DNA from: Streptomyces sp. NBC_00344
GTDB taxonomy: Bacteria > Actinomycetota > Actinomycetes > Streptomycetales > Streptomycetaceae
Direction of reading: 5' to 3'
NCBI RefSeq assembly: GCF_036088315.1
Contig: NZ_CP107996.1
Span: 1,632,501 to 1,696,500, forward strand
Length of the DNA: 64,000 nucleotides
Of the stretch, positions 1 through 64,000 are shown in pieces. The stretch's first letter is position 1. Every line of letters begins with the position of its first letter. The notes below the pieces were generated by a model. That model saw only the letters and a list, made by a program, of their open reading frames with translations, searched no databases and was not told the DNA's origin. The position numbers and the translations under genes are program-made.

Positions 1-36
1 CCGAAGCAAATCGGGTGCCCCGCTCCCTTCGACGCG

Positions 37-1722
37 TCAGACCTCGACGACGACGGGAAGGATCATGGGGCGCCGACGGTAGCTGTCGGAGACCCACTTG
101 CCGACCGTGCGGCGGATGAGCTGCTGGAGCTGGTGCGGTTCCAGGACGCCGTCCTGGGCGGACTTGTTCAGGGCGTCCTCGATCTTGGGTACGACAGCGC
201 TGAACGCCGCGTCGTCGATACCCGAGCCCCTGGCCTGGATGTGCGGGCCGCCCACGATCTTGCCGCTGGAGCTGTCGACCACGATGAAGACCGAGATGAT
301 GCCCTCGTCACCGAGGATGCGGCGGTCCTTGAGCGAGGTCTCCGTGACGTCGCCGACCGAAAGGCCGTCGACGTACACGTAACCCGCCTGGACCTTGCCG
401 ACGATCCTGGCCCTGCCGTCGATCAGGTCGACCACCACGCCGTCCTCGGCGATGACGATGTGGTCCTTGGGGACACCCGTCAGCGCGCCGAGCTCGGCGT
501 TCGCCCGCAGGTGGCGCCATTCGCCGTGCACCGGCATCAGGTTCTTCGGCTTGCAGATGTTGTAGAAGTACAACAGCTCGCCGGCCGAGGCGTGGCCCGA
601 CACATGGACCTTCGCGTTGCCCTTGTGGACGACGTCGGCGCCCCAGCGGCTCAGGCCGTTGATGACGCGGTAGACCGCGTTCTCGTTGCCCGGGATGAGC
701 GAGGACGCCAGAATCACCGTGTCGCCCTGGACGATCCGGATCTGGTGGTCGCGGTTGGCCATCCGGGAGAGTGCAGCCATCGGTTCGCCCTGCGAGCCGG
801 TGCAGACCAGCACGACCTCGTCGTCCGGAAGATCGTCGAGCGTCTTGACGTCGACGACAAGACCCGCCGGGACCTTGAGGTAGCCCAGGTCACGTGCGAT
901 GCCCATGTTCCTGACCATGGAGCGCCCCACGAACGCCACGCGGCGTCCGTACTCGTGCGCCGCGTCGAGAATCTGCTGGATGCGGTGCACGTGACTGGCG
1001 AAGCTGGCCACGATGATGCGCTTCTGGGCGTTCGCGAAGACCGTGCGCAGGACGTTCGAGATGTCGCGCTCGGGCGGGACGAACCCCGGCACCTCGGCGT
1101 TGGTCGAGTCGGCCAGCAGGAGGTCGATGCCCTCCTCGCCGAGCTTGGCGAAGGTCGGCAGGTCCGTGAGACGACGGTCCAGCGGCAACTGGTCCATCTT
1201 GAAGTCGCCGGTGTGGACCGCCATACCCGCCGGCGTGCGGATGGCCACCGCGAGGGCATCCGGGATGGAGTGGTTGACCGCCACGAACTCGCAGTCGAAC
1301 GGACCGATGCTCTCCCGGTGCCCCTCGGTCACTTCAAGGGTGTACGGGCGGATCCGGTGCTCCTGGAGCTTCGCCTCGATCAGCGCGAGGGTCAGCTTGG
1401 AGCCGATCAGCGGAATGTCCTGCTTGAGCCGCAGCAGATAGGGCACGCCACCGATGTGGTCCTCGTGCCCGTGCGTGAGCACGATGCCCTCGATGTCGTC
1501 GAGGCGGTCCCTGATGGAGGTGAAGTCCGGCAGGATCAGGTCGATGCCCGGCTGCTCCTCCTCGGGGAAGAGCACGCCGCAGTCGACGATCAGCAGCCGG
1601 CCTCCGTATTCGAAGACCGTCATGTTCCGGCCGATCTCGCCGAGACCCCCGAGCGGGGTGACGCGCAGGCCGTTCTTGGGAAGCTTCGGCGGTGCGCCGA
1701 GTTCGGGATGCGGATGACTCAA
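37..1722 (-). CDS. rnj: Ribonuclease J (metallo-beta-lactamase/beta-CASP RNase)
   Basis: Exo/endoribonuclease of the beta-CASP family, acting in cytoplasmic mRNA turnover and rRNA maturation. The zinc-binding motif HGHEDH lies at about residues 84-89, and the protein follows the family layout of beta-lactamase fold, beta-CASP insert and C-terminal domain over 561 residues. I start it at a TTG (complement of 1720-1722) because GAGGAG sits six bases upstream and the product then begins MSHPHPELG, as I recall for streptomycete RNase J. A GTG seven codons earlier is possible but has no ribosome site. It follows dapA on the same strand, with an inverted repeat in the 110-bp spacer. All key motifs look intact. 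Confidence 0.95.
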   Translation of the reverse strand: MSHPHPELGAPPKLPKNGLRVTPLGGLGEIGRNMTVFEYGGRLLIVDCGVLFPEEEQPGIDLILPDFTSIRDRLDDIEGIVLTHGHEDHIGGVPYLLRLKQDIPLIGSKLTLALIEAKLQEHRIRPYTLEVTEGHRESIGPFDCEFVAVNHSIPDALAVAIRTPAGMAVHTGDFKMDQLPLDRRLTDLPTFAKLGEEGIDLLLADSTNAEVPGFVPPERDISNVLRTVFANAQKRIIVASFASHVHRIQQILDAAHEYGRRVAFVGRSMVRNMGIARDLGYLKVPAGLVVDVKTLDDLPDDEVVLVCTGSQGEPMAALSRMANRDHQIRIVQGDTVILASSLIPGNENAVYRVINGLSRWGADVVHKGNAKVHVSGHASAGELLYFYNICKPKNLMPVHGEWRHLRANAELGALTGVPKDHIVIAEDGVVVDLIDGRARIVGKVQAGYVYVDGLSVGDVTETSLKDRRILGDEGIISVFIVVDSSSGKIVGGPHIQARGSGIDDAAFSAVVPKIEDALNKSAQDGVLEPHQLQQLIRRTVGKWVSDSYRRRPMILPVVVEV

Positions 1723-1742
1723 AAGACTCTCCTCACCACACA

Positions 1743-1767
1743 CGCCACGTACCTAAGGCACGTGGCG
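1743..1767 (-). promoter_or_regulatory. Inverted repeat in the rnj leader
   Basis: CGCCACGT (1743-1750) and ACGTGGCG (1760-1767) form a perfect 8-bp stem with a 9-base loop, ending about 8 bases before the rnj ribosome site. It may be a dapA read-through attenuator, a processing stem or a regulatory hairpin. There is no T-run. Confidence 0.5.
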
Positions 1768-1832
1768 CGCATGACATTCGTGCACTTGCTGTTGTCTGGG
1801 TGGTTTTGCGTATTCAGTTGTGAAGTCTGTGT

Positions 1833-2732
1833 TCAGAGTTCTACCCCGCCGGCCGCGAGATCGATCTTGAGCTGAGCCGTTTCCTCCGGTGCGAGCTCCA
1901 CCAGGGGAAGACGCAGCGGGCCGGCAGGCAGTCCCTGGAGGCTGAGTGCCGCCTTGGTGGTGATCACTCCCTGAGTACGGAACATGCCGGTGAACACCGG
2001 AAGCAGCCGCTGATGGATCTCGGTCGCCTTCTGAACCTCGCCCGCGAGGAAGGCCTCCAGCAGGGCGCGGAGCTCAGGTGTCACGAGATGCCCCACCACG
2101 GAGACGAAACCGCAGGCGCCGACAGAGAACAGCGGGAGATTGAGCATGTCGTCGCCCGAGTACCAGGCCAGGCCGGAGCGGGCGATGGCCCAGCTCGCCC
2201 GGCCGAGGTCTCCCTTGGCGTCCTTGTTGGCGACGATCCGCGGGTGCTCGGCGAGCCGGACGATCGTCTCGGTGTTGATCGGGACGCCGCTGCGGCCCGG
2301 AATGTCATAGAGCATGACCGGCAGCTCGGTGGCGTCGGCGATGGCGGTGAAGTGCCGGAGCAGACCCTCCTGCGGCGGCTTGTTGTAGTACGGCGTGACG
2401 GCCAGCAGGCCGTGCGCACCTGCGTCCACGGCCGCGCGGGCCAGCTCAAGACTGTGCCGGGTGTCGTTGGTGCCTACACCCGCGATGACATGGGCCCGGT
2501 CTCCCACTGCTTCCCGTACGGCCCGTACGAGGTTGTTTTTCTCCGCGTCGCTGGTGGTCGGGGACTCGCCGGTGGTGCCATTGACGACCAGGCCGTCGTT
2601 GCCTGCATCCACCAGATGGGCGGCGAGCCGCTGTGCGCCGTCGAGGTCGAGCGCGCCGTCCGCCGTGAAGGGCGTGACCATAGCGGTGAGGACCCGCCCG
2701 AAGGGGGTCTGCGGAGTGGAGATCGGAGCCAT
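1833..2732 (-). CDS. dapA: 4-hydroxy-tetrahydrodipicolinate synthase
   Basis: Condenses pyruvate with aspartate semialdehyde, the first committed step to diaminopimelate and lysine. The 299-residue product has the usual class I aldolase TIM barrel. NGTTGES (51-57) binds pyruvate, Tyr115/116 in TPYYNKP is the proton relay, and Lys170 in VANKDAKGD aligns with the Schiff-base lysine. The start is the ATG at 2730-2732, giving MAPISTPQTPFGRV; an upstream GTG would add only three residues. The gene lies between thyX and rnj on the same strand, while dapB is about 2.5 kb away in another operon. DapA and DapB act in consecutive steps. Confidence 0.95.
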   Translation of the reverse strand: MAPISTPQTPFGRVLTAMVTPFTADGALDLDGAQRLAAHLVDAGNDGLVVNGTTGESPTTSDAEKNNLVRAVREAVGDRAHVIAGVGTNDTRHSLELARAAVDAGAHGLLAVTPYYNKPPQEGLLRHFTAIADATELPVMLYDIPGRSGVPINTETIVRLAEHPRIVANKDAKGDLGRASWAIARSGLAWYSGDDMLNLPLFSVGACGFVSVVGHLVTPELRALLEAFLAGEVQKATEIHQRLLPVFTGMFRTQGVITTKAALSLQGLPAGPLRLPLVELAPEETAQLKIDLAAGGVEL

Positions 2733-2794
2733 GGGTACCACGCTACTCGGTACTCAGTACGGGGCGTGCCCTCGGGGGAGCCGGAGTGACGGAG

Positions 2795-2832
2795 CCCGGC
2801 ACTGCCTGCTCGGGGGTTCAAGCAGTGCCGGG
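2795..2832 (-). terminator. Hairpin between thyX and dapA
   Basis: CCCGGCACTGC (2795-2805) and GCAGTGCCGGG (2822-2832) form a perfect 11-bp stem with a 16-base loop, downstream of thyX and upstream of dapA. There is no clear T-run, as is usual for streptomycete terminators. Confidence 0.65.
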
Positions 2833-2911
2833 TCCGTTTGATCAGCCTAGATGAACTTCTCCAAACGGTGCAATACGGACACCTCACGCGAGGGACCCGT
2901 ACACCAGTGCC

Positions 2912-3652
2912 CTACGGGGCCACGCGACCGTTGGTATTGAAGGCCGCGTGGGTGAGCGGCATGAGCTTCGACCAGTGCTCTTCCATCCGCTCGCCGACCA
3001 TCTCGATCTCGCGCTGCGGGAACGAGGGTGTCTTCGCCAGCTCGTGCTGGGTCCGCAGACCGAGGAAGTGCATCAGCGACCGGGCATTGCAGGTCGCGTA
3101 CATCGACGAGAAGAGTCCGACCGGCAGCACCGTACGGGCCACCTCTCGCGCCACACCGGCGGCCAGCATCTCCTGGTACGCCTCGTACGCCTGGCGGTAG
3201 GAGTCCTCCGTCACCCGCGCGGTGAGCGCCTGCTGGGCCGGGGTTCCGGCGACGAACTCGTACTTGCCGGGGCGCCCCTGCTGCACCAGCTTCCGGTCCT
3301 CGCCCGGGACGTAGAAAACCGGCTCCAGCTCCCTGTACCGGCCCGATTCCTCGTTGTAGGACCATCCGACGCGGTGCCGCATGAACTCACGGAAGACGAA
3401 GATCGGGGCGCTGATGAAGAAGGTCATCGAGTTGTGCTCGAAGGGGCTGCCGTGGCGGTCCCGCATCAGGTAGTTGATCAGACCCCTGGAACGCTCAGGG
3501 TCCTTCTGCAGCTCTTCCAGGGACTGCTCACCCGCCGTGGAGACTCGGGCCGCCCACAGCACGTCGGAGTCACTCGCGCTGTGCTTCACCAGCTCGACGG
3601 TGACGTCGCTGCGGAAGCTCGGCTTGGGGTCTGAGGTGGGAGTGTCGCTCAC
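2912..3652 (-). CDS. thyX: Flavin-dependent thymidylate synthase
   Basis: Makes dTMP from dUMP using FAD, NADPH and methylene-tetrahydrofolate. The 246-residue product has the ThyX signature: RHR at 92-94, followed by the Ser and SGR residues of the RHR...S...SGR pattern that binds dUMP and FAD. The start is the GTG at 3650-3652, giving (V)SDTPTSDPKPSF. The reading frame stays open upstream, but that part lacks a ribosome site and family similarity. It lies upstream of dapA on the same strand, separated by a strong hairpin, so it is probably transcribed separately. Divergent from the small gene at 3861. A ThyA, if present, is outside this window. Confidence 0.95.
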   Translation of the reverse strand: MSDTPTSDPKPSFRSDVTVELVKHSASDSDVLWAARVSTAGEQSLEELQKDPERSRGLINYLMRDRHGSPFEHNSMTFFISAPIFVFREFMRHRVGWSYNEESGRYRELEPVFYVPGEDRKLVQQGRPGKYEFVAGTPAQQALTARVTEDSYRQAYEAYQEMLAAGVAREVARTVLPVGLFSSMYATCNARSLMHFLGLRTQHELAKTPSFPQREIEMVGERMEEHWSKLMPLTHAAFNTNGRVAP

Positions 3653-3860
3653 CGGCGGGTCCTTCCAGTTGCATCGCTCGGGCGGCGCCCACTCTACGGC
3701 GCCGCACCGACAGGGAGGGCCGGACGGACTGCGGCCGGAAATCTTTGGCCAATCGGTGGCAAACGGGCACCGATCGACAGCTTTGAACGTCTGTATTCGT
3801 GGAACCAGACTGGAACCGGATGATCCACAAGCACGACCGAGTCCAAGGAGAAGTGCCCTT

Positions 3861-4100
3861 ATGTTCCGCCGGCGCGAGGCCGTCCCGTTCGCATTTGTCG
3901 CCGAGGCCGACCACTTCCGAAGCAACGTCGAACCGCCGCCCCGTCAACGCCCCACCAAGTCCCAGCTCGCAAGCCGCACCCTGGTCGGGCTCGCCGTCGT
4001 CGCGGGTCTCGTCGGATCGCTGCTGTTCGGGCTGCCTGCGCTGGCAGCGGACCAGTCCCCCGCGCAGACGCATCATTCCGAGGCGGCTCACGCACACTGA
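3861..4100 (+). CDS. Small membrane-anchored or secreted protein of unknown function
   Basis: A 79-residue product that I do not recognise by name. AAGGAG lies ten bases before the ATG. The N-terminal 38 residues are charged and proline-rich. A hydrophobic segment spans about residues 40-63 and ends with ALAAD, which could be an uncleaved anchor or a late signal-peptidase site. The tail is short and histidine-rich (QTHHSEAAHAH). It is divergent from thyX and followed in the same direction by another membrane protein. The clear ribosome site and codon use support a real gene; the function is unknown. Confidence 0.6.
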   Translation: MFRRREAVPFAFVAEADHFRSNVEPPPRQRPTKSQLASRTLVGLAVVAGLVGSLLFGLPALAADQSPAQTHHSEAAHAH

Positions 4101-4194
4101 CTCGTCCGGCCCCCCTGGGGTGGTCGGCCGATCATCACATCGGTAGCCTCACCGGGCACAGCCAATCGAGCGTGCTTGTGAGTGAGGATCAGTC

Positions 4195-4755
4195 GTGCCC
4201 CTGCCTTTCCTGACGGCCGACCGCGCGTTTGGCGCAGCCGCCGAGAATGCCGACGATGTCGCGCTGCCGTTCGACGACCACGTTCAGTGGCGGCGGCCGT
4301 ACCGCCCCGGCCCCTGGCGGGTCGGGGCGGCGGCGCTGCTTCTGCTGCTGGCTTCTTTCATACTGCTGGCCGCGATGATCATCGCTTTTGCCGGTGCGCT
4401 GTCCGGCGCCGTGGTGTGCCTGTGCTTCGGCCTGGCCGTCATCGCCTGTGCCCTGCGGCTGCTGCGTGTCGGCACCTGGGTGAGCAAGCACGGGGTACGA
4501 CGAGTGGGCTTCTTCAGGACCCACACGGTGCCCTGGCGCAGGGCATCGGCCGTGCGTACGGTCCAGCAGCCGGTCCGCTGGCTCGGGCTGCCGCGCACCG
4601 TCCAGGGAGAGGCGCTCGTGCTGGTGCAGCAGGGCGGTGAGCAGCTGCCCCCGCTGCTCACCGACCACAACGCCGACTTCCTGGCCCGTCATGAGGCCTT
4701 CGACCGCGCTGCCGACACCATCGAGGCGTGGAACGCGGAGTACGCACGCCGGTGA
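4195..4755 (+). CDS. PH-like domain membrane protein
   Basis: A 186-residue protein with an acidic N-terminal tail, two adjacent hydrophobic helices (about 44-67 and 69-90) and a C-terminal cytoplasmic beta-rich region. WVSKHGVRRVGFFRTHTVPW resembles the start of bacterial PH (bPH2) domains, in which a membrane hairpin is followed by a small beta barrel. The GTG start is preceded by GAGGA. It converges with the TPR-like gene at 4774, only 18 bp separating the two, and their stop codons lie inside a nested inverted repeat. The precise role is unknown. Confidence 0.75.
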   Translation: MPLPFLTADRAFGAAAENADDVALPFDDHVQWRRPYRPGPWRVGAAALLLLLASFILLAAMIIAFAGALSGAVVCLCFGLAVIACALRLLRVGTWVSKHGVRRVGFFRTHTVPWRRASAVRTVQQPVRWLGLPRTVQGEALVLVQQGGEQLPPLLTDHNADFLARHEAFDRAADTIEAWNAEYARR

Positions 4756-4789
4756 CCTGCTGAGCGGCCTGCCTCAGACGTTCACCGGC
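4748..4789. terminator. Nested inverted repeat spanning two convergent stop codons
   Basis: Outer arms GCCGGTGA (4748-4755) and TCACCGGC (4782-4789) enclose inner arms CTGAG (4760-4764) and CTCAG (4773-4777). Both gene ends lie within the structure, so it probably terminates both transcripts. Confidence 0.6.
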
Positions 4790-5226
4790 CGGCCCGCGTG
4801 CAGCGTGATCGCGCGCTGCATCGCCTTACGGGCACGAGGGGTGTCCCGGGCGTCCTGATAGGCGACCGCGAGCCGGAACCAGCAGCGCCAGTCGTCCGGG
4901 CTGTCCTCGGTCTCCTCCTTGCGCCGGGCGAAGACCACGTCGGCGGAGTTCCGGTCGATACGGCCACTGGGGGTGCGGACCAGCTCGTCGACCGGCAGTC
5001 CCCCTTCGGCGTCGAGTTCGGCGGCGAGCCGGTTGGCCCGCTGGACGAACTGGGTGTTCTTCCAGAGGAACCAGATGCCGATCAACGGCAGGATCAGTAC
5101 GGCGACGCCGAAGGTGACCGTGAGAAGGGTGCCGTTCTGGATGAGCAGCACTCCCCGGCTGCCGACCAGGACGAAGTAGAAGACCAGGACGGCTGCCGTG
5201 ACGAGATACGTGATCTTTGCGCGCAT
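4774..5226 (-). CDS. Membrane protein with a TPR-like C-terminus
   Basis: A 150-residue conserved-looking protein. It has two transmembrane helices (about 5-25 and 33-56), a charged linker, and a C-terminal helical pair (about 118-146, WFRLAVAYQDARDTPRARKA) with tetratricopeptide-repeat character. The ATG is 8 bp beyond the dapB stop, so it is the last gene of the pnp-M16-dapB operon. It may be a small scaffold at the membrane. No enzymatic motif was seen, and the function is unknown. Confidence 0.8.
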   Translation of the reverse strand: MRAKITYLVTAAVLVFYFVLVGSRGVLLIQNGTLLTVTFGVAVLILPLIGIWFLWKNTQFVQRANRLAAELDAEGGLPVDELVRTPSGRIDRNSADVVFARRKEETEDSPDDWRCWFRLAVAYQDARDTPRARKAMQRAITLHAGRPVNV

Positions 5227-5234
5227 GGTCGCCG

Positions 5235-7385
<2,151 letters not shown>

Positions 7386-7389
<4 letters not shown>

Positions 7390-9599
7390 TTGTCGGCGTC
7401 GTCCTTCTTCTCGTCCTCTTCGCCCTCGATCACGGGGACCAGGGAGAGCTTGCCGCGGGAGTCGATCTCACCGATCTCGACCTGCACCTTGGAGCCGACC
7501 GCGAGCACGTCCTCGACGTTCTCCACCCGCTTGCCACCGGCAAGCTTGCGGATCTGCGAGATGTGCAGCAGGCCGTCCTTGCCCGGCATCAGCGACACGA
7601 ACGCACCGAAGGTGGTGGTCTTGACGACCGTACCCAGGTAGCGCTCGCCGACCTCCGGCATGGTCGGGTTGGCGATCGAGTTGATCGTGGCGCGCGCGGC
7701 CTCGGCCTGCGAGCCCTGCTGGGCACCGATGTAGATGGTGCCGTCGTCCTCGATCGTGATGTCGGCGCCGGTGTCCTCCTGGATCTGGTTGATCATCTTG
7801 CCCTTGGGGCCGATGACCTCACCGATCTTGTCCACCGGGATCTTGACGGTGATGATCCGCGGGGCGTTCGGGGACATCTCGTCCGGGACGTCGATGGCCT
7901 CGTTCATCACATCGAGGATGTGGAGGCGGGCGTCACGGGCCTGCTTCAGCGCGGCGGCCAGGACCGAGGCGGGGATGCCGTCGAGCTTGGTGTCGAGCTG
8001 GAGCGCGGTCACGAACTGCTTGGTGCCGGCGACCTTGAAGTCCATGTCGCCGTAGGCGTCCTCCGCACCGAGGATGTCGGTGAGGGCGACGTAGTGCGTC
8101 TTGCCGTCGATCTCCTGCGAGATGAGGCCCATGGCGATACCGGCGACGGCGGCCTTGAGGGGCACACCGGCGTTCAGCAGCGACATGGTCGAGGCACAGA
8201 CCGAGCCCATGGACGTCGAGCCGTTGGAGCCCAGCGCCTCGGAGACCTGGCGGATCGCGTACGGGAACTCCTCGCGCGACGGCAGCACCGGTACCAGGGC
8301 ACGCTCGGCGAGCGCACCGTGTCCGATCTCGCGGCGCTTGGGCGAGCCCACGCGGCCGGTCTCACCGACGGAGTACGGCGGGAAGTTGTAGTTGTGCATG
8401 TAGCGCTTGCGGGTCACCGGGGAAAGGGTGTCCAGCTGCTGCTCCATACGGAGCATGTTGAGGGTGGTGACACCGAGGATCTGGGTCTCACCACGCTCGA
8501 AGAGCGCCGAGCCGTGCACCCGCGGGATGGCCTCGACCTCGGCGGCGAGCGTACGGATGTCCGTGACGCCACGGCCGTCGATACGGACCTTGTCCTTGAT
8601 GACCCGCTCGCGGACCAGCTTCTTGGTCAGCGCACGGTAGGCACCGGAGATCTCCTTCTCGCGGCCCTCGAACTGCGGGAGCAGCTTCTCGCCGGCGATC
8701 TCCTTGATGCGGTCCAGCTCGGTCTCGCGCTCCTGCTTGCCGGCGATGGTGAGCGCCTTGGCGAGCTCGGTGCTGACGGCGGCGGTGAGCGCCTCCAGGA
8801 CGTCGTCCTGGTAGTCGAGGAAGACCTGGAACTCACCGGTCGGCTTGGCAGCCTTGGCGGCGAGGTCGGACTGGGCCTTGCAGAGTGCCTTGATGAAGGG
8901 CTTCGCAGCCTCGAGACCGGCGGCGACGACCTCTTCGGTCGGGGCCTCAGCGCCGTCCTTGACGAGCTGGATGGTCTTCTCGGTGGCCTCGGCCTCGACC
9001 ATCATGATCGCGACATCGCCGTCTTCGAGCACGCGCCCGGCGACGACCATGTCGAAGACGGCGTCCTCGAGCTCGGTGTGCGTCGGGAAGGCGACCCACT
9101 GGCCCTTGATCAGGGCGACACGGGTGCCGCCGATCGGGCCGGAGAAGGGCAGGCCGGCCAGCATCGTGGAGCAGGAGGCGGCGTTGATCGCGACCACGTC
9201 GTACAGGTGGTCGGGGTTGAGCGCCATGATCGTCTCGACGATCTGGATCTCGTTGCGCAGGCCCTTCTTGAAGGAGGGGCGCAGCGGGCGGTCGATCAGG
9301 CGGCAGGTGAGGATCGCGTCCTCGGAGGGCCGGCCCTCACGGCGGAAGAAGGAGCCGGGGATCTTGCCGGCCGCGTACTGCCGCTCCTCGACGTCCACCG
9401 TGAGGGGGAAGAAGTCGAGCTGGTCCTTGGGCTTCTTGGAAGCAGTGGTGGCCGACAGCACCATGGTGTCGTCGTCCAGGTACGCCACGGCGGAACCGGC
9501 GGCCTGCTTGGCCAGGCGTCCCGTCTCGAAGCGGATGGTGCGGGTGCCGAAGGTTCCGTTGTCGATAACGGCCTCGGCGTAGTGGGTCTCGTTCTCCAC
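7386..9599 (-). CDS. pnp: Polynucleotide phosphorylase / guanosine pentaphosphate synthetase
   Basis: 3'-5' phosphorolytic exoribonuclease and RNA 3'-polymerase. The Streptomyces enzyme was first described as guanosine pentaphosphate synthetase (GpsI). It has two RNase PH domains, a helical linker, a KH domain ([16 protein letters not shown]) and an S1 domain ([18 protein letters not shown]). I start it at the GTG at 9597-9599 ([10 protein letters not shown]), with GGAG eight bases upstream; an ATG five codons earlier (9612-9614) overlaps that ribosome site. Length is 737 residues. It lies downstream of rpsO, with a long folded leader between them, and is coupled to the M16 peptidase. Confidence 0.95.
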
Positions 9600-9659
9600 T
9601 AGCGTTTTCTCCATACTCGTCGTCTTTCGTCCTTCCGCCCGTGTGGCGGAGGACGGTAC

Positions 9660-9762
9660 GGAGAAGCGCGCCCTGAGTGCGGGGCCGGTCTTCGATCGAA
9701 GCACCCGGGCATTTTCCCGGGGGCCACTACCGAGGACCGGCGGCGGCGAGGGGCGCTTCTCC
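9660..9762 (-). promoter_or_regulatory. Large imperfect stem-loop in the rpsO-pnp intergenic region
   Basis: GGAGAAGCGCgCCCT (9660-9674) pairs with AGGGGCGCTTCTCC (9749-9762) with one bulged base. Inside, GCCGGTC (9684-9690) pairs with GACCGGC (9735-9741), and CCCGGG (9704-9709 and 9716-9721) forms an apical hairpin. This matches the position of the RNase III-processed stem-loop described for Streptomyces rpsO-pnp read-through RNA. The structure is seen; processing is inferred. Confidence 0.65.
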
Positions 9763-9843
9763 TCATTCGCTGTCGCGATGTACACCCAGGTTACTGAGCT
9801 GGGCCCTGGTTCCGCACGTACAGCGTCGGCACGTACGGCAAAG

Positions 9844-9876
9844 GGAGCGGTCCCCTGGAAGTGGGGCCCGCTCCCT
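9844..9876 (-). terminator. rpsO terminator
   Basis: GGGAGCGGtCCCC (9844-9856) pairs with GGGGcCCGCTCCC (9864-9876) with one mismatch, followed by TTT on the minus strand, 15 bp after the rpsO stop. Read-through would reach pnp. Confidence 0.75.
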
Positions 9877-9891
9877 CTTTCACCGGCGTAC

Positions 9892-10182
9892 TTACTTGGC
9901 GCCGCCGGCCGCACCGCGGCGGATGCCGAGGCGGTCGACCAGGGCACGGAAGCGCTGGATGTCCTTCTTGGCCAGGTACTGCAGAAGGCGGCGGCGCTGG
10001 CCGACCAGGATCAGCAGACCCCGGCGGGAGTGGTGGTCGTGCTTGTGCATCTTCAGGTGCTCGGTCAGGTCCGAGATACGGCGGGAGAGCATGGCGACCT
10101 GAACCTCGGGGGAACCGGTGTCGCCCTCCTTCTGGCCGAACTCGGTCATGATCTGCTTCTTCGTAGCGGCGTCGAGCGACAC
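9892..10182 (-). CDS. rpsO: 30S ribosomal protein S15
   Basis: 96-residue primary 16S rRNA-binding protein of the 30S platform. The family block [20 protein letters not shown] is followed by [19 protein letters not shown] and a basic C-terminus. The GTG start at 10180-10182 follows GAGGAG. It lies upstream of pnp on the same strand, the widely conserved rpsO-pnp pairing, with a terminator and a folded leader in between. Confidence 0.97.
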
Positions 10183-10277
10183 GTCTACTCCTCGTGAGTC
10201 TTCAGGCCACCGAGTGCCCCAGGTCGAATTCTCTGGGGAGCTTCCGTAACTCGGGAGGCGGGGATCCGCTGGGCGCA

Positions 10278-10297
10278 GCCTCCGGGAATCCGGAGGC
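10278..10297. promoter_or_regulatory. Hairpin upstream of rpsO
   Basis: GCCTCCGG (10278-10285) and CCGGAGGC (10290-10297) form a perfect 8-bp stem with a GAAT loop, about 95 bp before the rpsO start. It could be part of the leader used for S15 autocontrol, or simply an intergenic stem. Confidence 0.4.
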
Positions 10298-10320
10298 GCG
10301 TACACAAACGGCCGTCACAC

Positions 10321-10348
10321 AGCGTACCAGTCTTTCCGTACACCCGAA
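10321..10348 (-). promoter_or_regulatory. rpsO: Possible rpsO promoter
   Basis: On the minus strand, TTCGGG and TACGCT are separated by 16 bp. The -10 fits the TAnnnT pattern of the main streptomycete sigma factor, but the -35 is weak. Confidence 0.3.
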
Positions 10349-10453
10349 CGGCGCACAGCGACGCGCCGGACACCCGCAGGATCGGGGCTGCGCGGCCGGG
10401 GCTGCGCCATGCTCCTCCTTGTTCCGGGCGCATCGATCAGGAGGAGCGTCGCT

Positions 10454-12184
10454 GTGACGACGAGGGCCACCGAAGGTTCGGCCGAGGCCGAAGAAGCCTA
10501 CGCGAATGAGGTACCGGCCCATGGTCGACGGCCGGGCGCGATCATCGTGTCCTGGGCCACCACCACCGATCATAAGACGATCGGGACGATGTATCTGGTC
10601 ACGTCGTTCGCGTTCTTCTGCATCGGCGGTGTGCTGGCACTGGTGATGCGGGCCGAGCTGGCCCGTCCCGGCATCCAGATCGTGTCGGACGAGCAGTACA
10701 ACCAGGCGTTCACGATGCACGGCACGCTCATGCTGCTGATGTTCGCGACGCCGCTCTTCGCCGGATTCGCCAACTGGATCATGCCGCTGCAGATCGGCGC
10801 GCCCGACGTGGCGTTCCCGCGGCTGAACATGTTCGCCTACTGGCTCTACCTCTTCGGCTCACTCATCGTGGTCGGCGGTTTCCTCACCCCGCAGGGCGCG
10901 GCCGACTTCGGCTGGTTCGCCTACTCCCCGCTGACCAGCACGGCGCACTCACCAGGGGTCGGCGCCGACCTGTGGATCATGGGCCTGGCGTTCAACGGTT
11001 TCGGCACCATCCTGGGCTCGGTCAACTTCATCACCACGATCGTCTGCATGCGCGCGCCCGGCATGACGATGTTCCGGATGCCGATCTTCGTGTGGAACGT
11101 CCTGCTGACCGGTGTGCTGGTCCTGCTGGCCTTCCCCGTCCTGGCCGGGGCGCTCTTCGCGCTGGAGGCGGACCGCAAGTTCGGCGCCCATGTGTTCGAT
11201 GCGTCGAACGGCGGCGCGTTGCTGTGGCAACACCTCTTCTGGTTCTTCGGCCATCCAGAGGTGTACATCATCGCGCTGCCGTTCTTCGGGATCGTCTCCG
11301 AGATCATCCCGGTCTTCAGCCGCAAACCGATCTTCGGATATGTGGGGCTGATCGGCGCGACGATCGCCATCGCCGGCCTCTCGGCGACGGTGTGGGCCCA
11401 CCACATGTTCGTCACGGGTGGTGTGCTGCTGCCGTTTTTCTCCTTCATGACGTTCCTGATCGCGGTGCCGACCGGGGTGAAGTTCTTCAACTGGATCGGC
11501 ACGATGTGGAAGGGCTCGCTGTCCTTCGAGACACCGATGCTCTGGTCGGTCGGCTTTCTGGTGACGTTCCTCTTCGGTGGTCTGACCGGCGTCATCCTGG
11601 CCTCGCCGCCGATGGACTTCCACGTGTCGGACTCGTACTTCGTCGTGGCGCACTTCCACTACGTGGTCTTCGGAACCGTGGTCTTCGCGATGTTCGCCGG
11701 ATTCCACTTCTGGTGGCCGAAGTTCACCGGGAAGATGCTGGACGAGCGGCTTGGCAAGATCACCTTCTGGACGCTGTTCGTGGGCTTCCACGGCACCTTC
11801 CTGGTGCAGCACTGGCTCGGTGTCGAGGGCATGCCGCGGCGTTACGTGGACTACCTCGCGGCTGACGGCTTCACCGCCCTCAACACCTTCTCCAGCATCA
11901 GCGCCTTCCTGCTGGGCCTGTCGATCCTGCCGTTCCTCTACAACGTCTGGAAGACCGCCAAGTACGGCAAGAAGGTCGAGGTCGACGACCCCTGGGGCTA
12001 CGGCCGTTCACTCGAATGGGCGACATCGTGCCCGCCGCCGCGGCACAACTTCACCACCCTCCCACGGGTCCGTTCCGAGTCCCCGGCCTTCGACCTGCAC
12101 CACCCGGCGATCGCGGTCCTCGACGAAACGGCCAATCGTCCGGCCCGCTCCGCGGTCGTGGCTCCCGGGGACAAACAGCAGTGA
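10454..12184 (+). CDS. ctaD: Cytochrome c oxidase subunit I (solitary copy)
   Basis: Twelve-helix haem-copper oxidase subunit I of the aa3 type, 576 residues, in the plasma membrane. Ligands are present: His89 in FTMHG (haem a), HPEVY near 267 (CuB His cross-linked to Tyr), the HH pair near 316 (CuB), and HFH in VAHFHYV near 400-402 (haem a3 and haem a). K-channel Lys is in VPTGVKFF, and Glu is in HPEVY. AGGAGG lies nine bases before the GTG start. No ctaC, ctaE, ctaF or qcr genes lie nearby, so this is probably a second copy beside the main operon elsewhere. Confidence 0.93.
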
Positions 12185-12212
12185 CGGCCGTGTCCGCGAG
12201 GAAGGAACTGGC

Positions 12213-12554
12213 GTGGGATCCGACGGAGACATCGCGCAGGGGCTGGTGCGGATCGAGGGATACCTGCTGTGGAACGCGGAGGTCGAGGGGGCGAGACGTC
12301 AGGCGGTGGCCTTCGCCGAGCAGCTTCCCTGGCTGACCACCGCCCAGCGCGAGGAGGTGGAGCAGGTCTACACCGCCGAGCGGACAGCCGCCTCCCGGGC
12401 GATGCTCGTCCGGATCTCCGACCGTGCCGCATCGCTGCGCGAGGAGTACACGGCTCGGTATCTCCAGCTGCGCAGGCGCTGTGTGGCCGCGACCGTCATG
12501 GCCGTCGGCGCGGCGGGGGGCACCTGCACCGCGATCGAGTACCTCACCCGCTGA
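12213..12554 (+). CDS. Small helical protein following ctaD, unknown function
   Basis: A 113-residue protein with a GTG start preceded by GAGGAAGGA, 28 bp after the ctaD stop, so probably co-transcribed. Most of it is amphipathic, charged helix (about 8-90). The end, RRCVAATVMAVGAAGGTC, is a short hydrophobic stretch that could anchor it to the membrane. I do not recognise a family. Its place directly behind a subunit I gene suggests a role with that oxidase, but this is inference only. Confidence 0.6.
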   Translation: MGSDGDIAQGLVRIEGYLLWNAEVEGARRQAVAFAEQLPWLTTAQREEVEQVYTAERTAASRAMLVRISDRAASLREEYTARYLQLRRRCVAATVMAVGAAGGTCTAIEYLTR

Positions 12555-12822
12555 ACAGCCGGCGCGTGGTGCGTCCGAGGGCCGCCCCGTAATCCCTGAT
12601 CGATCATCGCGCGGCGTCAGATGCGGTGCATCGCAGGCTGAGGGGCGTCCGCATACTGGATGTATTCGGGCGTTCCGACAACCCAGCGGGGTGCCGTAGC
12701 TGTCGTCGTGCGCCCGCCAGGGATTGCGGGACTGCCCTCAGGCCAAGCCGTGAGCAGGCGGGAACCGCCCAAGTAGGGTGGGTGAACAGCTCGTTCGTAC
12801 GTCGGGAAGGGACCGGACCGCC

Positions 12823-13125
12823 ATGGCTGAGGTAACGGAAGCAGACGAGAAGGACCGCAAGGAACGCGAGAAGGAAGAGCTCTACGCGCTCGACATCTCC
12901 GGTCTCGAGTGGAAGAGCGCACCCGGCACGTCGGAGCACGAGGAACGGGTCGAGATCGCCCATCTGCCGGACGGGGCCGTGGCCATGCGGTCGTCCGTGG
13001 ACCCCGGGACCGTCCTGCGGTACACCGAGGCCGAGTGGCGCGCCTTCGTGCTCGGCGCAAGGGACGGCGAGTTCGACCTGGAGCCGGTCCCGCACAGCGG
13101 CGGTACCGCGGCTGCGGCCGAGTAG
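12823..13125 (+). CDS. DUF397 domain protein
   Basis: A 100-residue protein with a lysine/glutamate-rich N-terminal helix and a DUF397 core: SGLEWKSAP, then a VEIAHLPDGAVAMRSS-type strand pair, then YTEAEWRAFVLGARDGEFD. The ATG is preceded by GGGAAGGGA. DUF397 proteins usually follow an XRE-type helix-turn-helix partner, and none is adjacent here. The N-terminal charged extension is longer than usual. A strong terminator follows. Confidence 0.85.
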   Translation: MAEVTEADEKDRKEREKEELYALDISGLEWKSAPGTSEHEERVEIAHLPDGAVAMRSSVDPGTVLRYTEAEWRAFVLGARDGEFDLEPVPHSGGTAAAAE

Positions 13126-13138
13126 TCGAACAGCAGAC

Positions 13139-13182
13139 AAACGGACGGAGTTAAGCCTCTTTTGGCGCTTTCCGTCCGTTTT
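13139..13182 (+). terminator. Terminator after the DUF397 gene
   Basis: AAACGGACGGA (13139-13149) and TCCGTCCGTTT (13171-13181) form an 11-bp stem followed by a T-run. It lies 14 bp after the stop codon. Confidence 0.85.
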
Positions 13183-13424
13183 GACTGCGCCGAAGTGGCG
13201 TAACTGGGCAGCTTTTGCGCCGGGGGTGACGTAAAGGTCACTGCTCCTGGTGCACTCCGCCATGCCGTGCCGGTCGAATAGGTGATTAGGCTGGGACGGG
13301 GCGCACACCAGAACCCGTGAGCGGGTCGTTCGCGTCCATACGGGGAGAGCCAGGCGGATCGGACGCCAGGAACGGTCGCCCCCACCAGTACGGCACGAGG
13401 GTGCTCGACCACACGGGAGGCATT

Positions 13425-16400
13425 GTGAACAGCGATCGGGACGAGATCCGCGGGGGCTTGAACTCACCCGTCGACGATCAGTCCGACGCGGAGCCCGTCG
13501 AGTCGACGGGTGAGTTCACCATCGACTACACCCCACCGGCCTGGTACACGCAGAACGCGTCGGACGCCCAGGCGCAGGCTGCCGATGCGGCCCCGCCTGC
13601 TCCCGAGCGGACACCGCCGCCCGCGCCCGCTCCCCCGCCCGCGCCGCCGGTTCAGACCGGTCCGCCGGTCGGGGGGCCGGCTGCTGTGCCCGGCCTGCCG
13701 ATGACCGGTGGCTTCCAGCCGAACTGGGCTCCGGCGCCGCCCGCGGCGGCCGAGCCCGAGATCGTGCCGGAGCCCGGGCCGGCGGCGGAACCGGCACCCG
13801 CACCCGCACCGGCACCCGCACCCGCACCCGCACCGGGGAAGGCCGCGGAAGCGTTCGGCGGTGGCGACGTGGAGAGCGGGGCGACCATGAAGTTCTCCCC
13901 GGCCGCGCTGAAGAGGGAATTCGAGAAGCTGGAAGCGGCCGCGAAGGCGGCGCGGGAGCGGGCCGAGGCTCCCGCTCCCGAGCGTCCCGATGAGGAGAGC
14001 GTCATCGGGATCCCCGAACCGAGGGACGGGGGCGACGATTTCGGCGTCGCCGCACGGATCGACGACGGCACCTCCGAGGCCGCTGCGACGGCCGAGGGGC
14101 CAAACGTTTCCGGTACGGCTGAGGACGGCGCAGGAGTTACCGGCGCGACGGGAGCGGACGCCGCGGCGCAGCCCGACGAGTCGGCTACGGGCGCGTCCGA
14201 TGCACCTGCCGCCGATGAGGGCACCGATTTCCTGATCACCGATGCCGTCACGGACACAGTCCCCGAGGACGCACGGCCCGAGAACGCAGAACCTGAGAAC
14301 GCAGAACCTGAGAACGCAGAACCCGAGAGCGCCACGCCGGAGAGCGCACAGCCCGGCTATCAGCAGCCCGGAACCGAGCGGCCCTCGGACTCCCTGCCGC
14401 CGCTCGGTGCGGGCAGTGACCGAGGAGCAGAGGAACCGCAGGACGCACCGCCCGCCCCGGCCCCGCCCTGGTCGCCCGCGCCGCCCGCTCAACCACAGCA
14501 CGAACTGCCGCCGCTGCCACCGGCGTTCCAGCCCGCGGCACCGGCTCCCGCCGCGCAGTGGCCGCCGACCACACCCACCGCCGATCAGTCCCCGCCGCAG
14601 AGCGAACAGGGCGGTTACGGCTTCCCGCCCCCGGCATCCCAGCTTCCGGCGCAGGAGAGCCCGCAGCCTCAGCCGCCCCACTCGCCCCAGCCCGGCTACG
14701 GCTTCCCGCAGCCGGCCGCGCCCGTCCCGAATCAGCCTGCCCCCGCGTCACACCAGCCGCAGGGACCGCAGCCCGGATACGGCTTCCCCCAGCCGACGTA
14801 CAGCCTGCCCGCGGCTCAGCAGCCGCAGCCGCCGCAGGCACCTGAGACACCGCAGGTATCGCAGTCTCATCAGCCGCCGCAGAGCGGATACGGATTCCCG
14901 CAGCAGTCCCAGCCGTACGGACAACAGCCTCCGCCCGCCGCCCAGGAGCCCCCGCCCGCCGCACAGCAGCCGCAGCCGCAACCGCTGCCTCTTCCGCAGC
15001 AGCAGGCACCGCAGTCACCGCAGGCGCCCCAGCCACCGCACGGCGGATACGGATTCCCCCAACAGCAGCCCGCACCCCACATCCCGCAGCAGCAGTCGCC
15101 CCCGCAGGGTTACGGCTTCCCTCAGCCCGCACCCCTTCCGCCGGCCACACCGCAGCCACAGACTCCCCAAGCGCCCCAGTCCTACCAGGCGCCGCACGGC
15201 GGATACGGGTTCCCGCAACCCGGCGCGCCCGTCCCGGGGCCGTCCGCGGCGCCGGATCCGCTGCAGGGCCCGCCTCACGGACAGCAGCCTGGCATCCCGC
15301 AGGAACAGCAGCCCCAGGCACCGGTCGATCCGCGCACCGGGAACGCCTGGCCGCAGCCGGTCGCACACGATCAGCGCGAGCGCTCCGTCCCGGGCGCGCC
15401 TCTCGGCTATACCGCTGCCGTCGAGCTCTCGTCGGACCGGCTGATCCGCAACAAGCAGAAGCCGAAGAGCAGTCGCAGCGGACCCGTCGGCGCCTCCCGC
15501 TTCAAGCTGGGCGGCAAGAAGGAAGAGGCGGAGCGGCAGCGCAAGCTCGAGCTGATTCGTACGCCGGTGCTCTCCTGCTACCGGATCGCCGTCATCAGCC
15601 TCAAGGGCGGCGTGGGCAAGACCACCACGACGACCGCGCTGGGTGCGACGCTGGCAACCGAGCGGCAGGACAAGATCCTCGCGATCGATGCCAACCCCGA
15701 CGCCGGCACCCTCGGCCGACGGGTACGGCGGGAGACCGGGGCCACCATCCGCGATCTGGTCCAGGCGATCCCGCATCTCCATTCGTACATGGACATCCGC
15801 CGGTTCACCTCGCAGGCGCCGTCCGGTCTGGAGATCATCGCCAACGATGTGGACCCGGCGGTCTCCACGACGTTCAACGACGAGGACTACCGGCGGGCGA
15901 TCGACGTCCTGGGCAAGCAGTACCCGATCATCCTGACCGACTCCGGAACCGGTCTGCTCTACAGCGCGATGCGTGGCGTACTCGATCTCGCCGACCAGCT
16001 GATCATCATCTCCACGCCGTCCGTGGACGGTGCGTCCAGCGCGAGCACCACACTCGACTGGCTCTCCGCACACGGCTACGCCGAACTCGTCTCGCGTTCG
16101 CTCACCGTCATCTCCGGCGTCCGCGAGACCGGAAAGATGATCAAGGTCGACGACATCGTGCAACACTTCGAGACACGTTGCCGCGCGGTCGTCGTCGTGC
16201 CGTTCGACGAACATCTGTCCGCAGGCGCCGAGGTCGATCTGGACATGATGCGACCGAAGACGCGCGAGGCGTACTTCAACCTCTCGGCGCTGGTCGCCGA
16301 GGACTTCCAGCGGGCCCAGCAGGCCCAGGGGTTGTGGACCGGCAGCGGCCAGGGGGCGCCGCCGCACATGGCGCCGCCGATGCCGGGGATGCAGCAACAG

Positions 16401-16724
16401 CCGTACGCTCCGCAAGCACCACAGCCGCCGCATGCACCGCAACAGCCGTACGGGCAGCAGCCACCGGCACCGCAGCCCCCCGTTCAGCCCCAGCAGGGAC
16501 AACCGCCCTACCTGCAGCAGGGACAGCTGCCGCAGCCGCCCGCCGGTCAGCAACCGCCGCAGCACTACCCGCAGCAGGGACAGAGCTGGCGGCAGCAGCC
16601 GGTTCAGCAGAGCCTGCCTGGTCAGCAGGGCACTCAGGAACAACCGGATGCACAGGGTCCCGTTCCGCCCGGCAGCTGGCCCCAACAGCAGCCCCCGCAG
16701 CCGCCGCCAGCCCCTCAGCAGTAA
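13425..16724 (+). CDS. Pro/Gln-rich ParA/MinD-type ATPase, EspI-like
   Basis: A 1099-residue protein from the GTG at 13425, with GGGAGG upstream. Residues 1-650 are disordered and rich in Pro, Ala, Gln and Glu. They include a run of AEPEN-like units (about 285-305) and seven copies of a GYGFP motif (about 395-600). A MinD/ParA ATPase domain follows, with deviant Walker [10 protein letters not shown] near 725-733 and the conserved Asp in IDANPDAG. A further Pro/Gln tail starts near 970. This order (long Pro-rich part, then a SIMIBI ATPase) is that of mycobacterial EspI and streptomycete proteins of the ESX region. No ESX genes are present here. It may organise membrane or polar complexes; function unproven. 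Confidence 0.85.
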
Positions 16725-16747
16725 GGCAATAGAGGTATAGACCACTG

Positions 16748-16782
16748 AAGGCCCGCACCGTGCGAACGGTGCGGGCCTTTTT
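16748..16782 (+). terminator. Terminator after the EspI-like gene
   Basis: AAGGCCCGCACCGT (16748-16761) and ACGGTGCGGGCCTT (16766-16779) form a perfect 14-bp stem with a GCGA loop and a run of five T residues. Confidence 0.95.
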
Positions 16783-16818
16783 GGTATTTCTGCAGCCCAG
16801 ATGGGGTATGGGCGAACG

Positions 16819-16848
16819 TTGACACCTCTGGACCACCGCTGATAAACC
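16819..16848 (+). promoter_or_regulatory. Possible promoter of the oligopeptide ABC operon
   Basis: A perfect TTGACA (16819-16824) is followed after 18 bp by TAAACC (16843-16848), about 55 bp before the start of the binding-protein gene. The -10 is weak. Confidence 0.45.
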
Positions 16849-16903
16849 TTCGCTTCACCAGCTGGCGACTCCATGATTCACCCTGACGCGAGGTCAACGC
16901 CCC

Positions 16904-18772
16904 ATGGACAGAAGAGTTTCGACCGGCACCATCAAGCACCGCTCACGCCCCCGACTGCTTCTGGCCACCGGTGCCGCCGCGTTCGCCCTCGTGGCAGCGG
17001 CCGCGACCCCGTTGAATCCCGCTCCGCAACAGGCTCAGGCGGCGGTGACCAAGTCCGGCGCCTCGTCCGGCGGTAAGAAGGTCCTCACCGTCGCCGTCAA
17101 CCAGAGCATCGACTCACTGAGTCCATTTCTGGCCACCCGACTGGGGTCCACCACCGCACTGCGCCTGATGTATGACTACCTGACGAACTATGACGTCAAG
17201 GACGGGCACACCGTTCCCGGCCTTGCCACTGCCTGGAAGGCCTCGCCGGACAAACTGACCTGGACCTTCACCATCCGCAAGAACTCCACGTGGTCGGACG
17301 GCCAGCAGGCCACCGCCGACGACGCCGCCTGGACGTTCAACAAGATGATGACCGACCAGGGCGCGGCCACCGCCAACGGCAGCTTCACCGCGAACTTCAA
17401 GAAGGTCACGGCGCCCGACCCGCAGACGCTGGTCGTCGAGCTGAAGAAGCCGCAGGCCACGATGACCGCGCTCGACGTGCCGATCGTGCCGAAGCATGTC
17501 TGGGAGAAGGTCGGGGACTTCTCGAAGTTCAACAACGACAAGCAGTTCCCGATCGTCGGCAACGGGCCGTTCATCCTGACGGACTACAAGGTCGACCAGT
17601 ATCTGAAGTTCAAGCCCAACAAGACCTTCTGGCGTGGCACGCCGAAGTTCGACGAGCTGGACTTCAAGTACTACAAGGACAACGACGCCGCCGTGGCCGC
17701 ACTGGAGAAGGGCGAGGTCTCCTTCGTCCAGGGCCTCACCCCGGCCCAGGCCGCCGCGCTCAAGACCGAGAAGAACATCAAGGTCAACGATGCGCCCGGC
17801 CGCCGTTTCTACGCCCTCGCCACCAACCCGGGTGCCAAGGCCAAGAACGGCAAGAAGATCGGTGACGGCAACCCGGCCCTCCTCGACCCGAAGGTCCGCA
17901 AGGCGCTCTTCACCGCCACCGACACCCAGACCATCATCGACAAGGTCTTCCAGGGGCACGCCGTCCAGGGCGAGGGGTACATCCCGCCGCGCTTCTCCGA
18001 CTACTTCTGGAAGCCCGCGGCCGACCAGAAGATGTCGTACGACCCGGCCAGGGCGGCAAACCTCCTCGACGAGGCGGGCTACAAGAAGAACGGCAGCGGC
18101 AAGCGACTCGGCAAGGACGGCAAGCCGCTGAACTTCCGGCTCCTCTGCCATGCCACCGACCCGAACGACAAGGCCATCGGCAAGTACCTGCAGGAGTGGT
18201 GGAGCAAGCTCGGGATCGGCCTCAAGGTCGACTGCCTGGACAACGTCTCCGACCCCTGGCTGGCCGGCGAGTACGACCTGGCCTTCGACGGCTACTCGGT
18301 CAACCCGGACCCGGACTATGTCCTGTCCATTCACACCTGTGCCGCGCTGCCCGGCACGCCCAAGGACACCGGCGCGACCGACAACTTCATCTGCGACAAG
18401 AAGTTCGACCAGCTCTACGCCAAGCAGGCCGCCGAGTACAACCCGGCAACCCGGGCCGACCTGGTCAAGCAGATGGAATCGCGGCTCTACGACACCGGAT
18501 ACATGAATGTCATGGCGTATCCGAACGCCGTCGAGGCGTACCGTACCGACCAGATCAAGTCGATCGAGACGATGCCCGAGGCGGCGGGCAACATCTGGGG
18601 TCAGGACGGCTACTGGAGCTGGTGGTCCGCGGTCCCGGCGAACAGCAGCACCGCCAAGTCGTCGAGTTCCTCGACAGGACTCATCATCGGCATCGTCGCG
18701 GCCGTCATCGTCATCGGGCTCGGAGGCTTCGTCGCCCTGCGCCGCCGTTCCACCGCGGAAGACCGTGAATAG
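16904..18772 (+). CDS. Oligopeptide ABC transporter substrate-binding protein, C-terminally anchored
   Basis: Family 5 (DppA/OppA) extracellular binding protein of 622 residues. A Sec signal peptide (about 1-46) ends AQA-A and has no lipobox Cys. The mature part begins near KVLTVAVNQSIDSLSPF and shows family blocks such as LATAWKASPDKLTWTFTIR and the TWSDGQQATADD region. The C-terminus has a Ser-rich spacer, then one transmembrane helix (about 588-610) and RRR. The protein is thus tethered by its C-terminus rather than by lipid. First gene of a five-gene importer operon; the permease gene starts 3 bp after its stop. The ligand is not predictable from sequence. Confidence 0.92.
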   Translation: MDRRVSTGTIKHRSRPRLLLATGAAAFALVAAAATPLNPAPQQAQAAVTKSGASSGGKKVLTVAVNQSIDSLSPFLATRLGSTTALRLMYDYLTNYDVKDGHTVPGLATAWKASPDKLTWTFTIRKNSTWSDGQQATADDAAWTFNKMMTDQGAATANGSFTANFKKVTAPDPQTLVVELKKPQATMTALDVPIVPKHVWEKVGDFSKFNNDKQFPIVGNGPFILTDYKVDQYLKFKPNKTFWRGTPKFDELDFKYYKDNDAAVAALEKGEVSFVQGLTPAQAAALKTEKNIKVNDAPGRRFYALATNPGAKAKNGKKIGDGNPALLDPKVRKALFTATDTQTIIDKVFQGHAVQGEGYIPPRFSDYFWKPAADQKMSYDPARAANLLDEAGYKKNGSGKRLGKDGKPLNFRLLCHATDPNDKAIGKYLQEWWSKLGIGLKVDCLDNVSDPWLAGEYDLAFDGYSVNPDPDYVLSIHTCAALPGTPKDTGATDNFICDKKFDQLYAKQAAEYNPATRADLVKQMESRLYDTGYMNVMAYPNAVEAYRTDQIKSIETMPEAAGNIWGQDGYWSWWSAVPANSSTAKSSSSSTGLIIGIVAAVIVIGLGGFVALRRRSTAEDRE

Positions 18773-18775
18773 TTC

Positions 18776-19846
18776 ATGAGCGCTGCAAGCACCACTCCGC
18801 TCGCGGAGGGTGCGGCGGACGGCCCGGTCCAGGTCAAGACCGGGCCGTCCGGCCCTCGCACCCGTAACGCGACCGCGTACCTCACCTATGTGGCGGGCAA
18901 GCTGGGCGGCGCCGTCGTCTCCCTGCTCGCCGTGCTGGTCACCAGTTTCTTCCTGTTCCGGATCATTCCCGGTGATCCCGTCCGCACCATGACACACGGT
19001 CACCCGGTGTCCCCGGCGCAGCTGGCGCATCTGCGGCAGCAGCTGGGACTGGACCTCCCGGTGTGGAGGCAGTTCACCGAGTACTGCACCAAGGCGCTGA
19101 GCGGAGATCTGGGCACCTCCTACCAGTTCCACGCGCCCGTCGGCGATCTGATCACGCAGAAGGTACCCGCGACCCTGCTGCTCACCGGAGTCGCCGTGGT
19201 CGTCTACTCCGCCCTCGGCCTCTGGCTCGGTACCCGCTCCGCCTGGGGCCACGGCGGGCTCGGGGACAGGGTCAACACAGGAGTGGCGCTGACGCTCTGG
19301 TCGGTGCCGTCCTTCTGGCTGGGACTGCTGCTGATCATCGTGTTCTCCGTCGGGATCGGCCCGGTTCCAGGCATGTTCCCCACCGGGGGCATGGAATCCG
19401 GCGGCCTGACCGGCTTCGCGCACATCACCGATGTGGCCCACCACATGGTGCTGCCCGTCATCACCCTGGTCGCAGTCGGATACGCCCAGACGCTGCTGGT
19501 GATGCGCTCGTCGCTGCTCGACGAGATGGGCAGCGACTATCTGACGACCGCCCGGGCCAAGGGGCTGCGCGACGATCTCGTACGCCGGCGTCACGCGGTC
19601 CCCAACGCGCTGCTGCCCACCGTGACCATGGTCTTCATCAACTTCGGCCATGTGGCGGCCGGCTCGATCCTCGTCGAGACGGTCTTCTCCTGGCCCGGTC
19701 TCGGCGGCCTCTTCTACCAGGCACTGAGCGTTCCCGATCTGCCGCTGGTGCAGGGGCTGTTCGTGGTGTTCGCCGGAGCCATGATCGTGATGAACCTGAT
19801 CGCCGATCTGCTCTATCCGCTGCTCGATCCCAGGGTGGGCCGATGA
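18776..19846 (+). CDS. Oligopeptide ABC transporter permease, DppB type
   Basis: Inner-membrane permease of 356 residues. After a 35-residue cytoplasmic lead come TM1 and the family block FRIIPGDPVRTM, about six helices in all, and the EAA loop (YLTTARAKGLRDDLVRRRHAVPNALLP) that contacts the ATPases. It starts 3 bp after the binding-protein gene and overlaps the next gene by 4 bp (ATGA). Pairs with the DppC-type permease to form the pore. Confidence 0.95.
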   Translation: MSAASTTPLAEGAADGPVQVKTGPSGPRTRNATAYLTYVAGKLGGAVVSLLAVLVTSFFLFRIIPGDPVRTMTHGHPVSPAQLAHLRQQLGLDLPVWRQFTEYCTKALSGDLGTSYQFHAPVGDLITQKVPATLLLTGVAVVVYSALGLWLGTRSAWGHGGLGDRVNTGVALTLWSVPSFWLGLLLIIVFSVGIGPVPGMFPTGGMESGGLTGFAHITDVAHHMVLPVITLVAVGYAQTLLVMRSSLLDEMGSDYLTTARAKGLRDDLVRRRHAVPNALLPTVTMVFINFGHVAAGSILVETVFSWPGLGGLFYQALSVPDLPLVQGLFVVFAGAMIVMNLIADLLYPLLDPRVGR

Positions 19847-20748
19847 CGACCGCACAACAGACCGCCGGGTCTCTCGCGTGGGCCAGACGGCGGCATTCCG
19901 CAGCCCGCTTCTGGCAGCAGTACCGCACGCACCGGGCCGGCGTCTTCGGTCTCTGCGCACTGGTCCTGATCGCGCTGATCGCCATCGCCGCGCCGCTGCT
20001 GGTCGGTGCCGATGTGCAGAGTGTGACCAAAGCCCCGGGTACGGCACTGGAGTCACCGAGCGGCCGGTTCCCGCTCGGTACGGATCAGTTCGGACGTTCC
20101 CTGCTCGGCCTGCTCGTGTGGGGGGCGCGGATCTCGCTCACCGTGGGACTGCTCGCCGCCGCGCTCTCGGTGGCCATCGGGACCGTGGTGGGAATCATCG
20201 CCGGCCACTTCGGCGGCGGGTTCGCGACCGTCCTCATGCGGATCACCGACTGGTTCCTCGTGATGCCGACGCTGGTGCTGGCGATCGTGCTGGCCACCGT
20301 GCTGAACCACTCCGTCTGGACGGTGATCCTGGCGATCGGTGTGACCAGCTGGCCGACCACTGCCCGGTTGGTGCGGGCACAGACGATCGCCGTCGAATCA
20401 CGTCCTTACATCGAACGCGCCAGAGCGCTCGGCGGCGGGCACAGCCATGTCATGTCACGCCATGTACTGCCCAACGTCGTGCCACTGGTCCTCGCCCAGA
20501 CGACTCTCGGCATCTCCAATGCCATTCTCACCGAGGCGACGCTGGCGTTCCTCGGTCTCGGCGATCCGACCGTGATCTCCTGGGGCGGCATGCTCCAGGA
20601 CGCCCGTGAGGCCGGCGCGGTGTCCTCGGGGCACTGGTGGTATCTGGCGCCGCCTGGCATCGCCATCGCTCTGGTGGCGCTCTCCTTCACCCTCTGCGGC
20701 CGTGCCGTCGAGGCCGTGCTCAACCCGAAGCTGGGGGTGGCGCGTTGA
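19843..20748 (+). CDS. Oligopeptide ABC transporter permease, DppC type
   Basis: 301-residue second permease. Features are the N-terminal OppC_N-like helix, the periplasmic block FPLGTDQFGRSLLGLLVWGARISL, and the EAA loop YIERARALGGGHSHVMSRHVLPNV. The ATG lies in an ATGA overlap with the previous gene, and the last codons overlap the next gene through TTGA, so the whole set is translationally coupled. Confidence 0.95.
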   Translation: MTTAQQTAGSLAWARRRHSAARFWQQYRTHRAGVFGLCALVLIALIAIAAPLLVGADVQSVTKAPGTALESPSGRFPLGTDQFGRSLLGLLVWGARISLTVGLLAAALSVAIGTVVGIIAGHFGGGFATVLMRITDWFLVMPTLVLAIVLATVLNHSVWTVILAIGVTSWPTTARLVRAQTIAVESRPYIERARALGGGHSHVMSRHVLPNVVPLVLAQTTLGISNAILTEATLAFLGLGDPTVISWGGMLQDAREAGAVSSGHWWYLAPPGIAIALVALSFTLCGRAVEAVLNPKLGVAR

Positions 20749-21758
20749 GCCTCCTCGAAATCAAGGACCTCCATGTGACCTACGGGTCGGGGGCCGCAGC
20801 GGTCCCCGCCGTACGCGGCGTGGACCTCACCGTGGAAACCGGGCAGAAGGTCGGCATCGCCGGTGAATCGGGGTGCGGAAAATCGACCCTGGCGCTGGCG
20901 CTGCTGCGTCTGCTGCCCGCATCGGCGAAGCTGACCGGTGAGATCCTGCTCGACGGTGAGGACGTCCTCGCCATGAAATGGGGCAGGTTGCGGGCCGTTC
21001 GCTGGGCGGGCGCCTCGATCGTCTTCCAGGGTGCGATGCACTCGCTGAACGCGGTGCACCGGATCGGCGACCAGATCGCGGAGCCGCTGCTCGTGCATCG
21101 TCAGGCGACTCAGGCAGCAGCCCGCAAACGAGCCGGCGCGCTGCTCGAGCAGGTCGGGCTGCCCGCGGCCCGGGCCGATGCCTATCCGCACGAGCTCTCC
21201 GGCGGTATGCGCCAACGCGTCATGATCGCGATGGCGCTGGCCTGCGATCCCCAGCTGATCGTCGCCGATGAGCCGACCACTGCTCTCGATGTGATGATCC
21301 AGGCGCAGATCCTCAGGCTGATCGAGCACCTGGTGGCGCAGCAGGACATCAGTCTGCTGATGATCAGTCACGACCTGGCGGTACTTTCCGACACCTGCGA
21401 CCGGCTGGCCGTGATGTACGCGGGCCGGATCGTCGAGGAGGGCCCCGCGCAACAGGTCTTCGCCGCGGCGGAGCATCCGTACGGTCGCGCACTTTCGGGC
21501 GCCTTCCCGCGTATCGGGGATGCCGCGTCGCGGCGCGCGCCGCGCGGTCTGCCGGGCGACCCGCCGGATCCGGCCGACCTGCCGACGGGCTGCACGTTCC
21601 ATCCGCGCTGCCCGGTCGCGCTCGACGAGTGCGCCACCGAGGACCAGGCGCTGCGGGACGCCGGGCCGGAACGGCGGGCAGCCTGCGTGCTCGTCGCTCC
21701 CCGGGCGGCCGGTGCGTCCGGCCTCCAGGACGCCGAGGAAGCAAGGAGCACGTCATGA
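20745..21758 (+). CDS. Oligopeptide ABC transporter ATPase, DppD type
   Basis: 337-residue ATPase. Walker [10 protein letters not shown] is near residues 40-48, the signature is LSGGMRQR, and Walker B is [12 protein letters not shown]. The H-loop is in [10 protein letters not shown]-terminal oligopeptide-transporter extension has the cysteines of [15 protein letters not shown], a likely iron-sulfur or metal site in this subfamily. The TTG start overlaps the permease stop (TTGA) and is the only coupled start. One of two ATPases driving import. Confidence 0.94.
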
Positions 21759-22762
21759 CCGCCACCCCCCTGCTCAGCACGGACGGCTTGAAGATCACCT
21801 TCCCCGGCCGGCGCGGTGGTGCACAGGCGCACGCCGTCGACGGAGTCGATCTCGACATCAGGCCGGGCGAGATCGTCGCGCTGGTCGGTGAGTCGGGGTG
21901 CGGCAAGACCACGCTGGCCCGCTCCATGCTGGGCCTCGTCCAGCCGACTTCGGGCCAGGTCACCTTCGACGGCCGCCCGCTGGACTACTCCTCGCGCGGC
22001 CTCAAGGCATACCGCAAGCGGGTCCAGCTGGTGCTGCAGGACCCCAGTGGTTCACTCAATCCCCGGCACACGGTGTACGACGCGGTGGCGGAGGGTCTGC
22101 GGATCCACGGCTACGCGGGCGACGAACGGGACGCGGTGGCGGAGGCGCTGTCGCGGGCCGGGCTGCGGCCGCCCGAGCGTTTCTTCCTCCGCTATCCGCA
22201 CGAGTTGTCGGGAGGCCAGCGCCAGCGGGTCGTGATCGCGGGTGCGCTGGTCCTGGAGCCCGAACTGATCGTGGCCGATGAGCCGGTGGCCTCGCTGGAC
22301 GCCTCGGTACGCGGGGAGATCCTCGCCCTGCTGCTGAGACTGCGGGACGAGCTGGGGCTTTCGGCCCTGGTCGTCACCCATGACCTGGGACTGGCCTGGA
22401 ACATCGCCGACCGGGTCGCTGTGATGTATCTCGGCCGGATCGTCGAGACAGGTGAGGTGGACCAGATCCTGACGACGCCTCAGCATCCTTATACGAAAGC
22501 CCTGTTGTCGGTCATGCCGGACGCGGAGGGCGATCCTGTGGTGCTCACCGGTGAACCGCCGGACCCTTCCCGGGTGCCTGCGGGCTGCCGGTTCCACGTC
22601 CGCTGCCAGATTCTCGCCTCGGGCGAGGCGGAGCGCGCGGGGGTTGCGGACGCCTGCCGCAGGGAGGACCTGCCGGTCCTCCCGAGCGGCGGCGCGGACG
22701 CCCAGGTGGCCTGTCACTGGGCCGCGGCCCTGCGGACCACCGGGACGGTTCCCGCCTCCTAG
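21755..22762 (+). CDS. Oligopeptide ABC transporter ATPase, DppF type
   Basis: 335-residue partner ATPase. Walker [11 protein letters not shown]-loop LVLQDPSGSLNPR, signature LSGGQRQR, Walker B LIVADEPVASLD and the H-loop THDLGLAW are all intact. The C-terminal extension carries GCRFHVRCQILASGEAERAG, with one Cys fewer than the usual four-cysteine pattern. ATGA overlap with the previous gene; last gene of the operon, followed by a convergent hairpin before ribF. Confidence 0.94.
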   Translation: MTATPLLSTDGLKITFPGRRGGAQAHAVDGVDLDIRPGEIVALVGESGCGKTTLARSMLGLVQPTSGQVTFDGRPLDYSSRGLKAYRKRVQLVLQDPSGSLNPRHTVYDAVAEGLRIHGYAGDERDAVAEALSRAGLRPPERFFLRYPHELSGGQRQRVVIAGALVLEPELIVADEPVASLDASVRGEILALLLRLRDELGLSALVVTHDLGLAWNIADRVAVMYLGRIVETGEVDQILTTPQHPYTKALLSVMPDAEGDPVVLTGEPPDPSRVPAGCRFHVRCQILASGEAERAGVADACRREDLPVLPSGGADAQVACHWAAALRTTGTVPAS

Positions 22763-22886
22763 TGCCCCTCCCGGCAGGCTGTGTCCGTCGCGCCGGGCAT
22801 CACGGCCGGGACCTGCGGAGCCGGGCGCCCGGGCGCCGCCCCACTCGCCGACCGGCCGCCCGCGGTGGCCGGGAGGACGCCTGGCC

Positions 22887-22911
22887 CTGCGTGACGGATC
22901 CCGTCACGCAG
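22887..22911. terminator. Bidirectional terminator between the ABC operon and ribF
   Basis: CTGCGTGACGG (22887-22897) and CCGTCACGCAG (22901-22911) form a perfect 11-bp stem with a 3-base loop between convergent genes. Confidence 0.8.
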
Positions 22912-22949
22912 TCCTGGCGACGGACGAGCGGGGCCCGGCGGGGGCGGCC

Positions 22950-23903
22950 TCAGCTCTGCTCGTACGCCTGGATCAGAGCGGTGGAGCGCTTCACGTCGTC
23001 GGCGATGGCCACCAGCAGCGCCTCGATCGAATCGAACTTCTCCATGCCCCGCACATACGCCAGGAAGTCGACGGCGGCATGCATCCCGTACAGATCAAGG
23101 CCGACGCGGTCGATCGCGTAGGCCTCCACCGTGCGTTCGGTGCCGTTGAACTGCGGGTTGGAACCGATCGAGATCGCGGCCGGCATCCGTTCGCCGTCCG
23201 CGGTCAGCCACCCCGCGTAGACACCGTCCACCGGAATGGCGGTGTGCGGCAGGGTCTCGACGTTCGCTGTGGGGAAGCCCAGTTCACGACCGCGCTGCGC
23301 TCCGCGCACCACCACGCCCTCGACACGGTGCGGGCGGCCCAGGATCTCCGCCGCGCCCGTCATGTCGCCCTCGGCGACCAGCCGGCGGGTCAGGGTGGAG
23401 GAGAACGGCTCGCCGCCGCCCGCCTCGCCGCTCACCGAGAGGTCGACGACCTCGGTCTCGTAGTCGTAGGACGTGCCGTACTCGGCCAGCACCGCGACGT
23501 TGCCTGCCGCCCGGTGGCCGAAGCGGAAGTTGGGGCCCTCGATCACTGTCCGCGCGTGCAACTTGTCCACCAGGACCTTCACGATGAAGTCGGCGGGCGA
23601 CAGCTTCGAGAAATCCGCGGTGAACGGGAGGACCAGCTGAGCGTCCACGCCGAGTCCTGCCATCAGCTCCGCGCGCCGGTGGTGCGGTGCGAGCAGCGGC
23701 GGATGACTGCCGGGGCGGACGACTTCACTGGGGTGCGGGTCGAAAGTGACCACGACGGACGGCACACCGAGCTCGCGGGCGCGCTCCACGGTGCGCCCGA
23801 TGATCAGTTGGTGGCCACGGTGCACGCCGTCGTACGAGCCGATGGTGACGACGCTGCGTCCCCAGTCCTGGGGAATGTCCTCCAAGCCACGCCAGCGCTG
23901 CAC
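22950..23903 (-). CDS. ribF: Bifunctional riboflavin kinase / FAD synthetase
   Basis: Converts riboflavin to FMN and FAD. The 317-residue product has an N-terminal nucleotidyltransferase domain (VTIGSYDGVHRGHQLII, with the HxGH-type motif; VVVTFDPHPSEV) and a C-terminal riboflavin kinase domain (GRELGFPTANVE; the PTAN Thr/Asn bind Mg-ATP). The GTG at 23901-23903 follows GAGGAG. It lies downstream of the 1168-residue gene and about 3.8 kb from truB, whereas truB and ribF are adjacent in many bacteria. Confidence 0.96.
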   Translation of the reverse strand: MQRWRGLEDIPQDWGRSVVTIGSYDGVHRGHQLIIGRTVERARELGVPSVVVTFDPHPSEVVRPGSHPPLLAPHHRRAELMAGLGVDAQLVLPFTADFSKLSPADFIVKVLVDKLHARTVIEGPNFRFGHRAAGNVAVLAEYGTSYDYETEVVDLSVSGEAGGGEPFSSTLTRRLVAEGDMTGAAEILGRPHRVEGVVVRGAQRGRELGFPTANVETLPHTAIPVDGVYAGWLTADGERMPAAISIGSNPQFNGTERTVEAYAIDRVGLDLYGMHAAVDFLAYVRGMEKFDSIEALLVAIADDVKRSTALIQAYEQS

Positions 23904-23952
23904 TGAGACCCGCTCCTCGCCCGAACCCGTATACATGATCATTACCGTGCAC

Positions 23953-26900
23953 TCATGCAGGTCTAAGACTGCCATGTCCGGCGCCGCTGGCTTGCATCGG
24001 CATGGGTGCACCCAGCTTCTCGACCATCCGGCGGGCGCTCGGCCCGACCACCACGGCCCACTCCTGGGGCGCCATGCTGAGCCAGCCGAGGATCTGCCCG
24101 GCGAAGCCGGGCACTTCACGGCAGAGCTCCACGAGCCGCCGGTCGAACCGGGCAGCCCCGTCCGGTGTACGGACCAGCAGCAGACCGGTGCGGTGCACGA
24201 GGTCGCGGGTCCTGAACTCGGCACGGTGGCCCGATCCCAGTGCGGCGGCCCGCAACAGGACCTCCGCGACCGACAGGTCGCCCGGCGCCTCGTGCCCGGG
24301 CTCGTACCGCTCGTACTCCAGCAGCATGTCGAGCAGTTCGTCGCGCAGGGGCTGTGAGCTCCGGCTCCCCGGCGCCGCGAGCACCGGGGCCAGGGCGCTG
24401 CGCATCCGGCGGGGGCGGCCCCGTACCAGGCCCGTGACGAGCGGCAGCAGGTCGGCGCGCGCTGCCGGACCGGCCTCGAGACGGCGTCCGACGAAGTCGG
24501 CGGCGTGCGCTGCTCCCTCCGGATGCCGGTCGGCGAAGGCGCGCACGAAAGCGGCGGCGCGGCGGGCGAGCTCCGGTGTGCCGGCTCCGGAGAGCGCGCG
24601 CAGGATCTCCTCCGCGTCCTGCGGCCGGTCTTCGATGCGTGTGCGGAAGGCGGCGAACACCGGATCCGGATGGGTGTGGAGTGCGGGGGCCAGAGCGGCC
24701 GCCGGCAGCTGCGGATGTCCGGTGGTGAAGAGCCTCAGGGCTCGGGGCAGATGATGCGCCCTGGTGCGCGCGTCCCCCACCAGCAGCGCGAGTGCCGGAC
24801 CGTGCAACGCGGCGTCGTCGGGATGCGTGAGCAGCGCGAGCGCGGCATATCCGAGCTGTTCACGGTCGGCGGCGCCCGCCGCCCGTGCGGCGGTCGGCAG
24901 GATATGGGCCGCAGCGGCGGCCCGGCGCCCCGGCCTGTCGTCGTGGGACCAGCGGTCGACGGCTCGGCACAACGCGGCCGGCTCGTCCTCGGCCAGCGCG
25001 GTGAGCAGTTCGTCCGCGCGAGGGTGCGCGGTGGCCACCAACGCCTCGGCGAGATCATCCACGGCGAGTTCGCGCCGGGTGTACAGCAGAGCCTGCGCCA
25101 CACCGGCGACGGTGGGGCGCAGCTCGGTGTGCGGGCCGTGGGGCAGAGGGCGCTCGTCGGCGAACCAGCGGCAGAGCAGCGGCTGTACCGATCGGGGGTC
25201 GGCCGCGAGCCGCCGGGCCACCGCGTCCAGATAGCGGTCGCCGGACTGCGCGCCTGGCGCACCGTCGGCGGGTACCAGCCGCCGCAGCAGATCGAGGCGT
25301 GGGCCCTCACCGATCCGCAGCCGCTCCCAGAATGAGCTGTCGAACCGGTCGAAGCCGCCGAGACGGTGCGGCCCGCCGGACCGCAGGGAGTGCAGGGTGA
25401 TCCGGTCGGCAAGGAGTTCGAGCACCCCGATGTGACGGCGGGGATCGGGGACGCGCAGCAGTACGTCACCGAGCAGCCGGGCCACCCATCCCTGGGCGTC
25501 GCGGGACGCGGCGAGGGCGCCGCTGGGTTGCTCCTGCTGCAGCCGGTCCAGTGCTGTGATGAGTACCCGCAGTCTCCGCCCGAGTGCACAGGAGCCGTGC
25601 CGGCGTTCCAGCAGAAGCATGGCCTGCACCGTCGGGCCGATCCGGTGCCGGGGCACGGCGGGCGGGCATCCGGAGCCGGCCACTGGCGTCGTCCGGGGCA
25701 CCACCGCAGCCGTCGCGCACCGCGGCAGCTCCCTGACCGCCGCGGCTGCCCGGTCCCCCGGCCAGCCGTGCACCAGCGGATCCAGAGCCCGGTCCACGTC
25801 GAGATGCGCGCCCTGCACCCAGTCGGCGAGCTCACTGTGGGCGAAGCGGAAGCCCGCTCCGGCGGGGGTCAGCAGCCCCTCCGCGAGTACGGCGGATGCC
25901 CACCCCGTGCGCCAGGGGAAGACCTCCTCGAAGGATGCGCGGGTCAGCTCGCCCTGGGCGGTCCCCAGACAGCGTCGCGCCGCCTCGTGCACCTGCCCCG
26001 AGACCCGGGCTGCCAGCCTCCGCACGACCGTGCCCCGGGATGCAGGGCTGCGCGCGGCCGCGATCCGTACGGCGATGCGCAGACAGAGCAGATCGAGGTA
26101 TGCGGTGAGGATGTCCTCCCGGCTCGGGTGTCCGTCCGTGCCGCCCGGGAGCGCCGCCCGGACTTCGGCGAGCATCCGCAGCGACAGCGGATGTGCGGCG
26201 TCCTGGGGCGCCGCGACGCCTTCGGGGATGCCATGACTTCTGCGGGCCGTCAGGGCCTCGTGCGGCAGCAGATCCCCGACGGAGATGTGCGGCGCGCGCC
26301 GCGGCGGGAGCCCGGAGACCCGGTCCCAGAACTCGGGCAGACAACCGACGATCATCCGCACGCCGTGAGAGGTCAGCCAGCCCGCTGTTTCCCTGGTCCA
26401 CACCGGCAGTACGGATGCCAGCGGGGGTGGCATCTCCTCGGGGCCGTCGAGCAGCACGAGCAGCGGCTGACCTGCGTCCGCGGCCAGCCGGGCCATCCGT
26501 TCGGGTGTGACGCGGTCCATGCCGGCGGCGCCCACGATGCGCCCGGCACGCCGTACCGCCCGCGCCACCGCGTCGGCGACCGATGCGTCGTCGGCGCGCA
26601 GATCGGCGCCGCGCAGCCAGACGGTCGGAGCCGGCTGAGGGCCGTGGGCCCGGCGTGCGGCCAGAGCCCGGAGTTCAGTGGTACGGCCGGTGCCCGGGTC
26701 GCCCACGAGTCCGGTCACGGGCACGTTCCCGGAGGTGAAGTCGGCCAACTGCCGTACGATGTGCCTCCGTTCGGCCATCTCGTGGAGAGGAGCCGGGCCA
26801 CCGGACAAGCCGACCGACAGCGCGGTCAGCTCCAGCACTCCCGCGAGATTCAGATCGGGCCCGTGTCCCGGCACGGTTGCCGCGTTACGGCTCAGCAGCG

Positions 26901-27459
26901 GTGCGAGCTCGGCTCCGCGCAGCGGCACGGCCAGACCCGGGGCCGGGTGTGCGCAGTGCAGAGCGGTGCCGAGCACTCCCAGCACCGCCCCGCTGGTCGC
27001 GTCGATGACGGGTCCGCCCACCGCCGCTCCGCCGAGCCGGAGCGCATCGCGGCAGTCCGTGCCCATCGCGAGCTCCAGGGCCGCATCGAGCCGGTGGCTG
27101 CCGTCGGCCGCCGTGTACGTCGCCGGGGACTCGCCCAGCACTCGCGCCGCCCGCCAGCCGGGGGCGGCGACCCGGACATAGGTGCCGGTCTCGACCCTGG
27201 ATCGCGGGGAGATCGGGAGCGGCCGCACACCGAGGCCGTCGGTCCGCACCAGCGCGAGTCCGAGGTGGGGCAGCGCGGTGATCGCGTCGGCTCCGGCGAT
27301 CCAGGTCCGCTCGCCCGGGGCGTGCAGCACGGCTCCGGTGAGCCCGTCGACCGCCTGATGGCTGGTCACCACCGTGCCGAGATCGTCGGCGACGAAGCCG
27401 GTCCCTCGTAACCGCCCCGCACGATCGCAGATGCCTACCAGCGTCTCCCCGCTTCCCAT
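23953..27459 (-). CDS. Degenerate trypsin-like domain fused to a P-loop NTPase and helical repeats
   Basis: An 1168-residue protein, start taken at the ATG at 27457-27459. Residues 1-165 resemble a chymotrypsin-fold protease. His34 is present in VVTSHQAVDG, but the Asp position (HLGLAL, residue 67) is Gly and the Ser position (AAVGGPVID, residue 147) is Val, so it is probably inactive. A P-loop NTPase follows: GDPGTGRTT near 252-260, with Arg replacing the Walker A Lys, and Walker B LLVLLDGPEE near 332-341. About 600 residues of alpha-helical, repeat-like sequence complete it. This is STAND-like architecture (effector, NTPase, sensor repeats). It lies between truB and ribF and looks vertically inherited in base composition. 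Function unknown. Confidence 0.75.
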   Translation of the reverse strand: MGSGETLVGICDRAGRLRGTGFVADDLGTVVTSHQAVDGLTGAVLHAPGERTWIAGADAITALPHLGLALVRTDGLGVRPLPISPRSRVETGTYVRVAAPGWRAARVLGESPATYTAADGSHRLDAALELAMGTDCRDALRLGGAAVGGPVIDATSGAVLGVLGTALHCAHPAPGLAVPLRGAELAPLLSRNAATVPGHGPDLNLAGVLELTALSVGLSGGPAPLHEMAERRHIVRQLADFTSGNVPVTGLVGDPGTGRTTELRALAARRAHGPQPAPTVWLRGADLRADDASVADAVARAVRRAGRIVGAAGMDRVTPERMARLAADAGQPLLVLLDGPEEMPPPLASVLPVWTRETAGWLTSHGVRMIVGCLPEFWDRVSGLPPRRAPHISVGDLLPHEALTARRSHGIPEGVAAPQDAAHPLSLRMLAEVRAALPGGTDGHPSREDILTAYLDLLCLRIAVRIAAARSPASRGTVVRRLAARVSGQVHEAARRCLGTAQGELTRASFEEVFPWRTGWASAVLAEGLLTPAGAGFRFAHSELADWVQGAHLDVDRALDPLVHGWPGDRAAAAVRELPRCATAAVVPRTTPVAGSGCPPAVPRHRIGPTVQAMLLLERRHGSCALGRRLRVLITALDRLQQEQPSGALAASRDAQGWVARLLGDVLLRVPDPRRHIGVLELLADRITLHSLRSGGPHRLGGFDRFDSSFWERLRIGEGPRLDLLRRLVPADGAPGAQSGDRYLDAVARRLAADPRSVQPLLCRWFADERPLPHGPHTELRPTVAGVAQALLYTRRELAVDDLAEALVATAHPRADELLTALAEDEPAALCRAVDRWSHDDRPGRRAAAAAHILPTAARAAGAADREQLGYAALALLTHPDDAALHGPALALLVGDARTRAHHLPRALRLFTTGHPQLPAAALAPALHTHPDPVFAAFRTRIEDRPQDAEEILRALSGAGTPELARRAAAFVRAFADRHPEGAAHAADFVGRRLEAGPAARADLLPLVTGLVRGRPRRMRSALAPVLAAPGSRSSQPLRDELLDMLLEYERYEPGHEAPGDLSVAEVLLRAAALGSGHRAEFRTRDLVHRTGLLLVRTPDGAARFDRRLVELCREVPGFAGQILGWLSMAPQEWAVVVGPSARRMVEKLGAPMPMQASGAGHGSLRPA

Positions 27460-27602
27460 GTCCTCGACGGTAGGCGGGCAATGATCGCTGCGAGAAGAAC
27501 ACCCACGCAAAGCGCCCCCCAACGCTCCTGCCAGTCACTCCGAGCGCCTGCCCATTGGAGTGAATCGCGTGTGCGCAGTGGATAGAACCCTTGCGAGGGG
27601 GG

Positions 27603-27636
27603 CGTGGAGCGGGCCTGAGGCCCTGCCCGCTCCACG
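27603..27636 (-). terminator. Terminator after truB
   Basis: CGTGGAGCGGGC (27603-27614) and GCCCGCTCCACG (27625-27636) form a perfect 12-bp stem with a 10-base loop, about 50 bp beyond the truB stop. It probably ends the nusA-infB operon. Confidence 0.8.
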
Positions 27637-27685
27637 GCGGTACACGCGTCCGGCTGTTCGGCGGCCGGAAGGCGGTGCCGGGGCC

Positions 27686-28585
27686 TCAGCCGAAGACGGC
27701 CAGGCTCTTCGCCTTGCCGTTCTGGTCCTCGACCAGGGCAAGGAGATGCCCCTCGGGACCGAAGGCGGCCACCGCTCCGGCCGGGTAGGCGGGCATCTCC
27801 AGCCTGACGCCGTTCAGCAGCAGCCGGGCTCTCTTCTCGTCCACGTCCCAGCGCGGGAAGGCCGCGGCGGCGGCATCGGCGGCAGGCATCACGGTGAGCT
27901 CTTCCTGGAGCTGGTCCAGGGTCCTTGCCGCGTCCAGCCCGTACGGGCCGACCCTGGTGCGCCGCAGGGCGGTGAGGTGGCCGCCGACACCGGTCTCGGC
28001 GCCGAGGTCACGGGCGATGGCACGGATGTACGTACCGGACGAGCAGACCACCGAGACGACCAGGTCGATCACCGGCGTCCCGTCGTCGGCGACAGCCGGC
28101 CGGACGTCGTGGACCTGGAACGAGGAGACGGTCACCGGGCGGGCCGGGATCTCGAAGTCCTCGCCACCGCGCACCCGTGCGTAGGAGCGCTTTCCGTCGA
28201 TCTTGATGGCGCTGACCTTGGAGGGCACCTGCATGATGGCACCGGTCTGCTTGGCCACGCCCGCGTCGATGGCCTCCCGGGTGACCCCCGAAGCGTCACT
28301 GGACGAGATGATCTCGCCCTCCGCGTCGTCGGTGATCGTGTTCTGGCCGAGCCGGATCGTGCCGAGGTACTCCTTCTCGGTCAGCGCGAGATGCCCGAGC
28401 ATCTTGGTCGCCCTCTCCACACCGAGTACCAGTACGCCGGTGGCCATCGGGTCGAGGGTGCCGGCATGGCCCACGCGCCGGGTCCTGGCGATTCCGCGCA
28501 TCTTGGCCACGACGTCGTGCGAGGTGAAGCCGGACGGCTTGTCGACGATGACAAGTCCGTCCGGCGTCGTGTTCTGCTGTGTCAT
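27686..28585 (-). CDS. truB: tRNA pseudouridine(55) synthase
   Basis: Forms pseudouridine 55 in the T loop of tRNAs. The 299-residue product has the catalytic block VGHAGTLDPMATGVL with the nucleophilic Asp, YLGTIRLG, and the RxY-type YARVRGG and SSGTYIRAIARDLG motifs. The C-terminus is the actinobacterial PUA-like type. The ATG overlaps the rbfA stop (ATGA, 28582-28585). Last gene of the translation operon. Confidence 0.96.
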   Translation of the reverse strand: MTQQNTTPDGLVIVDKPSGFTSHDVVAKMRGIARTRRVGHAGTLDPMATGVLVLGVERATKMLGHLALTEKEYLGTIRLGQNTITDDAEGEIISSSDASGVTREAIDAGVAKQTGAIMQVPSKVSAIKIDGKRSYARVRGGEDFEIPARPVTVSSFQVHDVRPAVADDGTPVIDLVVSVVCSSGTYIRAIARDLGAETGVGGHLTALRRTRVGPYGLDAARTLDQLQEELTVMPAADAAAAAFPRWDVDEKRARLLLNGVRLEMPAYPAGAVAAFGPEGHLLALVEDQNGKAKSLAVFG

Positions 28586-29031
28586 TCGGAGGCGCTGTCC
28601 TCGTCGTCGTCCTCCGGCTTGCGGTACGGGTCCGCGCCACCGGCGTACGTGGCGCCGGAAGACGCCTCACGCACCTTGGCGTCCGACGCCCTTGCCCGGT
28701 CGAGCAGATCCTCGATCGCCTTTGCGTTCTCCGGGAGGGCGTCGGCGACGAAGGCGAGGGTCGGGGTGAACTTCGTCCCCGCCGCCGCTCCGACCGCCGA
28801 ACGGAGGATGCCCTTGGCGCTCTCCAGGCCGGCGGCCGCGCTCGCCCGCTCCTCGTCGTCCCCGTAGACCGTGTAGAAGACCGTGGCCTCCCGCAGGTCG
28901 CCGGTGACCCGGGTGTCCGTGATGGTCACATGCGTGCCCAGACGGGGGTCCTTGATACCGCGCTGCAGTTTCTCGGCGACCACCTCCTGGATGAGGTCCG
29001 CCAGCTTCTTCGCCCGCGCGTTGTCGGCCAC
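28582..29031 (-). CDS. rbfA: 30S ribosome-binding factor A
   Basis: Late 30S assembly factor that binds the 16S rRNA 5' helix. The 149-residue product has a KH-type fold with blocks DNARAKKLADLIQEVVAEKL, VTITDTRVTGDLREATVFY and TLAFVADALPENA. Its acidic C-terminal tail is longer than in E. coli, as is usual in actinobacteria. The GTG at 29029-29031 follows GGGAGA. Coupled to truB; 23 bp after the DUF503 gene. Confidence 0.95.
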   Translation of the reverse strand: MADNARAKKLADLIQEVVAEKLQRGIKDPRLGTHVTITDTRVTGDLREATVFYTVYGDDEERASAAAGLESAKGILRSAVGAAAGTKFTPTLAFVADALPENAKAIEDLLDRARASDAKVREASSGATYAGGADPYRKPEDDDEDSASE

Positions 29032-29054
29032 TGGTCCGTCTCCCTTTACCTTGC

Positions 29055-29351
29055 TCAGTCGTCTTCGTCGCTGTGCAGCCGCCGTCGTACGGACAGCAGC
29101 TCCACTTCCGGCCGGGCGGCGACATGTCGCTCGCACCGGTCGAGTACATCAGTCAGGTGCTCGGTGTTCCCGGACACCACCGCGAGCCCGATCCGGGCCC
29201 TGCGATGAAGATCCTGGTCACCGACTTCCGCCACGCTCACCGCGAATTTCCGCTGGAGCTCGGCCACGATCGGCCGGACGACGGAGCGCTTCTCCTTCAA
29301 CGACCGTACGTCGCCGAGAAGCAGATCGAAGGACAGTGTCCCCACATACAT
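29055..29351 (-). CDS. DUF503 family protein (YlxP-like)
   Basis: A 98-residue protein of the YlxP/DUF503 family, widely found between infB and rbfA. It starts MYVGTLSFDLLLGDVRSLKE and contains KRSVVRPIVAELQRKF and DLHRRARIGLAVVSG. The ATG at 29349-29351 gives this standard N-terminus, although the ribosome site is weak. Role probably in ribosome maturation or translation, from context only. Confidence 0.93.
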   Translation of the reverse strand: MYVGTLSFDLLLGDVRSLKEKRSVVRPIVAELQRKFAVSVAEVGDQDLHRRARIGLAVVSGNTEHLTDVLDRCERHVAARPEVELLSVRRRLHSDEDD

Positions 29352-29468
29352 GCATGTCCGGATGTCCCGCCGGTCCGGGTTCGGGGGCCCGGGGTCATCT
29401 CCCGGACCGGTACCGCCGTGCCCCGCCAACCGCTCGGCAGGGACACCAGAACCGTACACGCAACGGCC

Positions 29469-29507
29469 GGGGCCGCTCGACGGAAATAACTCCCGCCGAG
29501 CGGCCCC
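29469..29507 (-). terminator. Hairpin between infB and the DUF503 gene
   Basis: GGGGCCGCTCG (29469-29479) and CGAGCGGCCCC (29497-29507) form a perfect 11-bp stem with a 17-base loop, about 50 bp after the infB stop. It may reduce read-through into the rbfA-truB end. Confidence 0.7.
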
Positions 29508-29556
29508 GACCGACGCGCTACGGATCAGCCGCAGTGCGGATCAACAGTGATGCTGA

Positions 29557-32500
29557 TCAGCCGCGGGGCTTCTCGCGCATCTCGTACGTCGCGATGACGT
29601 CGTCGATCTTGATGTCGTTGAAGTTTCCGAGGTTGATACCGCCCTCGAAGCCTTCGCGGATCTCGGTGACGTCGTCCTTGAAGCGGCGCAGACCCGAGAT
29701 GGTGAGGCTCTCCGCGATGACCTTGCCATCGCGCAGCAGCCGCGCCTTCGTGTTGCGCTTGACCTCGCCGGAACGGACCAGCACACCGGCGATGTTGCCC
29801 AGCTTGGACGAACGGAAGATCTCGCGGATCTCCGCAGTACCGAGCTCGACCTCTTCGTACTCCGGCTTGAGCATGCCCTTGAGGGCCGCTTCGATCTCTT
29901 CGATCGCCTGGTAGATGACCGAGTAGTACCGGACGTCCACACCTTCGCGGTCGGCCATCTGCGCGGCACGGCCGGCCGCGCGGACGTTGAAGCCGATCAC
30001 GATCGCGTCGGAGCCGGTCGCCAGGTCGATGTCCGACTCGGTGACCGCACCCACACCGCGGTGCAGCACCCGGATGTCGACCTCTTCGCCGACGTCGAGC
30101 TGGAGCAGCGAGGACTCGAGAGCCTCCACCGAACCGGACGCGTCGCCCTTGATGATGAGGTTGAGTTCCTGGACCAGACCGGCCTTGAGCGCCTCGTCCA
30201 GATTCTCCAGGGAGAACCGGACACCCTTGCGGGCGAAGCGGACGTTGCGCTCACGCGCTGCACGCTTCTCGGCGATCTGACGGGCCGTACGGTCCTCGTC
30301 GACGACCAGGAAGTTGTCGCCGGCGCCCGGGACGTTGGTGAGACCGAGGACGAGGACCGGAGTCGAGGGACCCGCCTCTTCCACGTTCTCGCCCTTGTCG
30401 TCGAGCATCGCGCGGACCCTGCCGTACGCGTCGCCGACCACCATGGTGTCGCCGACCCGGAGGGTGCCTCGCTGGACCAGGACGGTCGCAACGGCACCGC
30501 GGCCGCGGTCGAGGTGGGACTCGATCGCAATACCCTGCGCGTCCTGCTCCGGGTTGGCCCGCAGGTCGAGCGAGGCGTCGGCGGTGAGGACGACGGCCTC
30601 CAGCAGCGACTCGATGTTGAGTCCCTGCTTGGCGGAGATGTCGACGAACATGGTGTCGCCGCCGTACTCCTCGGCCACCAGACCGAACTCGGTGAGCTGA
30701 CCGCGCACCTTGGTCGGGTCGGCACCCTCGACGTCGATCTTGTTGACCGCGACCACGATCGGCACGTCGGCCGCCTTGGCGTGGTTCAGCGCCTCGATCG
30801 TCTGGGGCATCACACCGTCGTTGGCCGCCACCACGAGGATCGCGATGTCGGTCGACTTGGCACCGCGGGCACGCATGGCGGTGAACGCCTCGTGACCAGG
30901 GGTGTCGATGAAGGTGATCTTGCGGTCCTCGCCGTTGACCTCGGAGGAGACCTGGTAGGCACCGATGTGCTGGGTGATGCCGCCGGCCTCGCCCGCAATG
31001 ACGTTGGTCTTGCGGATCGCGTCCAGAAGCCGCGTCTTACCGTGGTCGACGTGACCCATGACGGTCACGACCGGCGGACGCGCGACGAGGAACTCCTCGC
31101 CGCCCTCGTCCTCGCCGAACTCGATGTCGAAGGACTCGAGCAGCTCGCGGTCCTCCTCCTCGGGGCTGACGATCTCGAGGACGTAGCTCATCTCGTCCGC
31201 GAGCAGCTTCAGCGTCTCGTCGGGCACGGACTGGGTGGCCGTGACCATCTCGCCGAGATTCATCATCACGGCGACGAGCGACGCCGGGTTGGCGTTGATC
31301 TTCTCCGCGAAGTCGGTGAGGGAGGCACCGCGCGACAGGCGGACGGTCTGTCCGTTGCCGCGAGGCAGCATGACGCCGCCCACCGACGGGGCCTGCATGG
31401 CCTCGTACTCCTGGCGCCTCTGCCGCTTCGACTTGCGTCCACGACGGGCGGGCCCGCCGGGACGACCGAAGGCACCCTGTGTGCCACCGCGGCCACCGGG
31501 GCCGCCGGGACGGCCCGCGAAGCCGGGACGTCCACCGAAGCCACCACCGGGAGCGCCGCCACCGGGACGACCGCCGAAGCCGCCGCCACCGCCGGGACGA
31601 CCGCCGCCACCGGGACCTGCCGGACGGCCGGCGAAGCCGCCGCCCGGACGGGCGCCGCCGCCACCGGGACGGCCTGCGCCGCCACCGGGACCACGACCGC
31701 CACCGCCGGGACCGCCACCGGGACGGGGAGCCGCGGCGGGACGCTGCGGCATCATGCCGGGGTTGGGACGGTTACCACCGGGAGCACCGCCGGGACCACC
31801 GGCGGGGCGTGCGCCACCCTGCGGGCGGGGCATGCCACCGGGGCTCGGACGGGCGCCGCCCTGACCCTGGGGCCGGGGAGCACCGCCGGGACCACCCTGC
31901 GGACGCGGGCCGCCGGGACGGTCCTGGCCGCCGCCGGGGCGCGGGGCACCGCCGGGACGGGGCGCCTGCGGGCGCGCCATGCCGGTGGAGCCACCCGAGG
32001 TGAAGGGGTTGTTGCCCGGGCGGGGGCCCGCCGGGCGGCTGCCGCCGGGACGCGGTGCGCCCTGGCCTGCGGGACGTGCCGGACGCTCGCCGCCACGGCC
32101 ACCGTCTCGCTGACCGCCGTCACGCTGACCGCCGGCCGGGGCCGGACGGGCGGGACGCGGGCCGGGGGTGGCACCCGAGGGCCTCGGGGCCTGCGGCGCT
32201 GCGGGCGCCGGAGCCGAGAACTCGGCAGCGGGAACCGGGGCCGCCGGAGCGGGCTTGGCCGCCGCGGGCTTCGGACCCGGCCGCGGACCTGCGGCTGCCG
32301 GCGAGGACGCCGCGGGGGTGCTGCTCTGCGGAGCCTCGGCGGCGGCCGGCTTGGCCGGGACACCGGGCTTCGGGGCAGCGGGACGGGCCGCGGCGGCCGG
32401 GGCCGGCGCTGCGGCGGAGGAACCCGCGCGGTTGGCGGGGGAGGGCGCGGCCTTGCGAGGCGCGCCGGGCTTGGCAGCGGACTTGCCGGCGTTGCCGCCG

Positions 32501-32658
32501 GGCCCCTGCAAAGCGTCAGTCAACTTGCGTACAACCGGCGCCTCGATCGTCGAGGACGCCGAACGTACGAATTCACCGAGTTCTTGGAGCTTGGCCATGA
32601 CGACCTTGCTCTCAACCCCGAACTCCTTGGCGAGTTCGTATACCCGGACCTTAGCCAC
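29557..32658 (-). CDS. infB: Translation initiation factor IF-2
   Basis: 1033-residue GTPase that brings fMet-tRNA to the 30S subunit. An IF2_N domain lies at 1-50 ([20 protein letters not shown]). About 350 residues of Pro/Ala then Gly/Arg/Pro-rich low-complexity sequence follow (about 70-410). A second IF2_N domain comes near 440, then the G domain with GHVDHGKT (about 534-541), DTPGHEAF and NKID, and the beta-barrel and C domains. The GTG start is preceded by AAGGAG. The long glycine-rich linker is typical of streptomycetes. Confidence 0.97.
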
Positions 32659-32707
32659 TTCGCTCCTTTTAGGTCCGGGTTACCGCCGGACCGTCGCTAC
32701 TTCATGG

Positions 32708-32740
32708 GCGTACTCATCGCGTACTCATCGAGTGCTCATC
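32708..32740 (-). repeat. Three tandem 11-bp repeats in the infB leader
   Basis: GCGTACTCATC at 32708-32718 and 32719-32729 is followed by GAGTGCTCATC at 32730-32740, 50 bp before the infB start. As RNA this reads as three GAUGAG units. No family was recognised. Confidence 0.8.
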
Positions 32741-32806
32741 GCAATCTCGACCTACTTCCAACTCGCGAGGTACCTGACCGCACGGGGACCCGTGCCGTTC
32801 CTTTTC

Positions 32807-33085
32807 TTACGGTGCTGCCTGCTCGACGTACTGGTTCAGCGCCGCACTGTCGAGCGCTCCCTTGACCCTGAAGGCCCTGGAGAACGCCCGGCGGCGGACC
32901 GCCAGGTCGAGGCAGACCGAGGCGGGGTGCAGATACGCACCCCGGCCGGGCAGCGTACCGCGCGGATCAGGGACACAAATGCCCTCCACCGCCACGATGC
33001 GCAGCAGATCGCTCTTGGCCGCACGCTCCCGGCATCCCACGCAGGTTCGCTCAGGGCATACTCGGGCGTCTGTCCGGCCAGACAC
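32807..33085 (-). CDS. YlxR family (DUF448) RNA-binding protein
   Basis: About 92 residues; a small basic protein encoded between nusA and infB in most bacteria. It carries the family block CPERTCVGCRERAAKSDLLRIV and PDPRGTLPGRGAYLHP. I take the GTG at 33083-33085 (VSGRTDAR); a TTG two codons earlier (33089-33091) is closer to GGGAGG and is equally possible. YlxR is reported to influence RNase P or nucleoid-related regulation in some bacteria; here context only. Confidence 0.93.
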   Translation of the reverse strand: MSGRTDARVCPERTCVGCRERAAKSDLLRIVAVEGICVPDPRGTLPGRGAYLHPASVCLDLAVRRRAFSRAFRVKGALDSAALNQYVEQAAP

Positions 33086-33193
33086 GTTCAAGTCTACCTC
33101 CCCGTATCGACCTCACCCTTTTGGGGCAGGAATCGAACGGATGTTGTCCTGATCTTTCTCGGATCCTGCGGAGACGGACTCCGGCCGGACCGT

Positions 33194-34198
33194 TCAGTCC
33201 TCGTCCGACGACTGCTCCGGCGCCTGCTCGGTGTCCGGGCGGATGTCGATCCGCCAGCCGGTCAGCCGGGCGGCGAGCCTGGCGTTCTGGCCCTCCTTGC
33301 CGATGGCGAGGGAGAGCTGGTAGTCGGGAACGGTGACGCGTGCGGAACGGGCACCGAGATCGACGATCTCGACCTTGCTGACGCGGGCCGGGGAGAGCGC
33401 GTTGGCCACCATCTCGGCCGGGTCGTCCGACCAGTCCACGATGTCGATCTTCTCACCGAGCAGCTCGGCCATGACATTGCGCACACGGCTGCCCATCGGG
33501 CCGATGCAGGCACCCTTCGGGTTGAGCCCCGAGCGGGTGGACCGTACCGCGATCTTGCTGCGGTGGCCGGCCTCGCGGGCGATGGCCTCGATGACCACGG
33601 AGCCGTCGGCGATCTCCGGGACCTCCAGGGCGAAGAGCTTCTTCACCAGGTTCGGATGGGTGCGCGACAGCGTCACGGACGGGCCACGGACACCCTTGGC
33701 CACCCGGACCACATAGGTGCGCAGCCGGAGGCCATGGGTGTAGCTCTCGCCGGGGACCTGCTCCTGCACCGGCAGGATCGCCTCCAGCTTGCCGATGTCG
33801 ACCAGTACGTTCCGCGGGTCCTTGCCCTGCTGCACGACACCGGCGACGACATCGCCCTCACGGCCTGCGTACTCGCCGAACGTCAGGTCGTCCTCCGCGT
33901 CCCGCAGGCGCTGCAGGATGACCTGCTTGGCCGTGGTCGCCGCGATCCGGCCGAAGTCGGACGGGGTGTCGTCGAACTCCCGGGCCTCCTGGCCCTCTTC
34001 GAGATCCGCCGGGTCCTCCTTCGCCCAGACCGTCACATGACCGTTGTCATGATCGAGGCTGACGCGCGCGAGACGGCGGCTTCCCTCGGTGCGGTGGTAG
34101 GCGATGAGGAGGGCCGACTCGATCGCCTCGACCAGCAGGTCGAAGGAAATCTCCTTCTCCTTCGCCAAGCCCTTCAGAAGCTTTACGTCGATGTCCAT
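33194..34198 (-). CDS. nusA: Transcription termination/antitermination factor NusA
   Basis: 334 residues: N-terminal RNA-polymerase-binding domain ([15 protein letters not shown]), S1 domain (about 120-190), KH1 (VDIGKLEA region through [15 protein letters not shown]) and KH2 ([21 protein letters not shown]). It lacks the acidic C-terminal repeats of the E. coli protein, as in other actinobacteria. The start is 2 bp after the rimP stop. Confidence 0.96.
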
Positions 34199-34200
34199 GG

Positions 34201-34698
34201 CTACGCCTCCTCTTCCTTCTTGTCCTTGCGGTTGAACTCGAGCTCGACACGTGCCTTGGCGATCTCCTGGAAGGCGACCCGGCGGGCGGTGGGCTTGCGC
34301 CCCTTCACACCCGGCACCTCGACACCCAGACCTTCGTCGTCCACCTCGAGAATGCGGGCGACCAGCTCGCCGCCGTCGTTCAGGGTCAGCCTGGCCAGAC
34401 GGCCGATGGCCCGGACGTAGTGGCGGTGCTCCGACAGCGGGCGGTCCGCGCCCGGGGAACTGACTTCGAGGACGTACTCGTCCTCGCCCATCACGTCACT
34501 CTCGTCGAGCTTCTCGGAGATGGCGCGGCTCAGTTCGGCGCAGGTGTCGAGCTCCACGCCCTCTTCCGAGTCCACGACGACTCTCAGCACGCCACGCCGG
34601 CCGGCCCGGGACAGATCGATCTCTTCCAGATCCAGGTCCTTGGCGGCGACGAGCGGTTCCAGCAGCCCGCGCAGCCTTTCGCTCTGGGTGGTGCTCAT
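34201..34698 (-). CDS. rimP: Ribosome maturation factor RimP
   Basis: 165-residue 30S maturation factor. The N-terminal domain contains [14 protein letters not shown] [17 protein letters not shown], and the hallmark [14 protein letters not shown] is present. A lysine/glutamate-rich C-terminal tail follows. First gene of the rimP-nusA-ylxR-infB-DUF503-rbfA-truB operon; the promoter should lie in the 150 bp upstream, which also separates it from the divergent lipoprotein gene. Confidence 0.95.
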
Positions 34699-34851
34699 CC
34701 GGGTGACTCCTCGGCCGCGTGTGCTGTTGTGGGATCGTCGCGTGTCGGATCAAAGGGTATCCGGTCGCAGGGGGTGTTGCCGTCCTACCACCGGTGACCC
34801 GCAGGTACGCTCGCCAGCGGTGATCACTACGAGGGGCCGAGGGAGACAGAC

Positions 34852-35379
34852 GTGCGGCGCACGGGGACCACACGCAGGCGTCTGCTGAGCGTGACGGGAG
34901 CTGCGGGGGCCGGTCTGCTGACCGGCTGTTCGAAGCGGCCCGCTGCACACCGTACACAGGGTGCGGCGGCGCCCGATGCCACCACCGCGCTGCGGCAGCG
35001 GTCCGCGCGCGCCAGCGGGACGCTTCTCGCGCTCTACGACGCGGTGCTCGCCCAGCACACGGACCCCGGGACGGGCGCGCTCGCACGGCCGTTGCGGGAC
35101 GCCGTGGCGCTGCACGTGAGCGCCCTGTCCCCGGCCGCGGCCACACCGGGTCCGTCCCCTTCCCGCACCCGCTCCGCGTCACCGGCGCCCGCTCCCCCGG
35201 CGGTCCCGGCCGGCCGGGAGGACGCGGTGAAGGCCCTCGCCGCGGCCGAGCGCCGTACCGCGGACACCCACACCGCCGCCCTCGCCGGGGCACCGCCCGA
35301 GCTGGCCCGACTGCTGGCGTCGATCGCCGCCGCATCCGCCGTACACGCGTATCTGCTGACCGCGGGAGACCACCGATGA
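34852..35379 (+). CDS. Tat-type lipoprotein of unknown function
   Basis: 175 residues from a GTG preceded by GGGAGA. The N-terminus has twin arginines (TTRRRLLSVTG), a hydrophobic stretch and the lipobox LLTGC with Cys26, so a Tat-exported lipoprotein is likely. The mature part is Ala-rich and helical with a Pro/Ser linker near 95-125. It overlaps the ferritin-like gene by 4 bp (ATGA), suggesting a joint role. The helical mature part could itself be a divergent four-helix protein; no known family is certain. Confidence 0.75.
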   Translation: MRRTGTTRRRLLSVTGAAGAGLLTGCSKRPAAHRTQGAAAPDATTALRQRSARASGTLLALYDAVLAQHTDPGTGALARPLRDAVALHVSALSPAAATPGPSPSRTRSASPAPAPPAVPAGREDAVKALAAAERRTADTHTAALAGAPPELARLLASIAAASAVHAYLLTAGDHR

Positions 35380-35828
35380 GCTCGCTGGCCGCCGCGCAAG
35401 CCGCGCTCGCCGCCGAACACGCCGCGGTGTACGGCTACGCGGTCGTCGGCGGCCGGGTCGCCGACGACCGGCGCGAGGAGGCACACAGGGCGTACGACGC
35501 GCACCGCGCCGCCCGTGACGGCCTGGTCCGCACCGTGCGGGACCTGGGTGGGAAGCCGGTGGCCGGGTTGGCCGCCTACGCCTTGCCCTTCCCGGTGGAA
35601 GGGCACACCGACGCGGTGCGGCTGGCAGCGGATCTGGAGGACCGGGTGGCCGATGTCTACTCCGACCTGGTGCGTGCGGCGCGCGGGCCGCTGCGCCACG
35701 AAGCGGCCCTCTCCCTGCGGGAGTCGGCAGTGCGGGCGGTGCGGTGGCGGGGCGGCGGCAGCGTAGCCTTTCCGGGGCTCGTCGAACGGGCCGCTCCCAG
35801 TTCCGGAAAGGGAACCACCCACGCATGA
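35376..35828 (+). CDS. Ferritin-like DUF4439 protein
   Basis: 150 residues, predicted four-helix ferritin-like fold of the DUF4439 type. Helix 1 contains AAEHAAVYGYAVVG with Glu14 and His15. Helix 2 contains EEAHRAYDAHRAARD, and the later helix DLEDRVADVYSDLV. These Glu/His residues resemble a reduced ferritin metal site, but a full di-iron set is not clear. Translationally coupled at both ends (ATGA overlaps) to the Tat lipoprotein and the kinase-fold protein. Confidence 0.82.
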   Translation: MSSLAAAQAALAAEHAAVYGYAVVGGRVADDRREEAHRAYDAHRAARDGLVRTVRDLGGKPVAGLAAYALPFPVEGHTDAVRLAADLEDRVADVYSDLVRAARGPLRHEAALSLRESAVRAVRWRGGGSVAFPGLVERAAPSSGKGTTHA

Positions 35829-36736
35829 CTTTCGAACCGCCGCAGCGGCTGGTCCGGGCGCTCGGCGAGACGTACGGGGACGCCGCCGCGGCCGACTGGC
35901 TCGGCAGGATTTCGGCCGCCACTCAAGGGGCACTCGATGTACGGGAGTTGACCGCGGAACGCGTGCAGGCCCCCGGTGGGCGCAGCAGCCTGGTCGTTCT
36001 GGTGCAGCAGCCCGGCGGCGGCTCCGCCGTCCTGAAGGTGGCCCCGGAGTTCGCGGGTCCGCATCTGGAGCGGGCCGCGCTGGCCCACTGGAACGGCTGG
36101 GGTGCGGTGCGGTTGCTCGACGACCCCGCGGCGGTCACGGTTCAGGACACCGCGCTGCTGATCGAGCGGCTGCACCCGGAGGTCTCCTTGCACTCCCTGC
36201 CGGAGGCGAAGGCGCTGCTCGAGGCGTCGGGCACGGTACGGAAGCTGTGGGTCGAGCCGCCGCCCGCGCATCCCTTCGAGACGGTCACCGAGCGCACGGC
36301 GCGCCAGTCCGACGCGATGCGCGCGACGGCGGAGCCCCTGGTGGTGCCGCTGGTGGACGCGGCACTCGCCGCACGCGACGAACTGGTCTCCGCACCCCCC
36401 GAGCCCGTGCTGCTGCACGGCAACTTCCGCCAGAGCAAGGTCCTCGCGGGCGAGCGCACCCCCTGGCTGGCGGTCGGCCCCGATCCGGTCGTCGGGGAAC
36501 GGGCCTACGACCTGGCCCGGCTGGTACGGGACCGGGTGGACGATCTGGTGGCGGCGGCGGTCGGCCCGTCGACCGTACGGCGCCGGGTGAACCGTCTCGC
36601 GGACTCGCTCGAGGTGGATCGGGGACGGCTGCACGGCTGGACGCTGTTCCGGGCGGTGGAGTCAGGTGCACGGGCGATCGCAGCGGGGCGGCGGCAGGAC
36701 GGCGAGCTGCTGCTGGAGTTCGCGGGCTGGCTGTAG
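35825..36736 (+). CDS. Aminoglycoside phosphotransferase-fold protein, probable pseudokinase
   Basis: 303 residues with the APH/choline-kinase fold. The ATP-binding Lys (SAVLKVAP, Lys71) and a later acidic motif (AVGPDPVVGERAYDLA, Asp220) are present. The catalytic loop, normally HGDxxxxN, reads HGNFRQSK (198-205): Asp is Asn200 and the metal-binding Asn is Lys205. Kinase activity is therefore doubtful. ATGA overlap with the ferritin-like gene. It ends convergently with proS, with a hairpin in between. Confidence 0.82.
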   Translation: MTFEPPQRLVRALGETYGDAAAADWLGRISAATQGALDVRELTAERVQAPGGRSSLVVLVQQPGGGSAVLKVAPEFAGPHLERAALAHWNGWGAVRLLDDPAAVTVQDTALLIERLHPEVSLHSLPEAKALLEASGTVRKLWVEPPPAHPFETVTERTARQSDAMRATAEPLVVPLVDAALAARDELVSAPPEPVLLHGNFRQSKVLAGERTPWLAVGPDPVVGERAYDLARLVRDRVDDLVAAAVGPSTVRRRVNRLADSLEVDRGRLHGWTLFRAVESGARAIAAGRRQDGELLLEFAGWL

Positions 36737-36803
36737 GACGCGCCCGCCTGCGGTGCCGCTGCTGTTCAACTCCGCCTCACCGGCTCTGCCTGCCGCTCCG
36801 TGA

Positions 36804-36839
36804 ACCGCCGCAGCGGCCCTTCCGGGCCCCCGCGGCGGT
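36804..36839. terminator. Bidirectional terminator between the kinase-fold gene and proS
   Basis: ACCGCCGC (36804-36811) pairs with GCGGCGGT (36832-36839), with an inner GGCCC/GGGCC stem around TTCC. It lies between convergent genes. Confidence 0.75.
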
Positions 36840-36850
36840 CGGGAACAGCC

Positions 36851-38545
36851 TCAGCCGACGAGACGCGCGATCGCCTCGTCCACCGTGAGCTCTTCGCGCT
36901 CGCCCGTGCGACGGTCCTTGAGCTCCAGCACACCGTCGGACGACCGCCGGCCCGCCACCAGGATCTGCGGGACACCGATCAGCTCGGAGTCGGTGAACTT
37001 CACTCCGGGCGAGATTCCGGGGCGGTCGTCGACGAGCACCCGCACCCCGGCGGCGCCCAGCCGCTCCGCCACGTCGAGTGCCAGCTCCGTCTGCAGAGCC
37101 TTGCCGGCCGCCACCACGTGAACGTCGGCCGGCGCGATCTCCTTGGGCCAGCACAGACCCTTCCCGTCGGCCGACTGCTCAGCGAGCGCGGCTACCGCAC
37201 GGGAGACGCCGATGCCGTAGGACCCCATGGTGACCCGCACCGGCTTGCCCTGCTGGCCGAGGACGTCGAGCTGGAAGGTGTCCGCGTACTTGCGGCCCAG
37301 CTGGAAGATGTGACCGATCTCGATCGCCCGGTCCAGCTGTAGGCCCGAACCGCAGGACGGGCAGGGGTCGCCGGCCTCGACGACCACGACGTCGAGGTAG
37401 TCGTCCACCTCGAAGTCCCGCCCGGCGACGACGTTGCGGGCGTGTGTGTCGGGCTTGTTGGCGCCGGTCACCCACGCCGTGCCGGCCGCGATCCGCGGGT
37501 CCGCGATGTAGCGGACCTTCTCCAGGCCCTGCGGACCGACATAGCCGCGCACCAGGTCGGGGCGGCCCTCGAAGTCCTCGGCGGTGACCAGCTCCACGAC
37601 GGCGGGCGCCAGGTGCTCGCCCAGCTTGCCGAGGTCCACCTCACGGTCGCCGGGTACACCGACCGCGACGATCTCGCCGTCCACCTTCACCAGAAGGTTC
37701 TTCAGCGTCGCCGATGCCGGGATGCCGAGCAGCGCGGCCAGCGTCTCGATCGTCGGGGTGTCAGGGGTGTCGAGCTCCTCTGCGGGGCCGTGCTCGGACG
37801 CCGCGGGCGGCGCCACCTTGTAGGTCACAGCCTCGGTGTTCGCCGCGTAGTCGCAGTTCGGGCAGTCCGCGAAGGTGTCCTCACCGGCCGCCGCCGGGGC
37901 CAGGAACTCCTCCGACGCGGAGCCGCCCATCGCACCCGAGACGGCGGAGACGATGCGGTGGTCGAGACCGAGCCGCTGGAAGATCTTGATGTACGCCCCG
38001 CGGTGCAGCCGGTACGACTCGGCCAGCCCCTCGTCCGTGGTGTCGAAGGAGTAGGAGTCCTTCATCTGGAACTCACGGCCGCGCAGCACGCCGGAGCGGG
38101 GGCGCGCCTCGTCCCGGTACTTCGTCTGGATCTGGTAGAGCATCACCGGCAGGTCCTTGTAGGACGTGCACTGGTCCTTGACGGTCTGGGTGAAGATCTC
38201 CTCGTGGGTCGGGCCGAGGAGATAGTCGGCGCCCTTGCGGTCCTTGAGACGGAAGAGCAGGTCGCCGTACTCCTCCCAGCGGCCGGACGCCTCGTAGGCC
38301 TCCTTGGGCAGCAGCGCGGGCAGCAGGACTTCCTGGGCGCCGATGGCGTCCATCTCCTCGCGCACCACGCGGGAGATGTTGTCCAGGACCTTCTTGCCCA
38401 GCGGCAGCCAGGTCCAGATACCGGCCGCGTTGCGGCGGACGTATCCGGCACGGACCAGCAACTTGTGGCTGAGCGTCTCCGCGTCCGCCGGGTCGTCGCG
38501 CAAGGTCTTGACCATCAACCGGGACATGCGCTGGACCTGGGCCAT
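36851..38545 (-). CDS. proS: Prolyl-tRNA synthetase
   Basis: Class II synthetase, 564 residues, of the bacterial form with a YbaK-like editing insert between motifs 2 and 3. Motif 1 region: [24 protein letters not shown]. Motif 2: [21 protein letters not shown]. The insert includes [14 protein letters not shown] and [24 protein letters not shown]; motif 3 is [16 protein letters not shown]. The C-terminal anticodon-binding domain follows. ATG start at 38543-38545. Confidence 0.97.
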
Positions 38546-38646
38546 GGTGACTCTCCTGCTTGGCTGTGTTTTCCGGAGGACACCCCCCGGACCCCCGTAA
38601 GTGATGTCAGGAGGTTAACCGGGCCCGGCGGGCGGGCGGAAATCGG

Positions 38647-39201
38647 TCAGCCGGCGTCCGGCCGGCCGGGCCGGAGCAGCGGGAGCGGAGCACCCATCAC
38701 GGCGTACGGCTGTCCCGCACTCGGGAAGTGGACCCGGCGGGCCAGGTCGGTGTACCCGAGTGCCCGGTAGAGGCCGCGGGCCGGGCTCTCGGTGTCGATC
38801 GCGGAGAGGATGGAGCGGGGCTGTTCCGCGCTGTCGGTGAGCGTCGTGATCAGTTCGCGGCCGATGCCGCGGCCCTGGTAGTCGGGGTGCACGTGCAGTT
38901 CGGTGATCACAAAGGAGTCGTCGAGCCATTCCGCGGTATCGGTGCTGCGCAGATACGGTTCGACGACCGTGGACCACCAGTGGCCGCGGCTGTTGGGCAT
39001 CCCGTAGACAAAGCCGGTCAGCCGGCCGTCGGCGGTGGTCGCGCCGAGGGCGTGGGCGCCCGGGTTCTGCAGATGGCGCAGCACGATGTGGCGGCGCACG
39101 GCGACCTCGTCGTCGCTGAGCCCGAACGCGAGGGCCTGCACGGCCAGGGCCTCGTCCACGCGCGCGGCGAGATCGACCGGCCGGACCACTACGTCATCCA
39201 T
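38647..39201 (-). CDS. GNAT family N-acetyltransferase
   Basis: 184 residues with a GNAT fold. Acetyl-CoA motif A is FVITELHVHPDYQGRGIGRELITTL (about 108-132), followed by SILSAIDTESPARGLYRALGY. ATG at 39199-39201; a GTG three codons earlier is possible. The substrate is unknown. It lies upstream of proS and downstream of another GNAT gene on the same strand. Confidence 0.88.
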   Translation of the reverse strand: MDDVVVRPVDLAARVDEALAVQALAFGLSDDEVAVRRHIVLRHLQNPGAHALGATTADGRLTGFVYGMPNSRGHWWSTVVEPYLRSTDTAEWLDDSFVITELHVHPDYQGRGIGRELITTLTDSAEQPRSILSAIDTESPARGLYRALGYTDLARRVHFPSAGQPYAVMGAPLPLLRPGRPDAG

Positions 39202-39231
39202 GGTCGGCACCCTAACGGCAGAGCCCCCGGC

Positions 39232-40077
39232 TCAGAACAGCACGCTCATGAAGGCTCCGACCTCACGGAAGCCGACCCGGCGGTAGGCGGCGCGTGCCGC
39301 GACGTTGAAGTCGTTGACGTAGAGGCTGACCACGGGCGCGACATCGGCGAGCGCGAAGCGGAGGACGGCTGCCATGCCCGTCTCCGAGAGCCCCTGGCCG
39401 CGGTACTCGGGGGCGACCCAGACGCCCTGGATCTGGCAGGCCCGCGAGGTGGCCGCGCCGATCTCGGCCTTGAAGACGACCTTGCCGTCGTCGATACGGG
39501 CGAAGGAGCGTCCGGAACCGACCAGTTCCGCAACTCGTGCCTGGTAGAGCAGCCCGCCATCGCCTGCGGTCGGAGATACGCCGACCTCCTCGGTGAACAT
39601 GGCCACGCAAGCAGGCATCACCACGTCGAGCTCATCCTTGCGGATCCGCCGGACCAGCGGGTCCGGCGGGACATCGGCCGACGGCTGCTCGGTGACCATC
39701 AGCGGCTGGTTGGGGCGGACATCGCGGGCCGGGCCCCAGCTCGGTTCGAGCAGTTTCCAGAGCAGTGCGGTCGGCTCGGCCGGGCCGACGATGGACGAGC
39801 AGCGGCGTCCGGCTCTGCGGGCGCGATCCGCGAACGCCCTGACGGCTTCCGGGCCGGCGCAGATCGGCACCAGGTTGGCTCCGGAGTAGCACAGCGAGCG
39901 GAGCCGCCCGTCGGTGTACCACCCCCACATCTCGCCGCCGAGACGCCAGGGGTCGAGGCCGGCGATCTGCACTCGGGAGGTGACAAAGGCGTTGACGACG
40001 GGCTCGCTGTGGAGAAGTGCGAGTGCCGCGTCGAGTTCGCTGGGTTCGAGGACCCGGGTGGTGGTCTGCGTCAACAC
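39232..40077 (-). CDS. GNAT acetyltransferase with N-terminal DUF4081 domain
   Basis: 281 residues. The N-terminal half matches DUF4081 (VNAFVTSRVQIAGLDPWRLG, GEMWGWYTDGRLRSLCYSGA), and the C-terminal half is a GNAT domain with GVWVAPEYRGQGLSETGM (about 220-240). I chose the GTG at 40075-40077, preceded by GTGAGG, over in-frame codons upstream. The 30-bp gap to the downstream GNAT gene suggests co-transcription. Substrate unknown. Confidence 0.88.
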   Translation of the reverse strand: MLTQTTTRVLEPSELDAALALLHSEPVVNAFVTSRVQIAGLDPWRLGGEMWGWYTDGRLRSLCYSGANLVPICAGPEAVRAFADRARRAGRRCSSIVGPAEPTALLWKLLEPSWGPARDVRPNQPLMVTEQPSADVPPDPLVRRIRKDELDVVMPACVAMFTEEVGVSPTAGDGGLLYQARVAELVGSGRSFARIDDGKVVFKAEIGAATSRACQIQGVWVAPEYRGQGLSETGMAAVLRFALADVAPVVSLYVNDFNVAARAAYRRVGFREVGAFMSVLF

Positions 40078-40149
40078 GTGGGGCCTCACCATACGGTCTG
40101 CTGATCTCCGCACTGTACCTGGCGTGTCGGCCGTGTGCGGATACGGAGG

Positions 40150-40178
40150 AAGCCCCGTCCGCAGTGCGGACGGGGCTT
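40150..40178 (-). terminator. ispG terminator
   Basis: AAGCCCCGTCCGC (40150-40162) and GCGGACGGGGCTT (40166-40178) form a perfect 13-bp stem with a 3-base loop, about 20 bp after the ispG stop. Confidence 0.9.
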
Positions 40179-40196
40179 TCCGGCCGGGGAACCAGG

Positions 40197-41351
40197 TCAG
40201 CTGATGGAGACCTCGGGCTCGCCGCTCATCACGCCGTCCTTCTCCATCTGTTCGGCGATCTTCAGGGCCTCTTCGATGAGGGTCTCGACGATCTTCGACT
40301 CGGGCACGGTCTTGATGACCTCGCCCTTCACGAAGATCTGGCCCTTGCCATTGCCCGACGCCACACCCAGGTCGGCCTCACGGGCCTCTCCCGGACCGTT
40401 CACCACACAGCCCATCACCGCGACCCGCAGCGGTACCTCCATGCCCTCCAGACCCGCCGAGACCTGGTCGGCGAGCTTGTACACATCCACCTGCGCGCGA
40501 CCGCAGGACGGACAGGAGACGATTTCCAGCCGCCGCTGGCGAAGGTTCAGCGACTCAAGGATCTGGATACCGACCTTGACCTCCTCCGCCGGCGGCGCCG
40601 ACAGCGAAACCCTGATGGTGTCGCCGATGCCCTCACTCAGCAGCGCGCCGAAGGCCACCGCCGACTTGATGGTGCCCTGGAACGCGGGGCCGGCCTCCGT
40701 CACACCCAGGTGCAGCGGATAGTCCGACTGAGCTGCCAGCTGCCGGTAGGCATTGACCATGATCACCGGGTCGTTGTGCTTCACCGAGATCTTGATGTCC
40801 CGGAAACCGTGCTCCTCGAAGAGCGACGCCTCCCACAGTGCCGACTCGACCAGCGCCTCAGGTGTCGCCTTGCCGTACTTCTGCAGCAGCCGCGCGTCCA
40901 GCGATCCGGCGTTCACGCCGATACGGATCGGGGTTCCCGCGTCCGACGCCGCCTTGGCGATCTCCCGCACCTTGTCGTCGAACTGCTTGATGTTGCCCGG
41001 GTTCACGCGTACCGCCGCGCACCCGGCGTCGATCGCCGCGAACACGTACTTCGGCTGAAAGTGAATGTCCGCGATGACCGGAATCTGCGACTTTTTCGCG
41101 ATGGTCGCGAGGGCATCGGCATCGTCCTGTGTCGGGCACGCGACCCGCACGATCTGGCATCCCGAGGCGGTCAGTTCGGCGATCTGCTGGAGCGTCGCGC
41201 CGATGTCGGAGGTCCGCGTCGTGGTCATCGACTGCACCGAAACCGGCGCATCGCCACCGACCGCCACCGACCCGACCTGGATCTTGCGGCTGACCCTCCG
41301 GTCGGCGAGCTTGGTCGGAACGTCCGGCATTCCGAGAGAAATCGCAGTCAT
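40197..41351 (-). CDS. ispG: 4-hydroxy-3-methylbut-2-en-1-yl diphosphate synthase
   Basis: [4Fe-4S] enzyme of the MEP isoprenoid pathway that turns MEcPP into HMBPP. 384 residues: N-terminal TIM barrel ([26 protein letters not shown]) and a C-terminal iron-sulfur domain with Cys280 and Cys283 (SCPSCGR), Cys315 ([11 protein letters not shown]) and the cluster Glu322. ATG at 41349-41351. Dxr, of the same pathway, is two genes upstream beyond rseP. Confidence 0.97.
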
Positions 41352-41467
41352 GCGCAGTGCATCCCCAAGGTCTGGATCGAGGTCCCGGAATCAACGGGCT
41401 TCGGCCTCCGAGATTACGGCACCTGTGGCGATGGGCGAACATCAGCGCCCATAACAACGGTCCAAAC

Positions 41468-41521
41468 CACCCGAAGGCGGCGGCCGCACCCCGGGAGGAT
41501 GCGGCCGCCGCCCTTCGGGTG
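41468..41521 (-). terminator. rseP terminator with a 21-bp stem
   Basis: CACCCGAAGG-CGGCGGCCGCA pairs with TGCGGCCGCCGCCCTTCGGGTG with one bulged base and a short loop. It begins 7 bp after the rseP stop and precedes ispG. Confidence 0.9.
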
Positions 41522-41528
41522 TGCGCTG

Positions 41529-42833
41529 TCAGGTGATCTTGACCGGGTTGACGATGTCGGCCACCAGCACGAGGAGCGTGAAGCAGATGAAGACACCGGC
41601 CACCACATAGGCCACAGGCATCAGCTTCGCCACATCGAAGGGACCGGGATCGGGGCGCTTGAAGACCTTGGCGAGGTTCCGCCGCAGCGCCTCCCAGAGC
41701 GCGCCCGCGATGTGCCCGCCGTCCAGCGGCAGCAGCGGCAGCATGTTGAAGAGGAAGAGGGAAAGATTGAAACCGGCCAGCAGGAACAGCATCATCGCGA
41801 TCTGGTTCTGCGCCGGGACGTGCAGCGTCATCACCTCACCGCCGATGCGAGCCGCACCGACCACACCGACCGGCGAGTCAGCCTTGCGTTCGCCGCCGTC
41901 GAAGGCCGCGTTCCACAGGTCGGGGATCTTGCCCGGCATCGCGACGATCGAGTCGACACCGTTCTCGATCATGTCCCCCATCCGGTTGACCGAGGCTCCG
42001 AGGGAGAGCGGCTTGATCTCGGTCTGCGCGGCGAATCCCAGGTAGCCGGCGGCGACGAACTTGTCCGGCACGACTTCGCCGTTGGAGTCCTTCTTGGCGA
42101 CCAGGTTCTTGGCCAGGGTGGCGTGCAGTGTCTGCTGCTGTCCGTCGCGCACCACGGTGAGGGTGGCCGGGCCGATGGTGTCGCGGATGTCGTCCGACAG
42201 GGTGGCCCAGTCGGAAACACGGTGTCCGTTGAACGCGACGATCCGGTCGCCCTTCTCCAGACCCGCCGCCCGGGCCGGCGAGACCGGGTCGCCCTTCTGG
42301 CAGGTCTGCCGTTTCTCGCTCTGCGAGATGACGCACTTCTGGACCCCCGCCACCTCGGTGGTCTGGGTCTGGAAGCCGAAGGACATCGCGACACCGACGA
42401 AGATCACCACGGCGAGGATCAGGTTCATGAAGGGGCCGGCGAACATCACGATGACGCGCTTCCAGGGCTTGCGGGTGTAGAACAGCCGCTCCTCGTCACC
42501 GTCCTCCAGCTCCTCGAAGGCCGCCGACCGTGCGTCCTCGACCATGCTGCGCCAGGGGGAACTGGACCGGGCCTCGATCCTCCCGTCGGGTCCCGGCGGG
42601 AACATCCCGATCATGCGGATGTAGCCGCCGGCCGGGATCGCCTTGACCCCGTACTCCGTGTCGCCCTTCTTCCGCGACCAGATGGTCGGGCCGAAGCCCA
42701 CCATGTACTGCGGGACACGGATGCCGAAGAGCTTCGCCGTCGAGAGATGGCCCAGCTCGTGCCAGGCAATCGAGAACAGCAGCCCGAAGGCAAAAATGAC
42801 GATGCCGAGGACCGTCAACAGAATCGTGGTCAT
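41529..42833 (-). CDS. Site-2 zinc metalloprotease, RseP type (M50)
   Basis: Intramembrane protease of 434 residues. The zinc motif HELGH is at 25-29 in TM1, a PDZ domain spans about 160-260 ([19 protein letters not shown]), and the second active-site motif LDGGH is near 370 in a C-terminal TM. Family members cut anti-sigma factors or other membrane regulators, so a role in regulated proteolysis is likely. The ATG overlaps the dxr stop (ATGA, 42830-42833). The insert between TM1 and the PDZ, including [11 protein letters not shown], is typical of actinobacteria. Confidence 0.93.
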
Positions 42834-44080
42834 GCGCGAGCCTCCGCTGTGGCCTTCTCGGCGAGTTCACGGGCCCGGGCTCGTGCCCAGGTCTCCGCCT
42901 GCAGGACGTCCGCGACCGTGAGGGAAGTTCCCGCGCGGGGTTCGCCATGCTCGGCCACGACTGCAGTGACCGTATCCATAATCCCGTTGAACGGCAGCTT
43001 TCCGCCGAGGAAGGCATCGACGCACTCCTCGTTCGCCGCGTTGAAGACGGCGGGTGCGGTGCCCCCGACGGCGCCGACATGGCGGGCCAGACCGACCGAG
43101 GGGAAGGCCTCGGTGTCCAGCGGGAAGAATTCCCAGCTGGATGCCTTGGTCCAGTCGAAGGCGGGTGCCGCGTCCGGGACACGCTGCGGCCAGCCCAGGC
43201 CGATGGCGATCGGCCCGCTCATGTCCGGCGGGGTGGCCTGGGCCAGCGTCGAACCGTCGGTGAACTCCACCATGGAGTGCACATACGACTGGGGGTGCAC
43301 CACGACCTCGATGCGGTCGAAGGGGATGTCGTAGAGGAGATGCGCCTCGATGACCTCAAGGCCCTTGTTGACCAGTGTCGCGGAGTTCACCGTGATCACC
43401 GGGCCCATCGCCCAGGTGGGGTGCGCGAGCGCGGCGTCGGGGGTGACATCAGCCAGCTCCGCCCTGGTACGGCCCCGGAAGGGCCCGCCCGACGCGGTGA
43501 CGACGATCCTGCGGACATCGGAGCGCTTGCCGGACGCCAGCGCCTGGAAGAGTGCGGCGTGCTCGGAGTCGACCGGGATGATCTGGCCGGGCTCGGCCAG
43601 CGCCTTCACCAATGGGCCGCCGACGATCAGCGACTCCTTGTTGGCGAGTGCGAGGGTACGGCCGGCCCGCAGGGCGGCGAGGGTGGGAGCGAGCCCGATG
43701 GAACCGGTGATGCCGTTCAGCACGGTGTGGCAGTCGGAGGCGGCGAGCTCGGTTGCCGCCTCGGCACCGGCCAGGATCTCCGGCACCGGCTCCGAGCCGT
43801 ACTCCTCCTTCAGCGCCTCGCGCAGCGCGGGGACCGCGTCCTCGCGGGCGACAGCGACCTGACGGACGCGCAGCCTGTGCGCCTGCTCGGCAAGGAGTGC
43901 GACCCGTCCGCCGGCTGCGGACAGCGCCGTGACACGGAAGCGGTCGGGATTGCGCAGCACCAGGTCGATGGCCTGGGTACCGATGGACCCGGTCGAGCCG
44001 AGGACGACGATGTCCCGGCGTCCTTCGATCGGGTCGAAGGTGATATGCGGGTCGGCGAGGGGGGCAGGGCTGTCGCTCAT
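42830..44080 (-). CDS. dxr: 1-deoxy-D-xylulose 5-phosphate reductoisomerase
   Basis: Second enzyme of the MEP pathway (DXP to MEP), 416 residues. The NADPH motif GSTGSIG is at 28-34, NKESLI in the middle, and the catalytic and metal block [12 protein letters not shown] and [10 protein letters not shown] is intact, as are the lid region HPTWAMG and [16 protein letters not shown]. The ATG at 44078-44080 sits directly after a GGGGGG run, which makes the ribosome site unusually close. Coupled to rseP by a 4-bp overlap. Confidence 0.95.
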
Positions 44081-44136
44081 CCCCCCATTGTTGCCGCATC
44101 GGCTGTCCGCCAGGACAGTGCGCCCCACATCCGGCC

Positions 44137-44871
44137 TCAGTTCGTCGCCGCCCGGAACTTCTGCCACTGCTCGTCGAGCACGGTCCGGGGCACACCGCCG
44201 ACGTCCTCCGAAGAGCCGCTCCCGGTGCGGAAGGAGAGGGTGGTGGACCCGTGGCGAACGACGGTCAGGTACTCGTAGTGCCTCTGCTCCCCCGCGACGT
44301 CCCGGACGGTGAAACGGAACGCCTTCGCCTCGTCGCCGGTCTTCGGCGGACGGAGCGTCTCGGCCCTGAGGTAGTCGGCGTCGACGACGGTGCGGTCCTC
44401 GGTGAAGCCGCCCCGGCAGGCGGCGCCCGCCCTGCCGAGCGCCTTCATCACCCGGACCGCGTCCCCGTGCGCGTAGGAGCGGAGCTGTACGGCGGTGTTC
44501 TCCCCCAGCGGTTCGCCCGGCCGCTGGACCTCGCGGTTCACCTCGGCCGTGGGTGCGCCGTACCGCGCCGTTCCCTTGCTGAGGCTGACGAGCGGCAGGC
44601 ACACGGCCGGGTCGGCCGAGTACTCGTCGCCGAAGGGACTGTTCAGGCCGTATTCACCGGCCGTGAAGGACCCCACCTTCTCGCCGTCGGTGAAGGAGGC
44701 AGCCGTGAGCCGTGCCTTGCTCAGCGGTTCCGGCGCCCGGACGGCCGTGGCGGCCGGCTTGTCGTCGTGCCGTCCGCCGCTGCTCCCGCATGCCACCGCG
44801 CTCGCGCAGAGCACGGTGACGAGTGCGGCGACCGCCGCACGGCACCATTGCCGTGTCTCCGTCTGGTACAT
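44137..44871 (-). CDS. Predicted lipoprotein of unknown function
   Basis: 244 residues from the ATG at 44869-44871. The signal has a positively charged start, a hydrophobic core and the lipobox ASAVAC with Cys28. The mature part is soluble and mixed alpha/beta with two further cysteines (PAVCLPL and AACRGGF) that could form a disulfide. Lies 56 bp upstream of dxr on the same strand. No domain recognised; a surface lipoprotein is the most that can be said. Confidence 0.78.
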   Translation of the reverse strand: MYQTETRQWCRAAVAALVTVLCASAVACGSSGGRHDDKPAATAVRAPEPLSKARLTAASFTDGEKVGSFTAGEYGLNSPFGDEYSADPAVCLPLVSLSKGTARYGAPTAEVNREVQRPGEPLGENTAVQLRSYAHGDAVRVMKALGRAGAACRGGFTEDRTVVDADYLRAETLRPPKTGDEAKAFRFTVRDVAGEQRHYEYLTVVRHGSTTLSFRTGSGSSEDVGGVPRTVLDEQWQKFRAATN

Positions 44872-44968
44872 CCCCGCCCCTGTGATCCGGTCAGGCATCG
44901 ATCAAGGTGTGATTGTGCGGCACGGGAGTACTCCGGGTCTGCCGATCCGGCAATCCGCGCCCGTTCCG

Positions 44969-46198
44969 TCACCAGGCGCGGCGCAGCGCCGTGAACACCT
45001 CGTGGAAGTCCGGGAAGGTCTTACGGACGCAGCCCGGGTCGTCGAAGGTGATGCCGGGGGTACGCAGACCGGTGACCGCGAAGGACATGACGATGCGGTG
45101 GTCGCCGTGGGTGGTGACCGCGGCGGGTTCCGGAGTGCCCGGCCGGATCTCGATCCAGTCCGGTCCCGTGGCGACCTCGATGCCCAGGGCGCGGAGGTTC
45201 TGGGCACACGCGTCGAGCCGGTCGCACTCCTTCACCCGGGTGTTGCCCACGTCCTCGATGCGCACCGGTCCTGCCGCGAAGGGCGCGATGGCGGCGAGGG
45301 TCGGCATGGTGTCGGAGATGTCGCGCATATTGACCGTCAGGCCCTGGAGACGGTCCGGGCCGGTGACCGTGGTGCCCGTCGATGTCGTACGCACCTCCGC
45401 GCCCATCCGCCCGAGCACGTCGACGAAACCGAGATCGCCCTGGAGTGCGTCTGTCCCGAGCCCGGGGACGGTGATCTCGCGACCGGTGACCGCGGCAGCC
45501 GCGAAGAAGTAACTGGCCGTGGAGGCATCCGGCTCGACGGGGTACACCGTCGCCCGGTAGCCCCCCGGCGGAACGGTGAACACGGTGCCCTCACGAGCCA
45601 CATCGACACCGAAGCTGCGCATCATCGCGAGCGTGATCTCGATGTACGGGGCGGAGACCAGGTCCGTGACATCGATGCTCAGTCCCTCAGCGGTCAGCGG
45701 ACCGAGCATCAGCAGGGCGGTCAGGTACTGGGAGGACTGGCCCGCGTCGAGAGTGATGTCTCCGCCCTTGATACCGGACGCGGCGATCCGCAGCGGATGG
45801 TGGCCCTGCGCCCCCTCGTGGACGAGATCGACACCCAGTTCCTGGAGCGCACGGGTGAGCGGGGCCAGCGGTCGGCGGCGCATCTGCGCGGACGCGTCGA
45901 AACGGAAGGTGCCGTGGCCGGCCGCGGCGAGCGTGGGCAGGAAGCGGGCGGTGGTGGCGCCGTCCCGGCAGTAGACCTCGGCCTCGGCGGCTCCGGGCCC
46001 GGCGGGCCTGCCCTCGATGCGCCAGCGGCCGGGAGCGCGGTCGACCCGGTAGCCGAGCCGGACAAGCCCCTCGGCGAAGCCCTCCGTGTCGTCGGACACC
46101 AGTGGGCGCTCCAGGACGGTACTGCCGTCGGCCGCTGCGGCCAGGAACAGGGCGCGGGCGGTCACGGACTTGGAGCCGGGGATTTCGATCACGGTCAC
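44969..46198 (-). CDS. aroA: 3-phosphoshikimate 1-carboxyvinyltransferase (EPSP synthase)
   Basis: Sixth step of the shikimate pathway, 409 residues. Active-site residues are found: Lys10, Ser11 and Arg15 in GSKSVTARA, the RRRP block near 107-110, SSQ in DAGQSSQYLTALLM, Asp in DISDTMPTLA, RVKECDRL, DHRIVMSF and the C-terminal KTFPDF. The PEP-loop reads DGATTAR (79-85): Ala81 stands where E. coli has Gly96, the residue whose change to Ala lowers glyphosate binding. GTG start at 46196-46198, weak ribosome site; a second GTG is two codons in. It is not linked to other aro genes. Confidence 0.92.
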   Translation of the reverse strand: MTVIEIPGSKSVTARALFLAAAADGSTVLERPLVSDDTEGFAEGLVRLGYRVDRAPGRWRIEGRPAGPGAAEAEVYCRDGATTARFLPTLAAAGHGTFRFDASAQMRRRPLAPLTRALQELGVDLVHEGAQGHHPLRIAASGIKGGDITLDAGQSSQYLTALLMLGPLTAEGLSIDVTDLVSAPYIEITLAMMRSFGVDVAREGTVFTVPPGGYRATVYPVEPDASTASYFFAAAAVTGREITVPGLGTDALQGDLGFVDVLGRMGAEVRTTSTGTTVTGPDRLQGLTVNMRDISDTMPTLAAIAPFAAGPVRIEDVGNTRVKECDRLDACAQNLRALGIEVATGPDWIEIRPGTPEPAAVTTHGDHRIVMSFAVTGLRTPGITFDDPGCVRKTFPDFHEVFTALRRAW

Positions 46199-46271
46199 GG
46201 GCGGACATTCTGCCCTGCCCGCGCACCGCGTGCCGGAGCGGTCCGGACCGTGGACCGCTCCGGCCGCGCCG

Positions 46272-48227
46272 TCAGCGGATCGGCCGGTGGACGTTGTCCT
46301 TGCTTGAGGGACCCGGTGTCGCGTCGGCGATCCAGGGGCCCTCGCCCGAGGGATCGACGATGCCGTCCTCCAGCCAGGTGTAGGTACCGGAGAGAACTCC
46401 CGACACGACCTTGCGGTCCAGGTCGTCGGTGTTGTTCCACAGCCTGCCGAAGAGTTCCTCGACGCGGATGCGGGACTGACGGCAGAACACATCGGCCAGT
46501 TGGTACGCCTCACGGCCGTTCGTGTCCGTGGTGCGCAGCAGCTCGGCCCGGACACAGGCCGCGCTCATGGCGAAGAGCTCGGCGCCGATGTCGACGATGC
46601 GCCCCAGGAAGCCCTGCTTGGTCTCCATCTTCCCCTGCCAGCGCGACATGGCGTAGAAGGTCGACCGCGCCAGCTTGCGGGCAGAGCGCTCGACATAGCG
46701 CAGATGGGTGGCGAGATCCGGGTGTCCTTCCGGATGGAAGGCGGCGTAGGAACCGGGCAGTCCGCCCGGACCCGCGACCAGCTTCGGGAGCCAGCGGGCG
46801 TAGAAGGCGGTGGCCTGGGCGCCCGCCTTCGCCTTGTCGGAGAAGGACTTCTCCGGGTCGATCAGATCGCCGGCCACCGAGAGATGAGCGTCGACGGCCT
46901 CCCGGGCGATCAGCAGGTGCATGATCTCCGTCGAGCCCTCGAAGATGCGGTTGATCCGCATGTCACGGAGCATCTGCTCGGCGGGCACCGGCCGTTCACC
47001 GCGGGCCGCGAGGGAGTCCGCCGTCTCGAAGCCGCGGCCTCCGCGGATCTGGACCAGCTCATCGGCCATCAGCCAGCCCATCTCGGAGCCGTACAGCTTC
47101 GCGAGCGCCGCCTCGATACGGATGTCGTTGCGATTCTCGTCGGCCATCTGGGAGGAGAGATCGACCACCGCCTCGAGGGCGAACGTGGTCGCGGCGATGA
47201 ACGAGATCTTGGCGCCGACAGCCTCGTGCCGGGCAACCGGCCTGCCCCACTGCTCCCGCTCGCCAGACCATTCGCGGGCGGTCTTCAGACACCACTTTCC
47301 CGCACCCACGCACATCGCGGGCAGCGAGAGGCGGCCCGTGTTGAGAGTGGTGAGGGCGATCTTGAGGCCGGCGCCCTCGGGACCGATGCGGTTGGCCGCG
47401 GGAACGCGGACCTGGTGGAAGCGGGTGACGCCGTTCTCCAGACCGCGCAGGCCCATGAAGGCATTGCGGTTCTCGACGGTGATTCCCGGCGAGTCGGCCT
47501 CGACGACAAAGGCGGTGATGCCGCCCTTGCGCTCCTCCGTTTTGGGCACCCGGGCCATGACCACCAGCAGGTCGGCCACGACGCCGTTGGTCGTCCAGAG
47601 CTTGACCCCGTCGAGGACATAGGAATCGCCGTCCGGTACGGCGGTGGTCGCCAGACGGGCCGGGTCCGAGCCGACGTCGGGCTCGGTGAGGAGGAACGCG
47701 GAAATGTCCGTACGGGCCAGGCGCGGCAGGAAAGCGTCCTTCTGCTCCTGGGTGCCGAACAGCTTCAGCGGCTGCGGCACGCCGATCGACTGGTGGGCGG
47801 AGAGCAGTGCGCCGACGGCCGGGCTGGCCGACCCGACCAGGGACAGCGCCCTGTTGTAGTAGACCTGGGTGAGGCCGAGCCCGCCGTACCTGGTGTCGAT
47901 CTTCATGCCGAGGGCGCCGAGCTCCTTGAGCCCGTTGACCGTCTCGTCGGGGATCCTGGCCTCACGCTCGATCAGCGCACCGTCGATCCGGGTGTCGCAG
48001 AATTCGCGGAGGGTCGCCAGGAATTTCTCGCCCCGCCTGACGTCCTCACTGTCCGGCATGGGATGCGGATGGATCAGGTCGAGCCTGAAGCGGCCGAGGA
48101 ACAGTTCCTTCGCGAAACTCGGCTTGCGCCAGTCCCGTTCCCGGGCCGCCTCGGCGACCTCGCGCGCTTCGCGCTCGGTGACCTTGGGTTTGTCGTGTGG
48201 CTGAGTCTTGTCGAGTGGTGCGGTCAT
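46272..48227 (-). CDS. Acyl-CoA dehydrogenase, long form
   Basis: FAD-dependent fatty acyl-CoA dehydrogenase of 651 residues. The ACAD N-terminal, middle (FLLTEPDVGSDPARLATTA; LWTTNG) and C-terminal domains lie at about 90-480 and end with RIFEGSTEIMHLLIARE. A further 150-residue helical C-terminal extension and an 80-residue N-terminal lead make it longer than the usual 380-residue form. ATG at 48225-48227, GAGGAG seven bases upstream. Substrate chain length cannot be told. No beta-oxidation partners adjacent. Confidence 0.92.
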   Translation of the reverse strand: MTAPLDKTQPHDKPKVTEREAREVAEAARERDWRKPSFAKELFLGRFRLDLIHPHPMPDSEDVRRGEKFLATLREFCDTRIDGALIEREARIPDETVNGLKELGALGMKIDTRYGGLGLTQVYYNRALSLVGSASPAVGALLSAHQSIGVPQPLKLFGTQEQKDAFLPRLARTDISAFLLTEPDVGSDPARLATTAVPDGDSYVLDGVKLWTTNGVVADLLVVMARVPKTEERKGGITAFVVEADSPGITVENRNAFMGLRGLENGVTRFHQVRVPAANRIGPEGAGLKIALTTLNTGRLSLPAMCVGAGKWCLKTAREWSGEREQWGRPVARHEAVGAKISFIAATTFALEAVVDLSSQMADENRNDIRIEAALAKLYGSEMGWLMADELVQIRGGRGFETADSLAARGERPVPAEQMLRDMRINRIFEGSTEIMHLLIAREAVDAHLSVAGDLIDPEKSFSDKAKAGAQATAFYARWLPKLVAGPGGLPGSYAAFHPEGHPDLATHLRYVERSARKLARSTFYAMSRWQGKMETKQGFLGRIVDIGAELFAMSAACVRAELLRTTDTNGREAYQLADVFCRQSRIRVEELFGRLWNNTDDLDRKVVSGVLSGTYTWLEDGIVDPSGEGPWIADATPGPSSKDNVHRPIR

Positions 48228-48315
48228 GAGGGCACTCCTCACCGCGGGGATCGAGTGGACGCACCTACCCGCTACCGAGCGGTGCTACTCGTCCGTATGT
48301 ACCCCATTACCGCCG

Positions 48316-48353
48316 CCTCGACCACCCCGCGCGTGCCGGTGGAGTGGTCGAGG
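48316..48353 (-). terminator. Terminator after the aldehyde dehydrogenase gene
   Basis: CCTCGACCAC (48316-48325) and GTGGTCGAGG (48344-48353) form a perfect 10-bp stem with an 18-base loop, 22 bp after the stop. Confidence 0.75.
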
Positions 48354-48375
48354 GGACAGAAGGTGCCCGATCGGC

Positions 48376-49821
48376 TCAGAGCGCGAGACCGGTGAAGACC
48401 ATGACGCGCTCGTAGGTGTAGTCCTCCATCGCGAAGCGCACACCCTCGCGGCCGACGCCGGACTGCTTGGCGCCGCCGTACGGCATCTGGTCCGCGCGGT
48501 ACGAGGGCACGTCACCGACGATCACACCGCCGACCTCGAGAGCGCTGTGCGCCCGGAAAGCCGCCTGCACGTCGTGGGTGAACACACCAGCCTGAAGCCC
48601 GTACTTGGAGTCGTTGACGGCGGCGAAGGCCTCCGCCTCGCCGTCCACCTTCGTCAGCGAGAGCACCGGGCCGAAGACCTCCTCGCAGGCGAGGGTGGTG
48701 TCGGCGGGGACGTCCGCCAGCACCGTCGGAGCGTAGGAGGCGCCGTCACGGGTGCCGCCGGCGAGCAGCTTGGCGCCCGCCTTCACGGCCTCGTCGACCC
48801 AGGACTCGACACGCCTGGCCGCGTCCTCGCTGACCAGCGGGCCCACGTCGGTGCCGGCGTCCGTGGGGTCGCCGGTGCCCTGCTTGGCGACCGCCTCGAC
48901 GATCTTCGGGACGAGTCGCTCGTACACCGAGGTGTCCGCGATCACCCGCTGCACCGAGATGCAGGACTGGCCGCCCTGGTAGTTCGAGAAGGTGGCGATA
49001 CGGGTCGCGGCCCAGTCGAGGTCCTTCTCCGAGGCGTAGTCGGCGAGGACCACGGCCGCGCCGTTGCCGCCCAGCTCCAGGGTGATGTGCTTGCGCGGGA
49101 CCGAGTCCATGATCGCGAAGCCGACCTTGTCGGAGCCGGTGAACGAGATGACGGGCAGACGCTCGTCCTGGACGAGTGCGGGCATCCGGTCGTTGCCGAC
49201 CGGCAGGATCGACCAGGAGCCGGCCGGCAGCTCGGTCTCGGCGAGAAGTTCGCCGAGAATCAGGCCGGAGAGCGGCGTCGCCGGAGCGGGCTTGAGGATG
49301 ATCGGCGCACCGACCGCGATCGCCGGGGCGAGCTTGTGGGCGCAGAGGTTGAGCGGGAAGTTGAACGGCGCGATGCCGAGGACGGTGCCGCGCGGGAACC
49401 GGCGGGTCAGGGCCAGGCGGCCCGCACCCCCGGCGTCGGTGTCAAGGCGCTGCGCCTCGCCGCCGTTGTAACGGCGGGCCTCCTCGGCGGCGAACCGGAA
49501 CACGGAGACGGCGCGGCCGACCTCACCACGGGCCCACTTGATGGGCTTGCCGTTCTCGGCGGTGATCAGCTGGGCGATCTCCTCGGTGCGCTCGACGAGA
49601 CGGCGGGAGACATGGTCGAGGGCGGCGGCCCTGACGTGGGCCGGGGTGGCTGCGAACTCGTCCCGCACGGCGTGCGCGGCGGCCACCGCTTCCTCGACCT
49701 GGGCATCGGTGGGAACCGAAGCCGTGCCGACCAGCCGGCCGTCCCAGGGGGAGGTGACATCGAGGGTGTCCTCGCCGGTGGCCTGGCGGCCGGCGAGCCA
49801 GAAGGCATGGGTGGAGGTCAT
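48376..49821 (-). CDS. NAD(P)-dependent aldehyde dehydrogenase
   Basis: 481-residue ALDH. The catalytic Cys is in QGGQSCISVQR (near 286) and the general-base Glu in ITLELGGNG (near 248). The cofactor-binding block PFNFPLNLCAHKLAPA and GSDKVG are present. ATG at 49819-49821. It sits next to a PucR regulator and near gabT, so oxidation of an aminobutyraldehyde or of succinate semialdehyde in GABA/polyamine breakdown is likely; glyceraldehyde-type substrates remain possible. Confidence 0.9.
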   Translation of the reverse strand: MTSTHAFWLAGRQATGEDTLDVTSPWDGRLVGTASVPTDAQVEEAVAAAHAVRDEFAATPAHVRAAALDHVSRRLVERTEEIAQLITAENGKPIKWARGEVGRAVSVFRFAAEEARRYNGGEAQRLDTDAGGAGRLALTRRFPRGTVLGIAPFNFPLNLCAHKLAPAIAVGAPIILKPAPATPLSGLILGELLAETELPAGSWSILPVGNDRMPALVQDERLPVISFTGSDKVGFAIMDSVPRKHITLELGGNGAAVVLADYASEKDLDWAATRIATFSNYQGGQSCISVQRVIADTSVYERLVPKIVEAVAKQGTGDPTDAGTDVGPLVSEDAARRVESWVDEAVKAGAKLLAGGTRDGASYAPTVLADVPADTTLACEEVFGPVLSLTKVDGEAEAFAAVNDSKYGLQAGVFTHDVQAAFRAHSALEVGGVIVGDVPSYRADQMPYGGAKQSGVGREGVRFAMEDYTYERVMVFTGLAL

Positions 49822-49970
49822 CGGTTCCGGCCCTTCCGTGGTGTGGATTGTGGTCCCCACGGTAGGGGTGAGGCGGCCGTCCGGCGTTTGTCCGGGGTGG
49901 AGTGATGAGAGAGCCGGAGGCGCCGGAATGTCGTGTCGGGAAGGACCCCTCCGCGGAGCCCCCTCCCGCT

Positions 49971-50001
49971 GCCCGCCCCTGCCCCGACCGGGGTTGCGGG
50001 C
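49971..50001 (-). terminator. Possible terminator after the PucR gene
   Basis: GCCCGC (49971-49976) pairs with GCGGGC (49996-50001) and inner CCCC with GGGG around GACC. Imperfect but GC-rich, about 50 bp after the stop. Confidence 0.5.
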
Positions 50002-50050
50002 ATGGGACGGGGCCGCGGGTTGTCCGCCGCCCGGTCAGCCGGTCAGCCCG

Positions 50051-51619
50051 TCACGACATGCTGGTGGCCTTGAGCGCCAGCCACAGCTCCATCCGCACAT
50101 CGGGATCGTCCAGCGACCGACCCAGGATCTCCTCCACCCTGCGCATCCGGTAGCGCAGCGTGTGCCGGTGCACCCCCAGGTCCGCGGCCGCCGCGTCCCA
50201 CTGCCCGTGGTGCGAGAGCCATGCCCGCAGGGAGGCCACCAGATCCCCGCGCCCTGTCGCGTCGTGCTCGTGCAGCGGCCTCAGCATTCCGTCGGCGAAG
50301 GCCCGTACCGCGTCGTCCGCGAGCAGCGGCACCACCGAGCCTGCGGCGAGCTCCTCGTGCTCGACCAGGATCCTGCCCCGTCGCCTGGCCACCGAGAGCG
50401 CCTGCTCCGCCTGTTTGTACGCGGACGCGGCCGCGATCGTGCCGGCCGGCGCCGACTGGCCGATGACGATTCCGTCGTCCTCGGCGGCGGGGCCGGCGGG
50501 CTCCGCGGAGGCGCGCAGGGTCTCCAGCGCCGCCGCGTGGGAGGTGCAGGCGGCCACCGCCGCCCCGCCATCCCTGGCGAGCACCACGAGCCGCTCACCC
50601 TCGGGGATGACGAGCACCATCTCGCCCGCCCGGGACGCCCCGGACTCCAGGGCCTCGGAGAGTTCCTGCAGCGCGCCCGGTGCCCCCTCCGCGATGAGTA
50701 GCCGGTAGGGGGCGTCGAGCAGCCCGTTGTAGAGATCCCCGGCGACCGCCCTGGCGTGGTCGGGTTCACCGGCCAGCAGCATCCGGAGCACAGCGGCGCC
50801 GAGCCGCTGTTCGGCGGCCTGCAGGGACCTGGAGCGTTCGGTGGTCAGGGTGAGCAGGGCGATCGCCGAGTGCAGTGCGTAGCGCTCCGCGGTGCCCAGC
50901 GGGGCGGCCGTTCCGACGGCGAGGGCGCCGTGCGGGCGGCGCCCGGTGCCCAGGGACTGCAGCTCGACCCGGTCATCGGAACCGCCGACCACCGCGCTCG
51001 CCGGAGCGGGCCGCTCGCGCAGCCGCTCCACATCGGGGGTGAGCCTCGCCGCGCGGCGCGCCGCCCACTCCGGCGCGGCGGCGACCACGGCCCCCGACGC
51101 GTCGTACAACGCGGCCCAGCCCTGCACATGCGCGGCGAGTCTGGCGAGGAGATCGCCGGGACCGTCACCGGTCAGCGCGGCCCTGGTCAGTTCGCGCTGG
51201 GCCTCGAAGCCCGCGGTGACGGACCGGTACTGGTCGGCTGCGATCGCCGCCGAGACCGCCTTGCTGATGGCGAGGAACGGGGTGCGGCGCGGCACCTCGA
51301 GGAGCGGCAGGTCCTCCTCCTCGGCCGCCGTCACCAGCGCCGGCGGGATGTCCTCGTAGTTGACGCCGACCGCGAAGCCGAGGCCGACGACCCCGGCCTT
51401 GGCGAGCCGCCGTACGTAGCGGCGCATCGCATCGGGGTCGCCGGTGTCGAGGGTCATCGCGGTGATGAGGAGAAGCTCGCCGCCCTCCATGTACGGCACC
51501 GGGTCGGCGAGCTCGCTGACATGGGCCCAGCGCACCGGCGTATCCAGGCGGCCCTCCCCCGCACGCACGGTCAGCTTGAGCGTGGAGTGGTGAACCAGGG
51601 AGGCAAGGGTGGGCGGCAT
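50051..51619 (-). CDS. PucR family transcriptional regulator
   Basis: 522 residues: N-terminal PucR sensory domain (about 1-125, HVSELADPVPYMEGGELLLI), a GGDEF-like CdaR middle part (about 280-420), and a C-terminal HTH_30 domain (HHGQWDAAAADLGVHRHTLR, about 465-515). Regulators of this type control purine or GABA/polyamine use. The aldehyde dehydrogenase downstream and gabT nearby make a GABA/polyamine regulon the likely target. The ATG at 51617-51619 lacks a strong ribosome site. Confidence 0.92.
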   Translation of the reverse strand: MPPTLASLVHHSTLKLTVRAGEGRLDTPVRWAHVSELADPVPYMEGGELLLITAMTLDTGDPDAMRRYVRRLAKAGVVGLGFAVGVNYEDIPPALVTAAEEEDLPLLEVPRRTPFLAISKAVSAAIAADQYRSVTAGFEAQRELTRAALTGDGPGDLLARLAAHVQGWAALYDASGAVVAAAPEWAARRAARLTPDVERLRERPAPASAVVGGSDDRVELQSLGTGRRPHGALAVGTAAPLGTAERYALHSAIALLTLTTERSRSLQAAEQRLGAAVLRMLLAGEPDHARAVAGDLYNGLLDAPYRLLIAEGAPGALQELSEALESGASRAGEMVLVIPEGERLVVLARDGGAAVAACTSHAAALETLRASAEPAGPAAEDDGIVIGQSAPAGTIAAASAYKQAEQALSVARRRGRILVEHEELAAGSVVPLLADDAVRAFADGMLRPLHEHDATGRGDLVASLRAWLSHHGQWDAAAADLGVHRHTLRYRMRRVEEILGRSLDDPDVRMELWLALKATSMS

Positions 51620-51742
51620 GGAGGGACCGTAGGACCTTCGGCTGAAGAACGAGTGAGAAATACGCCGTCCCGTATGAACGGCTCTTACAATTCTGCCAGC
51701 CCGTACGGGTGTCCCGCGCCCGCTCGGCGGTGTGGATCCGTC

Positions 51743-54145
51743 TCAGCCGCGCAGATTCACCAACAGTGGCGGCGCGTGTTCACCGCGTACCGAGGTGAGC
51801 GACAGCACCGCGTGACCGGCCGGCACGGAGTGCGCCAGGTCGGACGCGGACCACCGCTCGCGCTCCACCTTCCGCACGGTCACCGCGTCCGTCGTCACGG
51901 CCTTGCCTGTGACGAGCTTCCGGAAGGCGTGGATAGCCCTGGTGAGCGGCTGGTCGGCGAAGACGGTGCGCTGGGTGACGTCGCGGGTCTCGACCCATTC
52001 GGTGCCCCATGCCTCGGCGAAGGACCTGCCCTCCCAGGTCGTCACCCCGGAGAACGCCATCCGGCAGCCGGCGGCCCCGAGCAGAGCGGTCTGCAGCTCT
52101 TCGGGGACGTCGCTGAGACTGCGCAGGGTGAGAACCGCCCCGGCGTGCGACGAGCGCAGCCGCTGGATGGAGCGGACGGAGTCTGCGGTGACGGTACGGG
52201 TGGCGTCGTCAAGGACCAGGCAGGCGAAGAGGGAACGGTCGGCGCGTGCCGAAGCGCTCGCGGTGAACTGGGCGAGGATCAGCCGTGCGAGGACCCTCGA
52301 CGCCTCGGCATGGGCGCGTTCGGGAAGGTCGACCCGGACCCGGACGGGGTGTTCCAGGGCACGCAGCGAGAACGGGCGGGCCCGGTTGCCGGCACCCTTG
52401 CCGCTGTCGGCGAACCCCGTGACGTTGAAGAAGCCGGCGAACGCCGGCCGGTCGAGGACCGCGACGCGGTCGGCCAGCGCGGCGCCCGGGTCGCCCGGTG
52501 CGCCGGCCTGGCGGGCGCGGGCGTCGAGTTCCCGCTGAAGTCCGAAGTGGCCCCCCGCGTCAAGTGCTTCGCGCAGCGAGGCGAGCGCCGCGGGCACCCC
52601 GTCCAGCAGCTCACGCAGGTCCGGTACGGAGGGGAAGTGACCGTGGGCCGCGTGGAAGGGGCCGAGCAACTGGGCGAGGGCGGTGCCCGCACGCCGGCTG
52701 TCGACCTCGGGGAGATCGCCGGTGAGTGCCTCGGCGAGCATCGCCGCGGCCTCGTCGGGGTCGGTGGTGCCGCCGTACAGGTCCAGATCATGGACGGAAG
52801 TGGGATCTCCAGGCTTGATGATCACGTCGTACGCCTCGTCCGGCCCCAGCTGGGTGCCGGCCGCGGCGACCGCGATCACGGCGGACCGCCCGGCGAGCGC
52901 CTGGAGGGCGAGGGATTCCACCACGGGCCGCACCAGATACCGGGTCTTGCCCGCGCCCGGCGGGCCGACGGCCAGCAGCGAGGTGCCGAGCAGCTCGGGG
53001 TCGAGCGCCAGTCCGCTGCCGCGCCGGGGGTAGGGGTTGCGCTCTCCGTCGTCGACAGCGCCGAGCCTGACCTGACCGACCAGCAGGTCGTGCCGGGCCG
53101 CGCGCACCGGCAGGTCACGGTCGCCCGAGGGGTGCACACAGGCTGCCGAGCCGCTCTGCCGCACCGCTTCGGTGAAGGCGCCGAGCCGGGAGGGATCCGC
53201 CTGGACGGAGCGCCAGGCGCGGCGGATCCGCGTGAAGTCGACATCGTTCATCCGGCCGGACCGCACCTCGTCGGACAGCCGGTCGGCGAGTTCGACGAGC
53301 CCCTGGCCGCGCAGCTCGGGCCAGTCATCGGCCTGTGCGCCAGCCGAAGGGTCCTGAGCCCGGACAGCGGGCCCGGGCTCGGGCCGCGCGGCACGCTGTT
53401 GCGGTACGGGGGCCGGCCGCAGCAGCCGGCCCCACCGGCCGAGCCGGGCGAACGGCCAGAGCACCGCAAGGGTGATCAGCGCGTACAGGGTGTAGACGAC
53501 GAACGCCGCCGTGATGTGGTCACCGCCGCCGTTCAGCCAGGACCCGGGCACCAGCATGAAGACCAGGTCGAGCCCCGGCAGGGTGCCCGACCAGACGAGC
53601 AGCCAGACGAGGAAGGCGCCCACCAGCGCCGCGGTCGCACGGGCCCGAGGGCTCCGGCCCTCGACTCCGCGCTCGAACGCACCGCGCCAGTCCCCCAGCC
53701 GGCCGAAGCCGTAGACGAGAGCTCCCGCGATCAGGCACCGGTAGATCTCCAGCGCGTTGTCGGCCGCCTGCGGCACCGGTTCGCCCAGCCGCTTCGCGGT
53801 CCACCACTCACCTGGGGTGAAGAGCTCGAGCGGGACGCGCCAGTAGGGGATGTAGCCATTGCGCCAGAGCGACCAGACCAGCACGCAGGCGAGCAGCGAG
53901 ATCACCGCGCCGCTCAGCACCGTACGGCCGGGCAGGTTCTCCGACTCCGCGGGCCGCTCCACGTGTCCGTAGGCCCAGACGCCGGGTCCCGCGTGATCAC
54001 GCGGAGCCCGCAGCCATTCGGTCAGCGCCGGTCCCGTCCCCGGCGCATGGGCGGGCGGCGGCGGGACGTCGGGCGGCCCGGCGGGACGCGGTACCGGGTT
54101 GACCCCCCGGGTGCCGCGTGCGTCGTACGTGCCTTCGGATTCCAT
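51743..54145 (-). CDS. VirD4/TraG-like membrane ATPase, unknown function
   Basis: 800 residues. A Pro-rich N-terminal 75 residues are followed by about four TM helices (near 78-95, 135-150, 170-190 and 205-225). After a linker comes a P-loop ATPase domain: Walker A VGPPGAGKTRYL near 391-402, Walker B LFACLVLDDATR, and a RecA-type end (VLTLRSLSDVPEEL). This layout is that of conjugative coupling proteins. No relaxase, pilus or integrase genes are near. Divergent from gabT. Codon use is like its neighbours. It may pump or position DNA or protein; unproven. Confidence 0.8.
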   Translation of the reverse strand: MESEGTYDARGTRGVNPVPRPAGPPDVPPPPAHAPGTGPALTEWLRAPRDHAGPGVWAYGHVERPAESENLPGRTVLSGAVISLLACVLVWSLWRNGYIPYWRVPLELFTPGEWWTAKRLGEPVPQAADNALEIYRCLIAGALVYGFGRLGDWRGAFERGVEGRSPRARATAALVGAFLVWLLVWSGTLPGLDLVFMLVPGSWLNGGGDHITAAFVVYTLYALITLAVLWPFARLGRWGRLLRPAPVPQQRAARPEPGPAVRAQDPSAGAQADDWPELRGQGLVELADRLSDEVRSGRMNDVDFTRIRRAWRSVQADPSRLGAFTEAVRQSGSAACVHPSGDRDLPVRAARHDLLVGQVRLGAVDDGERNPYPRRGSGLALDPELLGTSLLAVGPPGAGKTRYLVRPVVESLALQALAGRSAVIAVAAAGTQLGPDEAYDVIIKPGDPTSVHDLDLYGGTTDPDEAAAMLAEALTGDLPEVDSRRAGTALAQLLGPFHAAHGHFPSVPDLRELLDGVPAALASLREALDAGGHFGLQRELDARARQAGAPGDPGAALADRVAVLDRPAFAGFFNVTGFADSGKGAGNRARPFSLRALEHPVRVRVDLPERAHAEASRVLARLILAQFTASASARADRSLFACLVLDDATRTVTADSVRSIQRLRSSHAGAVLTLRSLSDVPEELQTALLGAAGCRMAFSGVTTWEGRSFAEAWGTEWVETRDVTQRTVFADQPLTRAIHAFRKLVTGKAVTTDAVTVRKVERERWSASDLAHSVPAGHAVLSLTSVRGEHAPPLLVNLRG

Positions 54146-54367
54146 GACCCCTGCCCCCTGACCAGCCAGGTCTGCCCTGTGCGTCGCATCCGGATCTCGG
54201 CCCTCAATCTAGTGCCACGTTCCCGTTACCGGGCGTCATCACGCGCCTATGTCCGTGGCGGACAACGACACATCCGGACCAGTACCTAACGGAGCATGCC
54301 GCGCCCCTGGGCCCGCCCCTAGCCTGCTGAGAGAGGAAGCGTCCGATTTCACCCCACAGGAGCCCCC

Positions 54368-55699
54368 ATGACCGCTCTCCCGCAGGAGCGCCGCGTCGTC
54401 ACCGCCATCCCCGGCCCGAAGTCGCAGGAGCTGCAGGCCCGTCGTACCGCCGCGGTCGCCGCGGGTGTCGGCTCCGTGCTGCCGGTCTTCACGACCCGCG
54501 CGGGCGGCGGCATCATCGAGGACGTCGACGGCAACCGTCTCATCGACTTCGGTTCCGGTATCGCCGTGACCTCCGTCGGCGCGTCCGCCGAGGCCGTGGT
54601 CCGCCGCGCGTCCGCGCAGCTCGCCGACTTCACCCACAGCTGTTTCATGGTCACGCCGTACGAGGGCTACGTCGAGGTCTGCGAGCAGCTCGCCGAGCTG
54701 ACCCCCGGTGACCACGCCAAGAAGTCGGCCCTCTTCAACTCCGGCGCCGAGGCCGTCGAGAACGCCGTGAAGATCGCCCGTGCGTACACCAAGCGCCAGG
54801 CCGTCGTGGTCTTCGACCACGGCTACCACGGCCGCACCAACCTCACGATGGCGCTGACCGCGAAGAACATGCCGTACAAGAACGGCTTCGGCCCCTTCGC
54901 ACCCGAGATCTACCGGGTGCCCGTGGCCTACGGCTACCGCTGGCCCAGCGGCCCCGAGAACGCGGGCGCCGAGGCCTCCGCGCAGGCCATCGACATGATC
55001 AGCAAGCAGATCGGTGCGGAGAACGTCGCCGCGGTCATCATCGAGCCGGTCCTCGGCGAGGGCGGCTTCATCGAGCCGGCCAAGGGCTTCCTGCCCGCCA
55101 TCGCACAGTTCGCCAAGGACAACGGCATCGTCTTCGTCGCCGACGAGATCCAGTCCGGTTTCTGCCGCACCGGCCAGTGGTTCGCGTCCGAGGACGAGGG
55201 CATCGTCCCGGACCTGATCACCACCGCCAAGGGCATTGCGGGCGGCCTGCCGCTCTCCGCGGTGACCGGCCGCGCCGAGATCATGGACGCCGCGCACGCC
55301 GGCGGTCTCGGCGGCACCTACGGCGGGAACCCGGTGGCCTGCGCCGCTGCGCTCGGCGCCATCGAGACCATGAAGGAGCTCGACCTCAACGCGAGGGCCA
55401 AGCGCATCGAGGAGGTCATGAAGACCCGCCTCGCGGCGGTCCAGGAGAAGTACGACATCGTCGGCGACGTCCGCGGCCGCGGCGCCATGATCGCCATCGA
55501 GCTGGTCAAGTCCGGTACCAAGGACCCCAACCCGGAGGTGACCGCGGCTCTGGCCAAGGCTTGCCATTCGGTCGGGCTCCTGGTCCTGACCTGCGGCACC
55601 TACGGCAACGTGCTGCGCTTCCTGCCCCCGCTGGTCATCGGCGAGGATCTGCTCAACGAGGGGCTCGACCTGCTGGAGCAGGCCTTCGCGGGCGTATGA
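54368..55699 (+). CDS. gabT: 4-aminobutyrate aminotransferase
   Basis: PLP-dependent class III aminotransferase, 443 residues. It transfers the GABA amino group to 2-oxoglutarate, giving succinate semialdehyde. NSGAEAVENAVKIAR and the FDHGYHGRT block mark the family. The PLP Lys is in LITTAKGIAGGLPLS (near 287), and the cofactor Asp is in VFVADEIQSGF (near 258). ATG with AGGAG seven bases upstream. It is followed after about 100 bp by a PAP2 gene. Confidence 0.95.
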   Translation: MTALPQERRVVTAIPGPKSQELQARRTAAVAAGVGSVLPVFTTRAGGGIIEDVDGNRLIDFGSGIAVTSVGASAEAVVRRASAQLADFTHSCFMVTPYEGYVEVCEQLAELTPGDHAKKSALFNSGAEAVENAVKIARAYTKRQAVVVFDHGYHGRTNLTMALTAKNMPYKNGFGPFAPEIYRVPVAYGYRWPSGPENAGAEASAQAIDMISKQIGAENVAAVIIEPVLGEGGFIEPAKGFLPAIAQFAKDNGIVFVADEIQSGFCRTGQWFASEDEGIVPDLITTAKGIAGGLPLSAVTGRAEIMDAAHAGGLGGTYGGNPVACAAALGAIETMKELDLNARAKRIEEVMKTRLAAVQEKYDIVGDVRGRGAMIAIELVKSGTKDPNPEVTAALAKACHSVGLLVLTCGTYGNVLRFLPPLVIGEDLLNEGLDLLEQAFAGV

Positions 55700-55802
55700 C
55701 CTCCCGCGGCGGTCGGAGCATGTGAAGAAGGTGTGCGGGGCCGATGGCGGGATGGGAATGTCGCTGTCGGCCCCCGGGTCTTCTGCCGTACGGTTTCCGC
55801 AG

Positions 55803-56639
55803 ATGAGAGAAACACCTCGCTCGAGGGTGACCGAGAGCGATTCCAGGCAAGGGCCTCCCCAGCTCACGCCTGGTCGTGCCTTCGCGCACACCACCGGAGC
55901 TTCGGGCTCCGGATCTCCTCACCGATCGGATGACCGCTCGCCCCACACCCCCCGGGGCGCGCGGTACACCGGTCCAGGCGGCCGCCCCGGAACTACCCCC
56001 CCTGTTCCCGGGCGGCCGGCTAATTTTCCGCAACCGCGTCACCTGCTCTTCTCGGCACTCGGCTGCGCACTCCTCTTCGCTCTGATCACCTGGCAGGTCG
56101 AGGCCTCGGGCCCGCTCCTCCGCCTGGACGAGCGGATCGACCGCCCGATCGTGAGCCACGGCCCCAGCTGGCTCAATCAGGGCTTCTCCGACCTGGGCAA
56201 TATGCAGGTCGCCCTGCCGGTTCTCGCGCTGGCCATGGGATTCGCCCTGTGGCGCGGCAGCCGGTTCGACGTACTGGTCGCCGCGGTGACGATGGCAGCG
56301 GTCCCGGCCCTGGTGATCCCGCTCAAGGACTGGACTGCCAGACCCGGACCGCTCGACCCGTCGACCGGTTACTTCCCTTCGGGTCACTCGGCCACGGCGA
56401 TGGTGGCGTACGGCGGCGCGGCCCTGGTCCTGCGGCCGCACGCGAAAAAGAGCCGGCCGGTGCCCGTCGCCGTAATCCTGACGGTGGCGACGGGTACCGG
56501 CCTTGTCCTGCACGGCTACCACTGGCCCCTCGATGTGCTGGCCAGCTGGTGCCTGTGCGGGTGTCTGCTGCTGATCGCCTCGCTGTGTGTCAGCCTCCGA
56601 AATAGGCGTCGAAGTTCCTCGAGAACTCCTGGTTGCTGA
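55803..56639 (+). CDS. PAP2-type phosphatase, membrane
   Basis: Lipid or undecaprenyl phosphatase family, 278 residues from the ATG at 55803. Motifs: KDWTARPGP, PSGHSATA and GYHWPLDVLASW, giving the complete phosphatase triad. About five TM helices start near residue 80. The start is uncertain: the first 75 residues are Pro/Ser/Gly-rich with poor codon bias, and a GTG at 55722 is another option. The last 50 bp overlap the convergent chitinase gene. Substrate unknown. Confidence 0.82.
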   Translation: MRETPRSRVTESDSRQGPPQLTPGRAFAHTTGASGSGSPHRSDDRSPHTPRGARYTGPGGRPGTTPPVPGRPANFPQPRHLLFSALGCALLFALITWQVEASGPLLRLDERIDRPIVSHGPSWLNQGFSDLGNMQVALPVLALAMGFALWRGSRFDVLVAAVTMAAVPALVIPLKDWTARPGPLDPSTGYFPSGHSATAMVAYGGAALVLRPHAKKSRPVPVAVILTVATGTGLVLHGYHWPLDVLASWCLCGCLLLIASLCVSLRNRRRSSSRTPGC

Positions 56640-58398
56640 AGAGATCCCAGTTGATCGACCAGGCCATCAGGCCGCGCAGGTCGGGCCAGCTGCCGTGGGT
56701 GGTGTACGAGCCGCAGTCGGTTTTCCTGGTCAGGCAGTTCAGCGCCGTGTTCACGTCGGCCGTCGAGGTGTAGCCGTTGCCTGCGTTCGTCGAGGCCGGA
56801 AGGCCGATGGCCACCTGGTCGGGGCGCAGCGGCGCGAACATCCTGGACTGGTCGCCCGCCACCGGGAAGCCGGTGAGCAGCATGTCCGTCATGGCGATGT
56901 GGAAGTCGGCACCGCCCATCGAGTGGTACTGGTTGTCGAGGCCCATGATCGAGCCCGAGTTGTAGTCCTGGACGTGCAGCAGCGTGAGGTCGTCACGCAG
57001 CGCGTTGATCACCGGAAGATAGGCACCGGCCCGGGGGTCCTGCCCACCGAAGGGGCCCGAACCGTAGTACTGGTATCCGAGCTGGACGAAGAACGTCTCC
57101 GGCGCCATCGTCAGTACGAACCCGGCGCCGTACTTCGCCTTGAGCGTCTTCAGAGCGGAGATCAGATTGACCACGACCGGCGTGGTGGGGTTGCGGAAGT
57201 CCTTGTCGCCGGTGTCGAGGGAGAGCGAGTGACCCTCGAAGTCGATGTCCAGGCCGTCCAGACCGTAGTCGTCGATGATCTTCGACACCGAGGAGACAAA
57301 GGTGTCCCGGGCGGCCGTGGTGGTGAGCTGGACCTGGCCGTTCTGGCCGCCGATCGAGATCAGCACCTTCTTGCCCGCGGCCTGTTTGGCCTTGATGGCG
57401 GCCTTGAAGTCGGCCACCGACTCGACCCCGGGACACTCCGCGGCCGGACAGAGGCTGAAGCGGACGTCCCCCGAAGTCGCCGACGTCGGTTCGCCGAACG
57501 CCAGGTCGATCACATCCCAGGAGTCGGGCACGTCCGCCATCCGGGTGTAGCCGGATCCGTTGGCGAAGCTGGAGTGGAGGTAACCGACAAGCGCGTGCGC
57601 GGGCAGCACTCCCGCGCCGCCGCCTCCGCCGCCGGATGCGGCGGTGGAGGCCGTGACGGCTGCCGACTTCGCCGACTCACCGGCCGAGTTGGTCGCGGTC
57701 ACCTGGAAGCTGTAGGCAGTCGATGCGGCCAGCCCGGTGATGGTGGCCGAAGTGCCATTCACCGAGAGGTCCTTGGCGCCGTCGCGGTAGACCGTGTATC
57801 CGGTGGCGCCGGGCACCGCGGCCCAGGAGAGGGCGACGCTGCCCGATGTGATGGCGCCCGTCGCCGGTCTGCCGGGGGTGGCGGGCAGCTGTACGGGGTC
57901 ACCGCCGGGGCCGACCAGGCTGACGTCGTCCGCCTCGTAGGCCCCGGTGCCGTACCAGCCGTGGGTGTAGATCCGTACGGATGTGGTGGCGGGGCCGGTG
58001 GTGAACGAGGTTCTGAGCTGCTGCCAGCTGCCCGCCGACTGCGTCCAGGTGGAGACATCCGTGGTACCGGTGCCCGCGGCGCCGAGGTAGACGTAGCTCC
58101 CCTGCACCCAGGCACTGAGGGTGTAGGCCGAGCCCGGCTTGACCGTGACGGTCTGCGCGCACTGCGCGTAGTCGCTGCCGGCCGGCGTCGCCTCGAGGGC
58201 CGAGCTGCCGCCGTGCACCGGCGCGCTCACGACGGCGCCACTGCCCGCCGTACAGCTCCAGCCGTCCAGGCCGGACTCGAATCCGCCGTTGTGGGCGAGA
58301 TCCGAGTCGGCCGCCTGGGAGACCTGAACCGTGGCGGCCAGTCCGCCTGCTGCGAGAGCGGCCGTGACGAGCACGGCCAGAAGTCTTGGGCGTTCCAC
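56590..58398 (-). CDS. Secreted chitinase, GH18
   Basis: 602 residues, from a GTG preceded by GGAGG. Signal peptide (about 1-29, ending SQAAD), a carbohydrate-binding domain of the CBM4/16 type (about 35-165), a fibronectin III domain (about 170-260), a Gly linker, then the GH18 catalytic domain with DGLDIDFEGH near 379-388 and its proton-donor Glu. Cuts chitin in the extracellular space. Two DasR-like direct repeats lie in its promoter. The final residues FSNQEFSRNFDAYFGG look family-typical, so the overlap with the PAP2 gene is real. Flanked by polyamine genes. Confidence 0.95.
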   Translation of the reverse strand: MERPRLLAVLVTAALAAGGLAATVQVSQAADSDLAHNGGFESGLDGWSCTAGSGAVVSAPVHGGSSALEATPAGSDYAQCAQTVTVKPGSAYTLSAWVQGSYVYLGAAGTGTTDVSTWTQSAGSWQQLRTSFTTGPATTSVRIYTHGWYGTGAYEADDVSLVGPGGDPVQLPATPGRPATGAITSGSVALSWAAVPGATGYTVYRDGAKDLSVNGTSATITGLAASTAYSFQVTATNSAGESAKSAAVTASTAASGGGGGGAGVLPAHALVGYLHSSFANGSGYTRMADVPDSWDVIDLAFGEPTSATSGDVRFSLCPAAECPGVESVADFKAAIKAKQAAGKKVLISIGGQNGQVQLTTTAARDTFVSSVSKIIDDYGLDGLDIDFEGHSLSLDTGDKDFRNPTTPVVVNLISALKTLKAKYGAGFVLTMAPETFFVQLGYQYYGSGPFGGQDPRAGAYLPVINALRDDLTLLHVQDYNSGSIMGLDNQYHSMGGADFHIAMTDMLLTGFPVAGDQSRMFAPLRPDQVAIGLPASTNAGNGYTSTADVNTALNCLTRKTDCGSYTTHGSWPDLRGLMAWSINWDLFSNQEFSRNFDAYFGG

Positions 58399-58442
58399 AA
58401 CTGCCTCCGGACATGGGGGAATCGGCGTGGTGAAGCGCGCTC

Positions 58443-58471
58443 AACATGGTCCAGACCAATAGGCCTGTCAA
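58443..58471 (-). promoter_or_regulatory. Chitinase promoter
   Basis: On the minus strand, TTGACA (complement of 58466-58471) and CATGTT (complement of 58443-58448) are spaced by 17 bp, about 45 bp before the start codon. One DasR-like site covers the spacer and -10. Confidence 0.75.
58445..58460 (-). promoter_or_regulatory. DasR-responsive element (dre-like), proximal
   Basis: Reads ATTGGTCTGGACCATG on the minus strand, close to the dre pattern A(C/T)TGGTCTAGACCA(G/C)T. It overlaps the chitinase promoter, fitting repression by DasR when no glucosamine-type inducer is present. Confidence 0.75.
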
Positions 58472-58490
58472 GACTTTCCGGCACTCCCGC

Positions 58491-58506
58491 GGTGGTTCAG
58501 ACCAAT
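58491..58506 (-). promoter_or_regulatory. DasR-responsive element (dre-like), distal
   Basis: Reads ATTGGTCTGAACCACC on the minus strand. It lies upstream of the -35 and covers the stop codon of the preceding gene. Same orientation as the proximal copy, 46 bp apart. Confidence 0.65.
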
Positions 58507-58970
58507 CCGTCGCCAATGTCACCCGCCATGAGGGCCGCCGCCTCGTGCAGGGCGAGTTCGAGGAGCGCCGGATCGTTGAGGGTTCCCGAACCGTCCGGCG
58601 GGATCAGCCAGCGTGTCCCGCCTGTCGTGCGGCCGGAGCCCGGACAGGGCACCACGATCCAGGTACCGCTGCCCGCGCCCCTCACCCCGGTGCCGAGCCA
58701 GCGTTCTACCGTGCCAGGAGGCACGAAGAAGCCCATCCGGGCGTCGCCGAAGTCCGTCAGCACCGGACCCGGGCGGTCGATGAGACGGGTCAGCACGTCC
58801 AGGGTCGGATAGCCGAGCTCCGCCGGGATGATCAGCACATCCCAGCGCTCGCCGGCCGGAAGGAGCGCGATCCCCCGCGGATTGCGCTCCCACTCCGCCC
58901 GGCAGGCTTCCGGATCCGGTGCCACCGACAGGAGCCATTCCACCGCGGCCGTGGCCTCCGAACCAGTCAT
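58497..58970 (-). CDS. Small protein, weakly prim-pol-like
   Basis: 157 residues with ATG at 58968-58970 and GGAGG seven bases upstream. The blocks WERNPRGIALLPAGERWDV and GTWIVVPCPGSGRTTGGTRWL resemble the N-terminal bifunctional primase-polymerase-like domain seen in actinobacterial proteins. I see no clear catalytic acidic pair, so enzymatic activity is doubtful. The chitinase promoter lies in its 3' end. Function unknown. Confidence 0.65.
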   Translation of the reverse strand: MTGSEATAAVEWLLSVAPDPEACRAEWERNPRGIALLPAGERWDVLIIPAELGYPTLDVLTRLIDRPGPVLTDFGDARMGFFVPPGTVERWLGTGVRGAGSGTWIVVPCPGSGRTTGGTRWLIPPDGSGTLNDPALLELALHEAAALMAGDIGDGLV

Positions 58971-59123
58971 GGGCCGACCTCCATTCGTGTACGCCTGGTG
59001 CGTTCACAGGGAGGGAGCGGGGTGACAGCGATCCATTACGCGGTTTCGGCGGCATACCGGGCGTGAAGTGGGTCGCGCCGGGGGCGCGGAGCCGCGCCCC
59101 CGGCGCACGGGATACGGCCGGGC

Positions 59124-60542
59124 TCAGGAATCGAAGCCGAGGCCCAGCCGGTCCAGCGACTTCAGCCAGAAGTTGCGCCGCCCGCCGCGCTCGTCGGCCC
59201 GGGCCAGCGACCACTTGGTCAGCCCGATTCCCGCCCAGGCGAACGGTTCAGGCGGGAACGGCACCGGCTTGGTGCGCACCATGGCGAGTCCGGTGCGCTG
59301 GGAGGGGACGCCGGACAGCAGATCGAGCATCACGTCTGCGCCGAAGCGGGTGGCACCGACCCCGAGACCGGTGTAGCCCGCCGCGTAGGCCACCCGACCG
59401 CCGTGTGCCGTGCCGAAGAAGGGCGAGAAACGGGAGCAGGTGTCGATCGCACCGCCCCAGGCATGGCTGAAGCGGACCCCTTCGAGCTGCGGGAAACAGC
59501 GGAAGAAGTGCCCGGCGAGAGTGAGATAGGTGTCGGGCCGGTGGTCGAGTCCGGCGCTCATCCGCCCGCCGTAGGGATAGATCGCGTCGTAACCGCCCCA
59601 CAGGATGCGGCGATCGGCGGTCAGCCGGAAGTAGTGGAACTGGTTGGCGCTGTCGCCGAGCCCCTGCCGTCCCTGCCAGCCGACCGACGCCAGCTGGTCA
59701 TCGGTCAGCGGTTCGGTGGTCAGCGCGTAGTCGTACACCGGGACCGTGTACGGGCGCACCCGCCTGACCAGCGAAGGGAAGACATTGGTGCCCAGCGCCA
59801 CCTGCCGGGCGAAGATCCTGCCGTACGGGGTGCGGACCGCCATGCCCGCGCCGGAGCGCGCCAGATCCAGGGCCCGGGTCCGCTCGTGGATTCTCACGCC
59901 GAGGCCGAGGCAGGCGCGCTTGAGCCCCCAGGCCAGTTTGGCGGGGTGCACCATCGCGACGCCGCGCCGGTCGTAGAGGCCGCCGAGGAAGGTCGGGGAG
60001 TCGACCTCGGCCCGCAGCGCGTCCCGGTCGAGGAACTCGGGCGCGTCGAAGCCGCGTTCGGTCAGCTGCCGGTGCCAGTCCCGGAGTTCGTCGAGCTGGT
60101 GGGGCTGGGTGGCCACATCGATCTCACCGGTGCGCTCGAAGTCGCAGTCGATCCCGTAATGGGCGACGGCCGACTCGATGGCATCGAGATTGCGCTCCCC
60201 CAGCGCCTCCAGCTGCCGGATCTCGCCGGGCCACCGCTCGAGCCCGTTGGCCAGCCCATGGGTGAGGGACGCGGCACAGAATCCGCCGTTGCGGCCCGAG
60301 GCGGCCCAGCCCACCTCATGGCCCTCGATGAGAAGGACGTCCCTCCCCGGGTCGCGCTCCTTGGCCAGCAGGGCGGTCCACAGTCCGCTGTATCCGCCGC
60401 CGATCACCAGCAGATCGCAGCTGTGGTCCCCGGTGACGGCGGGGAGCACGCCGGGCTTGCCGGGGTCCTCCAGCCAGAACGACACCGGTCGGGCATCGGC
60501 GAGTGATGCGGAAAGCGCACGGGTCATGGCAGCTGGGGCCAT
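59124..60542 (-). CDS. FAD-dependent oxidoreductase, gamma-glutamylputrescine oxidase-like
   Basis: 472-residue DAO-type flavoenzyme. The Rossmann motif GGGYSG is near 48-53 in CDLLVIGGGYSGLWTALL, with the ASGRNGGF block and a C-terminal FAD contact (GYTGLGVGATRFG). The ATG at 60540-60542 follows AAGGAG. It is 24 bp after the PotC stop, in the same operon as the polyamine importer, so oxidation of gamma-glutamylputrescine or a related amine is the likely reaction. Confidence 0.87.
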   Translation of the reverse strand: MAPAAMTRALSASLADARPVSFWLEDPGKPGVLPAVTGDHSCDLLVIGGGYSGLWTALLAKERDPGRDVLLIEGHEVGWAASGRNGGFCAASLTHGLANGLERWPGEIRQLEALGERNLDAIESAVAHYGIDCDFERTGEIDVATQPHQLDELRDWHRQLTERGFDAPEFLDRDALRAEVDSPTFLGGLYDRRGVAMVHPAKLAWGLKRACLGLGVRIHERTRALDLARSGAGMAVRTPYGRIFARQVALGTNVFPSLVRRVRPYTVPVYDYALTTEPLTDDQLASVGWQGRQGLGDSANQFHYFRLTADRRILWGGYDAIYPYGGRMSAGLDHRPDTYLTLAGHFFRCFPQLEGVRFSHAWGGAIDTCSRFSPFFGTAHGGRVAYAAGYTGLGVGATRFGADVMLDLLSGVPSQRTGLAMVRTKPVPFPPEPFAWAGIGLTKWSLARADERGGRRNFWLKSLDRLGLGFDS

Positions 60543-60566
60543 GGGTTCCACTCCTTCGAGGACTGC

Positions 60567-61376
60567 TCAGTGCGATGTGCTGTTCTTCCGGCGGCTGCTG
60601 ACGAGCTGGCCGCCGAGGACCACCAGCACGGCGATGACGAACATCGTCGTGCCGATGACGTTGATCTGGACGGGCGTGCCGCGCTGTGCCGATCCCCAGA
60701 CGTACATCGGGAAGGTCACGGTCGAGCCCGCGTTGAAGTTGGTGATGATGAAGTCGTCGAAGGAGAGCGCGAAGGCGAGCAGCGCCCCCGCCGCTATCCC
60801 CGGTGCGGCAATGGGCAGGGTGACCCGCAGGAAGGTCTGGACAGGACCGGCGTAGAGATCGCGCGCCGCTTCTTCGAGACGTGGGTCCATGGACATGACG
60901 CGTGCTTTGACCGCGGTGACCACGAAGCTCAGGCAGAACATGATGTGCGCGATCAGAATGGTCCAGAAGCCCAGCTGGGCGCCCATGTTGAGGAAGAGCG
61001 TCAGCAGCGAGGCGGCCATCACGACCTCGGGCATCGCCATCGGCAGAAAGATCAGCGAATTGATCGCGCCGCGCGCCCGGAACCGGTAGCGGACCAGCGC
61101 GAAGGCGATCATCGTGCCGAGCACGGTGGAGCCGATGGTCGCCCAGACGGCGATCTGCAGGGAGAGGGACAGCGAGCCGCACATGTCGGCCACGCCGCAG
61201 GGGTCCTTCCAGGCGTCCAGCGAGAACTTCTGCCAAGTGATGTTGAAGCGGCCCTTCGGCTTGTTGAAGGAGAACCACATCACGACGATGTTCGGCAGGA
61301 TCAGGTAGGCGAGTGTGAACAGACCCGCGGCGGTGACGAGATGGCGCCGCAGCCGGCGCAGCGAATGGCTCAGCAT
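60567..61376 (-). CDS. potC: Polyamine ABC transporter permease, PotC type
   Basis: 269-residue permease of the spermidine/putrescine importer family with about six TM helices and the EAA loop (LEEAARDLYAGPVQTFLRVTLP). The ATG shares one base with the PotB stop (TGATG), so it is coupled. It forms the pore with PotB and is powered by PotA. Confidence 0.92.
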   Translation of the reverse strand: MLSHSLRRLRRHLVTAAGLFTLAYLILPNIVVMWFSFNKPKGRFNITWQKFSLDAWKDPCGVADMCGSLSLSLQIAVWATIGSTVLGTMIAFALVRYRFRARGAINSLIFLPMAMPEVVMAASLLTLFLNMGAQLGFWTILIAHIMFCLSFVVTAVKARVMSMDPRLEEAARDLYAGPVQTFLRVTLPIAAPGIAAGALLAFALSFDDFIITNFNAGSTVTFPMYVWGSAQRGTPVQINVIGTTMFVIAVLVVLGGQLVSSRRKNSTSH

Positions 61377-62299
61377 CAGACCAGGTCCTCCGTACCGGCT
61401 CGGCGGATGTAGACGGTGACCATGATCAGCACGACTGCCATCAGGATGAAGGACAGCGCGGCCGCTGTCGGATAGTCGAGAACCCGGAGGAACTGCGACT
61501 GGATGACACTTCCGACCATTTTGGTGTCCGTCGAGCCGAGGAGTTCGGCGTTGACGTAGTCGCCTGCCGCCGGGATGAAGGTGAGCAGGGTGCCGGAGAC
61601 GACGCCGGGCATGGAGAGCGGGAAGGTCACCTTGCGGAAGGTGGTGGCCGGAGTGGCGTAGAGGTCACCCGCCGCCTCGTGGAGCCGGCCGTCGATCCGC
61701 TCGAGCGAGGTGTAGAGCGGAAGGATCATGAACGGCAGGAAGTTGTAGGTGAGTCCGCAGACCACGGCCATCGGCGTGGCGAGGACCCGGCTGCCCTCGG
61801 TCCAGCCGAGCCAGCTGGTGACGTCCAGGATGTGCAGCGTGTTGAGCACGCCCACCACGGGCCCGCCGTCGGCGAGGATCGTCTTCCAGGCCAGCGTACG
61901 GATCAGGAAGCTGGTGAAGAACGGCGCGATGACCAGGATCAGCACCAGATTGCGCCAGCGGCCGGCCTTGAAGGCGATGAGATACGAGAGCGGATAGCCG
62001 AGCAGCAGACAGAGCCCCGTGGCGGTGCCCGCGTACAGCAGGGAGCGGATGAACTGCGGGTAGTACCCGGTCAGCGCGTCCAGGTACGTCCGGAAGTGCC
62101 AGGTGACCCGGAAACCGTCCTCGAGCGACCCCGTCTGGACGGAGGTCGACGCCTGGTAGACCATCGGAAGCGCGAAGAAGACGAGCAGCCAGATGATGCC
62201 GGGGATCAGCAGCCAGTAGGGCACGAGCCGCTTGCGGACCGGGCGCTTGCGCACGGCGGGTTCGGTGCGGGATGCGGGCGGAGCGTCGGTGAGGGTCAC
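61376..62299 (-). CDS. potB: Polyamine ABC transporter permease, PotB type
   Basis: 307-residue permease. It has an N-terminal cytoplasmic tail, TM1 (YWLLIPGIIWLLVFFALPMV), and the EAA loop LHEAAGDLYATPATTFRKVTFP. The GTG overlaps the PotA stop (GTGA, 62296-62299). The set is the usual PotABC(D). Confidence 0.92.
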   Translation of the reverse strand: MTLTDAPPASRTEPAVRKRPVRKRLVPYWLLIPGIIWLLVFFALPMVYQASTSVQTGSLEDGFRVTWHFRTYLDALTGYYPQFIRSLLYAGTATGLCLLLGYPLSYLIAFKAGRWRNLVLILVIAPFFTSFLIRTLAWKTILADGGPVVGVLNTLHILDVTSWLGWTEGSRVLATPMAVVCGLTYNFLPFMILPLYTSLERIDGRLHEAAGDLYATPATTFRKVTFPLSMPGVVSGTLLTFIPAAGDYVNAELLGSTDTKMVGSVIQSQFLRVLDYPTAAALSFILMAVVLIMVTVYIRRAGTEDLV

Positions 62300-63450
62300 G
62301 CCGCCTCCTCGATGCCCGCGTCGATGTCCTGCGCCGCGTCCAGGCCGAAGGAGTGTTCCGGGTTCCAGTGCAGTACCACCTCGGCGCCGGGGGTCAGCCG
62401 GGCGTCCCGCTCGATGTTCTGCACGTAGACCTCGAGCTCCGGGCAGACCGGGCTGTCGATGACGTACTGCGTGGAGACACCGATGAAGCTGGAGTCGGCT
62501 ATCCGTCCGGTGATCTTGTTGCGGCCCGCCGGGATCTGCGCCGAGTCGTCCGCGTGCACCAGCGAGACCTTCTCCGGGCGTACGCCGACGAGCAGCTTGC
62601 CGCCGCTGGTGGTGGCCGCCGTACACCGGCCGGCCGGCAGCCGCAGCTCGGCTCCCGACGCCAGCACGGTGATGTCGGATGCGGCCCTGACGACCTCGGC
62701 CTGGATCAGGTTGGAGGTGCCGAGGAAGTTGGCGACGAAGGTGGTCTGCGGGTTCTCGTAGAGTTCGGCCGGTGCGCCGAGCTGCTCGACCCGGCCGCCG
62801 TTCATCACCGCGACGGTGTCGGCCATGGTCATGGCCTCCTCCTGGTCGTGGGTGACATGGACGAAGGTGATACCGACCTCGGTCTGGATCCGCTTGAGTT
62901 CCAGCTGCATCTGGCGGCGCAGTTTCAGGTCGAGAGCACCCAGCGGCTCGTCGAGGAGCAGTACCTGCGGGTGGTTGATGAGCGCGCGCGCGACGGCGAC
63001 GCGCTGCTGCTGGCCGCCGGAGAGCTGATGGGGCTTGCGGTGGGCGAAGTCGCCGAGCTGGACGAGGTCGAGCATGTCGCCGACCTGTTTCCTGACGGAC
63101 TTGATGCCCCGCCTGCGCAGCCCGAAGGCGATGTTCTCCGTGACGTCCAGGTGCGGGAAGAGCGCATACGACTGGAAGACGGTGTTGACCGGGCGCTTGT
63201 AGGGCGGCAGGTCGGTGACGTCGTGGCCGCCGAGCGCGACGGTCCCGGTGGTCGGGTCCTCCAGACCTGCGATCATCCGCAGCGTGGTGGTCTTGCCACA
63301 GCCCGAGGCTCCGAGCAGTGCGAAGAAGGAGCCCTGCGGGACGGTCAGATCCAGCGGGTGGACGGCGGTGAAGGAGCCGTACGTCTTGCTGATCCCGGTG
63401 AGACGGACGTCGCCGCCTTCATTCGTCTGTGTCTTGGGTGCGGTCGTCAT
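62296..63450 (-). CDS. potA: Polyamine ABC transporter ATPase, PotA type
   Basis: 384 residues. Walker A GASGCGKTT (about 48-56), signature LSGGQQQR, Walker B LLLDEPLGALD, and a C-terminal TOBE domain (PAGRNKITGRIADSSFIG region). All motifs intact. ATG at 63448-63450. The gene is 58 bp after potD and coupled to potB. Confidence 0.94.
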   Translation of the reverse strand: MTTAPKTQTNEGGDVRLTGISKTYGSFTAVHPLDLTVPQGSFFALLGASGCGKTTTLRMIAGLEDPTTGTVALGGHDVTDLPPYKRPVNTVFQSYALFPHLDVTENIAFGLRRRGIKSVRKQVGDMLDLVQLGDFAHRKPHQLSGGQQQRVAVARALINHPQVLLLDEPLGALDLKLRRQMQLELKRIQTEVGITFVHVTHDQEEAMTMADTVAVMNGGRVEQLGAPAELYENPQTTFVANFLGTSNLIQAEVVRAASDITVLASGAELRLPAGRCTAATTSGGKLLVGVRPEKVSLVHADDSAQIPAGRNKITGRIADSSFIGVSTQYVIDSPVCPELEVYVQNIERDARLTPGAEVVLHWNPEHSFGLDAAQDIDAGIEEAA

Positions 63451-63508
63451 GGGTGCGGTCCCGGGTCGGTGAGAGGGCTTCGTGGAGGAGCGCCGATGAG
63501 GAGGCGGG

Positions 63509-64000
63509 TCAGGCGCCGATGAGCTTGGCGAACTTCGCTTCGTACGCCGTCTCTTCCTTGCTGGAGAGCGAGCGGAAGGCGTGCGACTTCGCGGCCATTT
63601 CGCTGTCCGGCAGAATCAGTGTGTTCGCCGCCAGCTTCGGGTCGATCTTCGTCAGTTCCGCACGGACCCCTTCGACGGGGCAGACGTAGTTGATGTAGGC
63701 GGCCAGTTTCGCGGCGACCGGCAGCTCGTAGTAGTAGTCCATCAGCCGCTCGGCGTTGGCCTGGTGCCGCGCCTTGGCGGGTATCAGCATGTTGTCGGTG
63801 GACGTCATGTAGCCGGCTGCCGGGATCGCGTATTTCACGTGCGGGTTGTCGCTCTGCAGCTGGGTGATGTCTCCGCCCCAGGCGACGCAGGCGGCGAGGT
63901 CGCCCTTGTCCAGGTCGCTGATGTAGTCGTTGCCGGTGAAGCGGCGGATCTGCTTCTTGTCGACGCCCTTCTGCAGCCTGCCGATCGCGGCGTCGTAGTC
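63509..64000 (-). CDS. potD: Polyamine ABC transporter substrate-binding protein, C-terminal part only
   Basis: Only the last 163 residues lie in the window; the gene runs past base 64000. The frame is open to the window edge and includes DYISDLDKGDLAACVAWGGD and PAAGYMTSTDNMLIPA, which are PotD-family blocks. It is the first gene of the polyamine operon seen here and precedes potA. Confidence 0.9.
   Translation of the reverse strand, partial: DYDAAIGRLQKGVDKKQIRRFTGNDYISDLDKGDLAACVAWGGDITQLQSDNPHVKYAIPAAGYMTSTDNMLIPAKARHQANAERLMDYYYELPVAAKLAAYINYVCPVEGVRAELTKIDPKLAANTLILPDSEMAAKSHAFRSLSSKEETAYEAKFAKLIGA

Follow-up and report, generated by a model that had tools for sequence, protein, structure and literature searches.

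Gene X between truB and ribF of Streptomycetaceae combines a pseudo-HtrA fold with an arginine Walker A NACHT-like module and a helical solenoid

RESULTS

Genomic context of gene X

The window, the whole stretch of DNA analysed here, comprises 64,000 nucleotides of Streptomyces sp. NBC_00344 (NZ_CP107996.1, positions 1,632,501–1,696,500, forward strand). A minus-strand frame encoding 1168 amino acids, here called gene X, runs between truB and ribF from an ATG at 27459 to a stop codon at 23953–23955, leaving 49 bases before the likely ribF start. The features of the locus are:

27686..28585, minus strand: truB, upstream flank of gene X
27603..27636, minus strand: terminator-like hairpin with a 12-bp perfect stem, after truB and before gene X
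23953..27459, minus strand: gene X, 1168 aa, with pseudo-HtrA domain, NACHT/STAND domain and helical solenoid
26875..27447, minus strand: HtrA/S1C-like chymotrypsin fold lacking the catalytic triad, residues 5–195
27355–27357, minus strand: Gln35, equivalent to His57
27259–27261, minus strand: Gly67, equivalent to Asp102
27019–27021, minus strand: Val147, equivalent to Ser195
26125..26778, minus strand: NACHT-type P-loop domain, residues 228–445
26677..26703, minus strand: Walker A GDPGTGRTT, residues 253–261, with the fixed Arg259
26434..26460, minus strand: Walker B LVLLDGPEE, residues 334–342, of the NACHT type D-[GAS]-x-[DE]-E
25765..26121, minus strand: helical and winged-helix domain, residues 447–565, with the WH-His-like H541
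24010..25647, minus strand: alpha-helical solenoid, residues 605–1150, presumed sensor
23957..23976, minus strand: 20-base element CATGGCAGTCTTAGACCTGC, overlapping the last X codons; pattern CATGGCA(GT/CC/CT)CTTAGACCTGC
22950..23903, minus strand: ribF, downstream flank of gene X, with its GTG start at 23903 predicted from the sequence

Elsewhere in the window, Rfam models identify an Actino-pnp RNA (RF01688, 9684–9741, minus strand, 65.2 bits) and the small RNA Scr5676 (RF02832, 55801–55930, plus strand, 107.9 bits).

The window's genome holds a single copy of X, and the sole other match at an E-value of 1 covers residues 12–100 at 28% identity (E = 0.06). No clear membrane helix is present in X (highest 19-residue Kyte–Doolittle mean, 1.68), and because no stretch is sufficiently hydrophobic we take the protein to be probably cytosolic. 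The literature was searched with SCO5710, which we take to be a locus tag of this gene. Nothing on gene X was found among the records returned, which were judged mostly as listed (PMC3716926, seen in part, among them).

X forms one frame in each of the 80 named loci, which are the best of 527 found, and the order truB–X–ribF holds in all 78 that have both flanks, 75 by script and three from coordinates, in agreement with the earlier note's view that at this position X is not an obvious mobile defence gene. X is present in 77 of 84 same-genus genomes, its own counted, and absent from seven; it occurs in 43 of 61 genomes and 9 of 17 genera of the family sample, and in none of 15 genomes from other families of the order. 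Of the 24 X-negative genomes identified in the family, 20 were examined at the locus. In all 20, truB and ribF lie 6–337 bases apart with no X match between them, distances that may be up to ∼156 bases short because they end at the match start of a ribF query whose first codon lies 52 codons ahead of the likely start. Four genomes from outside the family look different, two having an unrelated opposite-strand gene between truB and ribF, one a 107-base gap and one no truB in the stretch.

Six of 20 distant loci show X split over two frames, through either true breaks or assembly errors. In Streptomyces sp. BHT-5-2, a 404-residue solenoid remnant lies between truB and ribF (L201, 3557–6885); the replicon, 2.8 Mb long, is catalogued as a plasmid. 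Because of this remnant and of the genera with mixed presence, loss of X within the family is likely. No match was found in 50,697 phage records, and the one match in 72,556 plasmid records spans 16% of X and comes from a replicon with its own truB and ribF. In a search of 118 genomes for relatives of X outside the family, the whole X profile returned protease-domain matches alone in three and the NACHT part weak P-loop matches alone in three (E = 1.7e-5 to 7.4e-4), both searches having scored part of the candidates in most genomes. Within the family, X is inherited vertically at the truB–ribF locus.

The N-terminal domain is a pseudo-HtrA fold

The N-terminus of X has the chymotrypsin fold of HtrA/S1C (Trypsin_2) proteases and lacks their His-Asp-Ser triad. 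An earlier note on this DNA had described an inactive-looking protease that keeps its histidine; the fold, Gly67 and Val147 stand, and a non-protease fold did not emerge, but the retained His34 is one position off the catalytic register in every alignment shown, the catalytic position itself being Gln35. Histidine is found at residue 35 in none of 120 aligned X homologues among the matches listed (Glu in 98, Gln in 20, Arg in 2) and in none of the 101 rows of our tree, from which we dropped the six loci with X in two frames, along with L035, a duplicate of L025. His34, in turn, is present in 120/120 listed and 98/101 tree rows. Asp67 is missing in 87 of the 120 listed rows and Ser147 in 105. 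A nominal His34-Asp67-Ser147 combination occurs in 4/120 listed rows and in 2 of the best 80 of 527 loci. These are not intact triads, because the rows carry Glu35 together with Ala146, where aligned HtrAs have Asn. Homologues of X are often named serine protease or S1 peptidase in databases, a label to be corrected given that the triad is found in none of the rows examined. The PDZ domain that usually follows the protease domain in most HtrAs gave no match at an E-value of 1; the NACHT module stands there instead.

An HtrA-fold pseudoprotease is also known from magnetotactic bacteria, where MamO (PMC4794232) binds metal. The near-invariant His34 of X, beside the lost catalytic position, may mark a binding site, and plain decay fails to account for a residue that is almost fixed. 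We know of no NACHT domain or solenoid in MamO.

A NACHT-type module with an arginine Walker A motif

The central part of X has a NACHT-winged-helix fold, the best rows being NLRP3, NOD2 and NLRC4 (the structural ranking by VIA-align covers the folds on Foldseek's own list), and hhalign gave 98–99% for X against NACHT. Pfam NACHT (PF05729) does not match the window's X at an E-value of 0.01 in its own genome, and it matches 6 of 28 homologue rows (best 1.6e-4) and 9 of 54 (best 2.7e-5); the best NCBIfam result is a sub-threshold P-loop match (E = 0.26). As a NACHT-type STAND protein, X has the Walker B pattern and the WH-His and lacks the Walker A lysine. The latter is present in 15/15 NACHT comparators and in no X row (0/120 listed, 0/101 tree), arginine taking its place in 120/120 and 100/101 rows. 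The STAND-type P-loop NTPase with Arg for Lys that the earlier note had read from the sequence is thus upheld, and none of the rows has either an intact triad or the lysine. Among the 101 tree rows, D338 and E341 are retained in all, E342 in 98 and H541 in 93; sensor-1 position 374 is Arg in 88 and Leu in the window protein. L148 from Streptomyces hydrogenans is the only orthologue of the 80 named loci without Arg259, and has also lost the next P-loop motif residues.

With E-values of 7.6e-5 to 1.3e-4, the X NTPase profile also picked up another STAND protein, in three genomes of the same genus:

L214, 1842–5069 (also L215 and L216): second STAND family, frames of 1076–1107 residues

Its P-loop reads GxPGxGR[ST] in all three genomes (GAPGTGRTT in the 1076-residue frame of L214), and AAA_16 and AAA_22 both score above cut-off on the copy from the window's genome; rescored locally against the X profile, the family gave no match. 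The L214 protein shares the arginine P-loop with X, but is encoded elsewhere in the genome and has no trypsin domain within the 400 aa scanned. An arginine Walker A motif unique to X is thereby ruled out. It is a recurrent Streptomyces variant, and may be an ordinary, perhaps working, one.

Helical solenoid and selection on the gene

The structure model contains a solenoid at residues 605–1150 (predicted helices, 607 to 1150), matching the ∼600 residues of helical repeats proposed earlier. Residues 569–599 and the final 14 residues have pLDDT < 50 and are probably disordered. We estimated dN/dS by the Nei–Gojobori method, with our own script, for 22 pairs at 80–95% protein identity that share no locus (of 101; 21 pairs for the linker). 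Median values (highest single pair in brackets) are 0.23 (0.41) for the protease domain, 0.36 (0.67) for the NTPase, 0.08 (0.54) for the winged helix, 0.58 (2.08) for the linker, 0.26 (0.36) for the solenoid and 0.28 (0.74) for residues 1051–1140. X is therefore under purifying selection, and winged-helix region 447–565 is its most constrained part.

A conserved element upstream of ribF

A perfect stem of at least 9 bp follows truB in 36 of 78 named loci and is lacking in 42, against a shuffled mean of 6. The 20-base element upstream of ribF is single-copy and nearly invariant; its core pattern occurs exactly once in 19 of 25 same-genus genomes, not at all in the other six and in 0/16 genomes outside the genus, with 1/41 for a reversed-pattern control. 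The overlapping C-terminal peptide HGSLRPA is found in 107/120 listed rows and 37/80 named loci. Across 38 sequences selected for encoding it (37 loci and the window), codons −7 to −2 are invariant at all three positions, as are bases 1 and 2 of the final codon. These codons are rare in Streptomyces. Many further loci have the element downstream of the X stop, and a degenerate pattern still finds it between truB and ribF in 11 of 20 X-negative genomes (4/20 with at most two mismatches to the 16-base core). A peptide docking motif is ruled out by the codon invariance, the position past the X stop and this persistence. Because it is partly kept without X and no conserved RNA fold was found (93 sequences, consensus energy −2.0), the element is probably a DNA site for ribF rather than a peptide motif.

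DISCUSSION

Because X fails both catalytic comparisons (triad and Walker A lysine), we class it as a NACHT-fold, NLR-like variant and not as an HtrA protease or a canonical NACHT NTPase. Identity to the animal NLR NACHT proteins NLRP3, NOD2 and NLRC4 is 10–15%, and X differs from these in its Walker A arginine, its dead HtrA N-terminus and a helical solenoid instead of LRRs. The tripartite bacterial NLR-like layout is common to X and bNACHT02, 12, 25 and 32. In the excerpt of PMC12169576, bNACHT proteins are antiphage and some have an active nuclease effector; X, by contrast, occupies a fixed housekeeping locus and is known here from sequence and model. Inactive trypsin and STAND domains, as in X, also occur in the VMAP/iSTAND conflict systems of multicellular bacteria, with MoxR–vWA partners (Kaur et al. 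2020, PMC7159879, in part), although that excerpt gives iSTAND as almost absent from actinobacteria. No MoxR or vWA gene lies beside X, which is flanked by truB and ribF in 78/78 named loci with both. PADLOC 2.0.0 matched X to no family at an E-value of 1 or better; at 0.01, 28 homologue rows gave weak matches to OloA (two), mad8 (two) and PDC-M54A (one), the best at 1.7e-4. As to the earlier suggestion of an undescribed system, X is a single conserved gene rather than a demonstrated system.

We see about an even chance that X works in the cytosol as an NLR-like STAND switch, one end of which is a pseudoprotease. Sequence and model together present an HtrA fold without catalytic residues, a NACHT/winged-helix module with an arginine Walker A motif and a solenoid, and X accordingly looks, in the model, to be built like an animal innate-immunity sensor. 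In such a switch the solenoid would bind a ligand. The P-loop, Arg259, the Walker B acids and H541 would hold nucleotide, either keeping X closed or letting it open and oligomerize, with Arg259 probably retaining binding and hydrolysis slow or absent. Once open, X might use its pseudo-HtrA domain to bind rather than cut a protein segment, as an adaptor or recruiter. Against this stand the almost fixed His34, the lack of a NACHT match at E 0.01 and the sensor-1 Leu in the window protein, the arginine Walker A of another Streptomyces STAND family, and the absence of X from 7/84 same-genus genomes and its split into two frames in 6/20 distant loci. Tentatively, and with distinctly less conviction, we suggest that X may be a vertically inherited, near-core NLR-like protein of Streptomycetaceae whose protease effector turned into a pseudoenzyme and whose NACHT switch turned into an arginine-locked, non-hydrolysing nucleotide sensor. 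Such an NLR would have been recruited to housekeeping or developmental tasks instead of mobile defence, and is possibly expressed with ribF.

Defence nevertheless deserves weighing. X could be an anti-phage NLR-like protein of the bNACHT type that became a fixture of the Streptomyces chromosome and whose inactive trypsin end meets phage proteins as a decoy or a dominant-negative binding partner. The tripartite architecture (PMC12169576, in part), the inactive trypsin domains of conflict systems (PMC7159879, in part) and its patchy presence favour this, but a single copy at a fixed housekeeping locus, the near-absence from phage and plasmid records, PADLOC matches confined to weak ones in at most 2 of 28 rows and the lack of MoxR–vWA neighbours make it rather unlikely. 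We think it more doubtful still that X is a constitutive scaffold whose three parts are binding surfaces, without nucleotide switching, for instance in growth, differentiation or ribosome/flavin homeostasis. Both enzyme centres are altered, inheritance is vertical and ribF is 49 bases away, as a scaffold would allow; the Walker B acids and WH-His kept in most rows are, however, unneeded by a plain scaffold.

The two remaining explanations are very improbable. A protease with a rearranged site built on His34 would account for the near-invariance of that residue and for the four listed rows with D67 and S147, but the register is one off, Ser is missing in 105/120 rows and Asp in 87/120, and His34 is itself lost in some. 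A functionless, dying gene would fit the missing and split copies, the BHT-5-2 remnant and the lost Walker A motif of L148, and is already disfavoured by median dN/dS values of 0.08–0.36 in the folded parts and by the best 80 of 527 loci, all of which have X in a single frame.

If X is indeed an NLR-like switch, this architecture would be that of a widely kept, vertically inherited gene in a genetically tractable bacterial family. It would then offer a system for asking what roles NACHT proteins have beyond mobile defence, and for learning if a Walker A motif with arginine works as a nucleotide switch.
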